Source: Fibrobacter succinogenes (GTDB lineage Bacteria; Fibrobacterota; Fibrobacteria; Fibrobacterales; Fibrobacteraceae). Taken from it: a DNA stretch of 64,000 nt. The position numbers were made by a program, and so were the translations under genes. The notes below the pieces were generated by a model, which did not search any database, had not been told where the DNA came from, and saw nothing but the letters and a program-made list of their open reading frames with translations. Location of the stretch: the NCBI GenBank assembly GCA_902762305.1, contig CACWNW010000008.1, positions 62,001 to 126,000 of the forward strand, given 5' to 3'. Positions 1 through 64,000 of this stretch are shown one piece after another (position 1 is the stretch's first letter; each line of letters starts with the position of its first letter).

Positions 1-165
1 ACCAAGGGATTCGTGTTCAAGTGGCAGGATGACTTCGATGGCGATGCAATTGATTACTCGCGCTGGTCCGAAGGCAACTGGGAAATGGAAAACGTGATGT
101 ACCGCGATTTGAACATCCGCGTGGAACATGGCCTGGTCAAGCTCCGCCTGGACTACGAAGAATAA
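1..165 (+). CDS. C-terminal end of a GH16-type beta-glucanase (partial)
   Basis: The frame is open from base 1 to a TAA, giving the last 54 residues of a gene that begins outside the window. The segment contains DDFDG (residues 10-14), RWSEGNW (21-27) and an ENVMYR...NIRVEHGLVKLRL stretch. This is what normally forms the N-terminal strand region of a GH16 jelly-roll. In the well-studied Fibrobacter 1,3-1,4-beta-glucanase the fold is circularly permuted, so this segment lies C-terminal of the catalytic half. Finding it immediately before a stop codon fits that arrangement. The catalytic residues would lie upstream and are not visible. Unlike the enzymes at 10.6-20.3 kb it has no C-terminal sorting-like module. 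A laminin-G-like fold is the main alternative. Confidence 0.6.
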   Translation, partial: TKGFVFKWQDDFDGDAIDYSRWSEGNWEMENVMYRDLNIRVEHGLVKLRLDYEE

Positions 166-482
166 GTTTGAAAATTCTCCTTCAATTCAATTCTCCTCCT
201 AAAGGGACTCCCGGGTAACACCGGGGGTTTCTTTTTAGGACCGCTCGATCGTCATTTGGGGTAAAAAAACTCCGGTTTCTCACTCGCTTTCGCCTCCACG
301 GCTCGTTGTGACGAGTCGCTTGAGGCTCACGGTAAGACCGCTCGTTCGTCATGTCGCAGCCCGTAGGGCAAGGACATCCATTGAGGAACCGCGTATGGGC
401 GCATTTGTCGGTTCGCGACTTCGGTACGACGGATGGTCTAGAGCTTCTAATGGGCGCCCTTGTGCGAGTGTGTTTTTTCGGC

Positions 483-684
483 GGGGCGTATAATTGGGCG
501 GGTGCGGGCTGATTTATATGCCCCCGCACTTGTATTGCCTGCAAAAAATGCGTTTAATTTATATGTAATTTCTTGCTCGGGGCGTATAAACGAGAGCAAG
601 TTGCCGGATTTATATGCCCCCGCTGTTTTTTGCCTTTCCTTGCGGGCATATAAAATGGGGCGCATCGCGGGATTTATACGCCCC
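483..684. repeat. Array of three 42-bp hairpin units (GGGGCGTATAAA family)
   Basis: Three inverted repeats lie at 483-524, 579-620 and 643-684. Each is 42 bp: 12-bp arms of the type GGGGCGTATAAA and TTTAT(A/G)(C/T)GCCCC around an 18-bp loop that is not conserved. The linker between the first two carries TTTAATTTATATGTAATTT, related to a core found in the other hairpin arrays of this window. No gene is apparent between 166 and 898; short frames here are not credible because they run through the palindromes. The same family recurs at 36293-36609. Confidence 0.85.
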
Positions 685-697
685 TGCGCTCGCCTTT

Positions 698-718
698 GAC
701 ACTCTTCGAGTGTCTTTT
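698..718 (+). terminator. Possible weak terminator hairpin
   Basis: GACACTC-TTC-GAGTGTC is a perfect 7-bp stem with a 3-nt loop at 698-714, followed by TTTTGC. It could end transcription coming from the GH16 gene or from the hairpin array. The T-run is short. Two further short perfect hairpins (786-802 and 826-842) follow without T-runs. Confidence 0.35.
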
Positions 719-840
719 GCTAGGCTCGGAAGTGGGCCTGTAAACAGTCCCGTTTCACTCGCCTTACGCAAAAGTTGCTAAATTGGCGCTCCTTCGGAGC
801 GCATTTAGCTCGGCTCGGTCATGTCAAAGCGTAAAACGCT

Positions 841-869
841 TTGCCGCGACGCTCGCCTTTTGCTAAATT
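841..869 (+). promoter_or_regulatory. Candidate alaS promoter
   Basis: TTGCCG at 841-846, a 17-bp spacer, then TAAATT at 864-869 (continuing TA). This would start transcription about 20 nt before the alaS ATG at 899. The same TTGnCn-17-TAAATTT layout occurs at 55129-55157. Predicted from spacing and sequence only. Confidence 0.45.
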
Positions 870-898
870 TACCCCCGAAAAAATAAAAGGGACACAAT

Positions 899-3541
899 AT
901 GCCTACTATGACTTCTGCGCAGGTGCGCGAATCCTTCATCAAGTTCTTCGAATCCAAGGGCCACCTCTTTGTGCGTTCTTCGCCGGTGGTTCCGCATGAC
1001 GACCCGACGCTCATGTTCACGAACGCGGGCATGAACCAGTTCAAGGCCATCTTCCTGGGCGACAATCCGAAGGGCTGGAAGCGCGCATGCAACAGCCAGA
1101 AGTGCCTCCGCGTGTCCGGTAAGCACAACGACCTCGACGTGGTGGGCCGCGACAACTACCACCACACCTTCTTCGAGATGCTCGGCAACTGGAGCTTCGG
1201 CGACTACTACAAGAAAGAAGCCATCTCCTGGGCCTGGGAACTCCTGACCGAAGTTTGGAAGCTCCCGAAGGAACGCCTGTTTGCAACCGTCTATCAGGAC
1301 GACGACGAAGCTTGGCAGATTTGGAAAGACGTGTCCGGTCTTCCGGATGACCGCATCATGCGCTTTGACGCTCACTCCAACTTCTGGGAAATGGGCGACA
1401 CCGGTCCGTGCGGCCCCTGCTCCGAAATCCATTACGACCGCGGCGACCTCGCCACGCAGGCCGAGACGTTCAAGGACCCGATCAAGGGCGTGAACGGCGA
1501 AAATGACCGCTACATCGAAATCTGGAATAACGTGTTCATGCAGTACGAACGCGTGAGCGACGGAAGCCTCATTCCGCTGAAGGCGAAGAACGTCGATACC
1601 GGTATGGGCTTCGAACGTATCTGCGCTATTCTCCAGGGCAAGACCAGCAACTACGACACCGACGTGTTCACCCCGATTATCGCAAAGATTGCTGAACTCT
1701 CCGGCGTTCCGTACAACGATGGCGAAGCCGGCACCCCGCACCGCGTGATTGCCGACCACATCCGCGCTATTTCGTTTGCTATTGCCGACGGCGCTCTCCC
1801 GAGCAACGAAGGCCGTGGCTACGTGCTCCGCCGCATCCTCCGCCGCGCAAGCCGCTTTGCCCGCCTCCTCGGCCAGAAGAAGCCGTTCATTTGCCAGCTC
1901 GTGCAGGTGCTTGCCGACACGATGGGCGATGCCTTCCCGGAAATCCGCGAACGCAAGGAATTCGTCGCAAGCGTCATCAAGAGCGAAGAAGAAAGTTTCA
2001 TCCGCACGCTCGACGCCGGCCTCGAACGCTTCGCCGCCATCTCCGCCGACTTGAAGAAGGGCGACAAGATTCCGGGCGACAAGGTGTTCCTCCTTTACGA
2101 TACCTACGGATTCCCGCCGGACCTCACTGGCATTCTCGCCGAAGAAAAGGGCCTCCTGATTGATGAAGAAGGCTACGAGAAGTGCATGGAAGAACAGAAG
2201 GCCCGCGCCCGCGCCAACATGAAGCAGGGCATCAACACGATGGGTACCGAAGGCTGGACGCAGTACAGCGAAGAAAGCACCAAGTTCGTGGGCTATGAAC
2301 TTTCCGCTTGCGAAACGAAGGTTGTCCGCTGGCGCGAAGACAAGGGAGTCCTCTCCATCGTGCTCGAAACCTCTCCGTTCTATGCCGAAATGGGTGGCCA
2401 GGTCGGCGACAAGGGTACGCTCGTTTCCGGCGACCTCGAAATTGACGTGTTCGACACCGTGAAGGTGAACGACACCGCCCTCTGCCGCGGTAAGGTGAAG
2501 AAGGGTACGGCCAACGAAGAGACGATGGGCGCTGTGTTCATGGCGACCGTCGATAACGACCGCCGTAACGACATCCGCAAGAACCACTCTGCCACTCACT
2601 TGCTGCAGGCCGCTCTCCGCCAGGTGCTCGGCACTCACGTGCAGCAGCAGGGTAGCTTCGTTTCCAACGAACTCCTCCGCTTCGACTTCAGCCACTTCAA
2701 CGCGATGACCGCCGAAGAAATCCAGAAGGTCGAAGACATCGTGAACGCCAAGGTCATGGAATGCCTGCCGGTCAATACTCAGGTGATGGGCGTCGACGAA
2801 GCCAAGGCCAGCGGTGCCATGGCACTGTTCGGCGAAAAGTATGGTGACGAAGTCCGCGTCGTGAAGATGGGTGCTTGCAACGAAGAATTCTCCAAGGAAC
2901 TCTGCGGTGGCTTGCACGTGCAGAACACCGGTAACATCGGCATGGTGAAGATTGTGAGCGAATCCAGCGTGAGCGCTGGCGTGCGCCGTATCGAAGCCGT
3001 CTCTGGCCGTGGCGCTCTTGCGCTGCTCCGCGCCGGTACGCAGATTTTGACGTCTCTCCGCGAACAGCTCCGCTGCAAGGACGCCGAAGTTCTTGACCGC
3101 ATCCAGCAGACCTTCTCCAAGACGCAGAACCTCGAAAAGAGCCTGCAGTCCGTGAAGCTCGAACTTGCGACCCTCATTGCGGCCGAAGTATTGAACGGCG
3201 GCATCAACGTGATGGGCGTGAACCTGTTTGTGCGCGAACTCAACATGCCCGAAGACAAGTACAAGGACTTGCTCGACGGCATTCAGAACAAGCTTGCGAC
3301 CGACAGCGTTGCCGTGATTGCGAACAAGGTGAACGGAAACGGAAGCATCGCCGTGATGGTGGGCAAGGACGTTCAGGCCAAGGGCATCAAGGCCGGCGAC
3401 CTCGTGAAGGACCTCGCTGCTGCTTGCGGTGGCCGCGGCGGTGGACGCCCGGACCGCGCTCAGGCCGGCACCAAGGAAGTCGACAAGATTGCCGGTGCCA
3501 TCGCGAACGCCAACAACTGGATTAGAGCGAAGCTCGGTTAA
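899..3541 (+). CDS. alaS: Alanyl-tRNA synthetase
   Basis: 880 residues, the usual full length of bacterial AlaRS, which charges tRNA-Ala in the cytosol and edits mischarged Ser or Gly. The N-terminal class II catalytic core includes FTNAGMNQFK and CLRVSGKHNDL near residues 40-80 and the VLRRILRRA segment near residues 308-316. The editing domain has the zinc ligands H563 and H567 (NHSATH) and C669 and H673 (CGGLH). A coiled segment and the C-Ala domain with GGRGGG follow. The ATG at 899 is preceded by AAAGGG; a second Met at codon 4 is an alternative start. The opposite strand carries an 893-codon open frame over the same DNA, which is a by-product of codon bias. Monocistronic, with a terminator at 3616. 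Confidence 0.97.
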   Translation: MPTMTSAQVRESFIKFFESKGHLFVRSSPVVPHDDPTLMFTNAGMNQFKAIFLGDNPKGWKRACNSQKCLRVSGKHNDLDVVGRDNYHHTFFEMLGNWSFGDYYKKEAISWAWELLTEVWKLPKERLFATVYQDDDEAWQIWKDVSGLPDDRIMRFDAHSNFWEMGDTGPCGPCSEIHYDRGDLATQAETFKDPIKGVNGENDRYIEIWNNVFMQYERVSDGSLIPLKAKNVDTGMGFERICAILQGKTSNYDTDVFTPIIAKIAELSGVPYNDGEAGTPHRVIADHIRAISFAIADGALPSNEGRGYVLRRILRRASRFARLLGQKKPFICQLVQVLADTMGDAFPEIRERKEFVASVIKSEEESFIRTLDAGLERFAAISADLKKGDKIPGDKVFLLYDTYGFPPDLTGILAEEKGLLIDEEGYEKCMEEQKARARANMKQGINTMGTEGWTQYSEESTKFVGYELSACETKVVRWREDKGVLSIVLETSPFYAEMGGQVGDKGTLVSGDLEIDVFDTVKVNDTALCRGKVKKGTANEETMGAVFMATVDNDRRNDIRKNHSATHLLQAALRQVLGTHVQQQGSFVSNELLRFDFSHFNAMTAEEIQKVEDIVNAKVMECLPVNTQVMGVDEAKASGAMALFGEKYGDEVRVVKMGACNEEFSKELCGGLHVQNTGNIGMVKIVSESSVSAGVRRIEAVSGRGALALLRAGTQILTSLREQLRCKDAEVLDRIQQTFSKTQNLEKSLQSVKLELATLIAAEVLNGGINVMGVNLFVRELNMPEDKYKDLLDGIQNKLATDSVAVIANKVNGNGSIAVMVGKDVQAKGIKAGDLVKDLAAACGGRGGGRPDRAQAGTKEVDKIAGAIANANNWIRAKLG

Positions 3542-3615
3542 CCCGCGCACGCCGCACCAGCATTGTCATTGCGAGGCCCTTTAGGGGCCGTCGCAATCAT
3601 GTACTATCGATTGTT

Positions 3616-3672
3616 ATCCCCGCCTGTTCGGCATACACAATGCTTGCTTCGGCGGGGATTTGCTTTTTGTTT
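3616..3672 (+). terminator. alaS terminator
   Basis: ATCCCCGCC at 3616-3624 pairs with GGCGGGGAT at 3651-3659, then TTGCTTTTTGTTT. The loop is long (26 nt). Just upstream, 3570-3600, is another hairpin (ATTGCGA...TCGCAAT) of a type often seen as intergenic repeats. A close relative of the terminator stem occurs at 63143. Confidence 0.6.
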
Positions 3673-3734
3673 GGCTTTTGGGGCGCGCTTTGGGGCGCGA
3701 ATGAGGCTCGCTTTGGGTCGTTTTTTACGTTTTT

Positions 3735-3974
3735 GGCTGACTAAAAGCTCGATTTTGCATTTTTAGTCAGCCAGATTATTAATTTGTTTGTAATATTGTC
3801 GCCTTGGGTGGCTGACTAAAATCCATTTTTTCTGCAAAATGGTCTGCCGGTTTTCCCGAAAATTTGCTTTCGGGGTGTTTTGTGGGCGACAAATCGGCTT
3901 GTTTTCCGAAAAACAACGTTACTTTGTTCAGAAAGTGGCTGACTAACTTGCCGTTTTTGAACTTTTAGTCTGCC
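3735..3974. repeat. Hairpin module A: three GGCTGACTAAAA hairpins
   Basis: Three inverted repeats lie at 3735-3772 (38 bp), 3810-3848 (39 bp) and 3937-3974 (38 bp). Arms are GGCTGACTAAAA and TTTTAGTCAGCC, perfect in the first and degenerate in the others. The first linker is 37 nt and contains TTAATTTGTTTGTAATATTG. The second is 88 nt and ends in GTTACTTTGTTC. The module is repeated in the same orientation at 10036-10275 and 15082-15310. Confidence 0.9.
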
Positions 3975-4321
3975 GTTTTCGCGAAATTCACCCCACTTTC
4001 GCGATTTTCGCCCCAATTTTCGCGAATTTCATGCCTGCCGCCGCGACGTCGCGCCCTCCCAGCCAGAAATCACCCCGCCTTCGCGAAATTCGTGCGTTTT
4101 CTGCCCAAAATCGCTCCTGTCTCATCGCCCTCCCTACCAGAGAGAGGCTTCGCTCGCCTTGCCCAAAATCGCCCTTGCCGCGAGCTTTCCAGAAACTGCG
4201 CCCGACTTTTTGAAATCCGTGTTTCATATACGGCCTTTTAGCTGCCCAAATTGACATCCTGTCGCCAAGTTGTACAGAAAGTTTGTTTGTGCTTGCTTAA
4301 ATATTGTATTTTTATGTGGTT
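3975..4321. other. Intergenic stretch with degenerate TTTCGCGAA repeats
   Basis: Directly after hairpin module A there are roughly 20-bp spaced copies of a (T)TTTCGCGAAATTC-type sequence (about 3978, 3998, 4017 and 4080), then a C-rich stretch. A similar tail follows module B. I see no credible gene: open frames on both strands here have low-complexity translations. The lipoprotein cluster starts at 4322. Confidence 0.5.
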
Positions 4322-7207
4322 ATGAGGAACAAGTGGATTTTACCAATAGCCCTTTCATGGTTTTTACTTTTTTTGAGCGGATGTTTTGATTCGCTTTACG
4401 ATTATACCTCTGATTTTGAAAAAGTAGGCGAAAGATCGGAGTCGGGAAGCGAACGAGATTCCTCCTTAAGGGATTGTTCCCTGAGCGGGCAATTTGATTT
4501 CCCGTCAAACCTGGTTCCTGTAAAAGTAGAAGTAATTGCCATTGATGAAGATTTCAAAGAAAAGAAATCGCTTGCGGGGAAAATAACGGAAGAGAGCGGT
4601 GTCTATCGTTTTTCTGTGCCCAAATACAGCTACCCGACGTCTTTGGTGAAGGTTCGTTATACGTGCAAGGCGAAGGATTCTACTCAAAACTTTGAAATGA
4701 AATTTTCGCAGTACGCAAGTATAGCGGATGATCATAATCTTGTGGTGTCGCTCGGATCTGCTATTAAAGGGCGCCGCATTGAATTCCTGATGGAGGATGA
4801 CGTATTTTCTTTTGATGGTGCCGACCTCAAGGCCTCCCGAGAACTTTACCATATTCTTCGCCTGGATTCTGAAACAAAGGACTTGAAGTCGTCGGATTCG
4901 TCAATACATAAGAGTGTGAAAAGGCATGTGGAAATCATGTCTTATATTTACCTCGGAGGGAAACTAGATTCTACGTTCAAGAAACGGTTTGACTTGCTTT
5001 CCTCTGCCTTGGACGACGAAAAATCCTGGTGGGAATCTGTATCGGAAGTGGAAGTTGCCGATGCCGCTGTTCAAAATTTTAAAGACCGTAACATCCCTTT
5101 GAATAGCGCAATTGGAGTTTTTGCGGACTTTTGGAGTGAAGCTTATAAACTCCCTGTATGCGACAGTTCCACTTTTTCAGACACGATCAAGAATCCTGAA
5201 AAAACAAGCGTACATTTTGACGATGTGTTTGTTTGCAACAAAGGAAGCCTAGAAAACGCCTTTTACTATTGGCATCCTTTAAATGAAATGGAAAAGGAAA
5301 TAGGATTGTGCCAGTTGAGTTATCAATGTTATAAGAAATATAATGGTCTTGTGTATGTGAGCGACAAGGGCGATTTGGACTGGCATGCTGGAAATGCGAA
5401 GGAAACGGTCATCGGCCTATATGGCGAATGTAACAAGGAAAAAATGCATCAAGTCCGTATTGTTCGTGATACCATGCTTCTGTGCTATGTGGATTACGAT
5501 AATTCTTTTTGGACGCAGTATTTTGATAGCTCAAGGGTGAGTCACGAATCCTTCATGGAATTTTATGCCCTGAAAAAATATGGCGAATGCTCCGATACAA
5601 ACAATCTTGTTAAAGGCGTAATTGATTCAACAGACTTTGTGCAGTGCGTGAATGGAAAATGGACCGGTATAAGTGAGACGTTTTATTATGGGGACTCCTG
5701 TACTGAGGCGCGTTCAGGGAAACTCCTGAGGACTCCTTCGGCAGGTTATTACAAGTGCAAGAACCATTGGGGTGAATATGCGTGGGTAGACATTCTCGCT
5801 CCGGAATACTATGGGGATATCTGTAACGTCGATAGCAATAAAAAAGTCGTAGAATACGACGGCGATTACTTTAAATGTGTATATGACACGGTATGGGAAA
5901 GTGCTGAATGGAATGAGTTGGAGATCGAAGACATTCTCCCTCCGATTGCTCATAAAGATACCTGCCGTGAAAAAAAGGTCGTGAAATACGGCAGGGCCTA
6001 TTATATTTGCAGAGATAGGGAATGGACCGTACTTTCGAAAGAAGAGGCGATTCCGCCAGTTATTGACGAACTGCCCTGCGGTTGGCACGAAGAAAAAAGC
6101 TTTGTGAAATATGGCGATGATTATTACACATGCAGTAGTAATAAGTGGAGTTTTGTAGAAAAGAAAAACGTGCCGTTACCGGTAATTCATGGGGATTCAT
6201 GTGATTCTAGGTATTGGGGGCACATGGTCGAATATGATGGTGAATACTTCATTTGTTCTCGGGTTACGAATGGTGCGACTACGGGATATTGGTCAAAAGC
6301 CTCGGACACTTCAATCACTGCTTACGAATACAACAAGACTCGTGCCAGCTATTGTGCCTCAGGGCAGGTTGGGACTACATTGGAATGGAATTCTAAAATA
6401 AGCTCTCTTGTGGGGTGTGTTAAGAATACCACGACAGGGGATTATGAGTGGGGCCTTATACGTCCAAGAAAACCCACTTCCGTAGATGTGAAATTGTTTG
6501 CGGGTGGTGAATTCAAGTCCGACGGTGAATACGAAGTTACAGTGGATGGAATCACTTATGAATATGATGGCTTCCTGTCGGGAAGAGCGAAAGATGTCTG
6601 GGACGGCAATGTTATAGTGAATATGTATAATCACCATGTAGCTATTGGCGGCACCCGTTACGAAGCCGAATGGGTTGATACTAGTTTGTATATAAACAGC
6701 CTGCGCGGCGAAACGGTGGTGTCCTTGTCGGATATAGAGCCGAAAAGCGATTCGTACGATGCGTTTTATGAAATATGGTTTGATTGGGTGGACCGAAGCA
6801 ATACCTGCAATGGCAATGCCTACGGGTTCCATTTTCCGATTACGTCCATTCAGCTGAAACAGTATGGAGAAGGCGTTTTTGTTGATTGGAATACGGCCAA
6901 GACATTTTGCCCGCAAGGGTTCCATATCCCTGATACAACAGAATGGAGAAAATCGAATATAAATGTTTATACGAACGCGATAGCTTCGGTTGAAGAAACT
7001 TATGAACCGAGTCATGGGCGCTGTACAAATGATAAGTACTCGAAGAGTTTTGTACTTTTGTGGTCTAGTACGGAAAAAGATTCCGATACGCAGTATTGCC
7101 TAGGATATACGACGACGCAGCCTTATGGCGATAACCGTAAGGATATATTGGAATGCCCGAAAGATTTGTTCCCGCTGGGCCAAGTAATGTGTGTCAAGGA
7201 TAAATGA
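4322..7207 (+). CDS. Large lipoprotein with Cys-pair repeats and a C-terminal Fib_succ_major domain
   Basis: About 961 residues. The N terminus is a lipoprotein signal with lipobox FLSGC, so the protein should be anchored in the cell envelope. From roughly residue 366 to 715 there are about eight imperfect repeats, each of the form G-D/E-x-C, 15-25 residues, Y-x-C, 5-10 residues, W, suggesting disulfide-stapled units. The C-terminal part (about 835-955) has CPQGFHIPDTTEW and LWSSTE, hallmarks of the Fibrobacter succinogenes major paralogous domain (TIGR02145). An upstream TTG at 4304 extends the frame, but the ATG at 4322 starts exactly at the signal peptide. It is the first gene of a five-lipoprotein run, overlapping the next gene by ATGA. 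AT-rich relative to alaS. Function unknown. Confidence 0.8.
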   Translation: MRNKWILPIALSWFLLFLSGCFDSLYDYTSDFEKVGERSESGSERDSSLRDCSLSGQFDFPSNLVPVKVEVIAIDEDFKEKKSLAGKITEESGVYRFSVPKYSYPTSLVKVRYTCKAKDSTQNFEMKFSQYASIADDHNLVVSLGSAIKGRRIEFLMEDDVFSFDGADLKASRELYHILRLDSETKDLKSSDSSIHKSVKRHVEIMSYIYLGGKLDSTFKKRFDLLSSALDDEKSWWESVSEVEVADAAVQNFKDRNIPLNSAIGVFADFWSEAYKLPVCDSSTFSDTIKNPEKTSVHFDDVFVCNKGSLENAFYYWHPLNEMEKEIGLCQLSYQCYKKYNGLVYVSDKGDLDWHAGNAKETVIGLYGECNKEKMHQVRIVRDTMLLCYVDYDNSFWTQYFDSSRVSHESFMEFYALKKYGECSDTNNLVKGVIDSTDFVQCVNGKWTGISETFYYGDSCTEARSGKLLRTPSAGYYKCKNHWGEYAWVDILAPEYYGDICNVDSNKKVVEYDGDYFKCVYDTVWESAEWNELEIEDILPPIAHKDTCREKKVVKYGRAYYICRDREWTVLSKEEAIPPVIDELPCGWHEEKSFVKYGDDYYTCSSNKWSFVEKKNVPLPVIHGDSCDSRYWGHMVEYDGEYFICSRVTNGATTGYWSKASDTSITAYEYNKTRASYCASGQVGTTLEWNSKISSLVGCVKNTTTGDYEWGLIRPRKPTSVDVKLFAGGEFKSDGEYEVTVDGITYEYDGFLSGRAKDVWDGNVIVNMYNHHVAIGGTRYEAEWVDTSLYINSLRGETVVSLSDIEPKSDSYDAFYEIWFDWVDRSNTCNGNAYGFHFPITSIQLKQYGEGVFVDWNTAKTFCPQGFHIPDTTEWRKSNINVYTNAIASVEETYEPSHGRCTNDKYSKSFVLLWSSTEKDSDTQYCLGYTTTQPYGDNRKDILECPKDLFPLGQVMCVKDK

Positions 7208-7887
7208 TGAAGAATTTGAAAAGAAATATATGGCCCTGCTTTTTAGTGCTGATGGTGCTTTCCTTTTTTGGATGCGCCATGGATGAATATCATATTGAAG
7301 GCGAAAGTTATGAATGGCATTACGAAGGACTCGCAGACGATACTACGGCTGTGGTCTCGGTGGTACATCGTGAAGGGGGACACATAGAATGTCATCATTT
7401 TATGAGCTATGATGATGGAGAAAGTTTCTCGAGAGATGTTTCAAAAAAATACTACAAGGTGGGGATGAAATCCCTGTGGATAGGAAAGGGAAGAGAAAAT
7501 TTGACAGACGTGCTTCCGGAAGAACGGAAGATGAATGACGATTATCCAAGGTGGTCTGATGGTTGCCTTGCCATGGATACCCTGGATGGAAAATTTTACT
7601 GTGTCGAGGCGGATCGCTTGGACGATTATTCCTATTCATGCGGGTTTATATTGATAGATGATTCCAATGTAGATTTGGATACATTGGAACGCCCGTCATG
7701 TACAGGCAATGTTTCCGAATCGGTTTCTTTTGTTGCTCATTACTTGAAGGTGAATGGAGATTTCTACGAGATCCGCAAAGGAAAATTCGTGTCGCAGGAA
7801 CCTGCGTATAGAATGCTTGAAGAGCACGGAAATTTGAAGTTTCTGGATAATGACGATAACTTTGTAATGTATAGCGGAAAACCATGA
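7204..7887 (+). CDS. Lipoprotein of unknown function
   Basis: 227 residues with a lipoprotein signal (lipobox SFFGC, Cys24) and a polar, acidic mature part that I do not recognise. Two adjacent ATG codons overlap the TGA of the preceding gene, so translation is probably coupled. The mature part has six scattered cysteines (for example near DGCLAMD, YSCGF and SCTG), which would suit disulfides outside the cytoplasm. It overlaps the next gene by four bases as well, placing it inside one operon of envelope lipoproteins. Confidence 0.7.
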   Translation: MMKNLKRNIWPCFLVLMVLSFFGCAMDEYHIEGESYEWHYEGLADDTTAVVSVVHREGGHIECHHFMSYDDGESFSRDVSKKYYKVGMKSLWIGKGRENLTDVLPEERKMNDDYPRWSDGCLAMDTLDGKFYCVEADRLDDYSYSCGFILIDDSNVDLDTLERPSCTGNVSESVSFVAHYLKVNGDFYEIRKGKFVSQEPAYRMLEEHGNLKFLDNDDNFVMYSGKP

Positions 7888-8681
7888 TGAAAAAATTGGA
7901 TGTCTTTTTTTACATTGTGCTGGCCTTTATTGTTACTGGATGTAGTAATGGTACGGTGAGTTCTGTCGAGGAGGACTCTGGCGAGAGCGCTTCGAAAGAA
8001 AAAGTCCTTACCCGCGCCGATATAAAGGAAAGTTCCGTAAAGGATAAACGCGATGGTGAGATTTACCGCACTGTAAAAATCGGCAAGCAATGGTGGATGG
8101 CCGAAAACTTGCGCTATGCCGCCGATTCTAGCCTTTGCTATAACGATGAAGACTATTTTTGCGAAGCGTATGGACGCCTTTATCCGTGGACCGTTGCCAT
8201 GAATTTGGATTCCGTATACCGCCACAGGGGGGCTATTTACGACGATGTCGTTGACCCTCTACATCAAGGTGTATGCCCTAAAGGTTGGCATATTCCGACA
8301 AAGACTGAGTGGGAGACGATGCTAGAATTTGTGCGGGCTCATAACGGAACTGAAGGTGAAGGCACAAGTTTGCGCTCCCCGCAAATGTGGGGCGAATATG
8401 GCGAAGGGGAATCCAAGGTGACGCATACGGACCGCTTTGGCTTTTCGGCGCTGCCTGCGGGAATGCATACGGACCCAACGGCTGGCTACAATGCCAATAT
8501 CTATGTGGATTTTACAAGGGATGCCTATTTTTGGACATCTACCGAGGTGAATTCTTATAGGAACGATGTGACCAAGGCTTACCATGTGTGGGTTTGCGGT
8601 CAGTGGAACGACAATGCGTTTCAACTGAAAGGTGGAAAATCTAAGTGGGACGCCATGTCCATTCGCTGTGTCAAGAATTGA
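7884..8681 (+). CDS. Lipoprotein with Fibrobacter succinogenes major paralogous domain
   Basis: 265 residues. The signal ends in lipobox IVTGC. After a short acidic linker almost the whole mature protein is one TIGR02145-type domain: VKIGKQWWMAENLRYA, then YPWTVAM, CPKGWHIPTKTEW, FGFSALPAG, a FWTSTE segment and a final SIRCVKN. The family is expanded in Fibrobacter and related phyla, and its fold is usually linked to C-type-lectin/FGE-like folds. Its biochemical role is not established. ATGATGA overlap with the preceding stop indicates coupling. Located in the AT-rich lipoprotein cluster. Confidence 0.88.
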   Translation: MMKKLDVFFYIVLAFIVTGCSNGTVSSVEEDSGESASKEKVLTRADIKESSVKDKRDGEIYRTVKIGKQWWMAENLRYAADSSLCYNDEDYFCEAYGRLYPWTVAMNLDSVYRHRGAIYDDVVDPLHQGVCPKGWHIPTKTEWETMLEFVRAHNGTEGEGTSLRSPQMWGEYGEGESKVTHTDRFGFSALPAGMHTDPTAGYNANIYVDFTRDAYFWTSTEVNSYRNDVTKAYHVWVCGQWNDNAFQLKGGKSKWDAMSIRCVKN

Positions 8682-8695
8682 GGACTTGGTCGTTT

Positions 8696-9337
8696 ATGTA
8701 TCGTAAATTCATGAATCGTTTTACTGCTGCCCTTCTTCTTGGGATTTCTGCGGTTCTTGTTGGCTGCAATCTTCTGAATCCAAATGAGGACGAGCCTTCG
8801 CGAAGCCTGGATGCAATTACGGTAAACAGGCTTTATGTGGAAAAATTTGACTATTACATATACTCCTTTGATTCTTTGGACGGCTCTCCCCATTCCCATT
8901 ACTACGAAAACTACACGCCTATGCACGATTCCCTCCAGACTTTTGCTTCTCCCTATGTAAGGAAGGTTCGGGTGGATATCGAAGATGCTCCCGCCACATC
9001 GCGCTATATCAGTTATGTTTTTAAGTTTATCACCAGTACTGATAGGTACAATCGCCATTTTGACGATTCCTTTTACTTGGATATTTATGACTGCGAACAG
9101 CCTTATTGCAAGAATGCTTCGCAAGTGGTTTTTCGGACGCGAGACCATTCCTATATGGAGGTCTTTACTAAAGGTGAATTTAGCATCACGAAACCTAGCT
9201 ACGAGAAACTTTTTGGCGATAAAAATACCGATGGTTGTACGTTGAATGTCTATAAGAATTTCAGGCTTGTCCTTAAAAACGAGCGAATTGACATGGACAT
9301 TGAATTTCAGCACACATTTTTTTATTGCGGGGGGTGA
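8696..9337 (+). CDS. Lipoprotein of unknown function
   Basis: The frame is open from 8645 but overlaps the previous gene. The ATG at 8696 lies after that gene's stop, has GAGG 12 nt upstream and begins a good lipoprotein signal (LLLGISAVLVGC). 213 residues, rich in Tyr, Asp and Ser, with two Cys in DCEQPYCKNASQ near the middle. I recognise no family. It is the fourth gene of the lipoprotein run and is followed by the fifth after 5 bases. Confidence 0.65.
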   Translation: MYRKFMNRFTAALLLGISAVLVGCNLLNPNEDEPSRSLDAITVNRLYVEKFDYYIYSFDSLDGSPHSHYYENYTPMHDSLQTFASPYVRKVRVDIEDAPATSRYISYVFKFITSTDRYNRHFDDSFYLDIYDCEQPYCKNASQVVFRTRDHSYMEVFTKGEFSITKPSYEKLFGDKNTDGCTLNVYKNFRLVLKNERIDMDIEFQHTFFYCGG

Positions 9338-9342
9338 TTGAA

Positions 9343-9981
9343 ATGGCTCGTAAAATGATGGCGCTCGCTGCATTTGCTTTGTGCATGTTTGGCTGCGCTG
9401 GGGATATGGAAGTAAATCCCATTACCTATGATTATACGTGGGGCTTGAAACTTACGGATCGATCCGTCGAGATTTCCACATGCGGGAAATATCCGGCAGT
9501 CGATTGCAAGGATAGCGTCTTGAAGGATTCCTCCATTTGCAAGAATCCCGTGGATTCTATTTGGTTTAAGCCGAAATGGATTTTGGTGGATTTTTTTGAT
9601 AGGAATCTTGAGAAAAAGGATTCCCTGTCGGAAGTTTATTATGGTGGCCCCCTGACCCGGAAAAATTTCAGCCATAATTATTGGCATGTGGGGCTTGTGG
9701 GGGAGTGGATGCTTTTGCATACGGGAGAGGATTCCCTTTCTGATACGAGCCGCGCTTTGGACACGCTTGACCGTTATGTCGATGTTCTGATTTATGAAGA
9801 CATCAAGGTCTGCATGGATGACGAACTTGGCTTTGAGAGGATTGCGAAACTTGTAAGAAAGGAAAAGTATTCGCTGGATGTGGCGGAATATATGGTGAAA
9901 AATGAACAGAAGAAAGTCTATGGCGATACAGCGCGATTGTTCTTTACGGAAAAGGAAAATCTAGAGGCTCTTTTCCATTAA
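9343..9981 (+). CDS. Lipoprotein of unknown function
   Basis: 212 residues from the ATG at 9343, which follows a strong GGGGGGTGA ribosome-binding sequence; the longer frame uses a TTG at 9325. Lipobox LCMFGC. The mature part has cysteines in STCGKYPAVDC and SSICKN near the start and no family I recognise. Last gene of the run. Hairpin module B begins 54 bp after its stop codon, so the cluster is bracketed by modules A and B. Confidence 0.65.
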   Translation: MARKMMALAAFALCMFGCAGDMEVNPITYDYTWGLKLTDRSVEISTCGKYPAVDCKDSVLKDSSICKNPVDSIWFKPKWILVDFFDRNLEKKDSLSEVYYGGPLTRKNFSHNYWHVGLVGEWMLLHTGEDSLSDTSRALDTLDRYVDVLIYEDIKVCMDDELGFERIAKLVRKEKYSLDVAEYMVKNEQKKVYGDTARLFFTEKENLEALFH

Positions 9982-10035
9982 AAATGAGTTTTGGGGCGCG
10001 AATGGGGCGCATTTTGGGTTGATTTTGACGTTTTT

Positions 10036-10275
10036 GGCTGACTAAAAGCTCGATTTTGCGGTTTTAGTCAGCCGGAATGTTAAGTTGTATGTAGTATTGT
10101 TGCCTTGGGTGGCTGACTAAAATTCATTTTTCAGCAAAATGGTCTGCCGCTTTTTCCGAAAATTCGCTTTCGGGGGTGTTTTGGGAGCAATTGGCCGGCG
10201 TTTTTTTTGAAAAATAGTGTTACTTTGTTCGAAAAGTGGCTGACTAACTTGCCGTTTTTGAGTTTTTAGTCAGCC
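10036..10275. repeat. Hairpin module B: three 38-bp GGCTGACTAAAA hairpins
   Basis: Inverted repeats lie at 10036-10073, 10111-10148 and 10238-10275, each exactly 38 bp. Linkers are 37 nt (with TTAAGTTGTATGTAGTATTG) and 89 nt (ending GTTACTTTGTTC). Homology to module A begins before the first hairpin (GGGGCGCGAATG, then TTTTGGCTG) and continues after the third (TTTTGCGAAATT). It has the same orientation as A. Confidence 0.9.
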
Positions 10276-10634
10276 GTTTTTGCGAAATTGTGCCTGCATT
10301 CGCGAGTTTCGCCACGGCTTTTGCGAATCTCGCCCCTGTTTCCGCGAAACTTCATCTCCCGCGTTTGCTACCCGCGCATCCTCCGCGCACTTGCGTTGCC
10401 CTCCTCTCTCGCGCACTAGCGTCACCCGCGCTCCACGCACCCTCCTCGCCAGAAATCGCGCTCCTCCCGCGCGCATCTTTTACCCTCCTCCCGCATCCGA
10501 ATGTAAACAAAAATTCATGCCTTGCCGTAAGTGGCGTTTTTCACCGAAAATGCCCTGTTTTTTGACGATTTGTCCACGAAAAAAAAGATTTTTCAGGGGC
10601 TTTTGGGCGTTTTTGGGGTAGTTTTAAGGAAAAC
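10276..10634. other. Intergenic, pyrimidine-rich stretch
   Basis: The first 80 bases continue the TTTTGCGAATTTC-like tail of module B. From about 10365 to 10500 the plus strand is strikingly C and T rich (repeated CTCCCGCG and CCCTCCT). Frames covering it translate to Arg/Pro/Ala-rich low-complexity sequence, and I do not call a gene. No clear promoter for the CE6 gene was found. Confidence 0.4.
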
Positions 10635-12281
10635 ATGAGGTGTGATATGGAAGTGAAAAAGCTTTCCCAAATCCTGACTCTCTCTTGCGGGATTTTGGGT
10701 GGGGCGTTGCTTGCCCCAGCGCCGGCTGATGCTGCGCCAGACCCGAATTTCCACGTGTATATCGCTTATGGCCAGTCGAACATGGCGGGCGCGGGCGATA
10801 TCCGCAAGGGTACCGACGACAAGGAACATTCTCGCTACAAGATGTTCGCGACTACGTCGTGTACACGCTACCCGAACGTAGGCGAAATCTACCCGGCAAT
10901 CCCCCCGATGTTCCACTGCGGTGAAGGCCTCTCGGTGGCTGACTGGTTTGGCCGCTACCTGGCCGACAGCCTCCCCGACGTGACCGTGGGCGTGATTCCC
11001 GTGGCCGTGGGCGGCACCAAGATTGAGCTGTTCGACAAGGACAAGTATGCTTCCTATCTCGCGACAGCAGAAAACTGGCTCGTGAACTGGGCCAAGGATT
11101 ACGGCAGCGACGGTAACGCCTATGCGCGCATTGTCGAGGTCGCGAAGAAGGCCCAGGAAGTGGGCGTCATCAAGGGCATCATCTTCCACCAGGGAGAATC
11201 GGGTGCCATGAACGGCAACAACTGGCAGCAAGAAGTCAAGAAGAGCCGCGACGACATCTTGAAGGCTTTGAACCTGAGCTCCGATACGGTGCCTTTCCTT
11301 GCGGGCGGCCTGGAAGACCGTGCTGCCGGCGGTTGCTGCTGGAGCTTTACCGACAACAATATCAAGACGCTTCCGAACGTGATGGACAATACCTACTTCG
11401 TCTCGTCCGAAGGTCTCAAGGGCAACGGCAAGGACAGCTACCATTTCAGCAGCGAATCCTACCAGGAATTCGGCCGCCGCTATGCCGAAGAAATGCTCAA
11501 GCATATCTCCACGGTGCCGGTGGAGCCCGAGCCGCAGACCCCGTTTAAGGGCAAGGCCTTTGATATTCCGGGCAAGATCGAGGCCGAGGATTTCGATGTC
11601 CCGGGCAAGGGCGCGGGCAACGATTCTTATAAGGAAAACGATACCGAGGATCGTGGCAAGTCCAACTACCGCGAAGGCACCGGCGTCGACATTTACCAGA
11701 AGGCGACCGGCTACGTGGTGGGTTACAACCAGGAAGGTGAATGGCTCGAGTACACCGTGAAGGTGGCCGAAGCCGGCGATTACACGATGTTTGCCGCGGT
11801 GGCGACGGACAACGTGACTTCTGCCTTCCAGCTCTCCATTGACGGCGAGGCTATTACGGAATCGGTTCTCGCGTCGAAGGCGGACGGCGAAGGCTCCTTC
11901 GATGAATTCAGCAAGGTGAAGGCGAACGTGACGCTCCCCGCGGGCGAGCATATCTTGAGGATGACGGTGACGAGCTCCTGGTTCGATGTGGACTACTTCC
12001 AGTTCGCGAAGGGCAAGGATGTTTCTGACCCGGATGATCCGCCCGATTTCGTCAAGCCCGCGTTCGTGTCGCATGCGACCGAATCCGAGTCCAGTTTTGC
12101 CCTCCTCGACCTGCAGGGACGCGTGATTACCGTCATGCAAGCAAAAAATATGCACGAAGCAGTGTCAAAAGTGAAAAATAGTGTGACGCACGACATTGTC
12201 TCCGGGGGCCTATATTTTGTAGTTTCTAATCCAGGAACAAAAAACCAACAGATGCAAAAGGTGGTTATCTATGAGAAATAG
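10635..12281 (+). CDS. Secreted carbohydrate esterase family 6 acetyl (xylan) esterase with CBM6
   Basis: 548 residues. A signal peptide (about 1-33) is followed by an SGNH-type CE6 domain: YGQSNMAG with nucleophile S48, PVAVGGTKIE, FHQGESGA, and D267-xx-H270 (KDSYHFS). CE6 enzymes remove acetyl groups from xylan. Residues about 307-457 form a CBM6-type beta-sandwich (IEAEDFDVPG, EWLEYTVKVAEAGDY, FDVDYFQF) that nearly duplicates the one in the GH27 enzyme at 17085. The last about 65 residues form a short beta-rich module ending in a GLYFVVSN...KVVIYEK strand, similar to tails of the neighbouring enzymes. The start at 10635 follows AAGGA; the ATG at 10647 is an alternative. It probably acts with GH43 to debranch xylan. 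Confidence 0.88.
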   Translation: MRCDMEVKKLSQILTLSCGILGGALLAPAPADAAPDPNFHVYIAYGQSNMAGAGDIRKGTDDKEHSRYKMFATTSCTRYPNVGEIYPAIPPMFHCGEGLSVADWFGRYLADSLPDVTVGVIPVAVGGTKIELFDKDKYASYLATAENWLVNWAKDYGSDGNAYARIVEVAKKAQEVGVIKGIIFHQGESGAMNGNNWQQEVKKSRDDILKALNLSSDTVPFLAGGLEDRAAGGCCWSFTDNNIKTLPNVMDNTYFVSSEGLKGNGKDSYHFSSESYQEFGRRYAEEMLKHISTVPVEPEPQTPFKGKAFDIPGKIEAEDFDVPGKGAGNDSYKENDTEDRGKSNYREGTGVDIYQKATGYVVGYNQEGEWLEYTVKVAEAGDYTMFAAVATDNVTSAFQLSIDGEAITESVLASKADGEGSFDEFSKVKANVTLPAGEHILRMTVTSSWFDVDYFQFAKGKDVSDPDDPPDFVKPAFVSHATESESSFALLDLQGRVITVMQAKNMHEAVSKVKNSVTHDIVSGGLYFVVSNPGTKNQQMQKVVIYEK

Positions 12282-12354
12282 CGAAGTTGTCATCGTCAAG
12301 CAGATTGCGTTCTTTATAGTTGTCGCCGTGACCCTCGGGTTCATCTACGGCTAG
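12271..12354 (+). CDS. Small membrane peptide (27 aa)
   Basis: An ATG at 12271 overlaps the end of the CE6 gene in another frame and encodes MRNSEVVIVK followed by a hydrophobic stretch (IAFFIVVAVTLGFIYG) to a TAG. AAAAGGTGG lies seven bases upstream as a plausible ribosome-binding site, and a terminator follows at 12381. One transmembrane helix with a polar N terminus is the only visible feature. Could be chance, but the placement between a coupled upstream gene and a terminator supports translation. Confidence 0.45.
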   Translation: MRNSEVVIVKQIAFFIVVAVTLGFIYG

Positions 12355-12380
12355 GTAATCCTGATACCGCTTTTGTAATG

Positions 12381-12410
12381 CCCCGGTTCTGCCGGGGTTT
12401 TTGCGTTTTT
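12381..12410 (+). terminator. Intrinsic terminator
   Basis: CCCCGG-TTCTG-CCGGGG (12381-12397) followed by TTTTTGCGTTTTT. It ends the CE6/small-peptide transcript, so GH43 at 12540 needs its own promoter. Confidence 0.85.
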
Positions 12411-12539
12411 CCGCGTTTCGCTTGTTGACAAAACGTCCATAGAAAAAGCTTCCGTATGGTGTGGAAATCATCACATTGGAGGTAATTTTAGGTTATGGAA
12501 GTGTGCAGGGGTGGTGCCCTGCGCAAAAGGAGTTTCTGT

Positions 12540-14852
12540 ATGGGATGTTTCCGTTTGATGGCCCTAGCGGCCTTTTCTGCCGTGGTTTCGACCGGCATCG
12601 CTTTTGCGGCCACGGTCAATAACCCGATCATGTATGTCGATAGCCCAGACCCCTCGATTGTCCGCGTCGACGACGCCTATTACATGGTCACGACGACCAT
12701 GCACTTTGCGCCCGGCGTGCCCGTCTTCAAGAGCACCGACCTTGCGCAGTGGCGTACGGTGGGGTATGCCTACCAGACGCTCACCAACAACAATAACATG
12801 AACCTGAACAACGCCGATGCTTACGGCAAGGGTTCGTGGGCATCGAGCATTCGTTACCACAAGGGTTTCTTCTACGTGCTGACCCCGTCTTACACCACGA
12901 ACAAGACACACCTCTACAAGACCGCCGACGTGGAAAACGGCCCCTGGTCCGAGGTGACGCTCCCGTTCTACCACGATCCCTCGCTGTTCTTCGATGACGA
13001 CGGCACGGTGTGGGTGTTCTACGGCAGCGGCGACCAGATTAGCTACGTGCAGCTCAACGACGATGCGAGCGGTGTGAAGGCCGGCGGCAAGAGCGGCAAG
13101 CTTGGCGGTGTGAGCGTGAACCGCGTGACCAATACCTCCAACTACTACGTGCAGCAGGAAGGCTCACACATGGAGAAGGTGAACGGCGAATACTACCTGT
13201 TCACCATTTCGTGGCCTGCGGGTTCTTGCCGTACCGAGATTGTGTACCGTTCCAAGAACCTTCTTGACGGATTCAGCGGTCGCATTTTCTTGCAGGATAA
13301 CGGCGTGGCGCAGGGAGGCATCTTCGATACTCCCGAAGGCAAGTGGTATGCGCTTCTGTTCCGCGATTCTGGCCCGGTAGGTCGCATGTCGCACCTTGTG
13401 CCGATGGTCTGGAAGGATGGCTGGCCGGAACCCGAAGGCGGCACGAAGAAGGCGCCGTCGACCCTCAACTTGCCGGAATCCCCGCTCCCGGGTTACGGCA
13501 TGGTCACCAGCGACGATTTTGAAACGGAGGAACTTGCTCTCGAATGGCAGTTCAACCACAATCCCGATAACAAAAACTGGAGCCTCACGGCGAATCCGGG
13601 CTATTACCGCATTACCACGAGCCGCACCGATTCCCGCGTGCAGAACGCGAAGAACACGCTTACGATGCGCACGTTCGGGCCCAAGTGCTCTGGCCGTACG
13701 CTTGTCGATGGCTCGGGCATGAAGGACGGCGATATCGCGGGCCTTGTCGCCTTGCAAGATGACAAGGGCTTCGTCGCTCTCGCAAAAGACGGCGGAAGCT
13801 ACAAGGTGGTGATGTACAGCGGGAACGAGAAGGGCGACAGCCAGAAGGCGAGCGTCCCGATTACAGGCTCCAAGGTCTACCTGCGTGTCGATTTCGACCT
13901 GCCGATTGACCGCGGTACTGCAAGCTTCTACTACAGCACCGATGGCGCAAGCTGGACGAAGATTGGCGACAATGTGGGACTCAGCTATTCGCTCCATATG
14001 TTCGTGGGCTACCGCTTCGGCCTCTTCAACTTTGCGACAAAGACTGCGGGCGGCTATGCGGACTTTGACTGGTTCAAGATTGGTACCGACTACAAGGATG
14101 AAATCTACCTCGATGCCATTGCGCAAGATACGACACCTCCGGCTCCGTACAACGATGTAGTTGTGAAGCTCCCGGGCAAGGTGGAGGCCGAAAACTACGA
14201 TGTGGGCAGGTCGGGCAAGGCCTACTACGACAACGACGGCGAAAACCAGGGCAAGGCCTACCGCGAAGACGGCGTGGATATTGTCGGTTTCGGCTGCTCC
14301 GATGAAGCGAATACCAAGGATTGCGAAGGCTACGCTATCGGTTATACGGGCGAAGGTGAATGGCTGCGCTACACCGTGAACTTTGCCGAAGCCGGCGAAT
14401 ACGAGGTGCGCGTGAACATGGCGACACCTTCCGAAAATGCGGGCGTCAAGCTCTATATCGACGGCAAGGTTGTGGCGGATGAAATCATTGCGGAACAGAA
14501 TGGCGAAAATGATTGGAACACCTATACGGTGGTGAAAGCGAAGACCTCCGAAATCGCTGCCGGTGAACACGCCCTGAAGGTGGAAATTGTCGGCAACAAC
14601 GTGAACGTCGACTGGCTCGAGTTCTGCAAGGGCGAATGCTCCACGATTGCGATTGGCCAGCAGGTGCGTTTCGGTGTACAGGGCGTGCAGACCTACCGCG
14701 TGTTCTCGCTGAACGGAGCGTTCGTGGGTGCCGTGGATGCCGCCAATGTGCATGAGGCCCAGGCGAAGGTGAGAACTCTGGTGGCGGAGAAGGGCGTGTA
14801 CCTGCTCAAGCCGCAGAATGGCATTGCCCGCCGCATCATGGTGGGCAGGTAA
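12540..14852 (+). CDS. Secreted GH43 beta-xylosidase/arabinofuranosidase with CBM6
   Basis: The ATG at 12540 has AAGGAG seven bases upstream; the frame extends to 12495 but lacks a better site. 770 residues. Signal peptide to about residue 24. The five-bladed GH43 domain shows the expected acids: D37 (SPDPSIVRV), D146 (YHDPSLFFDDDG) and E207 (QEGSHMEKV). A C-terminal GH43 beta-sandwich of the DUF1349 type follows (about 330-520). Next comes a CBM6 domain (VEAENYDVG, EWLRYTVNFAEAGEY, VDWLEFCKG). The last about 70 residues (YRVFSLNGAFVGAV, KGVYLLKP) are the C-terminal module shared with neighbouring enzymes. Likely removes xylose or arabinose from arabinoxylan outside the cell; exact specificity cannot be read from the sequence. 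Confidence 0.88.
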   Translation: MGCFRLMALAAFSAVVSTGIAFAATVNNPIMYVDSPDPSIVRVDDAYYMVTTTMHFAPGVPVFKSTDLAQWRTVGYAYQTLTNNNNMNLNNADAYGKGSWASSIRYHKGFFYVLTPSYTTNKTHLYKTADVENGPWSEVTLPFYHDPSLFFDDDGTVWVFYGSGDQISYVQLNDDASGVKAGGKSGKLGGVSVNRVTNTSNYYVQQEGSHMEKVNGEYYLFTISWPAGSCRTEIVYRSKNLLDGFSGRIFLQDNGVAQGGIFDTPEGKWYALLFRDSGPVGRMSHLVPMVWKDGWPEPEGGTKKAPSTLNLPESPLPGYGMVTSDDFETEELALEWQFNHNPDNKNWSLTANPGYYRITTSRTDSRVQNAKNTLTMRTFGPKCSGRTLVDGSGMKDGDIAGLVALQDDKGFVALAKDGGSYKVVMYSGNEKGDSQKASVPITGSKVYLRVDFDLPIDRGTASFYYSTDGASWTKIGDNVGLSYSLHMFVGYRFGLFNFATKTAGGYADFDWFKIGTDYKDEIYLDAIAQDTTPPAPYNDVVVKLPGKVEAENYDVGRSGKAYYDNDGENQGKAYREDGVDIVGFGCSDEANTKDCEGYAIGYTGEGEWLRYTVNFAEAGEYEVRVNMATPSENAGVKLYIDGKVVADEIIAEQNGENDWNTYTVVKAKTSEIAAGEHALKVEIVGNNVNVDWLEFCKGECSTIAIGQQVRFGVQGVQTYRVFSLNGAFVGAVDAANVHEAQAKVRTLVAEKGVYLLKPQNGIARRIMVGR

Positions 14853-14942
14853 CGCGCCCGCTCGAGATGCGGGTCGCATGTGCTCACTCGGGTTGAGGCT
14901 TGCGCGCAGATTGCGGCTTGTTTGCTGGTCGCGCAGGTTTGC

Positions 14943-15018
14943 TCGGGATGAAGGTTGCGCGGGTTGCGCTGAGGTCGCGCTCGGGATGAAGGTCGCACGG
15001 GTTGCGCCTGCCGTTTGC
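14943..15018. repeat. Two tandem 38-bp direct repeats
   Basis: TCGGGATGAAGGTTGCGC at 14943 recurs as TCGGGATGAAGGTCGCAC at 14981, a 38-bp period with a few substitutions, in the G/T-rich non-coding stretch after GH43 (14853-15081). No gene is supported here. Confidence 0.6.
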
Positions 15019-15081
15019 GGGTCGAAAATTTCGCGGGATGAGTGCCGCGCGCTCGCCGTTGGACTGTTATTTTGAGATTTT

Positions 15082-15310
15082 GGCTGACTAAAAACGGGTT
15101 TTTGCGAATTTAGTCAGCCGGAATGTTATGTTGTCTGTAATCTTGTCGCGGTTTGCGGCTGACTAAAATGCGCTTTTCGCTGAAATGGTCAGCCACTTTT
15201 GTGAGACTCCCCTTTTTCGGAATGCGACGAGGCCGTTTTTTACTGAAAAATGTGTTACTTTGTTCTAAAAGTGGCTGACTAAATTTGAGATTTCGCGGTT
15301 TTGGTCAGCC
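15082..15310. repeat. Hairpin module C: three 38-bp GGCTGACTAAAA hairpins
   Basis: Inverted repeats lie at 15082-15119, 15157-15194 and 15273-15310, each exactly 38 bp. The first linker is again 37 nt (TTATGTTGTCTGTAATCTTG). The second is 78 nt and ends GTTACTTTGTTC. Same orientation as modules A and B but more diverged in loops and linkers, which argues for constraint on the arms and spacing. Confidence 0.9.
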
Positions 15311-15439
15311 GTTTTTGCAATAAAGCTCGCGCACACCTCCCTTTACAAATTGATAATGCTTTATTTCTCCCGCACACGGCTGCGGGAGTTTTCCGTATAT
15401 ATCTTTAAATTGGTGTAAAATGTTCAAAAAGGAGAACAG

Positions 15440-16975
15440 ATGTTTGGACGCAGATCTCTCTCTGCGAGGGCGTTCCGTGCCTTCGCGCTGGCTACCGTGA
15501 CGTTCGCGGTGGCCCCGGTTTTTGCAGACAACCTAAATGTAAATGGCACTAACCGCCAGATGACGGTGTATGCCCCGAAGAATATCGAGCAGGGCCGCCC
15601 GCTCATTATCCAGATGCACGGCATGAATCAGGATGCGGCCTACCAGAAGAATGCCGCCAAGTGGGAGCCGATTGCCGATACCGCGCGCTTCGTGGTCGTG
15701 TTTCCCGAGGGCCAGAACAAGGCCTGGGATATCTCTGGCGACAAGGACCTCAACTTCATCAAGGCAATCATCAACGAGATGGGGAACAAGTACGGTATCG
15801 ACAAGAACCGCGTGTATGTTTCGGGCTTCTCGATGGGCGGCATGATGAGCTACCATGTGGCGAACAAGATGGGCGATCAGATTGCGGCCATCGCGCCTGT
15901 TTCGGGTGGCGGTGGCGTGAACTCGCCCAAGCGCGCCATCCCGATTATGCATACGCACGGCACCACCGATGAGGTGGTGAACTACAACAGCACCGTGAAT
16001 ACGGTCAAGAGTTGGGTCAGCGCTCAGAAATGCTCCGGCAGCTCCCAGAAAATCAAGCCTTATCCGGCGAACAAGTCGGGTTCTGCGGCATCTCTTGAAA
16101 TCTGGAGCGGCTGCACCGACAATGTGGAAGTGCGCCTGATGACGATTGACGGCAAGGGCCACTGGTATTCCATGGACGAGGCGAGCGTCAACACGAGTGT
16201 GGAAATCTGGAACTTCGTGAAGAACTACTCGCTGGACGGCTCCAGCATCACGCCGCCGCCCCCTGCGATTGTGGTGCCGACCAACCGCGACAGCATCTTC
16301 AACGGCGGCTTTGATTCCAGCGCGGTGGCCTGGGATTTGCAGGTGCATGGCGACGCGCAGGCGACCGGCGATGCGAAAGATGGCAAGTACCAGTTCGATA
16401 TTTCCGCTATCGGCACGCAGAATTATCAGGTGCAGCTGATCCAGCATGACCTGCATCTTGAAAAAGGCCAGTGGTACGAAATCAGTTTTGACGCTAACGC
16501 GGGTGCGGCGCGTACGCTCGAGGTGAACGTGGAACAGCATAACGACCCGTGGGACAGCTACCTTACGGAGAAGCAGAACTTTGAAATCGGCACCGCCTCG
16601 AAGACGTTCACGTTCCAGTTCCAGATGGCGGCCGCGACCGATACCAACAGCCGCCTGAGCTTCAATGCGGGTGGAGCCACCGGCACGCTTACGCTCGATA
16701 ACGTGACGCTCAAGAAGATTGATGCGTCGGCAGTAACCGGCCCGCAGGGCGGCGAGAATGATTCCACAATCGGGATTGCCCGCACGTTGCAACTTGCTCC
16801 CTTGCGTGAGACCGTCTTTGCTGTATTCGACACGCGCGGCCACAGGCTCGGGAGTGTCGAAATGCGCGATGCGACCGAGGCCGAGACGCTAAAACGCGCC
16901 GGATTTGCGCAGGGTGTGTACCTGTTGCGCAGCCTGGACGGGAAAAAGTCGCTTTTGGTGCCTGTTTTGCGCTAA
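15440..16975 (+). CDS. Secreted CE1-type esterase with CBM4/9-like domain
   Basis: 511 residues with a signal peptide (about 1-29). The catalytic domain is of the poly(3-hydroxybutyrate)-depolymerase/LpqC type used by CE1 feruloyl and acetylxylan esterases: oxyanion segment MHGMNQD, nucleophile S131 in GFSMGG, Asp in HGTTDEVV and His in GKGHWYS. After a Pro linker (ITPPPPAIVVP) comes a beta-sandwich starting IFNGGFDSSAVAWDL, typical of CBM4/9. The C-terminal about 65 residues match the shared module (FAVFDTRGHRLGSV, GFAQGVYLLRS). GGAGAA precedes the ATG. Likely cleaves ester-linked side groups from hemicellulose, acting with CE6 and GH43. Confidence 0.83.
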   Translation: MFGRRSLSARAFRAFALATVTFAVAPVFADNLNVNGTNRQMTVYAPKNIEQGRPLIIQMHGMNQDAAYQKNAAKWEPIADTARFVVVFPEGQNKAWDISGDKDLNFIKAIINEMGNKYGIDKNRVYVSGFSMGGMMSYHVANKMGDQIAAIAPVSGGGGVNSPKRAIPIMHTHGTTDEVVNYNSTVNTVKSWVSAQKCSGSSQKIKPYPANKSGSAASLEIWSGCTDNVEVRLMTIDGKGHWYSMDEASVNTSVEIWNFVKNYSLDGSSITPPPPAIVVPTNRDSIFNGGFDSSAVAWDLQVHGDAQATGDAKDGKYQFDISAIGTQNYQVQLIQHDLHLEKGQWYEISFDANAGAARTLEVNVEQHNDPWDSYLTEKQNFEIGTASKTFTFQFQMAAATDTNSRLSFNAGGATGTLTLDNVTLKKIDASAVTGPQGGENDSTIGIARTLQLAPLRETVFAVFDTRGHRLGSVEMRDATEAETLKRAGFAQGVYLLRSLDGKKSLLVPVLR

Positions 16976-16988
16976 ATAAAGGGAAAAT

Positions 16989-17018
16989 GCCATTGACAAA
17001 ATAACAATGGCAATTGCC
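16989..17018. promoter_or_regulatory. Overlapping palindromes upstream of GH27
   Basis: GCCATTG and CAATGGC (16989-16995 and 17005-17011) form a perfect inverted repeat with a 9-nt loop, and GGCAATTGCC (17009-17018) is a perfect 10-bp palindrome overlapping its right arm. There is no T-run, so a protein-binding site is more likely than a terminator. Confidence 0.4.
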
Positions 17019-17084
17019 TTCTTGAATGTCTGATTGTTGTTTTTGGGGTGTATTTTTAAAGCAACAACAATTATGGAGATAAAG

Positions 17085-18929
17085 ATGTTTGGATTAAAAA
17101 GGAACTCGCTCGGCGGGGCTTTTGCCCTTGCCTTTTTGGGCATGGCATCTCAGGCTTTCGCGCACCCGGATAGCCTGGTGCTTACGCCCCCGCTGGGGTG
17201 GAACAGCTGGAACGTATTCCACGAAAATATCAACGAAAACCAGATCAAGGAAATCGCCGATGCGATGGTCTCTTCGGGCTTGAAGGATGCGGGCTACATT
17301 TACCTTAACCTAGACGACAACTGGATGGATACCAAGCGCGATGCCAATGGCGACCTCCAGAACAACCCGAAGACATTCCCGAGCGGCATGAAGGCCATGG
17401 CCGATTATGTGCATGCGAAGGGCCTGAAGTTTGGCCTTTACGGCGACCGCGGTAAGCGTACCTGCCACCATTACAACAGCAATTGGCAAAGCGAAAGCGG
17501 TTCCAATGGCCGCGAAGTACAGGATGCCAAGAAGTTGGCAGAATGGGGCGTTGACTACTGGAAGTACGACAACTGCGATTCTGACCCCAATACCCAGGAA
17601 AAAGATTACACCGCTATGTCCAACGCTCTCCGCAATTCCGGACGCGATATCGTGTTCAGCATTTGCATGTGGGAATACAAGGACTGGATGCCTAAAATTG
17701 CCAACCTCTGGCGCACCACTTTCGATATCGGCCCCGCATGGATTTCTCAGTCCTGGTACCGCGGCGTCTATGAAATTATCGATGCGAACAACAAGTACTG
17801 GCAAATTGCAAAGCCCGGTCACTGGAACGATCCGGACATGCTCGAGGTGGGCAACAACGGCCTCTCTTATGAGGAACAGCGTTCTCAGATGACAATGTGG
17901 TCCATCATGGCGGCTCCCATCATGATCAGCTCCGATGTTCGCAAGATGAGCAACGAGACTAAGGAACTCTACCTGAACAAGGACATGATTGCCATTAACC
18001 AGGATTCCCTGGGCGTTCAGGGGCACCGTATCTCAGACAAGCAGGGCAAGCAGGTTTGGACCAAGCCCTTGAAGAATGGCGACATTGCGGTGGCGCTCCT
18101 CAATAACAATTCTTCTACCCAGACCGTCGAATGCGACTTCGCCGACATTGGCGTGGATGGTGAAGTAGACGTTCGCGATGCTTGGAAAAAGAAGGACCTG
18201 GGGGCACTCTCCCATGTTTCTGTAGAACTCCCTGCTCACGGTTCTGCGCTGCTCCGCTTGGTTGTCAAGCCGGTTCCCCGCGGACTTTTCAAGGGCGAAG
18301 CCTTCGCCATTCCGGGCAAGATCGAGATGGAAGATTTCGACATTAACGGCGTAGGCCAGGGCAACACCACCTACAGCGAAAATGATTCTGAAGACCACGG
18401 TGCCGAAAGCAATGGCGGCAAGAGCTATCGCGAAGGTACCGGCGTTGATATTTACAAGAAGGCGACCGGCTATGTGGTTGGTTACAACCAGGCCGGCGAA
18501 TGGCTCGAATACACCGTGAAGGTCGCCTCGACAGGAAAGTACGCCATGAAGGCCGCTGTGGCTTCGGGCGGTACGACAGGGAGCTTTAAGCTTTCGATGG
18601 ACGGCAAGGACATTACCGAAGAAATTGCCGTTCCTGCCGCAACTGAGGGCGAAAACAACTTTGACGAATACAATGAAGTCGAGGCCAAAGTGGAGTTGAC
18701 TGAAGGCGAACACATCCTTCGCTTTACAGTAATCGGCGACTGGATGGACATCGACTGGATTGAATTCTGCGCTGGCGAAACCTGCGAAACTGCAGGCCTC
18801 CGCACGGCAATTCCAGTGACGGTGCGCGACGCCTCTGCGGCTCGTCTCCACAAAAACGGTAGCCTGCTGTTTGTCGAAAAGAATGGCCATCGCTTTGATG
18901 TACTTGGCCATCAAGTACGCATAAAATAA
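17085..18929 (+). CDS. Secreted GH27 alpha-galactosidase with CBM6
   Basis: The ATG at 17085 follows GGAGATAAAG; longer frames to 17034 lack a better site. 614 residues. Signal peptide to about 26, then the GH27 barrel starting TPPLGWNSWNVF. The expected nucleophile is D162 (YWKYDNC) and the likely acid/base D214 (TTFDIGPAW); WNDPDML and APIMISSD are further family motifs. After a C-terminal beta domain (to about 405) comes a CBM6 domain almost identical in layout to that of the CE6 protein (GYVVGYNQAGEWLEYTVKV). The final tail is shorter than in the neighbours. It would release alpha-galactose from galactomannan or galactosylated hemicellulose. Confidence 0.92.
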   Translation: MFGLKRNSLGGAFALAFLGMASQAFAHPDSLVLTPPLGWNSWNVFHENINENQIKEIADAMVSSGLKDAGYIYLNLDDNWMDTKRDANGDLQNNPKTFPSGMKAMADYVHAKGLKFGLYGDRGKRTCHHYNSNWQSESGSNGREVQDAKKLAEWGVDYWKYDNCDSDPNTQEKDYTAMSNALRNSGRDIVFSICMWEYKDWMPKIANLWRTTFDIGPAWISQSWYRGVYEIIDANNKYWQIAKPGHWNDPDMLEVGNNGLSYEEQRSQMTMWSIMAAPIMISSDVRKMSNETKELYLNKDMIAINQDSLGVQGHRISDKQGKQVWTKPLKNGDIAVALLNNNSSTQTVECDFADIGVDGEVDVRDAWKKKDLGALSHVSVELPAHGSALLRLVVKPVPRGLFKGEAFAIPGKIEMEDFDINGVGQGNTTYSENDSEDHGAESNGGKSYREGTGVDIYKKATGYVVGYNQAGEWLEYTVKVASTGKYAMKAAVASGGTTGSFKLSMDGKDITEEIAVPAATEGENNFDEYNEVEAKVELTEGEHILRFTVIGDWMDIDWIEFCAGETCETAGLRTAIPVTVRDASAARLHKNGSLLFVEKNGHRFDVLGHQVRIK

Positions 18930-18960
18930 ACGACTATTGGCATAGACTATTTATCAATAA

Positions 18961-18992
18961 GAACTCCTTTCTAAGGGGTTCATTTTTTTTTT
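18961..18992 (+). terminator. GH27 terminator
   Basis: GAACTCCTT-TCT-AAGGGGTTC (one T-G wobble) followed by A and ten T. A strong intrinsic terminator 31 bp after the GH27 stop. Confidence 0.9.
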
Positions 18993-19037
18993 GCTGAAAG
19001 TATTTTTTGATTGGTGACAATAAATGAGGATGTTCTT

Positions 19038-20327
19038 ATGAAAGCAAAAATTGCTTTGGTTTTGGCGTTTGCATTCGTTGCGAATGCCTTTGCGATTACG
19101 AGTCAGTTCCGTGGCGTCAACTGGGCCGACAAGCGCGACAACTTCGTCTCGGACGTGCTGGTACTTTCGGGCATGAGCCTTTCGGACAATTACCAGTCGG
19201 CGTCCGTGGTGGCGGAACGCATTATCGGGCAGTTCCAGGAACTGCTTGGAACGAACAGCGTTCGCGTCCCGGTGAACGAGCCGACGATCCTCAGGGCTTT
19301 CGACATGTATTCGGGCGCCTTGGATGTGGCTCTCAAGCGCGGGCGCCTCGTGATGGGCTATTGGGGCCCTGCGCAGCCTTCTGGCCCCAAGAACATGAAT
19401 GACTGGTGGAGCATGTGGGCAAAGCTTGTCGAGAAATACGGCAACCATCCGAACGCCTATTTCGAAATCTTCAACGAGCCGCATATGTACAGCAAAGACG
19501 AATTGCGTAATTTATATGCAACCTGGCTCGAAAAGTTCCCGAATGTTCCTCGCGATCACATTCTTTTGGACGGTTCCGGCCTTGCGTGGAATGTTCCCGA
19601 TATCGCTGACGACCCGCGGTTCGAAGGATGCCTCTTTGCGGTTCATGAATATACCTTCTGGAACATGAGCATCACTACCGAAGAAGACTGGAAGAACAGT
19701 TTTAAAGGCAAGGTCGGCAAGTATGCGGACCGCACTGTCTGTACGGAATGGGGCGGCGCGATGGGCCCTGGCGAAAAGAACGGCGTGCATTACGATTACA
19801 TGGATTACAATTCCAACCCGACGAACTATTTCATGGCCTATATCCGCGGGATGAGCGACCAGTTGCGCGAATGGGAGATGGGAAGTTTTTACTGGCCGGG
19901 GCTCCGTGACGGTGACTGGTACAGCATGACCAAGCGCAACGGCGAAGGGGCGAACATTAAGCTCGAAATCGTGAACCAGTCGGGGCTTGACCGCATGCAG
20001 CGCGCATGGGCCGATACCGTGGCGATTGTGCCCGTGGATACGTCTGCCAAGGATACAAATGTGGCTGCTCCCGATACAGGCGCTGCGCCGGATTCCCTGG
20101 CATCGATTGCGTCTGGGATGCGCTGGATTTCGGGCGTGAAATTTGCGCCTGTTGCAGGGGCGGGTTACAAGGTGTTCGGCATGACGGGCAAATACCTCGG
20201 AATCGTCGACATGCAGGCGGTATCGGACACTCGCGATATGGCGGAAGGTCTCAGACGGGCCGGTTTCGCGCAGGGCGTGTACATGGTACGCGGCGCATCT
20301 GGTGCAATGCGCGTGCGCGTCCGCTAA
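19038..20327 (+). CDS. Secreted GH5-family glycoside hydrolase
   Basis: The ATG at 19038 follows TGAGGATG. 429 residues. Signal peptide (about 1-19, ending ANAFA). The catalytic domain has FRGVNWADK at the start of the barrel, SVRVPVNEPT, the acid/base E147 in FEIFNEPHM and the nucleophile E237 in CTEWGG, spaced as expected for clan GH-A family 5. Subfamily and substrate (beta-glucan, xyloglucan, mannan) are not assignable here. An Ala/Asp/Ser/Thr-rich linker leads to the shared C-terminal module (YKVFGMTGKYLGIV, GFAQGVYMVRG). The gene converges on trpCF with only 7 bp between stops and no obvious terminator. Confidence 0.85.
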   Translation: MKAKIALVLAFAFVANAFAITSQFRGVNWADKRDNFVSDVLVLSGMSLSDNYQSASVVAERIIGQFQELLGTNSVRVPVNEPTILRAFDMYSGALDVALKRGRLVMGYWGPAQPSGPKNMNDWWSMWAKLVEKYGNHPNAYFEIFNEPHMYSKDELRNLYATWLEKFPNVPRDHILLDGSGLAWNVPDIADDPRFEGCLFAVHEYTFWNMSITTEEDWKNSFKGKVGKYADRTVCTEWGGAMGPGEKNGVHYDYMDYNSNPTNYFMAYIRGMSDQLREWEMGSFYWPGLRDGDWYSMTKRNGEGANIKLEIVNQSGLDRMQRAWADTVAIVPVDTSAKDTNVAAPDTGAAPDSLASIASGMRWISGVKFAPVAGAGYKVFGMTGKYLGIVDMQAVSDTRDMAEGLRRAGFAQGVYMVRGASGAMRVRVR

Positions 20328-20334
20328 TAGTTTG

Positions 20335-21891
20335 CTACTTCTTCAACGCCCTGAAAAGCGCTTGCAGCTTTTCGGGGTTCTTTATTCCTGGGGCATCTTC
20401 GACGCCGCTGGAAACGTCGATGAGCTCGGGCTGGAACTTCTCGCAAATCGCGGTAACGTTCTCGGGCGTGATGCCGCCTGCAAGCCACAGCGGGATGTCG
20501 CCCGCTTTTTCCCGCAGCAGGCTTTCGGGAATGGTCTTGCCGGTACCGCCGGGAATGCCTTCCACTTTCGCGTCCAGCAAGACGCGGGGTTCTCCGTTCT
20601 TGCGGAGGTTGGCGACGTATTCGAAGTCTGCGGGTTCGCCTACGCGGGCCGCGCAATAGTGGGCGAGGCTGGTGTCGGCGGCTGACGGCGTGATTCCGTG
20701 GAACTGCACTGCATCCAATGCGCCTTCCTGCGCAAGCCGGATGGCCGTCTTGCCTTCCTCTGAGTTCGGGTCGGTAATGACGCCGACGAGGAGCGGGACG
20801 TTTTCGGGCGCGCGGGATGCGCGGATTTTCGCGGCAAAACTGTGCACGAATTCCTCGCTCGTGAGTCGCTTTGTGGTGCTGAAAACAAACCCGAGCATGT
20901 CGGCTCCGAGTTCGGCGGCAAGCAAGCCGTCTTCTTCGCGTGTGATGCCGCAGATTTTGACCAGCGGGCTGCGCGCATTATTTTGGCCGTGCGCATTACT
21001 CGGGCCTGCAGTTGCGCAGGCTTCGCGCTTGGCGTCGCGACGTTCCGCGAACTTTTTCCAGAACTTGCCCTTCGCGTTTTCGCTCCCGCTTTCGAATGCG
21101 CTGACCACATCCTTCGCAAGAGTCGGGTTCTTCGCGACGGCTTCGCCTACGAGGATTCCCGTAAACCCGAGACTGCGGGCATAATCGGCGTCGGCCGGCG
21201 TGTGGATTCCCGATTCAAAAACCGCCTTCGCCGGGAGCTTGCTGCGTACCGATGCCGGCACCAGCGGGTCCGTATGGAATGTTGCAAGGTCACGCGAATT
21301 CACGCCTGCGACAATCGTCGTTGCCGCTGCATCGCCGAGAGCTTCCGTCACGATATGCAGTTTGCGAAAGTCATCTTTTTCGCGAACTTCGACAAACGCC
21401 TGCATGTCGAAACTTTGGGCGCGTTTCGCCATCTTCACAAGCTGTTCATCATCCAGGATGCGCGCAATCAAAAGGACGGCATCGGCGCCGCAACGGTAAG
21501 CGATATCGATTTCGTCTTCGTAGAGCAAGAAATCCTTGCGGAGCACGGCACAGGCATGCAGCCCCTGCGAACGCCGCAATTCCATCAGGTCTGCAACAGC
21601 AATCAGGTCGTGCAGAGTTCCCTTGAAGAAATTCCCTTCGGTCAATACCGAAACGGCCTGCGCATGCGCTTCTGCATAGGTGTTTGCAAGGTCTATCGGG
21701 TCCAGGTCCGGAGCGATGTCGCCTTTCGACGGCGATGCGCGTTTGACTTCGAGAATCGCACCCGCGTTGCCGAGGAATTCCGTATGGCCTACGCGGCGCT
21801 TTTCCGGAATATTGATGCCGAAATTCAGACCCAGCCGCTCGATGTCGGCTTTGCGCATCCGCACGATCTTCGCAAGAATATCTTCACTCAT
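20335..21891 (-). CDS. trpCF: Bifunctional indole-3-glycerol-phosphate synthase / phosphoribosylanthranilate isomerase
   Basis: 518 residues. The N-terminal TrpC barrel (about 1-255) has ILEVKRASPSKGDI, VLRKDFL and the GVNSRDL and FESGIHTPAD segments. The C-terminal TrpF barrel (from about 300) has KICGITREEDG, the GFVFSTTKR loop, QFHG and WLAGGITPENV. An Ala/Lys/Arg-rich linker joins them. The two activities perform consecutive isomerisation and indole-glycerol-phosphate formation in tryptophan synthesis. Such fusions are known from Escherichia coli and others. It is the last gene of the local trp operon, 140 bp after trpGD, with tandem repeats between. trpB and trpA are not in this window. 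Confidence 0.95.
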   Translation of the reverse strand: MSEDILAKIVRMRKADIERLGLNFGINIPEKRRVGHTEFLGNAGAILEVKRASPSKGDIAPDLDPIDLANTYAEAHAQAVSVLTEGNFFKGTLHDLIAVADLMELRRSQGLHACAVLRKDFLLYEDEIDIAYRCGADAVLLIARILDDEQLVKMAKRAQSFDMQAFVEVREKDDFRKLHIVTEALGDAAATTIVAGVNSRDLATFHTDPLVPASVRSKLPAKAVFESGIHTPADADYARSLGFTGILVGEAVAKNPTLAKDVVSAFESGSENAKGKFWKKFAERRDAKREACATAGPSNAHGQNNARSPLVKICGITREEDGLLAAELGADMLGFVFSTTKRLTSEEFVHSFAAKIRASRAPENVPLLVGVITDPNSEEGKTAIRLAQEGALDAVQFHGITPSAADTSLAHYCAARVGEPADFEYVANLRKNGEPRVLLDAKVEGIPGGTGKTIPESLLREKAGDIPLWLAGGITPENVTAICEKFQPELIDVSSGVEDAPGIKNPEKLQALFRALKK

Positions 21892-21908
21892 TTTTTTGCC
21901 CTTACTGC

Positions 21909-22009
21909 GTCATCCTGAACGCATCTCGTTAAAATGTCATCCTGGACGCTTCTTGTTAAATCGTCATCCTGAACCCGTCAGGGTGAAGGATCCAGAACTG
22001 GATTCTTCG
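21909..22009. repeat. Three tandem 27-bp units between trpGD and trpCF
   Basis: GTCATCCTG(A/G)AC begins at 21909, 21936 and 21963, an exact 27-bp period. The first two units end in TTGTTAAA-like sequence, and the third runs into GTCAGGGTGAAGGATCCAG, the usual right half of GTCATCCTGA...-type intergenic repeats. They lie within the trp operon. A single related long hairpin is at 31903-31992. Confidence 0.75.
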
Positions 22010-22031
22010 TCCCCTTACAGGGCATCTCCCT

Positions 22032-23627
22032 TTATGCGTTTGTTGCGACCTTGACTTCCTCGATCTTCTTGAGGACGGAACCGTCTTCCATGGCCTTAAT
22101 GGCCTTGTCGAAGCCTTCCTTGATGCTCTCCGCCTTCTTGCTGATGTAGAGGGCGGCACCGGCATTCAGGGCGCAGGCATACTTGATGCCCGGGCGACCG
22201 TTGCCGTTCAGCACGTCGAGAGCGAGGTTGAAGTTGTCGACGCCCGTACCGCCGGCCAGGTCTTCGGGGTCCACGGCCGGGACGCCGAAGTCCTTCGGGT
22301 CGATGCGGTATTCGCGATATTCACCGTCTTCGAGGATTTCTGCAATGGTCGTCGGGACGCATGGAGAGATTTCGTCGTAGCCGTCGTCGGAAATGGCGAC
22401 CATCACGCGCTTGGCACCGAGGGACTTTGCTGCCTTGGTGAAGGGTTCCAGAATCGACTTGCTGTAAACGCCGAGCATCAGGTACTTGGCTTCGGCCGGG
22501 TTCGTGAGGGGGCCGAGCAGATTCATGATGGTCTTCACGCCGAGGGCACCGCGAACCGGGCCGGCAAAGCGCATGGCGCTGTGGTAGACTGGAGCCATGA
22601 GGAACACGAAGTTCGTCTTGTCGATGACGCTGGCGGCTTTGTCCGGGGTCATGTCCAGCTTGAAGCCGGCTGCGGTGTAGAAGTCGGCAGCGCCGGACTT
22701 GCTGGAAACAGCGCGGTTGCCGTGCTTGGCAATCTTGGCGCCACAGCTTGCAGCGATAAGGCCGGAAAGAGAGCTCACGTTGAAGCTTCCCTTGCCGTCG
22801 CCACCGGTACCCACGATGTCGGTGAGTTCGTCACCGCTGTACGGGAACTTGCGCTTCTTGCTGCTCAAAACCTTGGCGCAGCCCGCGATTTCTTCGGTCA
22901 CGGGGCCCTTGCTGGAAAGTGCGGTGAGGATAGCGGCCATCTGGCGTTCGTCCATGATACCATCGGTCAGGTCTTCCATGAACATTTCGGCGGTTTCGCG
23001 GGTCAAGTCCTTGCCTGCTGTCAGCGTGTTCAGGATTCCGCGGATGTCGAGCGGTTCACGACGGTAGTTGAGGAAAGCCTTGAAGAATTCGTCGGCGCGG
23101 CCACTGGCAATGGATTCCGGGTGGAACTGCACGCCTTCAATCGGGAGCGTCTTGTGGCGAATGCCCATGATGTCACCGTCGGTAGCGCGGGCGGTCACTT
23201 CGAAGTCAGAAGAGAGCGTCGATTCGTCGATGACGAGGCTGTGGTAACGCGTGAAGATGTTCTTCTTGCCGATGGTGCGGAAAAGTCCCTTGCCGTCGAG
23301 GTCAATTTCTTCGGCGATGCCGTGCTTGATGAACTTGGCCTGCACAATCTTTGCTCCGAAAGCATAACCGATGGCCTGGTGGCCGAGGCACACGCCGAGA
23401 ATCGGGAGCTTGCCAGCAAAGTGCTTGATGGCTTCCACGGATATGCCGGCGTCTTCGGGGCGGCCCGGGCCCGGGCTTACGATAAGGCGGCTCGGGTTCA
23501 GTTTTTCGATGTCGGCAATGGTGCATTCGCGGCTACGGAGCACGCGGATTTCTTCAGTGGTAATCTTGGCCAGCGCCTGGTAAACGTTGTAAGTAAAAGA
23601 GTCGTAGTTATCGATAATGACGATCAT
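22032..23627 (-). CDS. trpGD: Anthranilate synthase glutamine amidotransferase fused to anthranilate phosphoribosyltransferase
   Basis: The frame is open to 23870, but that part is the shadow of trpE; the ATG at 23627 begins the typical TrpG start (IVIIDNYDSFTYNV). 531 residues. TrpG amidotransferase about 1-190: GPGRPEDAG, nucleophile Cys in GVCLGHQAIGY, and FHPES. TrpD about 200-531: DIVGTGGDGKGSFNVS, KHGNRAVSSKSG and GPLTNPA. GGAG lies ten bases upstream inside the end of trpE; the two genes are one base apart. TrpG supplies ammonia to TrpE, and TrpD transfers phosphoribose to anthranilate. The same fusion is known in enterobacteria. Confidence 0.95.
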   Translation of the reverse strand: MIVIIDNYDSFTYNVYQALAKITTEEIRVLRSRECTIADIEKLNPSRLIVSPGPGRPEDAGISVEAIKHFAGKLPILGVCLGHQAIGYAFGAKIVQAKFIKHGIAEEIDLDGKGLFRTIGKKNIFTRYHSLVIDESTLSSDFEVTARATDGDIMGIRHKTLPIEGVQFHPESIASGRADEFFKAFLNYRREPLDIRGILNTLTAGKDLTRETAEMFMEDLTDGIMDERQMAAILTALSSKGPVTEEIAGCAKVLSSKKRKFPYSGDELTDIVGTGGDGKGSFNVSSLSGLIAASCGAKIAKHGNRAVSSKSGAADFYTAAGFKLDMTPDKAASVIDKTNFVFLMAPVYHSAMRFAGPVRGALGVKTIMNLLGPLTNPAEAKYLMLGVYSKSILEPFTKAAKSLGAKRVMVAISDDGYDEISPCVPTTIAEILEDGEYREYRIDPKDFGVPAVDPEDLAGGTGVDNFNLALDVLNGNGRPGIKYACALNAGAALYISKKAESIKEGFDKAIKAMEDGSVLKKIEEVKVATNA

Positions 23628-23628
23628 C

Positions 23629-25030
23629 TTAGTTTTCTCCTTCGAGTACGGCTCTGATTGCTCCGAGCTTTTCGTTCGTTTCTTCAAATTCGCGGTCAGC
23701 ATTCGAGGCCGCGACAATGCCACCACCGGCCTGCAGGCTAATGGTCTTACCCTGCTTGAGGCAGCAACGGATGGCGATGCAGAAATCCAAGTCACCGTCG
23801 GATTCCATGTAGCCCACCGCACCGGCGTAGAAGCGGCGTTTGACCTTCTCGAGGCCAGAAAGGATTTCAATCGCGCTGATTTTCGGGGCGCCGCTCACCG
23901 TACCTGCCGGGAAGCTGGAGCGCAGCACTTCGATGGCCTTCTTGTTCTTCGCCACACGGCCCTGCACGTCAGAGACCAGGTGAATCACGTGGCTGAACTT
24001 TTCGCATTCCATGTACTTGGTGGTTTCCACCGTACCGGCTTCGCAGACGCGGCCGAGGTCGTTACGGGCCAGGTCCACTCATCAATGCTTCGTCTTCCAC
24101 GTCATCCTTGCCGCGGCGACGGGTGCCTGCAATCGGGTGAATCGTCGCAATGCCTTCACGCACACGCACAAGGCTTTCCGGCGAGGCACCGATAAACTGG
24201 TGCGTACCGTAATCGAGGAAGAACATGTACGGAGACGGGTTCACCGTACGGAGGCGGCGGTAAATGTCCAGCGCCGCGATGTCGCTTGCAAACTGAATGC
24301 GGCGCGAAGGCACGGCCTGCACGATGTTGCCAGCAATGATATGCTTCTGCAATGCTTCGACCTTTTCCACGTATTCCTTGCGGGACTGTTCCAGGTCGGT
24401 CATAGTGATGCCCTTGCTGTACTGCTGTTCGGGAGCGAGGTAGCTGAAGTCGAGGTCAGCAAGGCGGGCCTTCACGCGTTCGATGGCGGCCTTCAGGTCA
24501 ATCTGGTGTTCTTCGTAGTTCAGGGCGAACAGGTGAAGCTTTTCGGTAAAGTGGTCGAACACGATGTAGATGTGACCCACCAAGAATTCGGCTTCGGGGA
24601 TGTTCAGTTCATCCACCTGCGGGGCAAGGCGAATGGTATCGCAGCGGGCACAGAATTCGTAGCCCAGGTAGCCCACGCCCGAAGAAGGAATAGGAATCTG
24701 GTTAGGCGGCACCGTATTTTCGGCAGAAATCAGTGTGAGGGCGTCCAGAATGTCGCCTTCGCCTTCCTTGAGGAAGGTGCTTTCCTTGCCGTCGATAACG
24801 ATGCTCACGTCCTTCTCGTTCTGGCGCAGACGGAAGCCCTCGTCCACCATCAAGGTAGAGTAGCGGCTGCGGCCGTGCGAGAAACTCGCGGATTCAAAGA
24901 TGGCCTTCGCACCGAGCTTCTTGCCGAGCGAAAACGGGGTGTAACGTTCGCCCGGGAGTGCCACGTAAATGCTGTCGGTACGCGGCTCGTAGCCCTGGCT
25001 TTCGGTGATGTGCTTGATCTTGTTAGTCAT
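23629..25030 (-). pseudogene. trpE: Anthranilate synthase component I, disrupted by an internal deletion with frameshift
   Basis: The reading frame from the ATG at 25030 encodes the TrpE N-terminal part and most of the chorismate-binding domain (GVGYLGYEF, NIVQAVPSRR, FIGASPESLV, HPIAGTRRRGKDDVEDEALM), then stops at 24062. The next frame, to 23629, continues VDLARNDLGRVCEAGTV through PAGTVSGAPK to the normal C terminus. Between the conserved ALM and VDLARND only one base is present (24076-24082). In the family about 16 residues, including the E-x-x-H-x-M-L motif, belong there, so roughly 47 bp are missing. As written, no active TrpE can be made. Either a real loss (tryptophan auxotrophy or another TrpE) or an assembly error. 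Confidence 0.8.
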
Positions 25031-25108
25031 TTGATCCTCTGGTTTATAAACTCGTTTGCGTTTTAGTCCGCAAAGGCTTTTTTCGTCCCGGAGGATATCG
25101 TTTTAAGC

Positions 25109-25142
25109 AAAAAAGGAAGGCCTCCGTGAGTCCGGAAGCCTT
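25109..25142 (-). terminator. trp attenuator (intrinsic terminator in the leader)
   Basis: Reading the minus strand, AAGGCTTCCG (25142-25133), loop GACTCA, CGGAGGCCTT (25126-25117), then CC and six T (25114-25109). An outer AAGCAAA/TTTGCTT pairing can extend it. The 5' arm and loop contain CCGGACTC (25135-25128), which can alternatively pair with GAGCCCGG upstream (in 25184-25175), excluding the terminator. Confidence 0.85.
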
Positions 25143-25186
25143 TGCTTAAAATCTTGGGTGATTTGCTACAAATACCGGGCTCTATG

Positions 25187-25240
25187 TTAGAGTCCGCGCC
25201 ACCAACGACGGTTGAAAATTGTACTTGTTGCGTTCACCAT
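25187..25240 (-). CDS. trpL: trp operon leader peptide (17 aa) with tandem Trp codons
   Basis: ATG at 25240 to TAA at 25187 encodes MVNATSTIFNRRWWRGL. The two adjacent TGG codons (25204-25199) are followed at once by CGCGGACTCTAA, whose CGGACTCTA (25196-25188) pairs with TAGAGCCCGG (25184-25175). The second element can instead pair with CCGGACTC in the terminator. Ribosome stalling at the Trp codons would cover the first element and free the second to block termination. This is the classical logic of ribosome-mediated trp attenuation. The leader sits 157 bp upstream of trpE. No ribosome-binding site is seen; see the promoter entry. Confidence 0.85.
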   Translation of the reverse strand: MVNATSTIFNRRWWRGL

Positions 25241-25246
25241 GCCCAA

Positions 25247-25275
25247 AAATTATCAATTTCGCATTCCGCTGGCAA
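25247..25275 (-). promoter_or_regulatory. Candidate trp operon promoter
   Basis: On the minus strand TTGCCA (25275-25270), a 17-bp spacer, and TAATTT (25252-25247). Transcription would start within a base or so of the trpL ATG at 25240, implying a leaderless leader-peptide mRNA, consistent with the absence of a ribosome-binding site. Predicted only. Confidence 0.5.
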
Positions 25276-25325
25276 GGGATGCCCCTGAAAAAAGTGAAAT
25301 TTTTTGAAATGTGCCATATAGACGC

Positions 25326-25353
25326 AAAAAACGACACCTTTTTACAGGTGTCG
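25326..25353 (-). terminator. Strong minus-strand terminator upstream of trp
   Basis: On the minus strand CGACACCT (25353-25346), loop GTAAAA, AGGTGTCG (25339-25332), then six T. It would insulate trp from transcripts arriving from 25.35-25.68 kb, or end a small RNA made there; no minus-strand gene is recognised upstream. Confidence 0.8.
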
Positions 25354-25644
25354 CTTGGATGATCTCAATCAAGGAAGGTGTATAAAGTCCTTAATTTGTA
25401 TGTTATAAGATAAATAAAAAACGTCGCTCTGGCTGTTACATTATTCTGTTTTTTTTGGTACAAGCCAGGGCGCGTGGCGGCCGATTTGTAAATTCCGCCT
25501 TTTCGCGGAGTTCTCGCGCGCTGGAGAACAATTGCCGATTTTAGCGTAAAATACCAAATTTTAGGGGTTCCGGATTGTAAAAAATTGTTTTGTAATAAAA
25601 TTGTAAGCTTTTTGCTCTATTCTCAGGCCTGCATAAGAAAAGCA
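25354..25644. other. Intergenic region between divergent trp and lplT-aas
   Basis: No gene is supported. It holds TTAATTTGTATGTTATAA at 25391, resembling the core of the hairpin modules. A large hairpin CGCTCTGGCT (about 25424) / AGCCAGGGCG (about 25471) has a 28-nt T-rich loop. A smaller hairpin (AATTCCGC / GCGGAGTT) lies near 25492-25512. A non-coding RNA on the minus strand ending at the 25326 terminator is possible but unproven. Confidence 0.35.
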
Positions 25645-25658
25645 TATAATTCTATAAT
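25645..25658 (+). promoter_or_regulatory. Candidate -10 elements for lplT-aas
   Basis: Two perfect TATAAT hexamers, 25645-25650 and 25653-25658, lie 21-34 bp before the ATG. I see no convincing -35 at 17 bp from either. Confidence 0.35.
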
Positions 25659-25678
25659 TAGGCATCTTTTGAGGTTGT

Positions 25679-28600
25679 ATGAAATTAACGAAATACCCTA
25701 GCGCGATTCCGTTCCTGCTTTTTGTTTTTTGCAGTATTTTCGTCCAGATGGGACTTTTTGTCCATTTCCAGCGCTGGCTCTCCTTTTCGTTCGAAGGCTC
25801 GGCCTTCTGGTGGCGCAGCATGCTGCTCCAGGTCGCCATTTTCTCGCCTGCCATTTTCATGATGCCTGCGGCAAGTTATTTCGCGGGCCGCTTCCACAAG
25901 GGCCGCGTGATGGCCTGGTCTTCGGTGGGAATGCTCGCCGCCGTTATCGCTATCGTTGTCTGTTATGTGGCTGGTGCCGAATGGGTCGCTTACGGCCTGC
26001 TCGGCCTTTACGGCGTCTTCCTCGCGATTCTCACCCCGGCCAAACTCGGTATCATGAAGGAGATGGTCGAGGGCGAAGACCTCGTGAAAATCAACTCGTG
26101 GTACATGGCACTTTCCGTGCTCGGTACCGCCGGCGCAGCGTTCTTCGCGATGGGGCTTTCGGGAAGGCCCGATTCTCCGGTGAGCATCGATCTCACGCTC
26201 TGGATTTACCTCGGGCTTAGCGCGCTTTCTACTCTCGCGGCGTTCTTCATCCGCGTCGGCGCTACCCACGATACCCTGAAGTTCCGTTCTCCCCGGCGCA
26301 ATTTCGCGGCCACGTGGAGGCACCCGATTGTGCGCCTCGCCATCCTCGGACTTTCCGCCATCTGGGGCGTCACGCAGATTTTCCTCATCCTCATCCAGAA
26401 CATGACGGACATGCTCAACACGGCGGTCATCCCGATTTCGATGTTCATCGTCACGGTGGGCTACGTGCTGGGTGCGCTTTCGGCCAGCTGGGCGTCGAAG
26501 GGTTTCGTCGAGACGGGGCTTATCCCGTTCTCTGCCGCAGCTTCGGCCATCACGATGTTCGCGCTCCCGTTCGTGCATAACGACTGGCTGCAGGCGGTCC
26601 TTTACGGCATCATCGGGTTCTGTGCGGGTTCTTCGTTCGTCATCCTGCGTACGGTTATCCAGAATTTCACGCGCCCCGATACCGCGGGTCGCATCCATGC
26701 GGTGGCGAACACCATCCAGATGGCGTTCCTCGTGCTTATCATGGGCGGGCAGACGTTGCTGCTCATCTTCACTCCGGTGACGCTAGACTACTGCTTCATG
26801 ATTCTCGCGGTGATTCTTGCGCTCAGCTTCATCATGAACCTGAGGCACACCCCGATGCCGCTTTTGCGTGCGGCGCTCCGCTTTGCGTTCGCCTTCGTTT
26901 TCCGTTACCGCGTCAAGGTCGTGGGCGTGCAGAACATTCCCGAGACCGGCCCGGTTCTCCTCGTGGGCCCGCATTTCAGCTTTATCGACTGGGCGGTGCT
27001 CCAGATGACATCTCCCAGGCCGCTGCGCATAGCGAGCAACCGCAACACGTTTGCCGACTGGTACCAGCGCTGGTTCTCGCACGGAAAGTTCTTTATCAAT
27101 ATCAACCGCCGCGACCCGGCTCCCGCCATGGAACGGATTCACGATGCGCTCCTGCGGGGCGAGGCCGTAGTCATCTTCCCCGAAGGCGAAGTTTCCAAGA
27201 AGGCGTTTATTTCGGAATTCTCGCTCGACTATTCCAAGGCAATCGAAGGCACGAACGCGCCAATAGTCCCGTTCTACATCCAGGGCCTGTGGGGTAGCCG
27301 CTACAGCCAGGCCTCCGAATGCGTGAACCGCCCGCAGGTATTCAACCGCGTCATCAGCGTGGGTTACGGTAAAATGCTCCCGGTCGGTACGTCCGAAGAA
27401 GTCATCAACAGGGAACTGCACTTCTTGGGCGCGGACATCTGGAATGTCGCGATGGATCAGTCCCAATCGACGATTCCGCTCTGGTTCAAGGCGATGCGCA
27501 AGCGCCGCTTCCGCCCGATACTTATCGATCCCGCGGGTAACCACGTGAACGGTTACGGCATGATTCGCCTCTGCCATTATTTCGGGTGCATTATCAGGTC
27601 GGAGACCAGGGGTGAAAAGCACGTCGGGTTCATGCTGCCCACGAGCAGGGATGCCGCGCTCGGAATCATCTCGATTCTCGGGACGGGCAAGACGAGCGTG
27701 AACCTCAATTATTCCGCTCCCGTCGATACGATTCTCGGGTGCCTCGAGAAGGCGGACGTTGGCGCGGTCGTGACCACGCACGCCTTCTACGACAAGCTCT
27801 GCGGCAGGAACGCCGCCTTCGGGCAGATTGCCGAAAAATACCGGATGATTTACCTCGACGAAGAGGAAGCGAAGATTTCTTCGGTGAGCAAGTTCCTTTC
27901 GACCGCGATAATCATGGCATGCCCCGGAGCTCTTTTGCGCAGGCTCTGGTTCTCCGCGGCGAAACTTAGCGACGATGCCGTCATCCTTTTCAGTTCGGGT
28001 TCCGAAGGTACGCCCAAGGGTGTCGAACTCACGCACAAGAACATCATCTCGAATGCGCAGCAGGGTGACTATGTCATAAAGCTCTGCCGTACGGACGTGA
28101 TGACGGCGCTGCTCCCGCTGTTCCATTCCTTCGGGTTTACGCTTACCTTCATCTTGCCGCTTTTGGACGGCGTGCCGATGGTGCTCTGCCCCGACCCGAC
28201 CGATATCAAGACGCTTGCGCGCGTGTGCGCCCAGTACAAGACGACCATCATGATGGGGACTCCCACGTTCCTGCGCGCCATCGCCATCAACCGCTGGGTC
28301 CACCCGATGTGTCTCGATTCGCTGCGTTACATTATCGCGGGCGCCGAAAAGCTCCGTCCCGAAATGCGCGAGGCGTTCAAGCTCAAGTTCGGCAAGGACA
28401 TCTACGAAGGGTACGGCTGTACGGAACTTACCCCGCTTGCCTCCATCAATGCCCCCAACGTGTTGCTCGATGACTTCCTCACCATGGAAAAGTGCAGCGA
28501 TCCTTCGAGTATCGGCCTGCCTCCTCCCGGCACGGTGGTCGCCATTATCGATCCCGAAACGAACGAGTTCCTGCCGCAGGGTGCCGAAGGCATGCTTGTC

Positions 28601-29083
28601 GTGACCGGGCCGCAGGTGATGAAGGGCTACCTGAAGGACAAGGAAAAGACGGACAATGTCATCCTCGAAATCGATGGGCGCCGCTGGTACAAGACGGGCG
28701 ACAAGTGCTCCATCACGAAGGACGGGTTCGTGCAGATTCTCGGGCGCTACAGCCGCTTCGCGAAACTCGGTGGCGAAATGATTTCCCTTACCGCAGTGGA
28801 ACTCCGCATCGCCGAATCGAAGGTGCTCGACAACCAGGAATTCGCCGTGACCGCTGTTCCCGATTCGTCGAAGGGCGAACGCATCGTGCTTCTGGTCAAG
28901 GGCGACCTCGATACCGAGGAAATTTCCCGCAACTTGCGCAAGGCGGGAATTCCGCCCCTGATGCTCCCGGGTTCCGTGTTCTGCGTCGATAACGTCCCGA
29001 AGCTCGGTAGTGGCAAGTGGGACTTCAACGGCATGAAAAAACTTGCTGTTGAACTTGTCAACAGCAAGGCTCAGAATCGTTAG
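25679..29083 (+). CDS. Lysophospholipid transporter / acyltransferase / acyl-ACP synthetase fusion
   Basis: 1134 residues in three parts. About 1-400: a major-facilitator transporter of the LplT type with around twelve hydrophobic segments. About 415-600: a PlsC-type acyltransferase with HFSFID (HX4D, about residue 431) and FPEGE (about 499). About 620-1134: an adenylate-forming acyl-ACP/CoA synthetase with SSGSEGTPKG (about 773), YGCTELTP and KTGDK...GRYSRFAKLGGE. In enterobacteria LplT flips lysophosphatidylethanolamine inward and Aas (acyltransferase plus synthetase) reacylates it. Here all steps sit in one membrane protein, as in a number of other bacteria. Convergent with the sigma54 activator gene, 19 bp between stops. 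Confidence 0.92.
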   Translation: MKLTKYPSAIPFLLFVFCSIFVQMGLFVHFQRWLSFSFEGSAFWWRSMLLQVAIFSPAIFMMPAASYFAGRFHKGRVMAWSSVGMLAAVIAIVVCYVAGAEWVAYGLLGLYGVFLAILTPAKLGIMKEMVEGEDLVKINSWYMALSVLGTAGAAFFAMGLSGRPDSPVSIDLTLWIYLGLSALSTLAAFFIRVGATHDTLKFRSPRRNFAATWRHPIVRLAILGLSAIWGVTQIFLILIQNMTDMLNTAVIPISMFIVTVGYVLGALSASWASKGFVETGLIPFSAAASAITMFALPFVHNDWLQAVLYGIIGFCAGSSFVILRTVIQNFTRPDTAGRIHAVANTIQMAFLVLIMGGQTLLLIFTPVTLDYCFMILAVILALSFIMNLRHTPMPLLRAALRFAFAFVFRYRVKVVGVQNIPETGPVLLVGPHFSFIDWAVLQMTSPRPLRIASNRNTFADWYQRWFSHGKFFININRRDPAPAMERIHDALLRGEAVVIFPEGEVSKKAFISEFSLDYSKAIEGTNAPIVPFYIQGLWGSRYSQASECVNRPQVFNRVISVGYGKMLPVGTSEEVINRELHFLGADIWNVAMDQSQSTIPLWFKAMRKRRFRPILIDPAGNHVNGYGMIRLCHYFGCIIRSETRGEKHVGFMLPTSRDAALGIISILGTGKTSVNLNYSAPVDTILGCLEKADVGAVVTTHAFYDKLCGRNAAFGQIAEKYRMIYLDEEEAKISSVSKFLSTAIIMACPGALLRRLWFSAAKLSDDAVILFSSGSEGTPKGVELTHKNIISNAQQGDYVIKLCRTDVMTALLPLFHSFGFTLTFILPLLDGVPMVLCPDPTDIKTLARVCAQYKTTIMMGTPTFLRAIAINRWVHPMCLDSLRYIIAGAEKLRPEMREAFKLKFGKDIYEGYGCTELTPLASINAPNVLLDDFLTMEKCSDPSSIGLPPPGTVVAIIDPETNEFLPQGAEGMLVVTGPQVMKGYLKDKEKTDNVILEIDGRRWYKTGDKCSITKDGFVQILGRYSRFAKLGGEMISLTAVELRIAESKVLDNQEFAVTAVPDSSKGERIVLLVKGDLDTEEISRNLRKAGIPPLMLPGSVFCVDNVPKLGSGKWDFNGMKKLAVELVNSKAQNR

Positions 29084-29102
29084 TTTGTTTGAATCGCGGT
29101 GA

Positions 29103-30629
29103 TTACTTGTGGGAAGCGATTCCCAGCTTGTTCATGCGGTAGTTCATCATGCGGGGCGAAACACCGAGCGTCCTGCCTGCGGCAGAGAGGTTCCCGTCGT
29201 TCTGCTTGATGGCTTCCGTCAGGATTTCCTTCTCGTAGTTCTGCAGCATCACGTCGAGGGGCGCTCCCGTCAATACGATGGAGTTCCCGTTGCCCGATGT
29301 GAGGCTTGTCTGCAGGGAAGGCGGCAGGTTGAAGCTGTGGATGCATTCGTCCTTCGCGGTGAGCACGGCTCGTTCCATGCAGTTCTCGAGTTCGCGGACG
29401 TTGCCCGGCCAGTAGTAGCTCATGAGCATGTTGATGGCCGTCGTCGAGAGCCTCGCGATCTTTTTCCCGTACTTGAGATTGAACTTGTCGATAAAGTGTT
29501 CCGCCAGCAATATGATGTCGCTCTTGCGCTTGGCAAGGTCGGGCATCACGATGGGGAATATGTTCAGGCGGTAGTAAAGGTCTTCGCGGAACTTGCCCTG
29601 GGCCATGAGCTCTTCGAGGTTACGGCTCGTTGCGGCCAAGAAGCGCACGTCCGCATGGATTTCCTCGTTGCTGCCCACGCGGCTGAAGGTGCGTTCCTGC
29701 AAGAAGCGTAACAGCTTCACCTGGGTCTGCATCGTCAGGTCGCCGATTTCGTCGAGGAACAGCGTCCCGCCGTTTGCCGCTTCCGCGCGTCCGATACGGC
29801 GGACCATGGCTCCCGTAAAGGCTCCTTTCTCGTGCCCGAACAGTTCGCTTTCGACGAGGTTCTCGGGGAGGGCGGCGCAGTTGAGCGTGATGAAGGGCTT
29901 GTCCTTCCTTGGAGAGAGGTTCACGATGGCGCGTGCAATCATCTCCTTGCCGGTACCGCTGCCACCGCGGATAAGCACGGTGGCGTCGCTCGGGGCTACC
30001 TGGCGGAGCTGTTCGTAGACAATCTGCATCTCGCGGCAGTTGCCCACGATTTCGCTGGGATTGTTCGAGAGCATGTCGCGCAGTTTGCGGTTCTCGTCGA
30101 TCATCGCCTGCTGCTCGTTGCGCAGTTCGATGCATTCGTTTGCGGCATCGCCCGTGATGTTGGCGATGATTTCGAGCAGGGCCACGTCGCGGTCAAGGTC
30201 GGTGGTGCCGTCTACGGGGCGATCGATCGAAAGGGTTCCGATAATCTGTTCGTCATGGATGAGCGGCACGCAGATGAACGCCACCTGGGTGTCGTAATGG
30301 CGGCTCCCGGTACGGTTCAAGAACCTGGAATCCTTGCGCAGGTCGGGAATCACATGGCTGATGCCGCGTTCGGCAACATGGCCCGTGATACCTTCGCCCA
30401 TGCGGTAGAATCCGCGCTGCTTCTCTGCTTCGTCCAGCCCGCGTGAAGCCTCGATTTTCAGGGTGTCGCCGAACAGGAGCGCGAACGTGCCGCGCAGCAT
30501 GCCGAGTTCCTTTTCCAGGATGTCGAGGACGTTTTCAAGCAATTTCTCCACGTTGCGTTCGTGTATAATCGCGACGCTTATTTTCTGGATGACCGAAATT
30601 TCGGGACCTATGGGAGATGGCATGTTCAT
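29103..30629 (-). CDS. Sigma54-dependent transcriptional activator with GAF sensor (NifA-like architecture)
   Basis: 508 residues. A GAF-type sensory domain occupies about 20-170, a sigma54-interaction AAA+ domain about 195-425 (GGSGTGKE Walker A, GHEKGAFTGA loop contacting sigma54, GGTLFLDEIGD Walker B, WPGNVREL), and a Fis-type helix-turn-helix the end (GNLSAAGRTLGVSPRMMNYRM). The order matches NifA-type regulators, but no nitrogenase gene is nearby and the target is unknown. The GAF domain could sense a small molecule or redox state. Monocistronic on the minus strand, starting 50 bp from the end of dapL. Confidence 0.9.
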   Translation of the reverse strand: MNMPSPIGPEISVIQKISVAIIHERNVEKLLENVLDILEKELGMLRGTFALLFGDTLKIEASRGLDEAEKQRGFYRMGEGITGHVAERGISHVIPDLRKDSRFLNRTGSRHYDTQVAFICVPLIHDEQIIGTLSIDRPVDGTTDLDRDVALLEIIANITGDAANECIELRNEQQAMIDENRKLRDMLSNNPSEIVGNCREMQIVYEQLRQVAPSDATVLIRGGSGTGKEMIARAIVNLSPRKDKPFITLNCAALPENLVESELFGHEKGAFTGAMVRRIGRAEAANGGTLFLDEIGDLTMQTQVKLLRFLQERTFSRVGSNEEIHADVRFLAATSRNLEELMAQGKFREDLYYRLNIFPIVMPDLAKRKSDIILLAEHFIDKFNLKYGKKIARLSTTAINMLMSYYWPGNVRELENCMERAVLTAKDECIHSFNLPPSLQTSLTSGNGNSIVLTGAPLDVMLQNYEKEILTEAIKQNDGNLSAAGRTLGVSPRMMNYRMNKLGIASHK

Positions 30630-30678
30630 AAAATAGCAATATTGTTTAAAGTGACGCGATGTGTCATTCTGGGCGTTA

Positions 30679-31887
30679 TTATAATCTTTCCCTTATTCGT
30701 TTCAGGGCTTCGCAGGTGCGTTCGTAGTCGCCGAAGGCGGTCATGCGGAAATACCCTTCGCCGCAGGGGCCGAAGCCGCTGCCGGGGGTGCCCACGACCT
30801 CGCAGGTGGCGAGCAGCCGGTCGAAGAAGTCGAAGGACTTTTCGCCGCCTTCGATTTTCCACCAGATGTACGGGGCGTGCTCGCCGCCGAACACCGTGTA
30901 GCCCGCATCCGTCAGTTCCTTGCGGATGACGCCGGCCGTCTTCATGTAGCCCGCGATGACGGCTTTCGTCTGCTGCCAGCCGACTGGGGAGTAGATGGCC
31001 TCGGCGGCACGCTGGGTCACGTAGCTCACGCCGTTGAACTTGGTGCACTGGCGGCGGTTCCACATGGCACGGAGCTTGGAAAGTTCGTGCGGAATGACCG
31101 TGTAGGCGCAGCGCACGCCGGTAAAGCCCGCCGTCTTGCTGAAGCTGCGGAACTCGATGGCGCAGGTGCGGGCGCCCGGAATCTCGTAGATGGAGTGCGG
31201 GAGGCTCTCGTCCTGGATGTAGCAGTTGTAGGCGCCGTCGAACAGGATGATGGCCCCGTTCTCGTTCGCGTAGTCCACGAACTTCTGGAGCGTCTCGCGG
31301 CTGAGCACCGTACCCGTCGGGTTGTTCGGGCTGCACAGGTAGATCATCTGCACTGGGTTCTTGGGCAGGTCGGGCTGGAAATTGTTCTCGGCGGTCGACG
31401 CGAGGTAGGTGACCTTAGAAAAATGTCCGTCATTCTGCAACACGCCGGCGCGTCCGGCCATCACGTTGGAGTCCAGATAGACCGGATAGACGGGGTCCGG
31501 GATGGCGACTTTTACATTTTCTGTAAAAAGTTCCTGGATGTTCGCCACGTCGCACTTGGAACCGTCGCTCACGAAGATGTCGTCCGGGTCCATCTCGATG
31601 CCGCGGGAGGTGTATTCGCCGGCGACAATCGCCTGCCGCACGAAGTCGTAGCCCTGTTCGGGCCCGTACCCGCGGAACGTCCCCTTCTCGGCCATCTCGT
31701 CAACGGCCTTGTGCATGGCCTTGATGACTTCGGGAATGAGCGGAGTGGTCACGTCGCCGATACCCAGGCGGATGATGTCGGCGTCGGGTTTCTTTGCCTG
31801 GTATTCGGAAATCTTCTTTGCAATAGTGGAGAACAGGTAGCTGCCGGGCAGCAAGTCGTAGTTCGGATTGATGATTGATTCGTTCAT
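30679..31887 (-). CDS. dapL: LL-diaminopimelate aminotransferase
   Basis: 402 residues, standard length. A PLP-dependent fold-type I aminotransferase with the DapL-typical start (NPNYDLLPGSYLFSTIAKKI), RLGIGDVTTPL, SDGSKCDVANIQ, the CSPNNPTGTV motif and the PLP lysine in SFSKTAGFTGVRC. It converts tetrahydrodipicolinate directly to LL-diaminopimelate using glutamate, the shortcut pathway to lysine and peptidoglycan diaminopimelate. dapF, the next enzyme of the pathway, is encoded 116 bp upstream on the same strand. Confidence 0.96.
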   Translation of the reverse strand: MNESIINPNYDLLPGSYLFSTIAKKISEYQAKKPDADIIRLGIGDVTTPLIPEVIKAMHKAVDEMAEKGTFRGYGPEQGYDFVRQAIVAGEYTSRGIEMDPDDIFVSDGSKCDVANIQELFTENVKVAIPDPVYPVYLDSNVMAGRAGVLQNDGHFSKVTYLASTAENNFQPDLPKNPVQMIYLCSPNNPTGTVLSRETLQKFVDYANENGAIILFDGAYNCYIQDESLPHSIYEIPGARTCAIEFRSFSKTAGFTGVRCAYTVIPHELSKLRAMWNRRQCTKFNGVSYVTQRAAEAIYSPVGWQQTKAVIAGYMKTAGVIRKELTDAGYTVFGGEHAPYIWWKIEGGEKSFDFFDRLLATCEVVGTPGSGFGPCGEGYFRMTAFGDYERTCEALKRIRERL

Positions 31888-31902
31888 AAATTTTCCTGTA
31901 GT

Positions 31903-31992
31903 GTCATTCTGAGCGAAACGCCGTAAGGCGTGTAGTCGAAGAATCCAGTCATAAACTTCAGGTCTGGGTCCTTCGCCTTCGCTCAGGGTGAC
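31903..31992. repeat. Long intergenic hairpin (GTCATTCTGAGCGAA type)
   Basis: GTCATTCTGAGCGAA (31903-31917) is the imperfect inverse of TTCGCTCAGGGTGAC (31978-31992). Inside is a short perfect hairpin ACGCC-GTAA-GGCGT (31918-31931). Fills the gap between dapF and dapL. Same general family as the 27-bp units at 21909. Confidence 0.8.
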
Positions 31993-32003
31993 GCGTCGTT
32001 AAT

Positions 32004-32876
32004 TCAAATTGTTCCTCTGAAAACCTCTGCGGCAGGGCCGGTCATGAGCACCGGGCCGTTTTCTTCGTGCTTGATATGGAGCGTTCCGCCGTCCAGGATG
32101 ACGTCGGCTTCGACGCCCACGCGGCCAGTGCGCTGGGCCGCGACGAGGGTTGCGCAGCTCCCGGTTCCACAGGCCATAGTGACGCCGCAACCCCGTTCCC
32201 AAACCCGCATGCGGATTTGGGTGGGCGTCCCTTGACCCGAGTGGATAACCTGAGCGAATTCAATGTTGCAGCGGTCCGGGAACTGCTTGTCGCATTCCAG
32301 CACGCGTCCCCAGTTTTCCAGCTGAATCTTTTCAATGTCGTCTACAAAAATGACTGCATGCGGATTCCCCATCGAGACCGTCTCTGCGGTAAAGTCGTAG
32401 CTGTCCGCGGTGAGCTTGATGGTCCCGAGGAAGTTCCGCGGGTCGCCCATGTCCACGCACACGCGCCCGTCGTCTAGGAGCTCGGGCTTCACGAGCCCGC
32501 TTTTCGTGTGCAGGTTGAATACCTTCTGCCCCGGCTTCGCGAGCCCGCGGCTCACGATGAACTTCGCCACGCAGCGCGTCGCGTTCCCGCACATGGCGGC
32601 TTCCGAGCCGTCGGCGTTAAAAATGCGCATCTCGAAATCGACGCCGTTCGCGACGGACTTGGATGCAGGGCTGACCCCCGCATCGTCGAGTACCAGGCAG
32701 CCTTCGCCGTCCATCGGTGTTACGATGACTACGCCGTCTGCACCGATACCGAAACGACGGTCGCACAACTGGATGACGCGCTGTTCGAATTCCGCGCCGT
32801 ATTTCACTTTTTGACCCGGTTCCAATAAAATGAAATCGTTGCCGAGTCCTGTCCATTTAGAAAAATTGATAAGCAT
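32004..32876 (-). CDS. dapF: Diaminopimelate epimerase
   Basis: 290 residues from the ATG at 32876, which starts the conserved INFSKWTGLGNDFILLE region; a longer frame to 32903 has no homologous extension. The two catalytic cysteines lie in AMCGNATRC and MACGTGSC. It interconverts LL- and meso-diaminopimelate, the peptidoglycan cross-linking residue and lysine precursor. A short insertion (DDAGVSPASKSVANGV) lies after the GADGVV motif. Together with dapL downstream it forms a diaminopimelate pair. The region before the start (32904-33025) is AT-rich with an AAAACCGCGGTTTT palindrome near 32930. Confidence 0.95.
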   Translation of the reverse strand: MLINFSKWTGLGNDFILLEPGQKVKYGAEFEQRVIQLCDRRFGIGADGVVIVTPMDGEGCLVLDDAGVSPASKSVANGVDFEMRIFNADGSEAAMCGNATRCVAKFIVSRGLAKPGQKVFNLHTKSGLVKPELLDDGRVCVDMGDPRNFLGTIKLTADSYDFTAETVSMGNPHAVIFVDDIEKIQLENWGRVLECDKQFPDRCNIEFAQVIHSGQGTPTQIRMRVWERGCGVTMACGTGSCATLVAAQRTGRVGVEADVILDGGTLHIKHEENGPVLMTGPAAEVFRGTI

Positions 32877-33025
32877 GCCCCCTAATTGCAAGAAGCGTGC
32901 CAATTTTACAGATTTTGTTAAAAACGCGGAAAACCGCGGTTTTCGCCGAGAATGGATGTTTCTACAAAATGTAATATTTACAATTTATGTAAAAGAAAGT
33001 GTTTTATTTTACATTTTTCGTAAAA

Positions 33026-34027
33026 CTACTTGGCGCTGGCCTTACGCCCGTCCATCCATGCGAAGATGTTAGCAAGAATCGTGCCGCTAATGGAGTGGTA
33101 GATGCAGCTCAAAGCGCAGGGGACAACGCAGAGTGCCGCTTCGGGGTGCAGGGCGAGGTTCTCTGGGGTGGCGAAGAACCCTGCGGCTAGGACGGTTGCC
33201 ATGCCCGCGTTCTGCACGCCGACCTCGATGGCGATGGTGCGCTTCTTGGCAGTGTTGAACTTGAACAACCTGCCGACGCTGTAACCCAGCACGTAGCCGA
33301 GCGCGTTGTGGCAGAACACGACCGCGAGCACGAGGAACAGGAGCCCGACACCGTTGAGTACAAGTTGCGGGTGCACGGTGACCATCACTCCGCCCACGAT
33401 AAGCATGAGCCCGATGACGCCGACCGCCGGCATGTTGGCCTGGATTTCCTTGAATACGGTGCGGTGCCCGAGGAACACGTTGAGCAAGAACCCGATGGTT
33501 ACCGGGAGGATGGTGACGTAGAGGATGTTGAGGAACATCCCGAGGGCGTTCACGTTGATGCTAGTATCCGCAAGCCACAGTACGAGCAGCGGGGTCATGA
33601 TGGGAGCGAGCAGCGTGGAGACGGTCGTCATGCCCACGGAGTAGGCCACGTCGCCTTTAGCGAGGAAACTCATTATGTTGCTCGAAACACCGCCCGGGCA
33701 GCAGCCTACGAGCACGATACCCACGGCGAGGTAGGGGTCGAGCCCGAAAATCTTGGTGAGCGTGAAGGCCACCAGCGGCATGATGGTGTATTGTGCGACG
33801 GCCCCGAGCAATATGTCGAGCGGGCGCTTGAAGAGAATCTTGAAATCCTGCACGGAGAGCGTGAGCCCCATGCTCAGCATGATAACCCCGAGGATGATCG
33901 AGGAGACGTTCCCGTGGACCCAGCCGAAGGCTACGGGAACGAAGAATGCAACGATGGCGCTTGCGATGACGAATGGGGAAGCGTAGGTGGAAAGTGTGTG
34001 GCACACGGCCCGGATAATCTTGAACAT
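33026..34027 (-). CDS. Bile acid:sodium symporter family (BASS) transporter
   Basis: 333 residues, almost entirely hydrophobic with around nine to ten membrane segments. Family signatures include MLSMGLTLSVQDF, the GCCPGGVSSNIMSFLAKGD motif (Na+ binding region) and EVGVQNAGMATVLA, the second crossover motif. BASS proteins import organic anions with sodium; substrates in bacteria include pantoate, pyruvate-like acids and bile acids, and the one here cannot be assigned. It stands alone on the minus strand. Confidence 0.9.
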   Translation of the reverse strand: MFKIIRAVCHTLSTYASPFVIASAIVAFFVPVAFGWVHGNVSSIILGVIMLSMGLTLSVQDFKILFKRPLDILLGAVAQYTIMPLVAFTLTKIFGLDPYLAVGIVLVGCCPGGVSSNIMSFLAKGDVAYSVGMTTVSTLLAPIMTPLLVLWLADTSINVNALGMFLNILYVTILPVTIGFLLNVFLGHRTVFKEIQANMPAVGVIGLMLIVGGVMVTVHPQLVLNGVGLLFLVLAVVFCHNALGYVLGYSVGRLFKFNTAKKRTIAIEVGVQNAGMATVLAAGFFATPENLALHPEAALCVVPCALSCIYHSISGTILANIFAWMDGRKASAK

Positions 34028-34063
34028 GCGTAAAATATAGTGAAAAAAGGATTGTTGAGCTAC

Positions 34064-34783
34064 TTAATGCCTTATTGGGTGTAGGCGAATTTTGTCGAGG
34101 TCGGGGAAAAACTTCTGCAGGTCGCTTGCAGGGAATGGCTTGCCGTGCGCGGGGTAGATTGTCTTGGGGGCTGCGGCAAGAATTGTTTGCCACGACTGCT
34201 TGAACTGTTGCAGGTTCTCTATCCAGATGATGACGCGCTTTTGACTCGGGAAGTTGTTCATGGCGGCATCTCCACAGAAGAGTTTGTCGCCGATTAAAAG
34301 CGAAATATGGTCTGCCGTATGGCCCGGAGTTTCGAGAACTTCGAACGGCAAATTAAGTGCGCAAAATTCTTCGGAATCTGTTGTAATGAGTCGCGGTAGG
34401 TATTCGGGCTTGATGGCAGGAAACTTGTGTTCGCCTTTGCCGCAGAGCGCGAGGATTTTGCAGAACAGGTATGCGCGCTGGCTGGAACATCCGCCCTCGA
34501 ACGAGTTCTGGCCTTTTTTGAGCCGCTCGATGGCTTTCGGGTGCAGGATGACTTTTGCGTCCGTGGCGGCGAGAACCTCGTTCAAAAATCCGGCATGGTC
34601 GTCATGCGCATGCGTGAGGAAAACGTAACGGATGTCTTTCGGGAAAATGCGTTGGCGTTTTAGTTTGTTTGTGAAACGCTTGAATCCGCCATTATAACCG
34701 GTGTCGATGAGGATGTATCCGACATCCGTGGAAATCAGGTAGTTGTTGACGATGCGGCTTCCGAGATTGAAAATCCGTGTCAT
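34064..34783 (-). CDS. Metallo-beta-lactamase-fold hydrolase
   Basis: 239 residues from the ATG at 34783, which overlaps the TGA of the RDD gene (ATGA); the frame is open to 34894, but the extra part lies inside the RDD gene. Metal ligands are all visible: THAHDDHAG (HxHxDH), TPGHTADH, GDAAM and PAHGKP. The fold covers glyoxalase II-like and lactonase-like enzymes. The sequence does not say which, and there is no signal peptide, so it should act in the cytoplasm. Translational coupling to the RDD membrane protein suggests a functional link. Confidence 0.88.
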   Translation of the reverse strand: MTRIFNLGSRIVNNYLISTDVGYILIDTGYNGGFKRFTNKLKRQRIFPKDIRYVFLTHAHDDHAGFLNEVLAATDAKVILHPKAIERLKKGQNSFEGGCSSQRAYLFCKILALCGKGEHKFPAIKPEYLPRLITTDSEEFCALNLPFEVLETPGHTADHISLLIGDKLFCGDAAMNNFPSQKRVIIWIENLQQFKQSWQTILAAAPKTIYPAHGKPFPASDLQKFFPDLDKIRLHPIRH

Positions 34784-35190
34784 TTCGATGTGCTTGGGGA
34801 TGATATTTCTACGACATCGGTCTTTGCAATTCTGTCGCCGATTCTTTTCTTTGTAATCAAGTATGCGAAGATTTCGATCCAGTTTAATAACCAAGTTACG
34901 TTTCGGAGGATTCTTCTCCCGGTGGAAACGGGGGCCTGCGTTTCGGCGTCGACGACTTTCAATTTCATCACTTTTTTACCGATGCTGCCGCCGCTTGGAA
35001 TGTCGCGGAATACGAGATACAGCATTGCGATCAGCGATGCGACAAGCGCCCTGCCTATCATCTCCGGGGACTCTATTTGCCCGTTTCTTTGGAATATCGG
35101 CAGCATGACTAGCAAACCGAATGGGATTGTGTTGATGCATGCCGCGATTACGAAATCGATGAAAAATGCGATTGACCTTGTTTGTTCCAT
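34780..35190 (-). CDS. RDD family membrane protein
   Basis: 136 residues with three to four hydrophobic segments. RDD hallmarks: an Arg followed by AxxID near the N terminus (RSIAFFIDFVI), GSIGKKVMKLKVVD in the middle and RRILRN...IGDRIAKTDVV at the C-terminal end. Function of the family is mostly unknown; some members are linked to ion transport. Coupled by ATGA overlap to the metallo-beta-lactamase-fold gene. Confidence 0.85.
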   Translation of the reverse strand: MEQTRSIAFFIDFVIAACINTIPFGLLVMLPIFQRNGQIESPEMIGRALVASLIAMLYLVFRDIPSGGSIGKKVMKLKVVDAETQAPVSTGRRILRNVTWLLNWIEIFAYLITKKRIGDRIAKTDVVEISSPSTSK

Positions 35191-35226
35191 AAAGAATTCT
35201 TTGTATATGAATATAAGAAATATAGT

Positions 35227-36075
35227 TTAATTCTGTTGGCGGTGGGCGCTCTGCTTGAAAAAAGCATTGATATAGGCTTGTACTTGTTTGACGGATAGCG
35301 GGGTGTTGCCGCTTTCGAAGGTGGCGATGAAGTTCTTGCCGAGGATGTAGCCGCTGGCGGCGTATCGGGAGATTTTCTGCACGGCGTTTTCGGCGTAGTC
35401 CGGGTCACCCATCAGGCCGAAGTGCTCCCAGACGGTTTCTTTGCGGGTGCATGTGTCGAGGCAGGTGAAATCCGGATAGAGCGTGCCCCAGCCCTTGATG
35501 CTGGTGGGGTATTCGTACCGGAAGGGAATGCCTGCGCGATTGAGCGCTTCCGCGATGATGACTTCGGATTTCGAGCGGACGCGTACGCCCGTGCTCGTGA
35601 AGAATTCGGGGGCGTTGATTTCGAAGGGCTTGCCGGTGTAGGGGTGGTGTTGCCATGTGGCGATGAAATCCTCGTCGGGCTCGCGCACGGGCGTCACAAG
35701 GGCGCGGCGGCCGGGGTGTAGCCCCGTGAACGCGGCGTCGATTTCTTCGGGATGGTAATTCTCCGTCAGGTTGTCGAGTGCGGTGATTTTCCTGCCGATG
35801 ATGCGTGCGACTGCCGCGTTGTAATCGCGTTGCGCGATTGCCGCCGCTTTGCGGATTTCTTTGCGGGGGAGGTATTTTCCCTTCGTGTCCCCGCGCTCCG
35901 AGATGATGTAATACTGGAAGGAGTTCTTGTGTGGTTGAGCTCGCAGCAAGCCCTTCGGTGCTTTCTTCAATGATTTTTGGAGATTGTCCAGGCATGTTTG
36001 AAGTTCCTGCTTGCGTGTGTCGGCAAGTTCGGTGATGTTGTCTAGCAGTACCTTCGGCTGCTGAGGATTGTTCAT
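35227..36075 (-). CDS. PD-(D/E)XK nuclease-like protein
   Basis: 282 residues. The N-terminal half is helical and charged with a coiled-coil-like start. The C-terminal half has VRSKSEVIIAEALNRAGIPFRYEYP, LYPDFTCLD and VWEHFGLMGDPDYAENAVQKI. The order Glu (SE), Asp (PDF), then E-x-F fits the metal site of the restriction-endonuclease-like (PD-(D/E)XK) fold. Similar uncharacterised proteins are common in gut Bacillota and Bacteroidota. A strong GGAGG precedes the ATG, and a terminator-like hairpin lies immediately before it. No methylase or toxin partner is adjacent. Nuclease activity is inferred, not shown. Confidence 0.6.
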   Translation of the reverse strand: MNNPQQPKVLLDNITELADTRKQELQTCLDNLQKSLKKAPKGLLRAQPHKNSFQYYIISERGDTKGKYLPRKEIRKAAAIAQRDYNAAVARIIGRKITALDNLTENYHPEEIDAAFTGLHPGRRALVTPVREPDEDFIATWQHHPYTGKPFEINAPEFFTSTGVRVRSKSEVIIAEALNRAGIPFRYEYPTSIKGWGTLYPDFTCLDTCTRKETVWEHFGLMGDPDYAENAVQKISRYAASGYILGKNFIATFESGNTPLSVKQVQAYINAFFKQSAHRQQN

Positions 36076-36087
36076 TTTTACCTCCGT

Positions 36088-36126
36088 AAAAAAGAAAGGC
36101 TACGCGGAACGGCTTTCCTGCGTAGC
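36088..36126 (-). terminator. Terminator-like hairpin directly upstream of the ribosome-binding site
   Basis: On the minus strand GCTACGC-AGGAA-AGCCG-TTCC-GCGTAGC (36126-36099), then CTTTCTTTTTTA, and only 2-3 bases later GGAGG (36085-36081) of the gene starting at 36075. Either it ends an upstream transcript or it is a conditional element in the leader. Confidence 0.6.
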
Positions 36127-36292
36127 AAATCAATAAACGATGTCGACAGCAATATACAAAATTCCGCATTGAGAAATTTTTTGCGTGGGCGCAGATTTCT
36201 GCGGGGCAATATTTTGAGGTGAGGATATTCCGCGGTGAATTTAGGGCGTGATAAGGGCGAATATAGGGCGTAATAAGTGCTAATTTGGGGTT

Positions 36293-36609
36293 GGGGCGTA
36301 TATATTGCTTGTTTTGTGGCGTTTTATACGCCCCGTTTTCAATTTGCAAACGAAAATGCGGGGAAAAATAGGCCCGAAATCGAGGGTGGGGCGTATAAAG
36401 TGGGCTTTTTGCAGAAATTTATACGCCCCGTAAGCGGGGGAGAGTATTACGATTGGGACAAAAGTGAGTTCAGGGGCGTATAAATGAGCTCTTTCTTGTT
36501 GTTTTATACGCCCCGGCCACGTTTTTATGCCTCAAAAGAGTGTTAGTTTGTGTGTAATATAGCCGCAGGGGCGTATAAAACGGGACGATTTGCCGGATTT
36601 ATACGCCCC
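36293..36609. repeat. Array of four 42-bp hairpin units (GGGGCGTATAAA family)
   Basis: Inverted repeats lie at 36293-36334, 36388-36429, 36473-36514 and 36568-36609, each exactly 42 bp with 12-bp arms GGGGCGTATAAA / TTTATACGCCCC and 18-bp loops. Linkers are 53, 43 and 53 nt. The last contains GTTAGTTTGTGTGTAATATA, the core also found in the 38-bp family. Degenerate copies of the arm (AGGGCGTGATAA, AGGGCGTAATAA) occur at 36243-36275. No gene lies between 36127 and 36662. Confidence 0.92.
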
Positions 36610-36630
36610 GATGCCCATTTGCTTCGTCTT

Positions 36631-36664
36631 GCGGGCTTTTTTCCCGCGCTGCGGGCCTTTTTTT
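36631..36664. terminator. Possible bidirectional terminator
   Basis: GCGGG-CTTTTTT-CCCGC-GCT-GCGGG-CCTTTTTTT. On the plus strand CCCGC-GCT-GCGGG plus seven T stops reading toward the lipoprotein gene. On the minus strand GCGGG (36647-36643) can pair with CCCGC (36635-36631). It abuts the stop codon of the minus-strand gene. Confidence 0.55.
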
Positions 36665-37736
36665 ACTCGCCGTAACTGTACGGGGCGCGCACGGTGATGA
36701 CCAGGCTGTCGGTCTTGAACGAGCTCTGGTTCCCGAGACGGAACGTCGCTTGCCAGATGTTCAAGAAACTTGTGCCGTGGTAGGCTTTGTCGGCTCCATA
36801 GTTGTTCTTGATGCGTGAAACCGAGAACATGTCGGCGATGGCGACGTCTTGGGGCAGGCCAGTCGCCGTGAAGTGCAGGCAACCTATGTCCTTTTGCTCC
36901 CATCTTCTAGTGAGGACGTAGAGCGTGTCCCCGTCGCATTTCTCGGGTGATTCGGCCATGTAGAAAGGACAGTCGTTATTCTTGAGGGCCTCGCGCCGGG
37001 TAGAATCGTCCATCCATGCGGGGCACGAGACGCATTTGTAGGTGGTATCGAGATCGTAGTCGTATTCGTAGCCTGCGATAGAACATTTTTCGATGGTCTC
37101 GAATTCGGTGTCGTCTGGCAGTTGCGATCTGTCGAAGTTCGTGTCGAGCGTGTAGCCCTCTAGCGAGTCAAGCCCCTCGGGGAACGAGAAGTAGGCCGTG
37201 TCGTGGCCGACATCCTGGTCGAGTGTGTCACTGGCAGAAACCTTATGGTATATCTTTGCGTACAAATTAAGTTCTATGTCAAACTTTTTCTCTTCGCCTT
37301 TTATGTCGACGAGGGTGAAACGTAAATGGTTGTCGCCATCGGGGGCAATGTCTATGCCGTAATTGTAATGCCTGTTGTAGTAATCAAAAGGCGACATTTT
37401 TCTAATGGAATCGCTGTCGCCAACCTTGATGTTCGTGACGCATGTGGGGTGTACCGAATCCGCGCTCTCGTTCTCGAGTAGCTTGCAATCGAGCGTTTCC
37501 AGGTGCACGTTTGTGATGGAGTCTGTTGCGGTGAACGAAATCTGGAGTGTCGTTGGACGGTGCACCATTTCGGCTGCGGGGAGGCAAACATGGTCTTCGC
37601 AGTAGTTGTAGACCGGGTCCATTCCCAAAAAGCGGCCTTCGTCGTCTACGAGAATGAGGTTCCCGTTGGCGTCACAGGCCCCGAGAATGATGGCGGCAAT
37701 TGCGGCCGCTGAAAATATGGCGATTTTCTTGCGCAT
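36663..37736 (-). CDS. Lipoprotein of unknown function
   Basis: 357 residues. Lipoprotein signal with lipobox ILGAC (Cys21). The mature part is acidic, with a beta-rich middle and pairs of cysteines (YNCYEDH-like CEDHVC, then CVSCPAW, then CPFY and CDGD) suggesting extracytoplasmic disulfides. I recognise no domain. Monocistronic on the minus strand between the hairpin array and the divergent purA. Confidence 0.7.
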   Translation of the reverse strand: MRKKIAIFSAAAIAAIILGACDANGNLILVDDEGRFLGMDPVYNYCEDHVCLPAAEMVHRPTTLQISFTATDSITNVHLETLDCKLLENESADSVHPTCVTNIKVGDSDSIRKMSPFDYYNRHYNYGIDIAPDGDNHLRFTLVDIKGEEKKFDIELNLYAKIYHKVSASDTLDQDVGHDTAYFSFPEGLDSLEGYTLDTNFDRSQLPDDTEFETIEKCSIAGYEYDYDLDTTYKCVSCPAWMDDSTRREALKNNDCPFYMAESPEKCDGDTLYVLTRRWEQKDIGCLHFTATGLPQDVAIADMFSVSRIKNNYGADKAYHGTSFLNIWQATFRLGNQSSFKTDSLVITVRAPYSYGE

Positions 37737-38010
37737 ATCGGAAAATTAACAAAATAGGGGTCATGAAGGCCGTAATTGCGCCAACTACCTGACAAGGCGC
37801 AAGAATGCGGGATGGAATGGCCTCAGGACGGGTTCTTTTGTCTAAATCCGGCTGCAGGCCGCAAACCGCAAATGGTTCTTTTGCTATCTTTATGGCGAAA
37901 AAGGGTGCAGGGAAGGTCCTTGTGCTGCAATTTCGTATTTTAACAAGTAATCGACCTGCGGGCGGTCTACCAAAGGCTATGTCTGGGGTCAGCAACAAAA
38001 TGAAGGAAAT
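37737..38010. other. Intergenic region between a minus-strand lipoprotein and purA
   Basis: No gene supported. A duplicated GGTTCTTTTG (about 37830 and 37875) precedes TCTAAATC and CTATCTTTATGG, possible -10 elements for purA, whose ribosome-binding site is AAGGAAAT just before 38011. Confidence 0.3.
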
Positions 38011-39315
38011 ATGGCAAATCGTGTTGTAATCGGTTCCCAGTGGGGTGACGAAGGTAAGGCCAAGATTGTGGACTTCCTGACTTTGGACGCAGACATCATC
38101 GTGCGTTTCCAGGGCGGGGCGAACGCTGGCCATACTGTTGAGGTGGGCGACCAGAAGTTCGTGTTCCACCTGATCCCGTCGGGCATCATGCACGCTGACA
38201 AGATTTGTGTTATCGGCAACGGCGTCGTCCTCGACCCGATCCAGACCCTCGCGGAAATCGCGGACCTCCACACGAAGGGCATCAACCCGGAAGGCCGCCT
38301 GTTCATCGCGAACAACGCACACGTGGTGCTCCCGTACCACTCCACTCTCGACAAGGCCAAGGAAAAGAAGGCCGGCAAGGCTGCCATCGGCACCACTGGC
38401 CGCGGCATCGGCCCGTGCTACAGCGATAAGGTCAACCGCATCGGTGTGCGCGTGGGCGACCTCATGGACGAACGCGAACTGCGCCCGCGCGTCGAGGCGA
38501 TGGCGAAGGTCCACAACGAAGAATTTACCGTGATGTACGACGTCCCGGCGATCGACCCCGAAGTGGTCATCAAGGACTACCTCGAACTCGGCCAGAAGAT
38601 CAAGCCGTTCGTGATCGACGTGAGCGAATTCCTTTACAAGTCCGTGAAGGCCGGCAAGCGCCTCGTGTTCGAAGGCGCCCAGGGCACCATCCTCGATGTG
38701 GACCAGGGTACCTACCCGTTCGTCACCTCGAGCAACACGGTCGCGGGCTACGCGAGCTGCGGTGCAGGCATCGGACCTACGGCCCTGGACGAAGTCTGGG
38801 GCGTGGTGAAGGCGTACACCACCCGCGTGGGCAACGGCCCCTTCCCGACGGAACTCCTCGACGATACGGGCGACACGCTCCGCAAGATCGGTAACGAATA
38901 CGGCGCCACCACGGGCCGTAACCGCCGTTGCGGCTGGTTCGATGCCCCGGTCGTCCGCAAGGCCGCCGTGGTGAACGGACTCACGCACCTCGCCATCACC
39001 AAGCTCGACGTGCTCGACACCTTCGACACGGTGAAGATCTGCACTCACTACGAATGCGACGGCGAGAAGCTCGACTTTATCCCGAACCAGCTCTCGAAGG
39101 TGGGCCGCTGCACTCCGGTGTACGAGGAACTCCCGGGCTGGAAGCAGGACACGACCAAGTGCCGTACCTATGACGAGCTCCCGGAGAACGCAAAGAAATA
39201 TTTGCAGCGCATGGCCGAACTTCTCGATGTGAAAATTGGTATGATTTCTATTGGAGCCAAGCGCGACCAGAGCATCGTGATTGATGCGGGCCTCGCCAAG
39301 GGGCTGGGACTTTAA
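38011..39315 (+). CDS. purA: Adenylosuccinate synthetase
   Basis: 434 residues, full length. It makes adenylosuccinate from IMP, aspartate and GTP, the first committed step to AMP. Motifs: GSQWGDEGKAKIVD at the N terminus, QGGANAGHT, IGNGVVLDP, GTTGRGIGP, EGAQGTILDVDQGTYP and ATTGRNRRCGW. The P-loop-like GDEGKGK of most PurA proteins reads GDEGKAK here, a variant I believe also occurs in some other phyla. First gene of a plus-strand series; 15 bp before the Crp-like regulator. Confidence 0.97.
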   Translation: MANRVVIGSQWGDEGKAKIVDFLTLDADIIVRFQGGANAGHTVEVGDQKFVFHLIPSGIMHADKICVIGNGVVLDPIQTLAEIADLHTKGINPEGRLFIANNAHVVLPYHSTLDKAKEKKAGKAAIGTTGRGIGPCYSDKVNRIGVRVGDLMDERELRPRVEAMAKVHNEEFTVMYDVPAIDPEVVIKDYLELGQKIKPFVIDVSEFLYKSVKAGKRLVFEGAQGTILDVDQGTYPFVTSSNTVAGYASCGAGIGPTALDEVWGVVKAYTTRVGNGPFPTELLDDTGDTLRKIGNEYGATTGRNRRCGWFDAPVVRKAAVVNGLTHLAITKLDVLDTFDTVKICTHYECDGEKLDFIPNQLSKVGRCTPVYEELPGWKQDTTKCRTYDELPENAKKYLQRMAELLDVKIGMISIGAKRDQSIVIDAGLAKGLGL

Positions 39316-39330
39316 ACAAGGAGGAAGAGT

Positions 39331-40044
39331 ATGGTGGATGCCACTATTCTTGGATTGCTGAAAGGCGTTGAGCTCTTTTCGGAACTGACCGAAGAGCAAA
39401 TCGGGATGCTTGCCGATTTGGTGGTGTCTCAGAACTTCAACCGTGACGAGACGGTTGTGCTCGAAGGCGACGATTCGGTGCAGGCCCTGTACCTCATCGC
39501 TTCGGGCTCGGTGCAGGTCTACATGACCGGCGTCGATGGTCGCGAGACAATCCTCAGCTTCTTGGAACGTGGCGACTTCTTCGGTGAGATGTCGCTCATC
39601 GACGGCGAGCCGAGGTCCGCCTCGGTGCGTACCGTGACCGATGCGCAGATGCTCATCATCCACCGCGAATCCTTCCTCAAGCTCATCCGCCAGTCTCCCG
39701 AAATCGCCATGGGCCTGCTGAGCGAACTCAGCAAGCGCCTCCGCAAGGCGAACCGCCAGATCGGGTCGCTTTCCACGATGTCCGTGAGCGGGCGCGTGGC
39801 TGGCACCCTCCTCAACCTCATGGAAGAACGCGGCGTGCGCATCCATACCGACAACGGCAGCATGGTGACGGTCATCCACAACCGCCCCACGCAGCAGCAG
39901 CTGGCCGACATGTCGGGTACGACGCGCGAAACCGTGAGCCGCATCTGCTCGCTCCTGGTGAAGACGAATGCGATTGCCATGACCGGCAAGGACATCGTCA
40001 TCTTCGACGAGGGCGCCCTGCAAGAAAAGGCTACCAAGGGGTAG
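39331..40044 (+). CDS. Crp/Fnr-family transcriptional regulator
   Basis: 237 residues. A cyclic-nucleotide-binding-type beta-roll (about 10-130; GDFFGEMSLIDGEPRSASV matches the phosphate-binding cassette) is followed by a long dimer helix and a winged helix (RPTQQQLADMSGTTRETVSRIC, about 185-215). No N-terminal Fe-S cysteine cluster of the Fnr kind is seen, so a Crp-like ligand sensor is likelier. AAGGAGGAAGAG precedes the ATG, 15 bp after purA, suggesting cotranscription. Confidence 0.92.
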   Translation: MVDATILGLLKGVELFSELTEEQIGMLADLVVSQNFNRDETVVLEGDDSVQALYLIASGSVQVYMTGVDGRETILSFLERGDFFGEMSLIDGEPRSASVRTVTDAQMLIIHRESFLKLIRQSPEIAMGLLSELSKRLRKANRQIGSLSTMSVSGRVAGTLLNLMEERGVRIHTDNGSMVTVIHNRPTQQQLADMSGTTRETVSRICSLLVKTNAIAMTGKDIVIFDEGALQEKATKG

Positions 40045-40065
40045 TTTTCCGTCTTTCCGATAATT

Positions 40066-40839
40066 ATGGACAAAGTAAAAAACGTTCTCAAAAAGTTGTT
40101 GCACTGGCTGAAGCGCTCGGTGGTGGTCAAGGCTTTTGTCGTATGGGCGATTGGCCTTGTGATTCTTGCAATAGCCGTAGATAAAATCGTGCTGCCTGTT
40201 TTTGCGGGTTCCTTTACGAGTACGGGCGAAGTCCCGGCGCTCGAAGGCCTCTCGGCCGAAGCGGCGCAGGCGAAACTCGATTCTGCTGGCTTCAAGTACG
40301 AATGGCTCGAAGAGGGCCGCTACAATTCGCAGGTGCCCGCGGGCATGGTGCTCGTGCAGATGCCGGCCGCTGGCCGCATCGCGAAACTCGGGCGCACCGT
40401 GAAGCTCACGAAGAGCCTCGGTATCCGCGAAGTTGAAATTCCGGACCTGCGCGGCAAGAGCCAGAAGCAGGCCGAAATCTCGCTCACCCGTGCAGGCCTC
40501 GTGCAGGGCGAAATCGTGAAGGGCGCTCATGCGAGCATCCCGCGCGGTGTCGTCATCCGTACGGACCCGATGGCGGGCAACAAGGTGCGCCTCGGCGACA
40601 CGGTGAAGGTCGTTATTTCTGCCGGAGCCACGATGGGCAAGGTCATGCTGCCTTCGTTCGAGGGCGAGATGATCGATAACGTCTACCAGAAGCTCGAACA
40701 GCTTGGGTTCCGTGTCGGCAAGATCAAGCGCGTGAAGGGCGAGAACGGCGAAATGTCGGGAACGGTGCTCGAGACGGCGCCGAAGGAAGGCGACTACCTG
40801 AAGCCCGATACCAAGATTGATTTTATTGTAGCGGATTGA
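40066..40839 (+). CDS. Membrane-anchored PASTA-domain protein
   Basis: 257 residues. A short basic cytoplasmic N terminus, one membrane segment (about 22-47), then three PASTA repeats (about 55-120, 120-190, 190-257), each with the usual V/I-P-D/A-L-G-x-x-x-x-x-A pattern (EVPALEGLSAEAAQ, EIPDLRGKSQKQAE, MLPSFEGEMIDNVY). PASTA domains bind peptidoglycan stem peptides or muropeptides. There is no kinase or transpeptidase domain, so it may be a scaffold or sensor. The gene ends a few bases before the TPR lipoprotein gene. Confidence 0.9.
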   Translation: MDKVKNVLKKLLHWLKRSVVVKAFVVWAIGLVILAIAVDKIVLPVFAGSFTSTGEVPALEGLSAEAAQAKLDSAGFKYEWLEEGRYNSQVPAGMVLVQMPAAGRIAKLGRTVKLTKSLGIREVEIPDLRGKSQKQAEISLTRAGLVQGEIVKGAHASIPRGVVIRTDPMAGNKVRLGDTVKVVISAGATMGKVMLPSFEGEMIDNVYQKLEQLGFRVGKIKRVKGENGEMSGTVLETAPKEGDYLKPDTKIDFIVAD

Positions 40840-40844
40840 TTTCT

Positions 40845-42737
40845 ATGAGGTTGTATGCCGCGCTTTGTGCTCTCCTTTGCGCTATGTTCGTGGCGTGCAG
40901 TTCTGCGCCTGCGAAAAAGAACGTAGACGCTGCTCCGGCAGAGGCTCCGGAACAGGCGGAGGGCGAATACCTGGGCGTGGCCCCGGGAAACCTCGATACG
41001 GCGCATGCCGCCTTTATACAGGCGATGGACATGGAACTGCGCGGGCTCCAGCACGAGGCCGATTCCATGTGGATGCTTGCGTGGCGCTATGACCCGCGCA
41101 ACCGCTACCTTTCGTTCAAGGTGGCGCAGAAGATGCTTGCGGTCGGGGCGGATTCCGTCGCGTTCTCCATCGCGAAGCAGGCGAATACCCTCAAGGGCAA
41201 AAAGACTGTCTCGCAGTTCGAGACGATGGCGCACCTCTACTTGAAGGCGGGCATCGCCGATTCTGCGCGCAAGTACTTTGTGCTCGCCCTGGATTCCTCG
41301 AAATATCAGGACATGAAGCTCCTGTACGATTACAGCCTCTTCCTCGAGGCCGTGCAGGACAAGAAGGAACTGGTGCGCATTTACGACCTGCTGCTCCCGC
41401 AGACTAACTACATCCAGTCGCTGCTGGGCCGCCAGGTGAACCTGCTCGTGGATCTGGGCAAGGATTCTGCGCTGGTCGACCTGTTCGGGCGTGCGCACGA
41501 GGCCACCGGCCAGAAGGACAAACTTGCGAAGATGGTGCAGGTGATGGTGATGCAGAAGCGCTATGCCGAAGTGCGCGCGATTGCGGATACCATCACGTCG
41601 TCGCTCGTTGACGATGCCGTGATTATAGAACTTGCGCTGCTCTCCTATGCGAATTCCCCGAAAGAGGAGACGCTGAAGTTCCTCAAGAAGAAATATTACA
41701 ACGACGGCGTGCGTGTGCCGGAACTCCAGTACCACCTGGGAATCCTCGAGCACATGGAAGGCGAAGTCGACAGCGCGTGGGTGCACCTGGAAGGTGTCCA
41801 CCAGAAGCTTACCCGCGACCGCACTTACGGCGCGCAGGCATGCAGGAACCTTTCTGCGATGGCGTTCGGCAAGAACAATCCCGAGCTTGCGGTGAAGTAT
41901 GCGGAACGTGCGGATTCCCTGCTCTCGGGCGAGGGCAAGGTGTTCCTCGCGATTGCGCTCGGGACCGCGAAGAAATACGAGAGGGCCTACGCCCTCCTGG
42001 ATTCCATGCTCGAGGTGTGGAGCCGCTGGCGCCCGCTGGAGGCGATTGCGGATTCGGCCCAGATGGCGGCCATCATGGCTCGTGCCGCGGCGAAGTACCA
42101 GAGCTTCCAGCGCGCATATGCCGATGTGCTTTTGCTCGAGGCGGGCAACATCGAGAAGCATTCCGCGAAGGATACGCTCAAGATGGCGAAGGCCCGCGAA
42201 CTGCGCACGAAGGCGCAGCTCTTCTGGGAAAGTGTCATTGCCGAGGATTCGCTGAACATGCAGGTGCGCTTCGAGATGGCGATGAACTTGGAACGCCTGA
42301 ACCGCATCGACGAAAGCTTTTCGATGTTCGAATATATCGTCAAGTCTCCGCGGCTGGGCGAACTCGATTCCGCCTCGGTGTTCAACTACTACGGCTATAC
42401 GCTCCTGAACTTGAACCGCAAACCCGGCGACGTGGAGAAGGGTATTGCGCTTGTAGACAGGGCGCTCTCGAAGTTCGAGCCGGGCAAGGCGCCCGACGCC
42501 ATCAAGGATTCTAAGGCGTGGGGGCTTTACAAGCTGGGCAGGTTCCAGGAAGCGCTCGATATCATGCTGAATATTGATGCGAAGATGTTCGACGGCGACA
42601 AGGATTACCTCGAACACCTGGCCGCTATCCATGTGGCGCTCGGGAACAAGACCGAAGCCATCAAGGCATACCGGAAACTCCTGAAGGTGCGCCCGGGCGA
42701 CCCGGAAGCGCTCCGGTACCTGAAAGGGAAAAAGTAG
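40845..42737 (+). CDS. TPR-repeat lipoprotein
   Basis: The ATG at 40845 begins a lipoprotein signal (ALLCAMFVAC); the frame can be extended to a TTG at 40836. 630 residues made of TPR-like helical pairs throughout (clear ones: AAFIQAMDMELRGLQHEADSMW, and near the end AIHVALGNKTEAIKAYRKLLKVRPGDPEALRYL). In Bacteroidota a TPR lipoprotein followed by a DUF4292/LolB-like lipoprotein is a recurrent pair, as here with 3 bp between the genes. Probable envelope assembly or lipoprotein-handling role, inferred from context. Confidence 0.82.
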   Translation: MRLYAALCALLCAMFVACSSAPAKKNVDAAPAEAPEQAEGEYLGVAPGNLDTAHAAFIQAMDMELRGLQHEADSMWMLAWRYDPRNRYLSFKVAQKMLAVGADSVAFSIAKQANTLKGKKTVSQFETMAHLYLKAGIADSARKYFVLALDSSKYQDMKLLYDYSLFLEAVQDKKELVRIYDLLLPQTNYIQSLLGRQVNLLVDLGKDSALVDLFGRAHEATGQKDKLAKMVQVMVMQKRYAEVRAIADTITSSLVDDAVIIELALLSYANSPKEETLKFLKKKYYNDGVRVPELQYHLGILEHMEGEVDSAWVHLEGVHQKLTRDRTYGAQACRNLSAMAFGKNNPELAVKYAERADSLLSGEGKVFLAIALGTAKKYERAYALLDSMLEVWSRWRPLEAIADSAQMAAIMARAAAKYQSFQRAYADVLLLEAGNIEKHSAKDTLKMAKARELRTKAQLFWESVIAEDSLNMQVRFEMAMNLERLNRIDESFSMFEYIVKSPRLGELDSASVFNYYGYTLLNLNRKPGDVEKGIALVDRALSKFEPGKAPDAIKDSKAWGLYKLGRFQEALDIMLNIDAKMFDGDKDYLEHLAAIHVALGNKTEAIKAYRKLLKVRPGDPEALRYLKGKK

Positions 42738-42740
42738 GCT

Positions 42741-43502
42741 ATGCGCTTTTGTGCGGGGATTCGTGCATGCATCTTGATGCTGGTGGTCGCGGCCTCGTGC
42801 TTTTTTACGGCCTGCGCGGGCTCGAAGCCTGCAGTTTCTGGAACAGACAAGTCCGCGGCCGTGGCGCCCGATAGCCTCCGCGCGAAGATGTCGCTCACGC
42901 TTCTGGACGGGAACGGGAAGAACCGCGACATGGACGCTGTCCTTTTTTCTGTGCCGGGCAAGCGCTACCGCATGGAGATTACGGGCCCGCTCGGGATAGG
43001 CGTGGCGTCGCTCCTGTGGCAGGAAGAAGGCTGGCAGATGACCTTCCCGACGGAAAAACTCTACATGAAGGGCGCGGGCTATATGGTGGGGCTGTTCGGC
43101 GAACCCTCCCTCCCGATGGTGAACATACACCAGGTGGCCTCGCTGTTCAAGGGAATACTTTTGCCCGAGGGCTACGAGGTGGTCGAACCGCCTGGAGATT
43201 CCACGCGGGTAGAAGGCGCTATATATGCCCGCGAGAATACGGGACGCTCGTTCACGTTCGCGAAGGAAGGCCCGCATGTGGCGTGGCTCTCGCGCACGGG
43301 CGGCGACGGCAAGCCCGAAACCATCCGCTTTTTCGATTTCGAGGAATTCGAGGGCGTGGAAATGCCCTCTAGAATCGTGTTCGAGCGTGGCACCGAGAAA
43401 TACCTCGAAATCCGCGTGAAGAAAGTGAACCGCAACAAGTCCTTTACCCCCGGCACCTGGCGCCTTACCGTTCCCAGGAGTTACAAGCCCGTAGGGGAGT
43501 GA
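42741..43502 (+). CDS. LolB/DUF4292-like lipoprotein
   Basis: 253 residues with a lipoprotein signal (lipobox FTAC). The mature part has the alternating strand pattern of LolA/LolB-type half-barrels: DSLRAKMSLTLLDGNGKNRDMDAVLF, YRMEITGPLGIGVASLLW, EGWQMTFPTEKLYMKG, then RIVFERGTEKYLEIRVKKV. Sequence similarity to LolB itself is not provable by eye, and DUF4292 is the closest description. Follows the TPR lipoprotein with 3 bp between. It may carry or accept lipid-modified proteins at the outer membrane. Confidence 0.6.
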   Translation: MRFCAGIRACILMLVVAASCFFTACAGSKPAVSGTDKSAAVAPDSLRAKMSLTLLDGNGKNRDMDAVLFSVPGKRYRMEITGPLGIGVASLLWQEEGWQMTFPTEKLYMKGAGYMVGLFGEPSLPMVNIHQVASLFKGILLPEGYEVVEPPGDSTRVEGAIYARENTGRSFTFAKEGPHVAWLSRTGGDGKPETIRFFDFEEFEGVEMPSRIVFERGTEKYLEIRVKKVNRNKSFTPGTWRLTVPRSYKPVGE

Positions 43503-43535
43503 TTTTTTTAGCGCCTTTTTTTGTAAATTGTAATC

Positions 43536-46500
43536 ATGAAGTTGTATGCGACCTTATTTGCATTGTTTTTGGGTGTACTGACTTTTGCACCGAAATCTTT
43601 CGCCGCCGATACGCTGCAGGTGTTCGTGCTCCGCGTCCAGTTCCAGGAAGAAAAGCCGGATAATTCGCTCACCACGGGCAACGGCACCTTCGGTTCCGAC
43701 AAGAAGGAAAAGGATGCCTACAGCCTCGACCCTCCCGAACGCCGCGGTACGGCTCCGTACTGGCTCAAGCATTTTGAATTCGCCAACAATTATTTCAAGG
43801 CGGTCAGTGGCGGAAACCTTGCCATCGATGCTCGTATTTTCCCCGACCCCTCGACGGGTTCGTCGGTGTACACGCTTGACAAGCAGATTATCGACTACAA
43901 CCGCACGAGCAAGAAGAAGGGCGAGAAGACTGCCGAATACGACGAAGCGCGCAGCCGCGATTACCTGACGTTCATTTACGATGCCATCGCCGAGGCGAGC
44001 AAGGATGTGTCGGCCGAGTCCCCGTTCCGTATTCCGCTTTCGAAGAACCCGAACGTGAAGCGCGCCTACATGATTGTCCACGCGGGCGCGAGCAGGCTTG
44101 TGGACGGTGGCAGCATGGGTACGAAGGGTGCCGACACTCCGGGCGACTTCATGGATATCTACATCAGCGGTGACGACTGGCAGTACCTGCTGCCCGATTC
44201 CGCGAAGGCCAAGACGGCGAAGGTTATAACCGGGATCAACAGTGTGGGCGATACGGTTACGACGGGTATCTATATCCCGAAGGCCGTGCAGGACACCCTC
44301 CGCTCGGTGATGGTCCTGAGCGAGACAGCCTCGCAGGACGGCCTCAACTGGGGCGTGAACGGCATTCTCGTGAACCAGCTCGCGCGCGAACTCGGGCTGC
44401 CGAACACCTACGACGTGGTGAAGGGCATCAGCCGTCTCGGGTACTACGACGTGATGGATTTTGCGGGCTACAACGCGGGTAACGGGTACATGCCCTCGCT
44501 GCCTGCGGCATGGGAACGTGCCTACATGGGCTGGTCGCAGGTGAAGGAAGTTCGCCCCATGGCGGGCAAACCGGTGACGGTGGATATCGCAGCCGCGGGT
44601 ACCGGTCTCGGGACCGAGATAGTGAAGGTCCCGCTCAGTGCGAGCGAATACCTGCTGATTGAAAACCGCCAACGCAGCTGGAACAAGGATGGCAAGGTCA
44701 GCGTGGTGGTGGACAAGGCCACTGCCGATGTAGATACGAGCATCCGTACGGTTCCCGTGGATAGTTTGAACTTGGTGTTCGAGGACAGCACGTGCAACGA
44801 AAAGGGCAAGTGCGAACAGAACAAGAAGAAGGCAAAGGGCCTGATTGTCGGGCTGAGCAGCTACGATGCGGGCCTCCCCGCGAGCGGTATCGTGGTGTGG
44901 CGCGTGAACGACTGGTTCTTGCGCGAAACCTTGCAGTACGGTCTTGCGAACTTCTGGGGTGGCGATACGCTTCGTGACCACCAGTTCGGTATTTCGATGG
45001 TGGAGGCCGACGGGGTGCTTTCCATAGGCAAGTCCTTCAAGAACGCTCTCGGCGAAGATACGTACGATTACGGCTCGGGTACCGACCTGCTGCCGCACAA
45101 GCGGTTCCCCAACAAGTCCGGGCAGAAGTTCAAGCCGGTCACGGAGATTGGCCCCTCGGGTTATGCGAATACGATGACGACGCAGGGTGGCTATACCGGC
45201 ATCAAGATTACGGTGGACGTGCCGAAGGGCGCCCGCCAGGAAAAGACTGCGAATGCCTTCCAGGGCGATAGCGTCATCAACTACGCGTCGCTCGTGCTGA
45301 GCGTGACTATCAGCGTCGACGACGGGCGTATCGGAGGCAGCGAGTTCCCGCGCAACGTGGGCCTTTCGGGTGCCGTGCGCGGAGCCGTGTTCGTGGACGA
45401 TCTCGAGAACGAGGGTGAGAAGGTTATCGTAATCGGCTCGGAAGACGGTACTCTGCAGGCGTTCAGCGCACTGGGTGATTCTCTGTTCCCCGCAGATACG
45501 GCGATTGTGCAGAGGGCGCTTACCCGCGACAGTGCGGAGAAGGAAATCCCGCTGTATCGCGTGGGTACGAATTTTGGCCCGCTGGTGGGCATGGCGAGCG
45601 ACGGGAAGAGCGTCTTCAGCCTGCATAAGAACAAGCTCGTGAAGGTGAATTTCTGGGACGGCATCCCGACAGTGCAGGAAATGGATGTGAAATCTGCGAC
45701 GGCGGGGCCGGTGTTCTATCAGGGCGACCTGCTGTTTGCTGACAAGAACGGCGTAAACCGCATGAACTCTATCAAGTTCGAGATGCCTAAGGCGGGTGCT
45801 GCGAATAGCGAATTGAAGAATGTTACCGATATCGCTTATTGCGGGAACGACGCCCATAGCGGCGATGCGATTTTTGCCTACGTGACGGCGGACGGTTACC
45901 TCCATGTGCAGGAATTGAATAGGCTGCTGAAGGGAGTCGCTGGCGAAACCTGGCGCCTCGCCTGTGCCGACCTCGACCGTGACGAAATGCCCGAGGTTGT
46001 TGCTGTGGGAAGCCGCGGGACGGTGGCTGCGGTAACGGTCCGCGATATCCACAAGACGTATTCTACGGACGTGACGAAGTGGACCAAGAGCTACAAGCGC
46101 GGCAATGTGCTGGTCGATTCCGCCCGCATCCGCGAAGAGACTTCGGGCATCGCGATTGGCGACATCAATGGGGACAAGTATCCCGAAGTCGTATTCCTGG
46201 GCGATAACCTGGTGTATGCTCTCGACCATTCTGGGCTCCCGATTGCCGGGTTTCCGGTGAAGATTTCCCGCGGTACGCCCGTGACCGGATTCATGAGTGA
46301 CCCGATTCTTGTCGACGTGACGGGGGACGATACTCCCGAAATACTTGTGCCGAGCAGTGACGGTCTCGTGTATGCGTTTACGGGTAAGGGCCAGCAGGTG
46401 AACGACCAGTTCCCGCTTGCTGCCGGCAGTTTCGAATACCAGGATACGCTCGGGACGGTGTTCCCGATGAGCATCTTCGTGGCGAACGCGGTACCCGACA

Positions 46501-46973
46501 AGAAGTCCGCGGGGCCGGAACTTTACGCCCTGCACCGCAACAGCCTCTCTGCTTTCCGCCTGCGCAAGGCTTCTGCAAATGCGGTCAAGTCTCCGGCGGC
46601 ATGGACTCTCCCCGCGGGTGGCGATGCCCGTACCGGTTACTTCGATGCGTCGAAGCTCGGTAAAGTGGAGAAGGAAGCCGCGAAGGACGAGATTGGCGAA
46701 TTTTTCGTGTTCCCGAACCCGGTACGCGGCGGTAACGCTAAGGCTCGATTCGAGATTGGCGCGAAGGCGAAGAATGCAACCCTCGAGTTCTACGACATTA
46801 CGGGCCTCTGCGTGTTCAAGGCCAAGATGGACGAACCTGCTCAGGGCCGCAACCAGTTTGAACATCTCGACCTGAAGAACCTCGGGTCTGCCGTCTACAC
46901 GGTGAAACTCAAGGTGAAGTTCGAGAGCGGAAAGACGAAGCAGAAGCTCTACCGCGTCGGCGTGATTAAATGA
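43536..46973 (+). CDS. Secreted M6-like protein without zinc motif, with beta-propeller repeats and T9SS-like C-terminal domain
   Basis: 1145 residues, signal peptide to about 23. Residues about 24-360 follow the immune-inhibitor-A/M6 peptidase layout, ending LGLPNTYD...LGYYDVMDF...PAAWERAYMGW. Where M6 enzymes have HExxHxxGLPD, this protein has NQLARELGLPN (N280-R284), so both zinc histidines and the catalytic glutamate are gone. Residues about 590-1040 contain VCBS/FG-GAP-like repeats (CADLDRDEMPEVVAVG, GDINGDKYPEVVFLG, DVTGDDTPEILVP). The last about 90 residues start FFVFPNPVRGG and end KLYRVGVIK, resembling type IX secretion sorting domains. Probably a surface-displayed binding or structural protein. 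Confidence 0.85.
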   Translation: MKLYATLFALFLGVLTFAPKSFAADTLQVFVLRVQFQEEKPDNSLTTGNGTFGSDKKEKDAYSLDPPERRGTAPYWLKHFEFANNYFKAVSGGNLAIDARIFPDPSTGSSVYTLDKQIIDYNRTSKKKGEKTAEYDEARSRDYLTFIYDAIAEASKDVSAESPFRIPLSKNPNVKRAYMIVHAGASRLVDGGSMGTKGADTPGDFMDIYISGDDWQYLLPDSAKAKTAKVITGINSVGDTVTTGIYIPKAVQDTLRSVMVLSETASQDGLNWGVNGILVNQLARELGLPNTYDVVKGISRLGYYDVMDFAGYNAGNGYMPSLPAAWERAYMGWSQVKEVRPMAGKPVTVDIAAAGTGLGTEIVKVPLSASEYLLIENRQRSWNKDGKVSVVVDKATADVDTSIRTVPVDSLNLVFEDSTCNEKGKCEQNKKKAKGLIVGLSSYDAGLPASGIVVWRVNDWFLRETLQYGLANFWGGDTLRDHQFGISMVEADGVLSIGKSFKNALGEDTYDYGSGTDLLPHKRFPNKSGQKFKPVTEIGPSGYANTMTTQGGYTGIKITVDVPKGARQEKTANAFQGDSVINYASLVLSVTISVDDGRIGGSEFPRNVGLSGAVRGAVFVDDLENEGEKVIVIGSEDGTLQAFSALGDSLFPADTAIVQRALTRDSAEKEIPLYRVGTNFGPLVGMASDGKSVFSLHKNKLVKVNFWDGIPTVQEMDVKSATAGPVFYQGDLLFADKNGVNRMNSIKFEMPKAGAANSELKNVTDIAYCGNDAHSGDAIFAYVTADGYLHVQELNRLLKGVAGETWRLACADLDRDEMPEVVAVGSRGTVAAVTVRDIHKTYSTDVTKWTKSYKRGNVLVDSARIREETSGIAIGDINGDKYPEVVFLGDNLVYALDHSGLPIAGFPVKISRGTPVTGFMSDPILVDVTGDDTPEILVPSSDGLVYAFTGKGQQVNDQFPLAAGSFEYQDTLGTVFPMSIFVANAVPDKKSAGPELYALHRNSLSAFRLRKASANAVKSPAAWTLPAGGDARTGYFDASKLGKVEKEAAKDEIGEFFVFPNPVRGGNAKARFEIGAKAKNATLEFYDITGLCVFKAKMDEPAQGRNQFEHLDLKNLGSAVYTVKLKVKFESGKTKQKLYRVGVIK

Positions 46974-47025
46974 TGTGCCGTGCCGTTGCGTGAAGTATTG
47001 GCTGGCGTCAAAAGGAGTTGAAAAT

Positions 47026-47916
47026 ATGGATAGGAATGTGTGCAAGCTAGTCATTTCGGGCGCCTTGTCCGCACTCCTGTTCTCTATTGTCGCCTGTACG
47101 GCAGGCGGGGAACCTGTCGAGCTCAATTCGGATGTCGAATTCGCTCACCGTAGTTCTGGCGGCGATGGGGCGAAATCCTCTTCTTCGCTGGCTTCGGACA
47201 GCGGCGAATATCTTGATTCCCTCATTACGTGGGCCTCCATCCCTGCAATGAAACTTTCGAGGGGCGGTGCAGCCTATTCCGTAGATGCTTTCAATATTAC
47301 GGCGACCGAGGTGACGCAGGGGCTGTATGCGAAATTGATGAAGAAAATGCCCTCGCAGTCGAATTCGGGAAACCATTATCCCGTCGAGAACGTGAACTGG
47401 TACCAGGCGGCGCTATTCTGTAATGAATATTCCAAGTTCCTGGGATTCGATACCGCCTACGTGTATGCGTCCGTGGGCGACAAGAGCTACCTTGATGGCC
47501 TGTATATCGATTACAGTGTCAAGTCGATCCGCCTCCCGACCGAGATGGAATGGGAAGTTGCCGCGCATGGCGGGACTACCACGACCTATTATTGGGGAAC
47601 CGAATCCGCATCTGACTATGCGTATTACGGACAAAGTAAAGGCCCCGTGGAAGTGTGCGGATATACACCCAATGCCTACCAGCTTTATGACATGGCTGGT
47701 AACGTCGCCGAATGGGTGAACGACTGGTATGGTGCTTTCCCGACAAAGGAAACGGAAAACTATACGGGCGTGTCGCAGGGTTCGGCCCGCGTGGTGCGTG
47801 GCGGTGGCTGGAACAGCCCTATCAAGGATTGCGCCCCCGATGTGCGCGAAAAGAAGGATCCCCTCTACACGTCGCATGCCCTCGGGTTCCGCGTCGTTTA
47901 CTCCAAGGGCTTCTAG
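47026..47916 (+). CDS. Lipoprotein with SUMF1/formylglycine-generating-enzyme fold
   Basis: The ATG at 47026 follows AAAAGGAGTTG. 296 residues. Lipoprotein signal (LFSIVAC), a Ser-rich linker, then an FGE-sulfatase (SUMF1) domain: ITATEVTQGLYAKLM, HYPVENVNWYQAALFCNEYSK, IRLPTEMEWEVAAHGG, NAYQLYDMAGNVAEWVNDWY, RVVRGGGWNSP and ALGFRVVY. Many bacterial lipoproteins with this domain are not sulfatase-modifying enzymes but act in motility or envelope functions; the copper-binding cysteine pair of true FGE is not evident. Lies between the M6-like gene and the NlpE-like gene. Confidence 0.87.
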   Translation: MDRNVCKLVISGALSALLFSIVACTAGGEPVELNSDVEFAHRSSGGDGAKSSSSLASDSGEYLDSLITWASIPAMKLSRGGAAYSVDAFNITATEVTQGLYAKLMKKMPSQSNSGNHYPVENVNWYQAALFCNEYSKFLGFDTAYVYASVGDKSYLDGLYIDYSVKSIRLPTEMEWEVAAHGGTTTTYYWGTESASDYAYYGQSKGPVEVCGYTPNAYQLYDMAGNVAEWVNDWYGAFPTKETENYTGVSQGSARVVRGGGWNSPIKDCAPDVREKKDPLYTSHALGFRVVYSKGF

Positions 47917-47988
47917 GCGCTTTGTTGCGTGTGCTTTGTAGCGGAGGTGTCGTTGCCTCCGCTTGAATTTTTTTAGATTATCTCTTAT

Positions 47989-48444
47989 ATGAAGAATTTG
48001 TTTTATACAGGTCTTCTCGCAGGCCTATTTTCGTGCGTGATGCTCGGTGCATGCTCGCAAGAAGAAAAGGCTCCGCTTCCGGACCTGCCGAAGGTCGAAC
48101 TCCCCGAAGGCCTTGTTGGCCTCTATGTCGGTCGCCTTCCGTGCGACAATTGCAAGGCGCGCATGGTGCGCATGGAACTTGCCCAGGACAGCTCCGTTTC
48201 TGTTGTGGAAACCGTGATTGTGGATACGGCGAAGGCCGATTCGCTGAAGGGCAGGTTTTCGCAGGCCGAGGGCAAGATTGTAGTCGCGTTCGACAACGGC
48301 ACGAAGTGGAATTTTCAGGTAGGCAACTCCGGCGCCCTTTCCCTCTTGACCGGGACGGGCGAGGTTTACCGCGACGAGAACGGCATGCCGGCCGACCTGA
48401 TAAGGATTATCAACAAACCGAAAGTTGAAGGAGAAAAACCCTAA
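47989..48444 (+). CDS. NlpE-like lipoprotein
   Basis: 151 residues. Lipoprotein signal with Cys22 (LGAC). The mature part begins with the N-terminal NlpE pattern, GLYVGRLPCDNCKARMVRMEL, with a CxxC pair (C52, C55), followed by strands as in the eight-stranded NlpE N-terminal barrel; the second OB domain of Escherichia coli NlpE is absent. NlpE senses surface contact and lipoprotein trafficking or copper stress in enterobacteria; here only the domain is shared. Its TAA overlaps the ATG of the response regulator (TAATG). Confidence 0.8.
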   Translation: MKNLFYTGLLAGLFSCVMLGACSQEEKAPLPDLPKVELPEGLVGLYVGRLPCDNCKARMVRMELAQDSSVSVVETVIVDTAKADSLKGRFSQAEGKIVVAFDNGTKWNFQVGNSGALSLLTGTGEVYRDENGMPADLIRIINKPKVEGEKP

Positions 48445-49214
48445 TGCAGGCAAGAACTCTGATTATCGATGACGAACCGCTCGCACGCATGCGTATCCGC
48501 TCGCTTCTCGAGAAGTATTCGGAAGACCTTGAAATTGTCGACGAGGCTTCGTCGGGCAGCCAGGCTATCTCCAAGATAAACGAACTTGCCCCCGATGTTG
48601 TGTTCCTGGATATCCAGATGCCCGACATGGATGCCTTCGAGGTCCTGAAAAACGTGGACGAAGATATCATGCCGCTCATCGTGTTCACGACCGCGTACGA
48701 GAATTTTGCGCTCCGCGCCTATGAGGAAAATACGGTGGATTACCTGCTGAAGCCGGTAGACCCCGAGCGCCTCGAGAGCACGATGGAAAAACTGCGCAAG
48801 CGCCTGCCTGATATCGAGGCGACGAACCAGATGCCCGCGGATTTCTCGTGGGAAAAGTTCCGCTCCCTCATGGCGATGGGCGACCAGTACCTGCAGCGTG
48901 TGCAGGTGAAAATCGGCGACCGCATTCTGCTCGTGAACGTGGACGAAATTATCCGCTTCCATAGCGAGGAAAAGTACACCACCATCTATACGCTCACGAA
49001 CCAGTACGTCATCGACACTCCGCTCGTGGATCTCGAGAAGAAGCTCGACCCGCGCCAGTTCGTGCGTGTGCACCGCGCCCACCTCGTGGCCATCGACTAC
49101 ATCGCCGAAATCCGCAAGACGGACTCGAGCAGGCTGAATGTCATCTTGCGCGACAAGGACCATACGCAGATCCTTGTGAGCCGCAACTTCGTGAAGACCG
49201 TCCGCAATCTGTAA
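48444..49214 (+). CDS. LytTR-family response regulator
   Basis: 256 residues. Receiver domain about 1-120: acidic pair DD at 9-10, phosphoacceptor D56 (FLDIQMPD), a Thr in FTTAYE and Lys in YLLKPVD. LytTR DNA-binding domain about 148-256: RILLVNVDEIIRFHSEEKYTTIYT, FVRVHRAHLVAIDYIAEI and VSRNFVKTVRNL. No histidine kinase gene is adjacent; partners of this class are usually LytS-type membrane kinases encoded elsewhere. Translationally coupled to the NlpE-like lipoprotein. Confidence 0.93.
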   Translation: MQARTLIIDDEPLARMRIRSLLEKYSEDLEIVDEASSGSQAISKINELAPDVVFLDIQMPDMDAFEVLKNVDEDIMPLIVFTTAYENFALRAYEENTVDYLLKPVDPERLESTMEKLRKRLPDIEATNQMPADFSWEKFRSLMAMGDQYLQRVQVKIGDRILLVNVDEIIRFHSEEKYTTIYTLTNQYVIDTPLVDLEKKLDPRQFVRVHRAHLVAIDYIAEIRKTDSSRLNVILRDKDHTQILVSRNFVKTVRNL

Positions 49215-49226
49215 TTCTGGAATCAT

Positions 49227-50609
49227 ATGGATCAGACACCGAAAAAGTTTTCGATTGTAAAGTTTCTCAAGGCGCTTTCCCGGGAAATCATCGTCCCCAT
49301 TATACTTGCACTTGTCGTTATCCAGTATGTGATACAGGCTTTCCAGATCCCGAGCGGGTCCATGGAAGACTCGCTGCATACCGGCGACTTCTTGCTGGGG
49401 CTCAAGTTTACCTACGGTTCCCCGATTCCGTTCACCAACAAGCATTTCCCCGGCTATGCCGAACCCAAGCCCGGCGACGTGGTGATATTCCGCTACCCCG
49501 GTGAACCCGAATACCCGGACAACAATCCCGGGCGCTACACGCACCTGTTCAATGCGCTGATGTTCGGGAACTTCTACTGGGACCATGAACCCGAAGAAGG
49601 TCAGCCGCACCTGGTGCACTATGCCGACGGCCCGAAGGACTACATCAAGCGCTGCGTCGGTGTTGCGGGCGATACGCTCGCGGTCCATAAGGGCAAGCTC
49701 TTTATCAACGGCGTGCGTCAGGATACGCTCCCCGGCCGTGGCAAGTGGACGGCGACCTTCCGTACGAAATCGCCCCGCGACGAGCGCGACGAGTTCGTTG
49801 TACCGAGCGTGGGTGATACGCTTTTCGTGGATTCGCAATCGCTCGAACGCCTCTGGTGGCTGCGCTCCATCGTCCAGCAGGAAAATCCGGACAGCCGCGT
49901 GGAGCTGGACATATCCCTTCTGAAGGACGGTGTCGAAGACAACAACTACGAGTTCGCGAACTTCAGGGTCCCCGTGGAAAGCGACCGCGGCATGCTCCTG
50001 AACGCCATGTTCACGAGGAACCGCATCGTGCTGCAGCAGAGGCTCACGCAGGGCGATACCGTGGGCGCCCCGATGAACTTCTCCTACTTCCGCGAACTTT
50101 CCAGGATCGGTTTCTTGCCACTTATCGACCCGCACATGAAGGGCGGGTTCACGCGCCAGGTGAGCTACGTGAGCTTTGAAGGCTCCGTGCTGGGCGACCT
50201 CGAAGGGAACGTGGCTATGCTCAATGCGCCTGCCGCTCCTGCCGATACTGCGGCCGCCGACAGCTCCGCCGATTCCCTCGCTGCGGTTGCTGCACCGGAT
50301 AGCGCCGCTCAGGCTAGTCCCCGCTTCGAGATTCGCCGCCGCCTGCTGGTGGACGGCAATCCTATCGAAAGCTACGTCGTGAAGACCCCGTTGTTCTTCA
50401 TGATGGGCGACAACCGCGACAATTCCGCCGACTCGCGCTACTGGGGTTTCGTGAACCTGAGGAACATTCGTGCGAAGGCGTTCGTGATTTACTTCTCCTT
50501 CGAGAACGACGACCAGGCCTTCAGCCTGGGCAATCCCTTTACCTGGTGGCGCATTCCCTTCAGGATACGCTGGTCCCGCCTCGGCAAGATTATTTCGCTG
50601 ATTGACTGA
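49227..50609 (+). CDS. lepB: Signal peptidase I with long insertions
   Basis: 460 residues against about 320 in Escherichia coli. One N-terminal membrane segment (about 21-38) precedes box B with the nucleophile S45 (IPSGSMEDSL). Box D carries the general base K141 (DYIKRCVGVAGD). Box E (FFMMGDNRDNSADSRYWGFV) comes only near residue 400. Between D and E are over 200 extra residues, including a low-complexity Ala/Asp/Ser stretch. It removes signal peptides from exported proteins on the outer face of the inner membrane. The TGA overlaps the next ATG (TGATG), so both are translated together. Confidence 0.94.
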   Translation: MDQTPKKFSIVKFLKALSREIIVPIILALVVIQYVIQAFQIPSGSMEDSLHTGDFLLGLKFTYGSPIPFTNKHFPGYAEPKPGDVVIFRYPGEPEYPDNNPGRYTHLFNALMFGNFYWDHEPEEGQPHLVHYADGPKDYIKRCVGVAGDTLAVHKGKLFINGVRQDTLPGRGKWTATFRTKSPRDERDEFVVPSVGDTLFVDSQSLERLWWLRSIVQQENPDSRVELDISLLKDGVEDNNYEFANFRVPVESDRGMLLNAMFTRNRIVLQQRLTQGDTVGAPMNFSYFRELSRIGFLPLIDPHMKGGFTRQVSYVSFEGSVLGDLEGNVAMLNAPAAPADTAAADSSADSLAAVAAPDSAAQASPRFEIRRRLLVDGNPIESYVVKTPLFFMMGDNRDNSADSRYWGFVNLRNIRAKAFVIYFSFENDDQAFSLGNPFTWWRIPFRIRWSRLGKIISLID

Positions 50610-52393
50610 TGAAGTTGCGCCGTTCCACATTTGCTCTCGCCGTGTTCCCGCTGCTCGCCTGCATCGGGATTCTCGCCTGTGCGACGCAGGTGGCTCCGAG
50701 CGGTGGCCCCGAAGACAAGCTTCCGCCGCGCATCGCTGCCGTCTACCCGGCGCCCAAGACGACGAACCACCCCGAAGAACTCTACGTGAAGCTGGAATTC
50801 GACGAGTGGATCAACGGCTCCGTCCCGCGTGGCGCGGTTTCCATTTCGCCCCCGATTGACGGCAAGATGAAGTTCAAGGTGAGCGGCCGTACGCTGGAAA
50901 TGTACTCGAAGGCGCTCCTGGATACGGGAACGACGTACACGGTCACGTTTGCGGGCGGCATCAAGGACCTGCATGGCAACGCGCTCGCGAAACCGTTCCA
51001 TGTGGTTTTCTCGACGGGCGACCACATCGATTCCCTCACGGTCACGGGCCGCGTGCTGGTGAACGATTCCATGGCCCGCAAGAAGACTTTCCCGAGCATC
51101 GGGCTGTTCCTGATGGGCCCCGATCGCGAAGGCCGCAGGTATCTGGAAAAGTACCGCGATTCGGTCACCAAGCAGCTCGATTCCCTCCCGATGCTCACGA
51201 AGGAACCCCCGCTGTTCGTGACGCGCGCCGACAGCGCTGGCAATTTCACCTTGACCGGCCTCAAGCCCGGGCGTTACCGCGTCGTCGCCTTTGCCGACGA
51301 GAACGGCAACCAGAAAATCGAGCCCGCTTCCGAACTGGCGGGCGTGTGGACAAGCGACCTGGTGCTTACCGAGGAGAGCTCGGATACGCTGTGGGTACCT
51401 CTGGCGGATCACGATACGTCGGCGCTGGAACTGGAATCGGTGACGCAGCCCTATGCCCGCGTGCTCGAGGCGAATTTCTCGCGCCCGGTGTTCTTCGACT
51501 CCGCATTCGCCGATACGGCGAACTGCACGCTCACTTACCCCGACGGGAGCGTTGTCCACCCGCATTACGTGTACATGGGCGCGACCAGCAAAAAGCCGCA
51601 GTTCTATTTCGATTCCATCCCCAAGCCGGAACTTACATACAAATTCGCATGCGGCACGGCGAAGGATTCCCTGTCGCGCGCGCTTGACCCGAAACATGCC
51701 GAAGTGGAGTGGAGCTGGGTGGAGAAGCCTTCCGATACGCTGCCCCCCGCCATCTCGAGTACGCAGCTCCGTTCCATGGCGAAGTCCGTTTTCCCGGGCG
51801 ATACGCTGGTCGTCTCCTTCAACAAGCCCGTGGATTCGCTCGAAAGTTCGTTCCACATCGTGCTGAACAAGGACACGACGGCGATAGAGATGAAGCGCAT
51901 CGACCCGATCCGTTTTATGGCGGTGCCCGCATCGCCGTGGCCCACGGATGCGGCAATCGAGTTCTTGCAGGGCTACAAGGATACGACTCTCGCGAAGGCC
52001 GACAGCAACGGCGTGCGTGATACCGTCGTTGAGCTGAAGTACAAGCGCCTGCTGCGGTTCGAGACTGTGCCGAAGATAAAGCTTGCCTCGCTGAAGGGAA
52101 CCCTGAAGCGTGCTAACCCGGGCGTCACCGTGCGCCTGGTCTCGCTCGATACGAAGCGCCCCTACTTTACGCAGTGCGACGTGAACGGGGCTTTTGTGTT
52201 TGATAACCTGATGGAAGGCAAGTACTTCATCGATTACTACTACGCGGAAAGCGGTAGGAACACGCCTGACGGAGGCTCCCTTTCGCCGTTCCGGTTCGGA
52301 AAGCCTTGGCGCGCCCCGAACGATACGGTCCGTGTCTCTAACGGTGAAAACGATATCGAAAAGCTTTTGCCGGATATGCCGGCGCTGCCATGA
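50609..52393 (+). CDS. Ig-like (Big_5) domain lipoprotein
   Basis: 594 residues. Lipoprotein signal, then the characteristic CATQVAPSGGPEDKLPPRIAAVYPAPKTTN start of SbsA-type Ig-like lipoproteins common in Bacteroidota. The first Ig-like domain reaches VVFSTGDHIDSL (about residue 140). The middle has a carboxypeptidase-regulatory-like strand motif (SAGNFTLTGLKPGRYRVVAFADENGNQKIEP). A last similar unit is near DVNGAFVFDNLMEGKYFIDYYY. Probably an outer-membrane or periplasmic structural lipoprotein. Coupled to lepB by TGATG. Confidence 0.85.
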   Translation: MKLRRSTFALAVFPLLACIGILACATQVAPSGGPEDKLPPRIAAVYPAPKTTNHPEELYVKLEFDEWINGSVPRGAVSISPPIDGKMKFKVSGRTLEMYSKALLDTGTTYTVTFAGGIKDLHGNALAKPFHVVFSTGDHIDSLTVTGRVLVNDSMARKKTFPSIGLFLMGPDREGRRYLEKYRDSVTKQLDSLPMLTKEPPLFVTRADSAGNFTLTGLKPGRYRVVAFADENGNQKIEPASELAGVWTSDLVLTEESSDTLWVPLADHDTSALELESVTQPYARVLEANFSRPVFFDSAFADTANCTLTYPDGSVVHPHYVYMGATSKKPQFYFDSIPKPELTYKFACGTAKDSLSRALDPKHAEVEWSWVEKPSDTLPPAISSTQLRSMAKSVFPGDTLVVSFNKPVDSLESSFHIVLNKDTTAIEMKRIDPIRFMAVPASPWPTDAAIEFLQGYKDTTLAKADSNGVRDTVVELKYKRLLRFETVPKIKLASLKGTLKRANPGVTVRLVSLDTKRPYFTQCDVNGAFVFDNLMEGKYFIDYYYAESGRNTPDGGSLSPFRFGKPWRAPNDTVRVSNGENDIEKLLPDMPALP

Positions 52394-52411
52394 TTTGTTG
52401 AGGATGTCATA

Positions 52412-55132
52412 ATGGAAAAGATACCTGCATTTGTTGCGATTGATTTGGAAACAACCGGCCTTGAGTTTGACAAGGACGAAATCATCGAGGTCGCCCTCGT
52501 CCGTTTCGAGAACGGTGTTCCGACAGAAAACGTAGATTTCCTTGTCAAGCCCTCGGAAGCGGTTTTGCGCCCGTTTATCGAGAGCCTTACGGGCATAACC
52601 AATGCAGATATTGCCGATGCTCCTGATTTTGCAAGCATTGCCGGTAAGATATGCTCCTTCGTGGGCGAACTTCCGCTTGTTGCACACAACGCGATTTTTG
52701 ATTCCAGGTTCTTGAAGCAGACCATGGAAAAGGTGGGCATCCCCTTCGGTAACCACCCGGTATGGGATTCCCTTACTTTGTCCAGGATTGCCTACCAGGA
52801 TGTTCCCAACCATCGCCTCGACACGCTGGTGCAGGCGCTGGGCATCGAACGGAGCCGGGCCCACCGTGCCCTCCCGGATGCGGAAGCCTGCGGCAAGTTG
52901 TTCGTGATGGCCTATGCCAAGATTCACGAAATGGACCCGTGGCTCCTTGGCGCGCTTTCGCGCGTCGCCGAGAAATCCGATTGGGAAGGTCTGTTCGGAA
53001 AGTCTTCCGGCGACCCGCTGCCCGAACCGCATTTCGCGCTTGCCGAGGGCAACAGGCCCGCAGCGGCGCTCCCGCACAAGAGGGCTCCTCGCGTCGACGA
53101 GTTCCTCAAGGAGGGCGGGTTGCTTTCGAAGGTCGTAGAAAATTTCGCGCCCCGCGCAGGCCAGCAGGAATACGCCTCGTGCGTGGAACGCAATATCCAC
53201 AAGGGCGGCCTTTGTGTAATCGAGGCCCCGACGGGTTCGGGCAAGTCGCTTGCCTACCTGGTGGCAGCCGCGAACAAGGCCGTGAGCGGGGAACGAGTCG
53301 TTATCAGTACGGCGACCCACGCGCTGCAGGACCAGCTCTGGAGCCACGACATCCCGCAGATCATGCCGCTCTACGACGGCGCTCTCAAACCCGCGCTTCT
53401 GAAGGGCCGCGACAACTACCTGTGCGTCCGCAAGCTGGTGGAAACCCTCGATGCTCCGCAGGCGCTTCTCGCTCCCGAGGAACGCGACTCCTTCATGGCG
53501 CTCCTTCCCTGGGCGCTCTCGACGGAGAAGGGCGATATCGGGGAATGCTCCTCGTTCAGCAGCGCCCGCAATCGCGTGCTCTGGTCCAAGCTTTCGAGCA
53601 ACGCGTCTTCTTGCCAGGGCGAAAAGTGCAAGTTCTTTGCGAGGTGCCCCGCACTCTCGGCCAAGCGTGCCGCGATGGAATCGAACCTGCTCCTCGTGAA
53701 CCACGCTTTGTTCCTCGCTGATCTCTCGCTCGATTTCGCTCTCCTCCCGACGTACGAGCATGTCATTTTCGACGAGGCCCACAGGCTCCCTGCCGCAAGC
53801 AACCGCGGGTTCGGCCGTACGATTTCTTTCTTCGGGTTCCGCAACGTGGCGAAGACGCTTCTGCCCTCGAAGGAGGGGGATGGCGGACTCATCGCCGAAC
53901 TTACCGGCCGCATTCCGGTCGAAAACGAAGCCGCACGTAATGAGTCCGTGCAGCTTTCCCTGGATATTGCCGAGACCGAGAAGGCTCTGCACCGCTTCTT
54001 CATGAAGATAGGTAAGAAGCTCTCGAAGCAGAAGGTCGGCAAGGACGGGTTCATGTACGAGAAGGGCATCATGGCGCAGTACGATGCCGACCCGAAGCCG
54101 GTCCTCGACCAGTTCGAAATTGCCAAGAGCCGCGCAGCCTCCCTCGTGGGGATGCTTTCGGGTTCCGTGGGCATGGACGGCATCTTGAAAGATATCGAAG
54201 GCCGCATGGAAGAACTGAACCGCTTTATCGTCGACTTCGATTTCCTCGTGAAGGCGGGCCGCCCGGGCTGGGTCTTCTATCTCGAGGAACCGTTCAATCC
54301 GCATACGCTCAAGATGCATGCCTATCCGCTGCGCTCCGGCGATATCTGGCGTACGAAATTCTACCCGTGGGTGAAGTCCGCGACCTTCACGTCGGCGACG
54401 CTCGCCGTGCAGGGCGACCTCACGTACTACGTGGAACGCATGGGCATGTCCGGAACCGAGGGCAAGCGCCCGTTCCTCAAGGTGTTCAACGAATCCTCCA
54501 GCCGCGATTCCCGCCGCTCGGTCGCCGTTTCGCGCTACCTGCCGAAACCTTCGACTCCCGAATTCACCGACGCGCTGGTCGACACGCTCGTGCAGGTGCT
54601 TCCCGATGTCGAGGAAAACACGATGGTGCTCTTCACGAGCATCTCGGCGATGGTGAAGGCGCAGGCGGCTCTCGCTCCCGCATTTGCCGCGAAGGGCAAG
54701 CTCCTGTTGTGCCAGCATGTGGACGGCGCGCTCGACGGGCTCATTGCGATGTTCCGCAAGTCCCGCGGCACGTGCCTTCTCGGGTGCCAGAGCCTGTGGG
54801 AAGGTGTCGACTTTCCGGGCGATGCGCTCAAGCTGCTCGTGGTGACGAAGCTTCCTTTCCCGAACCCGTCCGACCCGCTGGTGGCCGGGATTTCCAACGA
54901 TATGAAGTCTCGCTCGGAGAACGTGTTCAAGAACTATTACATACCCGAGGCGTATATGGAAATGCGCCAGGGACTTGGAAGGCTTCTGCGTTCCGATACG
55001 GATAGCGGCAAGGTGCTCATTCTCGACAATCGCGTGGTGAACGAGGCCTACGGCAAGACATTCGCCCGCATTTGGAACATGAAGCATGTCGTTGCCAATT
55101 CTGTCGACGATTTGAAGAACTTCGTTTCTTGA
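52412..55132 (+). CDS. dinG: DinG-type exonuclease-helicase
   Basis: 906 residues. An N-terminal DEDD exonuclease domain (about 1-165; D11 and E13 in AIDLETTGL, later HNAIFDSRF and HRALPDAEA) is fused to an XPD-like superfamily 2 helicase. Walker A is APTGSGKS (K278), and Walker B is DEAH (454-457). Cysteines in NYLCVRK, ECSS, SCQGEKC and FARCP are placed for a 4Fe-4S cluster between motifs. Motifs V and VI are GCQSLWEGVDFPGD and QGLGRLLRSDTDSG. Exonuclease-bearing DinG is typical of Bacillota and others. It acts in repair by unwinding 5' overhangs or R-loops. Confidence 0.94.
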   Translation: MEKIPAFVAIDLETTGLEFDKDEIIEVALVRFENGVPTENVDFLVKPSEAVLRPFIESLTGITNADIADAPDFASIAGKICSFVGELPLVAHNAIFDSRFLKQTMEKVGIPFGNHPVWDSLTLSRIAYQDVPNHRLDTLVQALGIERSRAHRALPDAEACGKLFVMAYAKIHEMDPWLLGALSRVAEKSDWEGLFGKSSGDPLPEPHFALAEGNRPAAALPHKRAPRVDEFLKEGGLLSKVVENFAPRAGQQEYASCVERNIHKGGLCVIEAPTGSGKSLAYLVAAANKAVSGERVVISTATHALQDQLWSHDIPQIMPLYDGALKPALLKGRDNYLCVRKLVETLDAPQALLAPEERDSFMALLPWALSTEKGDIGECSSFSSARNRVLWSKLSSNASSCQGEKCKFFARCPALSAKRAAMESNLLLVNHALFLADLSLDFALLPTYEHVIFDEAHRLPAASNRGFGRTISFFGFRNVAKTLLPSKEGDGGLIAELTGRIPVENEAARNESVQLSLDIAETEKALHRFFMKIGKKLSKQKVGKDGFMYEKGIMAQYDADPKPVLDQFEIAKSRAASLVGMLSGSVGMDGILKDIEGRMEELNRFIVDFDFLVKAGRPGWVFYLEEPFNPHTLKMHAYPLRSGDIWRTKFYPWVKSATFTSATLAVQGDLTYYVERMGMSGTEGKRPFLKVFNESSSRDSRRSVAVSRYLPKPSTPEFTDALVDTLVQVLPDVEENTMVLFTSISAMVKAQAALAPAFAAKGKLLLCQHVDGALDGLIAMFRKSRGTCLLGCQSLWEGVDFPGDALKLLVVTKLPFPNPSDPLVAGISNDMKSRSENVFKNYYIPEAYMEMRQGLGRLLRSDTDSGKVLILDNRVVNEAYGKTFARIWNMKHVVANSVDDLKNFVS

Positions 55133-55157
55133 CACCTCTTGCCATATTTTCTAAATT
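55129..55157 (+). promoter_or_regulatory. Candidate promoter downstream of dinG
   Basis: TTGACA (55129-55134), a 17-bp spacer and TAAATT (55152-55157, continuing TG). A near-consensus sigma70-type promoter. It overlaps the dinG stop and would start transcription about 17 bp before the ATG at 55179. Confidence 0.65.
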
Positions 55158-55178
55158 TGCCCATCCTATTGTAGGTGG

Positions 55179-57062
55179 ATGATGTTAGATTTGTACAGTT
55201 TCTTTGACGGCATGTCGAAGCCTTTGCTTCGTGATGTCCATGCGAAGGCCTATGGCAAGAAGGGCCTGCTTAACAACGCTCTAATTCAGTCCGAAGTGAT
55301 GTCCTTTTTTTCGGACAAGGCTCGCGCTGCATCCCTTTTTGAAAAGATGGAACCGTGGCAGCGCCGCTGCATGAACCTCGTGTACCATAGCGGGTCCCGC
55401 GGCCTCACGTACAACGAGCTGCGCCTTACCGTACCCGTGAGCAAGAACAAGGAACTCCGCACGTTCCTGCTCGAGATGTGCCGTGAATACCTGCTGTGGC
55501 GTTCGCAGGTCTCCGGGACTTCCGTGTACCTCGGGTTTGCCGATTTTGCCCGCTGTTTCGAAATCGAGCCGCTGGAGACCGTGGATGCTTCCAAGTCGTT
55601 TACGGAATACGGCTGCCTTCTGGACTGGCACGTGTGCCTCGTGCTTTCGCTTGCCAAGCGCGGCGAAATGCGCATCAACACGAACGGGACGCTGCACCGC
55701 CGCAGTTACCAGATTTGTACTTCGGCCTTCGTGACGGCGTCGAAGATTTCTGCCAAGGCGGCCGAGAACGAGCTCTCGCTGATTTTCAACTTCCTCACGC
55801 AGAAGGGCTGGCTCGAACAGGAAAACTCGCTCCTCTACCCGTCGGAAAAGGCCTACGAGTTCTTGAAGACGAGCGCTTTCCGCCTGCACCAGTATGTGCT
55901 GACGTGGTGGATCGAGGAACGCTTCCGCAACGACAGCGCGCACTGCAGGCAGATGCTCAAGTGCATTGCGGACGCCCGTAGCGTTTCCGATGCGGCCTAC
56001 ATGTTCTGGGTGATGGACCCGTCGTACCGCATTCTGGAATCGAACCGGCATCTCGCGTGGGAATACCTCCCGCGCCCGCTCCGCGAACTCTGGCTCCTGG
56101 GGCTCGTGAAGTTCCAGTTCCTGGCGGGCAAGGTCTCGGCTGTGGTGCTGAGCGATGCCGGCCGCGAATGGACGACGACTTCCGTGTTCCCGCAGTACGA
56201 GGGTCAGGTGTCCATGCTGCCGAATTTCGACCTCGTGGTGTCGGCTACCACCTCCCCGCAGTTGCTGTTCACTGTCGCATGCCTTGCGCGCGTCAAGAAC
56301 GACGAGACGTTCCTCTGCTTCAACTTCGAGAAGGAAACCTACCTCGCCGGTCTCAAGAGCGGCATCCCCGAATCCGAGATGGAGCAGGTCTTCGGCTGGA
56401 TCAAGCCTCCCGAGAACGTGCTCTCGACCTTCCGCGAATGGAACTCCTCGTTCTACGGTGCGAAGGTGCGTACTGTTCGTTTGTTGAAAATTGACGACCT
56501 GAAGATCCTTACGGAACTTTCCCGCTTTGCGCAGTTTACGGACTGCACCGAGGAATATATCCCCGGTTACGGCTTCGTTCTCGTGCCCGAGAAGGAGCAT
56601 GCGGCGTTCGAGATTCTCGAAAGCTTCGGATACAGCCCGTTCGTGGACCGTTCCGCGAAGATTCGCGACAAGGCCCCGACCGACGAATGGCGCAAGGATT
56701 TCTGCATAGCCTGGCCCGAGAGCAGCTCTCCGGACTACGAGCTCAAAAACGAGGTGGACGAGGCGACGCTCCAGTCGGCGCTCAAGTCCACGAAGTACAG
56801 CGACGTGTACCAGAAGCTCGATACCTCCGACCTCGTGTACGTGCTGCGCTATGCGAAGACGACGGGCGTGTACCTGGCCGCGAAGGTCAAGGACCCGGCG
56901 AAGCGTGCCGAGAAGGAACGCGAAATCGTGTTCTCCGTGCATGCACTTCACCTTGCAAGGGCCCCGCTCAACGTGGATGTGCAGGAACGCGGCTTCGAGG
57001 GAGTTTCGCCTCTCCAGCTTTCGTTTATTCAAGAAATCAAGGTGCTCCGCAAAGAAGCGTAG
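55179..57062 (+). CDS. Protein with XPB N-terminal-like (Helicase_C_3) region
   Basis: 627 residues. Two ATGs in tandem at the start. Winged-helix-like segments in the first half (GLTYNELRLTVPVSKNKELRTFLLEM and ENELSLIFNFLTQKGWLEQENSLLYPSEKAYEFL) are followed by QVSMLPNFDLVVSATTSPQLLFTVACLARV, the type of strand-helix region found in the N-terminal domain of bacterial XPB/Ssl2-like helicases (called Helicase_C_3). No helicase motor motifs are present. Placed directly after dinG but with its own promoter. A nucleic-acid role is an inference from fold-level resemblance. Confidence 0.5.
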   Translation: MMLDLYSFFDGMSKPLLRDVHAKAYGKKGLLNNALIQSEVMSFFSDKARAASLFEKMEPWQRRCMNLVYHSGSRGLTYNELRLTVPVSKNKELRTFLLEMCREYLLWRSQVSGTSVYLGFADFARCFEIEPLETVDASKSFTEYGCLLDWHVCLVLSLAKRGEMRINTNGTLHRRSYQICTSAFVTASKISAKAAENELSLIFNFLTQKGWLEQENSLLYPSEKAYEFLKTSAFRLHQYVLTWWIEERFRNDSAHCRQMLKCIADARSVSDAAYMFWVMDPSYRILESNRHLAWEYLPRPLRELWLLGLVKFQFLAGKVSAVVLSDAGREWTTTSVFPQYEGQVSMLPNFDLVVSATTSPQLLFTVACLARVKNDETFLCFNFEKETYLAGLKSGIPESEMEQVFGWIKPPENVLSTFREWNSSFYGAKVRTVRLLKIDDLKILTELSRFAQFTDCTEEYIPGYGFVLVPEKEHAAFEILESFGYSPFVDRSAKIRDKAPTDEWRKDFCIAWPESSSPDYELKNEVDEATLQSALKSTKYSDVYQKLDTSDLVYVLRYAKTTGVYLAAKVKDPAKRAEKEREIVFSVHALHLARAPLNVDVQERGFEGVSPLQLSFIQEIKVLRKEA

Positions 57063-57065
57063 ATT

Positions 57066-57587
57066 TTAAGGCAGGGTCTGCGCGTAGCCTGCGATGTCCC
57101 TCATTTCGTCGAGCTTGAGTTCGTCGTAGTAGGCTTCCATGTTGCGGGCGTCATCCCCGAAGTTCATCTGGTACCAGAACGTGGGCATGTCGTTGCGGGC
57201 GCGGTCCCCGATGTAGGCGCCGTTGCCCGCGGGCTCGAAGTCGATGCGTCTGCCGTCTTCGCCGTGGCAGGGCCTGCAGTTCTGGTAAAATAGCTTCGCG
57301 CCCCGCTTGAGCTTTGCTCCCTTGATTTTGCCGTTCTTGTCGAGGAGTTTGTACACAAGGTAGGCCATGCGGGCGTCTTCGCGGGTGAGCGTGTCTCCTG
57401 GTGACCCCGGCTCCGGCGCGTTTACCGCTTGCGCGGTATCTTTAGCAGTGTCTTTTACCGGCGCATCTGTTGCCGCCTGCGTGTTTGCAACGTTTCCGGC
57501 TGGCGGCGGGTCGGCGGCAATCCCTATGGCCGCCCCGTAGAGGGCGCCTGCGATGGCTATGGCGAGGGTGCTTTTCCGCATTTGCAT
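57066..57587 (-). CDS. Mono-haem c-type cytochrome
   Basis: 173 residues from the ATG at 57587, chosen because it begins the signal peptide (MQMRKSTLAIAIAGALYGAAIGIA); the frame opens at 57620. An Ala/Thr/Asp-rich linker is followed by a cytochrome c domain: GAKLFYQNCRPCHGEDG with the CxxCH haem site, a Met in NDMPTFWYQM as possible axial ligand, and a closing helix MRDIAGYAQTLP. Exported to the periplasm, where haem attachment needs a maturation system. Its stop is 4 bp from that of the convergent XPB-like gene; a CE2 esterase gene diverges from its other side. Confidence 0.85.
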   Translation of the reverse strand: MQMRKSTLAIAIAGALYGAAIGIAADPPPAGNVANTQAATDAPVKDTAKDTAQAVNAPEPGSPGDTLTREDARMAYLVYKLLDKNGKIKGAKLKRGAKLFYQNCRPCHGEDGRRIDFEPAGNGAYIGDRARNDMPTFWYQMNFGDDARNMEAYYDELKLDEMRDIAGYAQTLP

Positions 57588-57645
57588 GCCGAGAATATAA
57601 AAAAGTGCTGGTCTTCGCATACGGAACTTTCTACTTTGTCCTCGT

Positions 57646-58740
57646 ATGAACCCGAATCAATTCTTGTCCGCGGCGCTCGTGCTTGCCGCATGTGTGTACG
57701 GAGGTGCTACGATGCCCGATTCCCTCGACGATCCCCTGCTCCTTAACGGCCGCTGGGCTAAGGTGGATTCTTGCCTGTGTGCAAGCGCCCCCGCGGTTTC
57801 CGTGAGCTTCAGGGCGACCGCGAAGGAGGTCTCGTTCGACATCGAGGGCGAGGCGCGATTCAGGCTCGATACCGACGGCAAGCCCGGCGAGTACTTCACC
57901 ATTTTGGGCCATGCGGTGCAGAAGGTCGCCCTCGCGAAGGACGGCCGGGAGCATCTCTACCGCCTGGTCAAGGTCAGCGAGTCGAACCCGGGCAAGATAT
58001 GCCTCCGCGGGATTACGCTCGGGAAGGGCGGTTCCTTTGGCAAGCGTCCCGAACCTTCCAGGCGCCGCATCGAATTTATAGGCGATTCCTTCACTGTCGG
58101 GTACGGCGTCGAGGCGAACGGCCCGGAAGACGGCACTCCGTTCGAGAAGACGAACACCGCGAAGGCCTATTCCTTCTTGCTGGCCGACGGCTTCAAGGCC
58201 GACTACCAGATAAATGCCGTGAGCGGCCGCGGGCTCGTGCGCAATTACGCGAACATCGTCCCGGAATGGACGCTTGCTAGTTTGTATGAATATACGGTGC
58301 CGGGAAGCATCGAACAGGAATCGAATGGAGCCGCGGAAGGGGTTAAGACCGCCGGCCTCCGTTGGGATTTCGCGCAGTTCCACCCCCAGGTGGTTGTCGT
58401 TTTCGTGGGGATAAACGACTTCCAGGGCGAGCCCCCGTATGCGGACGCCGCGCAGTTCAAGGCCGCCTACGCAAAACTCCTGGATAGGCTGCGCTCGCTC
58501 CATCCGGGCGTGAAGTTCCTGCTCGTGTCCACCAAGACATGGCCGAACGACGCGCTGACCCCTGTGGTGGAAGAAATTTATAAGGAGCAGGTTGCTGCCG
58601 GCCACGCGGACTTAGTGTATAAACTTGTTTACACGGAGAACACCGCGCTGCACGGACACCCGAGCGAAGTGTCCCAAAAGATGCTTGCGAATGATTTGAG
58701 GCCCATTGTAGCCCGTCTTGGGGGGTGGCTCTCTCGCTAG
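57646..58740 (+). CDS. Carbohydrate esterase family 2 acetylesterase
   Basis: 364 residues. The signal peptide has a Cys (VLAAC) that could be a lipobox. An N-terminal jelly-roll (about 30-140; SVSFRATAKEVSFDIEGEARF, YFTILGHAVQKV, HLYRLVKVSES) precedes an SGNH hydrolase domain: GDSFTVGYGVE with the catalytic Ser, a VVVFVGINDFQGEP block and HGHPS with the catalytic His near the end. This two-domain order is typical of CE2 enzymes, which deacetylate xylan or glucomannan oligosaccharides. It complements the CE6 and CE1 esterases at 10.6 and 15.4 kb though not linked to them. Confidence 0.85.
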   Translation: MNPNQFLSAALVLAACVYGGATMPDSLDDPLLLNGRWAKVDSCLCASAPAVSVSFRATAKEVSFDIEGEARFRLDTDGKPGEYFTILGHAVQKVALAKDGREHLYRLVKVSESNPGKICLRGITLGKGGSFGKRPEPSRRRIEFIGDSFTVGYGVEANGPEDGTPFEKTNTAKAYSFLLADGFKADYQINAVSGRGLVRNYANIVPEWTLASLYEYTVPGSIEQESNGAAEGVKTAGLRWDFAQFHPQVVVVFVGINDFQGEPPYADAAQFKAAYAKLLDRLRSLHPGVKFLLVSTKTWPNDALTPVVEEIYKEQVAAGHADLVYKLVYTENTALHGHPSEVSQKMLANDLRPIVARLGGWLSR

Positions 58741-58794
58741 AATCGCTGTAAAAAGTTATTTTTTATTTGGGTGCTTAGGAAGGAAAAGATTTTT

Positions 58795-60123
58795 ATGTCG
58801 AGGATTATGGAAAAAATATACGCTCTCTTCAGGATGAATATCCTGATTTTCGTGCTATTGGCTGCTACAGTCATAGCCCTTTTCGCGTACCAGAACGGGC
58901 TTGATGAAATTGTCTTCCTGAACCTCTCCGACTATCCCTATGTCATTCCCGAAACGGACAGCGCGGACGGGGGTTCTTCTGCGGTCGCTATCACGCGTAC
59001 CGATTCTTCCATCATTGTCGACTACGAACTGAAGGAAGGTTACGCATACCCGTATGCCGGTGTCAAGATTCTGTTGGGTGACGGTAAGACAAAGGGCCTC
59101 AATTTCTCCAAGTACGACAGCATTTTCGTGTGGGTGAAGCCCCGCGGTGAAGGTACGGTGCGTATCTACTTCCGCGGCTACGACCCTGCGTTCTACCGCG
59201 ACGGCGACGAAGGTTCCCTCAAGTTCAACGAAGTCGAATTCTTCCCGCTCGAAGAGACTTATCCTGCGGTGTTTGTCCCCCAGGAATTCCGTGTGGCGTC
59301 CTGGTGGGTCGCCCAGAACGAAATCAGCGTGCACAAGGCCCGCGTTGACCTTTCGAATATTCCGCTCATTGAAATCCAAACGGGCACGAATGCTCCGCTT
59401 GGGTACGGCACCCTCGAAATCCGCGGGTTCTGCTTCAAGGGCAAGAAGATTGCGAAGCTCGACCTCGTGACCATCCTGGTCGCGCTCTGGTTCGTTACGT
59501 TCCTCATTATTCTCGTCATCCGCTTCTTCGACTACAACCGCGAGCGTGCCGCCAACCGCAAGAAGCAGGAAGAACTGGAGAAGTACCTCGAGGCTCTCGA
59601 AATCGAGAAGACCGAATACGAGAAGTCCAGCCGTACCGACCCGCTTACGGGTTGCCTCAACCGTGCTGGCTTCGGTAGCGTGCTCCTGCGCGAACAGGAA
59701 AACCTGACCAAGAATGGCAGTCCGGTCTCGTTCGTGCTCCTCGACATCGACCATTTCAAGGAAGTGAACGACACCTACGGCCACAGTGTGGGCGACGAGG
59801 TGCTCATCAACCTCACGAAGCTCATCCAGGGCAAGATCCGCAACAGCGACAGCCTGGTGCGCTGGGGGGGCGAGGAATTCGTCATCCTCTGTGGCGAGAC
59901 TCCCATCCAGAACGCGCAGTTCCTGGCCGAGAAGCTCCGTGTCGCCATCGAGAAGACGCAGCTCATACCGCAGCAGAAGATTACCTGCTCGTTCGGTATT
60001 TCCGAGATGGTGCAGGGCGAAGACCCGAAGCGCCTGTTCGAACGCGCCGACAAGGCCTTGTATGCCTCCAAGGAAGGCGGTCGCAACCGCGTGACGAGTG
60101 CGACCTACAGGCGTCAGCGTTAA
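58795..60123 (+). CDS. Membrane diguanylate cyclase (GGDEF)
   Basis: 442 residues from the ATG at 58795, preceded by AAGGAAAAG; a GTG at 58771 extends it by eight codons. Membrane segment about 14-34, a periplasmic beta-rich sensor region (about 35-220) resembling a carbohydrate-binding-like sandwich, a second membrane segment (about 224-244), a coiled-coil linker (RAANRKKQEELEKYLEALEIEKTEYEK) and a GGDEF domain: DPLTGCLNRAGF, LLDIDHFKEVNDTYGHSVGD, and RWGGEEF as the active site, with an RxxD inhibitory site (RNSD) five residues before it. It should make cyclic di-GMP in response to an external cue. Confidence 0.93.
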   Translation: MSRIMEKIYALFRMNILIFVLLAATVIALFAYQNGLDEIVFLNLSDYPYVIPETDSADGGSSAVAITRTDSSIIVDYELKEGYAYPYAGVKILLGDGKTKGLNFSKYDSIFVWVKPRGEGTVRIYFRGYDPAFYRDGDEGSLKFNEVEFFPLEETYPAVFVPQEFRVASWWVAQNEISVHKARVDLSNIPLIEIQTGTNAPLGYGTLEIRGFCFKGKKIAKLDLVTILVALWFVTFLIILVIRFFDYNRERAANRKKQEELEKYLEALEIEKTEYEKSSRTDPLTGCLNRAGFGSVLLREQENLTKNGSPVSFVLLDIDHFKEVNDTYGHSVGDEVLINLTKLIQGKIRNSDSLVRWGGEEFVILCGETPIQNAQFLAEKLRVAIEKTQLIPQQKITCSFGISEMVQGEDPKRLFERADKALYASKEGGRNRVTSATYRRQR

Positions 60124-60126
60124 GCC

Positions 60127-60495
60127 ATGAAGCGCCTAGCCGTATTACTGTTCCCTGCCGCGCTCCTTCTCGTGTCTTGTGCGAACAAGGAGCCGGAGGT
60201 GGAATTCAAACCGATCCAGCTGAACTGGTCCGCCCGGTCCGAAGCGGCGGAGTCGCATCCGGACAAGGATCGTTGCGTGATTTCAATCACCTCTTCTCTC
60301 ATGCAGGACAAACGAATACTCGCCTCCAAGATGGAGTTGCTCGACTACCTCGTGTTGTACGACGTGAACGGCGAAAGCCTTGAATTTGAAGGGATTTGCG
60401 GCAATACGGCGTTCAAGGATGCCATCGAATGCCGCTGGAAGGCAGTCTGTGCCACTGAAAAAAATGTCGTTGTAAAATTTCACAACGGAGACTAG
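60127..60495 (+). CDS. Small lipoprotein of unknown function
   Basis: 122 residues. Lipoprotein signal with lipobox LLVSC (Cys18). The remainder is short with cysteines in DRCVIS, GICGN, ECRWKAVC and is not recognised. It begins 3 bp after the diguanylate cyclase stop, so the two are likely cotranscribed, and it may serve the sensor. Confidence 0.7.
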   Translation: MKRLAVLLFPAALLLVSCANKEPEVEFKPIQLNWSARSEAAESHPDKDRCVISITSSLMQDKRILASKMELLDYLVLYDVNGESLEFEGICGNTAFKDAIECRWKAVCATEKNVVVKFHNGD

Positions 60496-60596
60496 CTGAA
60501 ATAGGTTCTTTTTCGGGTTGCGGAGTTGTATTTTTAATCTGTTAGCCCACAAGACTTTGCGGGTGTTCCTACGGGTAAAAACACAAGGATTTTTCT

Positions 60597-61433
60597 GTGA
60601 AGCCGATCTTTGAATATACAGACTACCGCGAGTGGATTAGAGACGCTTTTGACGACTTCAAACAGCGCAAGACTGTTATATCCTGGCGTTACATGGCCAT
60701 GAAGCTCGGTGCTGACCCTGGAAACCTTCTGCGTGTGTCGCAGGGCAAGATCCACTTGACGCTCTCGCTCGTGAAGCCCATGGCTGAATTCTTCGAGCTC
60801 GACGAGAAGGAAACGGCTTACTGGACGGAACTGGTGTGCTTTGGGCGCGCGAAGACTGACGCCGAGGCTTTGAACCACTACGAGAAGATGCAGGTGCTCA
60901 AAGGTATACCGCTCAAGCGCCTCGCGAAGAAGGAACTGGAGTTCTACCGCCACTGGTACTGCAACTCCATCCGCTCGATTATCGGCATTTGCAAGTTCAA
61001 GGACGACTACGAGGGCCTTGCAGAGAGCTGTACGCCCCCAATTTCGGTGGACGAGGCAAAAAGTGCCGTAAAACTTTTGTATGATTTAAACATGATCTCG
61101 AGGGATAGGGATGGATACTGGAAGGTGAACGACACCTTCGTGAGCACTGGTGGCAACTGGCGCTCCGAGGCTGTGCGCACATTCCAGAAGGAGACCATCC
61201 GCCTCGCGGGGGAATCGCTGGAACGCCACAATCCTCCGCAGAGAGATATAAGCACTGTGACGATGACGTTCAACATGGACGATATCGCGCTCATTCGCGA
61301 GAAAATCAAGGAATTCCGTAGCGAGCTTTTGAGAATGTCGCAGGAAGGTGACGGCGACGACACCGTGTTCCAGTTGAACGTTCAGTTGTTCCCAATTGGG
61401 TTTGCGAAGAAACTGCAGGAGAAGGAAAAATGA
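60597..61433 (+). CDS. TIGR02147-family (DUF4423-type) putative DNA-binding regulator
   Basis: 278 residues, starting with GTG at 60597 after AAGGAT. The N-terminal region (EYTDYREWIRDAFDDFKQRK, then VISWRYMAMKLGADPGNLLRVSQGKIHLTLSLV) resembles an Xre-like helix-turn-helix. The middle (KELEFYRHWYCNSIRSIIGI, then a winged-helix-like DEAKSAVKLLYDLNMISRDRDGYWKVND) and the end (DISTVTMTFNMDDIALIREKIKEFRSEL) match the family first defined in Fibrobacter and Bdellovibrio. Cytoplasmic. Its TGA overlaps the ATG of the following lipoprotein gene. Upstream is a GTATTTTTAATC element that could be its -10. Confidence 0.85.
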   Translation: MKPIFEYTDYREWIRDAFDDFKQRKTVISWRYMAMKLGADPGNLLRVSQGKIHLTLSLVKPMAEFFELDEKETAYWTELVCFGRAKTDAEALNHYEKMQVLKGIPLKRLAKKELEFYRHWYCNSIRSIIGICKFKDDYEGLAESCTPPISVDEAKSAVKLLYDLNMISRDRDGYWKVNDTFVSTGGNWRSEAVRTFQKETIRLAGESLERHNPPQRDISTVTMTFNMDDIALIREKIKEFRSELLRMSQEGDGDDTVFQLNVQLFPIGFAKKLQEKEK

Positions 61434-63085
61434 AAAAGTTGCTTCTTCTAGGATCGGTCGCCCTATTGGGTTGGTCATGCTCGTCGGCTCTCGACGAGTA
61501 TCCTCCCATCGATTTTGTAAAGGGGCCTGGAAGCGAGACCACGAACGGACATGCGCTCATTGATGGCAGGGCCGCTTCCTTTGCATCTATCGCAGTCCGC
61601 AAGGTGGACCACAAGGCGGAGAAGGCGGTCGAAGAGAACGCCCTCGTCGTGACCAATTTGTATGCGAGTGCAGAGGGTTACTTCGACGTGAATATTCCGA
61701 ACGACGGCAAGTACCGCCTTACGGTGGTGCACGACGGCGTCGCCTATACGAAGGTCGTTACGCGCAGCGACTTCGCCGAACCTGGCAAGGCGGATGTACC
61801 CGATACGGTTAACCTCGTGGCGACCGGCATTGTGGCCGGCATCGTGGATGTGCCCGAGGGTTCGTCTTCTGTCTGGGTGGGCATACTCGGTACCGACGTG
61901 CTCGTGAAGACGGATTCGAACGGCTGGTTTGCCCTCCCGGCGGTACCTGCAAATGATTCCTTGCAGCTCTATTTCGTAGACGAAAAATACAAGAAGGACC
62001 TGGGCGAAGAAACTTTGTATGTGCAGCCCATGGAGTCCGTGCTGAAGGACTACCGCTCTCTGGACGACGGAAAGGTTGTCGTCCTCCAGAAAGACGGCAC
62101 GCCTGCCGCCTATGCGACTGTCGCCCTCCGTGCTTCGGATGCGATGGTGGAAGAATATGCTGTACAGAACCAGATGGTCGATTCCTATTTCCGTACCGAT
62201 ACGAACGGCAAGTTCACCATGAAATGGCCCAAGAAGGGCGATTACCGCCTGACGGTCGTTTCGGATGGCTTTGCGTTCTCGAAGGTGTTCAGCGCGAAGG
62301 AACTGCCGGACCTTGATACCATCAAGCTTTCCGCAACGGCTTCGATTTCGAGTAAAGTAACGCTCCGCTCTTCTGCCGAATATGCGTGGGTGGGCGTATA
62401 CGGGCTCGATGTGCTTGTGAAGACGAATAACGTGGGCGCCTACGTGCTTCCGAATGTGCCTGCGGGCGATACGCTTTCGCTGTACTTCTTGACCGCCGAC
62501 AGCAATAGCCTCTATGCGGAATGGAAGACTGCCGCTGAACCTTACAGCACTCAGTTCTTGAGCCCTGTGATGGTCTTGCAGGATTTTGAAGCCGATGCTG
62601 ATGGCTGGTACCTGAATATCGATTCCCTCAAGAAGGGCACCGAATTCAAGACGGCAAATGTGAAAGCTGGCATCGAGAAGGATTCTATCCGCGGCTCCAA
62701 GGTGTTCCACGGCAAGTACAAGCTGGCCAACGACGATTACGCCTGGGCGCTTATCGGAACATCGTTCGAACATTACATGAACTTCGCCGCAATCGATTCC
62801 ATTGTGTTCTACGCGAAGGGTAATGGAAGCATTAGGCTTTCGCTCGAGAACTGGGTTTCGCCGACAGTCAACCTGAAGGCGGCTACGGACTGGTACTCGC
62901 TTTCTTCGAAGTGGAAACGCATCAGCGTGAACCCGGCGGAACTCTGCGTGGGCAGCGCTAACGAAGAAACCTGCTTTACCACGTGGAACGCGGTGAAGGG
63001 CGGCGTCAAGCAGTTCCACATATTCGTGGAAGGCGGCTCCGAGTTCTACGTCGACGACGTGACGCTCTACGGCGCATTGTTCTAA
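61430..63085 (+). CDS. Lipoprotein with carboxypeptidase-regulatory-like repeats
   Basis: 551 residues. Lipoprotein signal with lipobox LGWSC. Two long tandem units (about 35-205 and 205-375), each with an EGYFDVNIPNDGKYRLTVVHDGVAYTKV / TNGKFTMKWPKKGDYRLTVVSDGFAFSKV block followed by SSVWVGILGTDVLVKTDSNGWFALP / AEYAWVGVYGLDVLVKTNNVGAYVLP. The C-terminal about 170 residues (MVLQDFEADADGW, IDSIVFYAKGNGSIRLSLEN, FHIFVEGGSEFYVDDVTLYG) look like a carbohydrate-binding beta-sandwich of the CBM11/CIA30 type. ATGA overlap with the TIGR02147 gene implies a functional pair at the cell envelope. Confidence 0.78.
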   Translation: MKKLLLLGSVALLGWSCSSALDEYPPIDFVKGPGSETTNGHALIDGRAASFASIAVRKVDHKAEKAVEENALVVTNLYASAEGYFDVNIPNDGKYRLTVVHDGVAYTKVVTRSDFAEPGKADVPDTVNLVATGIVAGIVDVPEGSSSVWVGILGTDVLVKTDSNGWFALPAVPANDSLQLYFVDEKYKKDLGEETLYVQPMESVLKDYRSLDDGKVVVLQKDGTPAAYATVALRASDAMVEEYAVQNQMVDSYFRTDTNGKFTMKWPKKGDYRLTVVSDGFAFSKVFSAKELPDLDTIKLSATASISSKVTLRSSAEYAWVGVYGLDVLVKTNNVGAYVLPNVPAGDTLSLYFLTADSNSLYAEWKTAAEPYSTQFLSPVMVLQDFEADADGWYLNIDSLKKGTEFKTANVKAGIEKDSIRGSKVFHGKYKLANDDYAWALIGTSFEHYMNFAAIDSIVFYAKGNGSIRLSLENWVSPTVNLKAATDWYSLSSKWKRISVNPAELCVGSANEETCFTTWNAVKGGVKQFHIFVEGGSEFYVDDVTLYGALF

Positions 63086-63142
63086 TACTCAATTGTCATT
63101 GCGGGCTTCGTAGAGGCGCGGCAACCGCGAACCTGTATTGTC

Positions 63143-63173
63143 ATCCCCGCGCAGGCGGGGATCTCTTTTTTTT
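63143..63173 (+). terminator. Intrinsic terminator
   Basis: ATCCCCGC-GCAG-GCGGGGAT (63143-63162) then CTC and a run of T to 63173. Ends the regulator-lipoprotein operon. The preceding ATTGTCATTGCGGGC sequence matches the repeat near 3565. Confidence 0.9.
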
Positions 63174-63236
63174 ATAACCATTTCAAGCCCTTCGCAACTG
63201 CATAGGTTCTTTAATTTGTATATATTTTAGTATGCT

Positions 63237-63545
63237 ATGTTCAGGAAGATTTTTCTAGTCCTTGTCCTTTTCCAGATGTCCTTTGCGATGGACCCTTCTA
63301 TCGTGAAGGTCCTTGGGTGTCTGGAGAAAAAGCGGATGAGTGTCATTTCCGTCGAAAAAATAGACGGAAAAATCTATGTCAAGAAAGAGACCTGTAAGGA
63401 ATCGGATGTGATAGGCCCTGCTGCTTTTGACCCTGGAGTGTCTATCCTTGAATACAAACAAGACTGCTCGTTTCAGGAAAGGGATTATCTGAAAGGTGTA
63501 AAACACTCTCAAAGAAAGGGATTGCTGGGGGCGAAAAAAAAATAG
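63237..63545 (+). CDS. Secreted protein, N-terminal part, frame broken at a run of nine A
   Basis: 102 codons beginning with a signal-peptide-like MFRKIFLVLVLFQMSFA. The frame ends at TAG 63543-63545, immediately after A9 (63534-63542). The next frame is open without interruption to the window end, and its translation has the same character, so this is probably the first part of one gene needing eight A. AT-rich. Preceded by TTTAATTTGTATATATTTTAG, which contains a TATATT -10 candidate. I do not recognise the family. Confidence 0.55.
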   Translation: MFRKIFLVLVLFQMSFAMDPSIVKVLGCLEKKRMSVISVEKIDGKIYVKKETCKESDVIGPAAFDPGVSILEYKQDCSFQERDYLKGVKHSQRKGLLGAKKK

Positions 63546-64000
63546 CACTCGTGATTCTATAATCGTCCTTAAAAAGAATAAGGTCCTTTGGTCGTGTCCC
63601 CTGGGAGGGAAGAAAGTTGAAGACATTAGTGTTTTAGACCAAAGTAAGCTAGTGGTTGGCTGTTCTGACGATTTTGGCGAGCGCGATTTTATTGATACCC
63701 TCTGGCTATTGGATGATAAGTGCCGGTGGACTCTTTTTGAGCCTAACGCAAAAATGAATCCTGAAGGCTTTGTTGACGATTGTACCGTGTTTCCCGATAA
63801 ATTCGGGGCCAGTTCACGCTTTCTGTCGTATTACATAGGCAACCGAGATCCATATACGGTTGTTTTCGATTCGTCATGGAATAGACATTGGGGTACGTCC
63901 CTTTCATTTTGGGTAAACGCATCGGTGCGGGACGTTGGCTGCGGTTACCACTACGACTATGACTACTTCAATAATACGGATGATACGGATCCGTACAGGT
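63544..64000 (+). pseudogene. Continuation of the frameshifted secreted protein gene (runs off the window)
   Basis: Frame with codons starting at 63541/63544 is open to the last base. Its translation starts STRDSIIVLKKNKVLWSC and contains CSDDFGERDFIDTLWLLDDK, CRWTLFEPNAKMNPEGF, DDCTVFPD and SSWNRHWGTSLSFWVNAS, a plausible Cys-containing extracytoplasmic sequence with normal composition. No start codon and ribosome-binding site near its beginning make it a separate gene. One base fewer in A9 would fuse it to the upstream 100 residues. Confidence 0.5.

Follow-up and report, generated by a model that had tools for sequence, protein, structure and literature searches.

Regulation of the trp operon in Fibrobacter

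The trp operon of this Fibrobacter locus begins with a short open reading frame (ORF) that carries two adjacent Trp codons and lies ahead of trpE, which raises the question of whether the trpE-trpGD-trpCF operon is controlled by a ribosome translating that ORF. The features of the locus and of its relatives argue strongly for a classical ribosome-mediated transcription attenuator, a reading to which we assign a probability of roughly 0.93.

Anatomy of the trpE leader

In the window (i.e., the whole stretch of 64,000 nucleotides that was analysed), the attenuator occupies positions 25240-25109 of the minus strand and is composed of a leader ORF, four pairing regions and an intrinsic terminator located between the leader ORF and the first structural gene. 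The end of the U6 tract is separated from the trpE ATG (25030) by 78 nt on the same strand. The individual features are as follows:

25247..25275, minus strand: putative promoter, with -35 TTGCCA (25275-25270), a 17-bp spacer and -10 TAATTT (25252-25247)
25187..25240, minus strand: leader ORF of 17 codons, MVNATSTIFNRRWWRGL followed by a stop, assigned from the sequence; its WW or WWW is kept in relatives
25204-25199, minus strand: tandem regulatory TGG TGG within the leader ORF, assigned from the sequence
25188..25196, minus strand: region 1, CGGACTCTA, partner of region 2, overlapping the final codons of the leader ORF
25175..25184, minus strand: region 2, TAGAGCCCGG, partner of region 1 or region 3
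25128..25142, minus strand: region 3, the 5' arm and loop of the terminator
25135-25128, minus strand: CCGGACTC, the part of region 3 that pairs with region 2
25126-25117, minus strand: region 4, CGGAGGCCTT, which together with the U6 tract forms the 3' half of the terminator (25109..25126)
25114-25109, minus strand: U6 tract, the end of the intrinsic terminator

The original prediction of a complete trp attenuator with a WW leader peptide is thus borne out, as are its four pairing segments, all of which could be placed on the minus strand (the strand had been left unstated), and the duplication of the 7-mer CGGACTC in regions 1 and 3. Two of its details hold in part: region 4 and the U6 tract are both present, but two C residues intervene between the stem and the U-tract, and the 1:2 and 2:3 helices proposed as alternatives both exist, but with one internal A/C mismatch apiece in the window. 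The suggested folding of the leader (143 nt) yields -51.6 kcal/mol (z = -4.58), and none of 200 dinucleotide shuffles was as stable. The terminator was also recovered independently by a terminator scanner.

Putative promoter and a probably leaderless leader ORF

Promoters were sought by a free TTGACA-N16/18-TATAAT scan upstream of the leaders. In most of the distinct trpE, trpB, trpC and other-genus leaders, 6-8 nt separate the -10 from the first in-frame ATG, and in the leuA leaders described below this distance is mostly 7 nt. The homologous promoter of the relatives reads TTGCCA/TTGACA-N17-TA(T/A)NTT and mostly lies 6-8 nt ahead of the leader ATG; its counterpart in the window, TTGCCA-N17-TAATTT, is 6 nt from the ATG. 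For some leaders, the window among them, the free search scored a different site best, and the window's own promoter, the -10 of which is a weak match to the consensus, was not picked by a generic promoter scan.

Since transcription starting some 7 nt downstream of the -10 would place the 5' end of the mRNA at or beside the leader AUG, and since a distance of 6-8 nt leaves no room for a leader Shine-Dalgarno sequence, translation of the 17-codon leader ORF probably takes place on a leaderless mRNA. Shine-Dalgarno sequences are present at trpE and leuA, unlike the leaders. Precedents for leaderless leader ORFs come from Sinorhizobium meliloti, where the attenuator RNA rnTrpL begins with the ATG of its leader ORF (PMC7298713), and from S. 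lividans, where TrpL is encoded by a leaderless transcript (PMC8079986), so that the design would be one shared with Sinorhizobium and Streptomyces.

Alternative pairing and ribosome geometry

Where charged tRNA-Trp is plentiful, the ribosome would proceed to the UAA codon and cover region 2, such that 3:4 forms and transcription terminates before trpE. Where charged tRNA-Trp is scarce, the ribosome would stall at UGG-UGG and cover region 1; regions 2 and 3 would then pair ahead of the synthesis of region 4, allowing RNA polymerase to read through into trpE.

The pairing on which such a switch would depend was assessed in two alignments. Alignment A1 comprises 49 distinct trpE and trpB leaders and is not fitted to structure; the covariance model R1, built on A1 with helices 1:2 and 3:4, was used to align 74 matches (alignment A2). 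Among these 74 matches, 91.2% of the cells of 1:2 and 3:4 are paired, both sides have changed at 16 of the 17 pairs, and covariation amounts to 0.327, as compared to 0.174 for shuffled and at most 0.120 for slid controls, all of these being statistics that are favoured by an alignment fitted to the modelled structure. The 2:3 helix, which is outside the model, is paired in 95.3% of the cells of A1 versus at most 63.4% on sliding. The expectation that the alternative pairings are conserved in relatives was consequently upheld for 1:2 and 3:4, with compensatory changes, and for 2:3 as regards its retention, but the latter shows few both-side changes. In a horse-associated lineage, several regions have changed coherently, region 2 to GAGTCTGG, region 3 to CCAGACTC and region 4 to CTGGAGG.

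For the geometry of the ribosome, the leading edge of the footprint was set 16 nt from the first P-site base. With the ribosome at the last Trp codon, region 1 is covered and region 2 free in 55 of 55 distinct leaders, and in all 55 the predicted fold is 2:3 as long as region 4 has yet to be transcribed. A ribosome that has reached the stop codon masks region 2, and in 54 of the 55 leaders the fold then contains 3:4 but not 2:3. Once region 4 has been made, 3:4 is more stable than 2:3 at equilibrium, even with region 1 masked, and the switch must therefore be kinetic; the switch of the E. coli trp attenuator is likewise kinetic.

Conservation among relatives

The best named matches of the TrpE sequence are Fibrobacter metagenome-assembled genomes (92-98% identity), in agreement with the Fibrobacter-type genome that had been surmised. 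A WW or WWW leader ORF precedes trpE in ten related genera (g1, g2, g16 and g18-g24, counted by the labels of the genome search), and the claim of enterobacterial logic in a distant phylum is supported by this conservation, by the retention of 1:2, 2:3 and 3:4 and by a geometry that fits all 55 leaders at the Trp codons. The Trp codons, the loss of which would have spoken against the attenuator, are constant across the ten genera, while the remainder of the leader peptide turns over; in the further genera, both the peptide and the stem sequences are clearly different. Within the Fibrobacter group, every trpE locus retrieved by name (L004-L043, L057) is preceded by a leader with WW or WWW. The lone exception in the group is L003, in which trpE comes immediately after trpBA and a WWW leader is found before trpB.

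The covariance model matches in 107 of the 168 genomes of the phylum. In the distant classes of the phylum (L113-L132), a WW leader was not found, except in L122, a member of another family, which has a WW-type leader before trpE. Likewise, no WW leader was found within 700 nt in the genomes of genus g17 (TrpE 35-38% identical). Nor was one found upstream in about 37 Treponema loci (TrpE about 60% identical), and this TrpE lineage therefore does not share the attenuator.

In many Treponema of rumen and gut (L044-L082), TrpE, about 60% identical to that of Fibrobacter, is closer to it than the TrpE of other classes of the Fibrobacter phylum (30-40% identical), which suggests gene transfer.

Additional attenuators in the genome and its relatives

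Most Fibrobacter genomes contain at least two matches to the covariance model. The genome of the window contains only two at E < 0.01, one before trpE and the other before trpBA, the latter a second attenuator with the WWW leader MNSAIRFNRWWWGSRT (G000:C3:90469-90560; L137, L165). Three relatives (L208, L209, L211) have a further, third attenuator, with a WWW leader, before trpCF. Upstream of leuA, the same genome codes for a Leu-rich leader, MRKNLNLRLLLCIAHGARF, followed by a terminator (L283), and variants of this leader, e.g., MRKTLNLLLLLSIATEARF, occur in relatives (L273, L277-L281). Convincing His or Phe leaders were not found at hisG and pheA, and a Val-rich leader at ilvB was found in one distant genome only (L271).

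Several observations concern individual loci. The Shine-Dalgarno region of leuA may form a hairpin. In five relatives (L208, L209, L212, L213, L214), the trpB attenuator is preceded, at a distance of about 190 nt, by a degenerate copy that has no Trp codons but whose terminator looks intact, and which may be a relic or have changed in function; such tandem trpB attenuators were rejected as only apparent, the extra copies having no Trp codons. In one lineage (L290, L293, L302), trpB has a leader of the trpE type (RWWRGL) that retains a 5a-like element (see below), as if copied from the trpE attenuator. Four other loci (L135, L137, L140, L155) have a stretch resembling a palindromic repeat, GATCCTTCGACTTCGGGC...GCTCAGGATGACA, between the trpB attenuator and trpB.

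A possible second tier of control at trpE

Between the terminator and trpE are two further elements, followed by the Shine-Dalgarno sequence of the gene:

25088..25096, minus strand: element 5a, ATCCTCCGG, a complement of both region 4 and the Shine-Dalgarno of trpE
25070..25079, minus strand: element 5b, AAGCCTTTGC, a complement of region 3 on its extended 5' side (GCAAAGGCTT)
25034..25040, minus strand: trpE Shine-Dalgarno, AGAGGAT, assigned from the sequence and conserved in relatives

Element 5a stands out as a conserved island, with column identities of 0.95 (5a) and 0.88 (5b) versus 0.41-0.72 for the spacers. Pairing of 5a with the Shine-Dalgarno is retained in 95.3% of cells and with region 4 in 97.9%, whereas sliding gives no more than 52% and 68%, respectively. 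Opening of the Shine-Dalgarno is on average 3.6 kcal/mol cheaper with region 4 available (0.45 with region 4 scrambled), and this gain is seen in 31 of 35 leaders. These properties allow for a second, translational tier in addition to attenuation in Fibrobacter: in a readthrough transcript with 3:4 formed, 5a would hide the trpE Shine-Dalgarno, and with 2:3 formed, the free region 4 would capture 5a and expose it. A single ribosome sensor might thereby couple attenuation to the initiation of trpE translation with no TRAP-like protein, which we likewise consider a tentative proposal. The trpE leader of B. subtilis combines attenuation with a structure masking the Shine-Dalgarno of trpE, and thus has two tiers (PMC12288461); the resemblance to the proposed role of 5a is one of analogy, the sensor being TRAP in B. 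subtilis and a ribosome on a Trp ORF here.

The record of change in 5a is mixed. Automatic pair counts gave zero compensatory changes for both 5a:Shine-Dalgarno and 4:5a, in part owing to a one-column misalignment of L034. With the sequences anchored by hand on the motifs, 5a and the Shine-Dalgarno have changed together in L034/L289, over 9 bp, and in two lineages 5a changes along with region 4; the search pattern used for this anchoring itself demands TCCTCC or CTCCCC and is thus not an independent test. Against the second tier, the two-sided changes come from one or two hand-aligned lineages, 5a is of the CCUCC type and hence the complement of many Shine-Dalgarno sequences, four leaders show no gain from region 4, and 5a is absent from the other genera; in the order-level relatives L028 and L033 it is divergent. 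As the automatic counts hold no compensatory pairs, the second tier is proposed here as a possibility.

Alternatively, 5a and 5b may merely stabilise the antiterminated RNA, 4:5a within 3:5b blocking the re-formation of 3:4, with translation unaffected. The pairing of 3:5b in 91.8% of cells (at most 55.3% when slid), the G-U compatibility of several 5b variants and the nested order of 4:5a and 3:5b are all in line with such a role, but 3:5b would need a pseudoknot in the 2:3 state, and the complementarity of 5a to the Shine-Dalgarno would be left unexplained. We regard this explanation as unlikely.

The operon and the trpE frameshift in this assembly

The genes downstream of the attenuator are the following:

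24062..25030, minus strand: 5' part of trpE, up to a frameshift; the 3' remainder extends in a different frame as far as 23629
22032..23870, minus strand: ORF with a candidate trpG-trpD fusion, second gene of the operon, assigned from sequence motifs (the listed ORF begins upstream of the MIVIIDNYDSF start)
20335..21891, minus strand: candidate trpC-trpF fusion, third gene of the operon, assigned from sequence motifs

Compared with relatives L003, L005 and L007, trpE shows a 47-bp deletion and frameshift at 24062-24090 (minus strand), and a second chorismate-binding gene was not found in the assembly. Both observations would fit an attenuator that is now a relic in this strain, its trpE being inactivated. 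However, the attenuators and the trpGD and trpCF ORFs are without visible decay, and a local error in the assembly, a 3.6-Mb draft of 57 contigs, is at least as likely as a true deletion; a relic thus seems rather improbable.

Relationship to known attenuation systems

T-box elements, TRAP and riboswitches control trp genes in other phyla, but regulation by such a sensor here, with an incidental WW ORF, is highly implausible, as neither T-box nor Trp leader models were among the Rfam matches of the leader at E values up to 10 and the Trp codons are constant over ten genera while the flanking residues vary. An Rfam scan of the window likewise gave no family at the gathering level, Trp_leader and T-box included, and the ribosome-mediated attenuator proposed here is therefore not filed under the Rfam leader-peptide families.

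Like the enterobacterial trpL (E. coli; Rfam Trp_leader), the Fibrobacter attenuator has a short ORF with tandem Trp codons, the 1:2/2:3/3:4 logic over four regions and an intrinsic terminator before trpE. Unlike trpL, it lacks a match to any Rfam leader model, the 6-8 nt between its -10 and its leader ORF have no room for a Shine-Dalgarno, and there are several separate attenuators per genome. The trp attenuators of Corynebacterium and Streptomyces also have leaders with double or triple UGG and a terminator/antiterminator, and in C. diphtheriae they precede both trpB1EDGC and trpB2A (PMC1262725); the peptide and stems in Fibrobacter are nevertheless unrelated to the actinobacterial ones, and trpCF and, with Leu codons, leuA are added to the set. 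In S. meliloti, the leader RNA and peptide (rnTrpL/peTrpL) also act in trans.

A survey of 2010 gave Proteobacteria and Actinobacteria as the only groups with known leader-peptide systems and added a His case in Firmicutes (PMC2965389), and a search of the open-access literature returned no description of a leader-peptide attenuator for Fibrobacter or its phylum. Attenuation as a mechanism has long been known; what appears to be new is its occurrence in this phylum, along with parts of its anatomy. The Fibrobacteraceae-wide set, with its probably leaderless ORFs before trpEGD, trpBA, sometimes trpCF, and leuA, would represent a standing strategy in Fibrobacter, a major cellulose degrader of the rumen. 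The divergent stems and peptides also provide a data set on the repeated origin versus the inheritance of attenuators.
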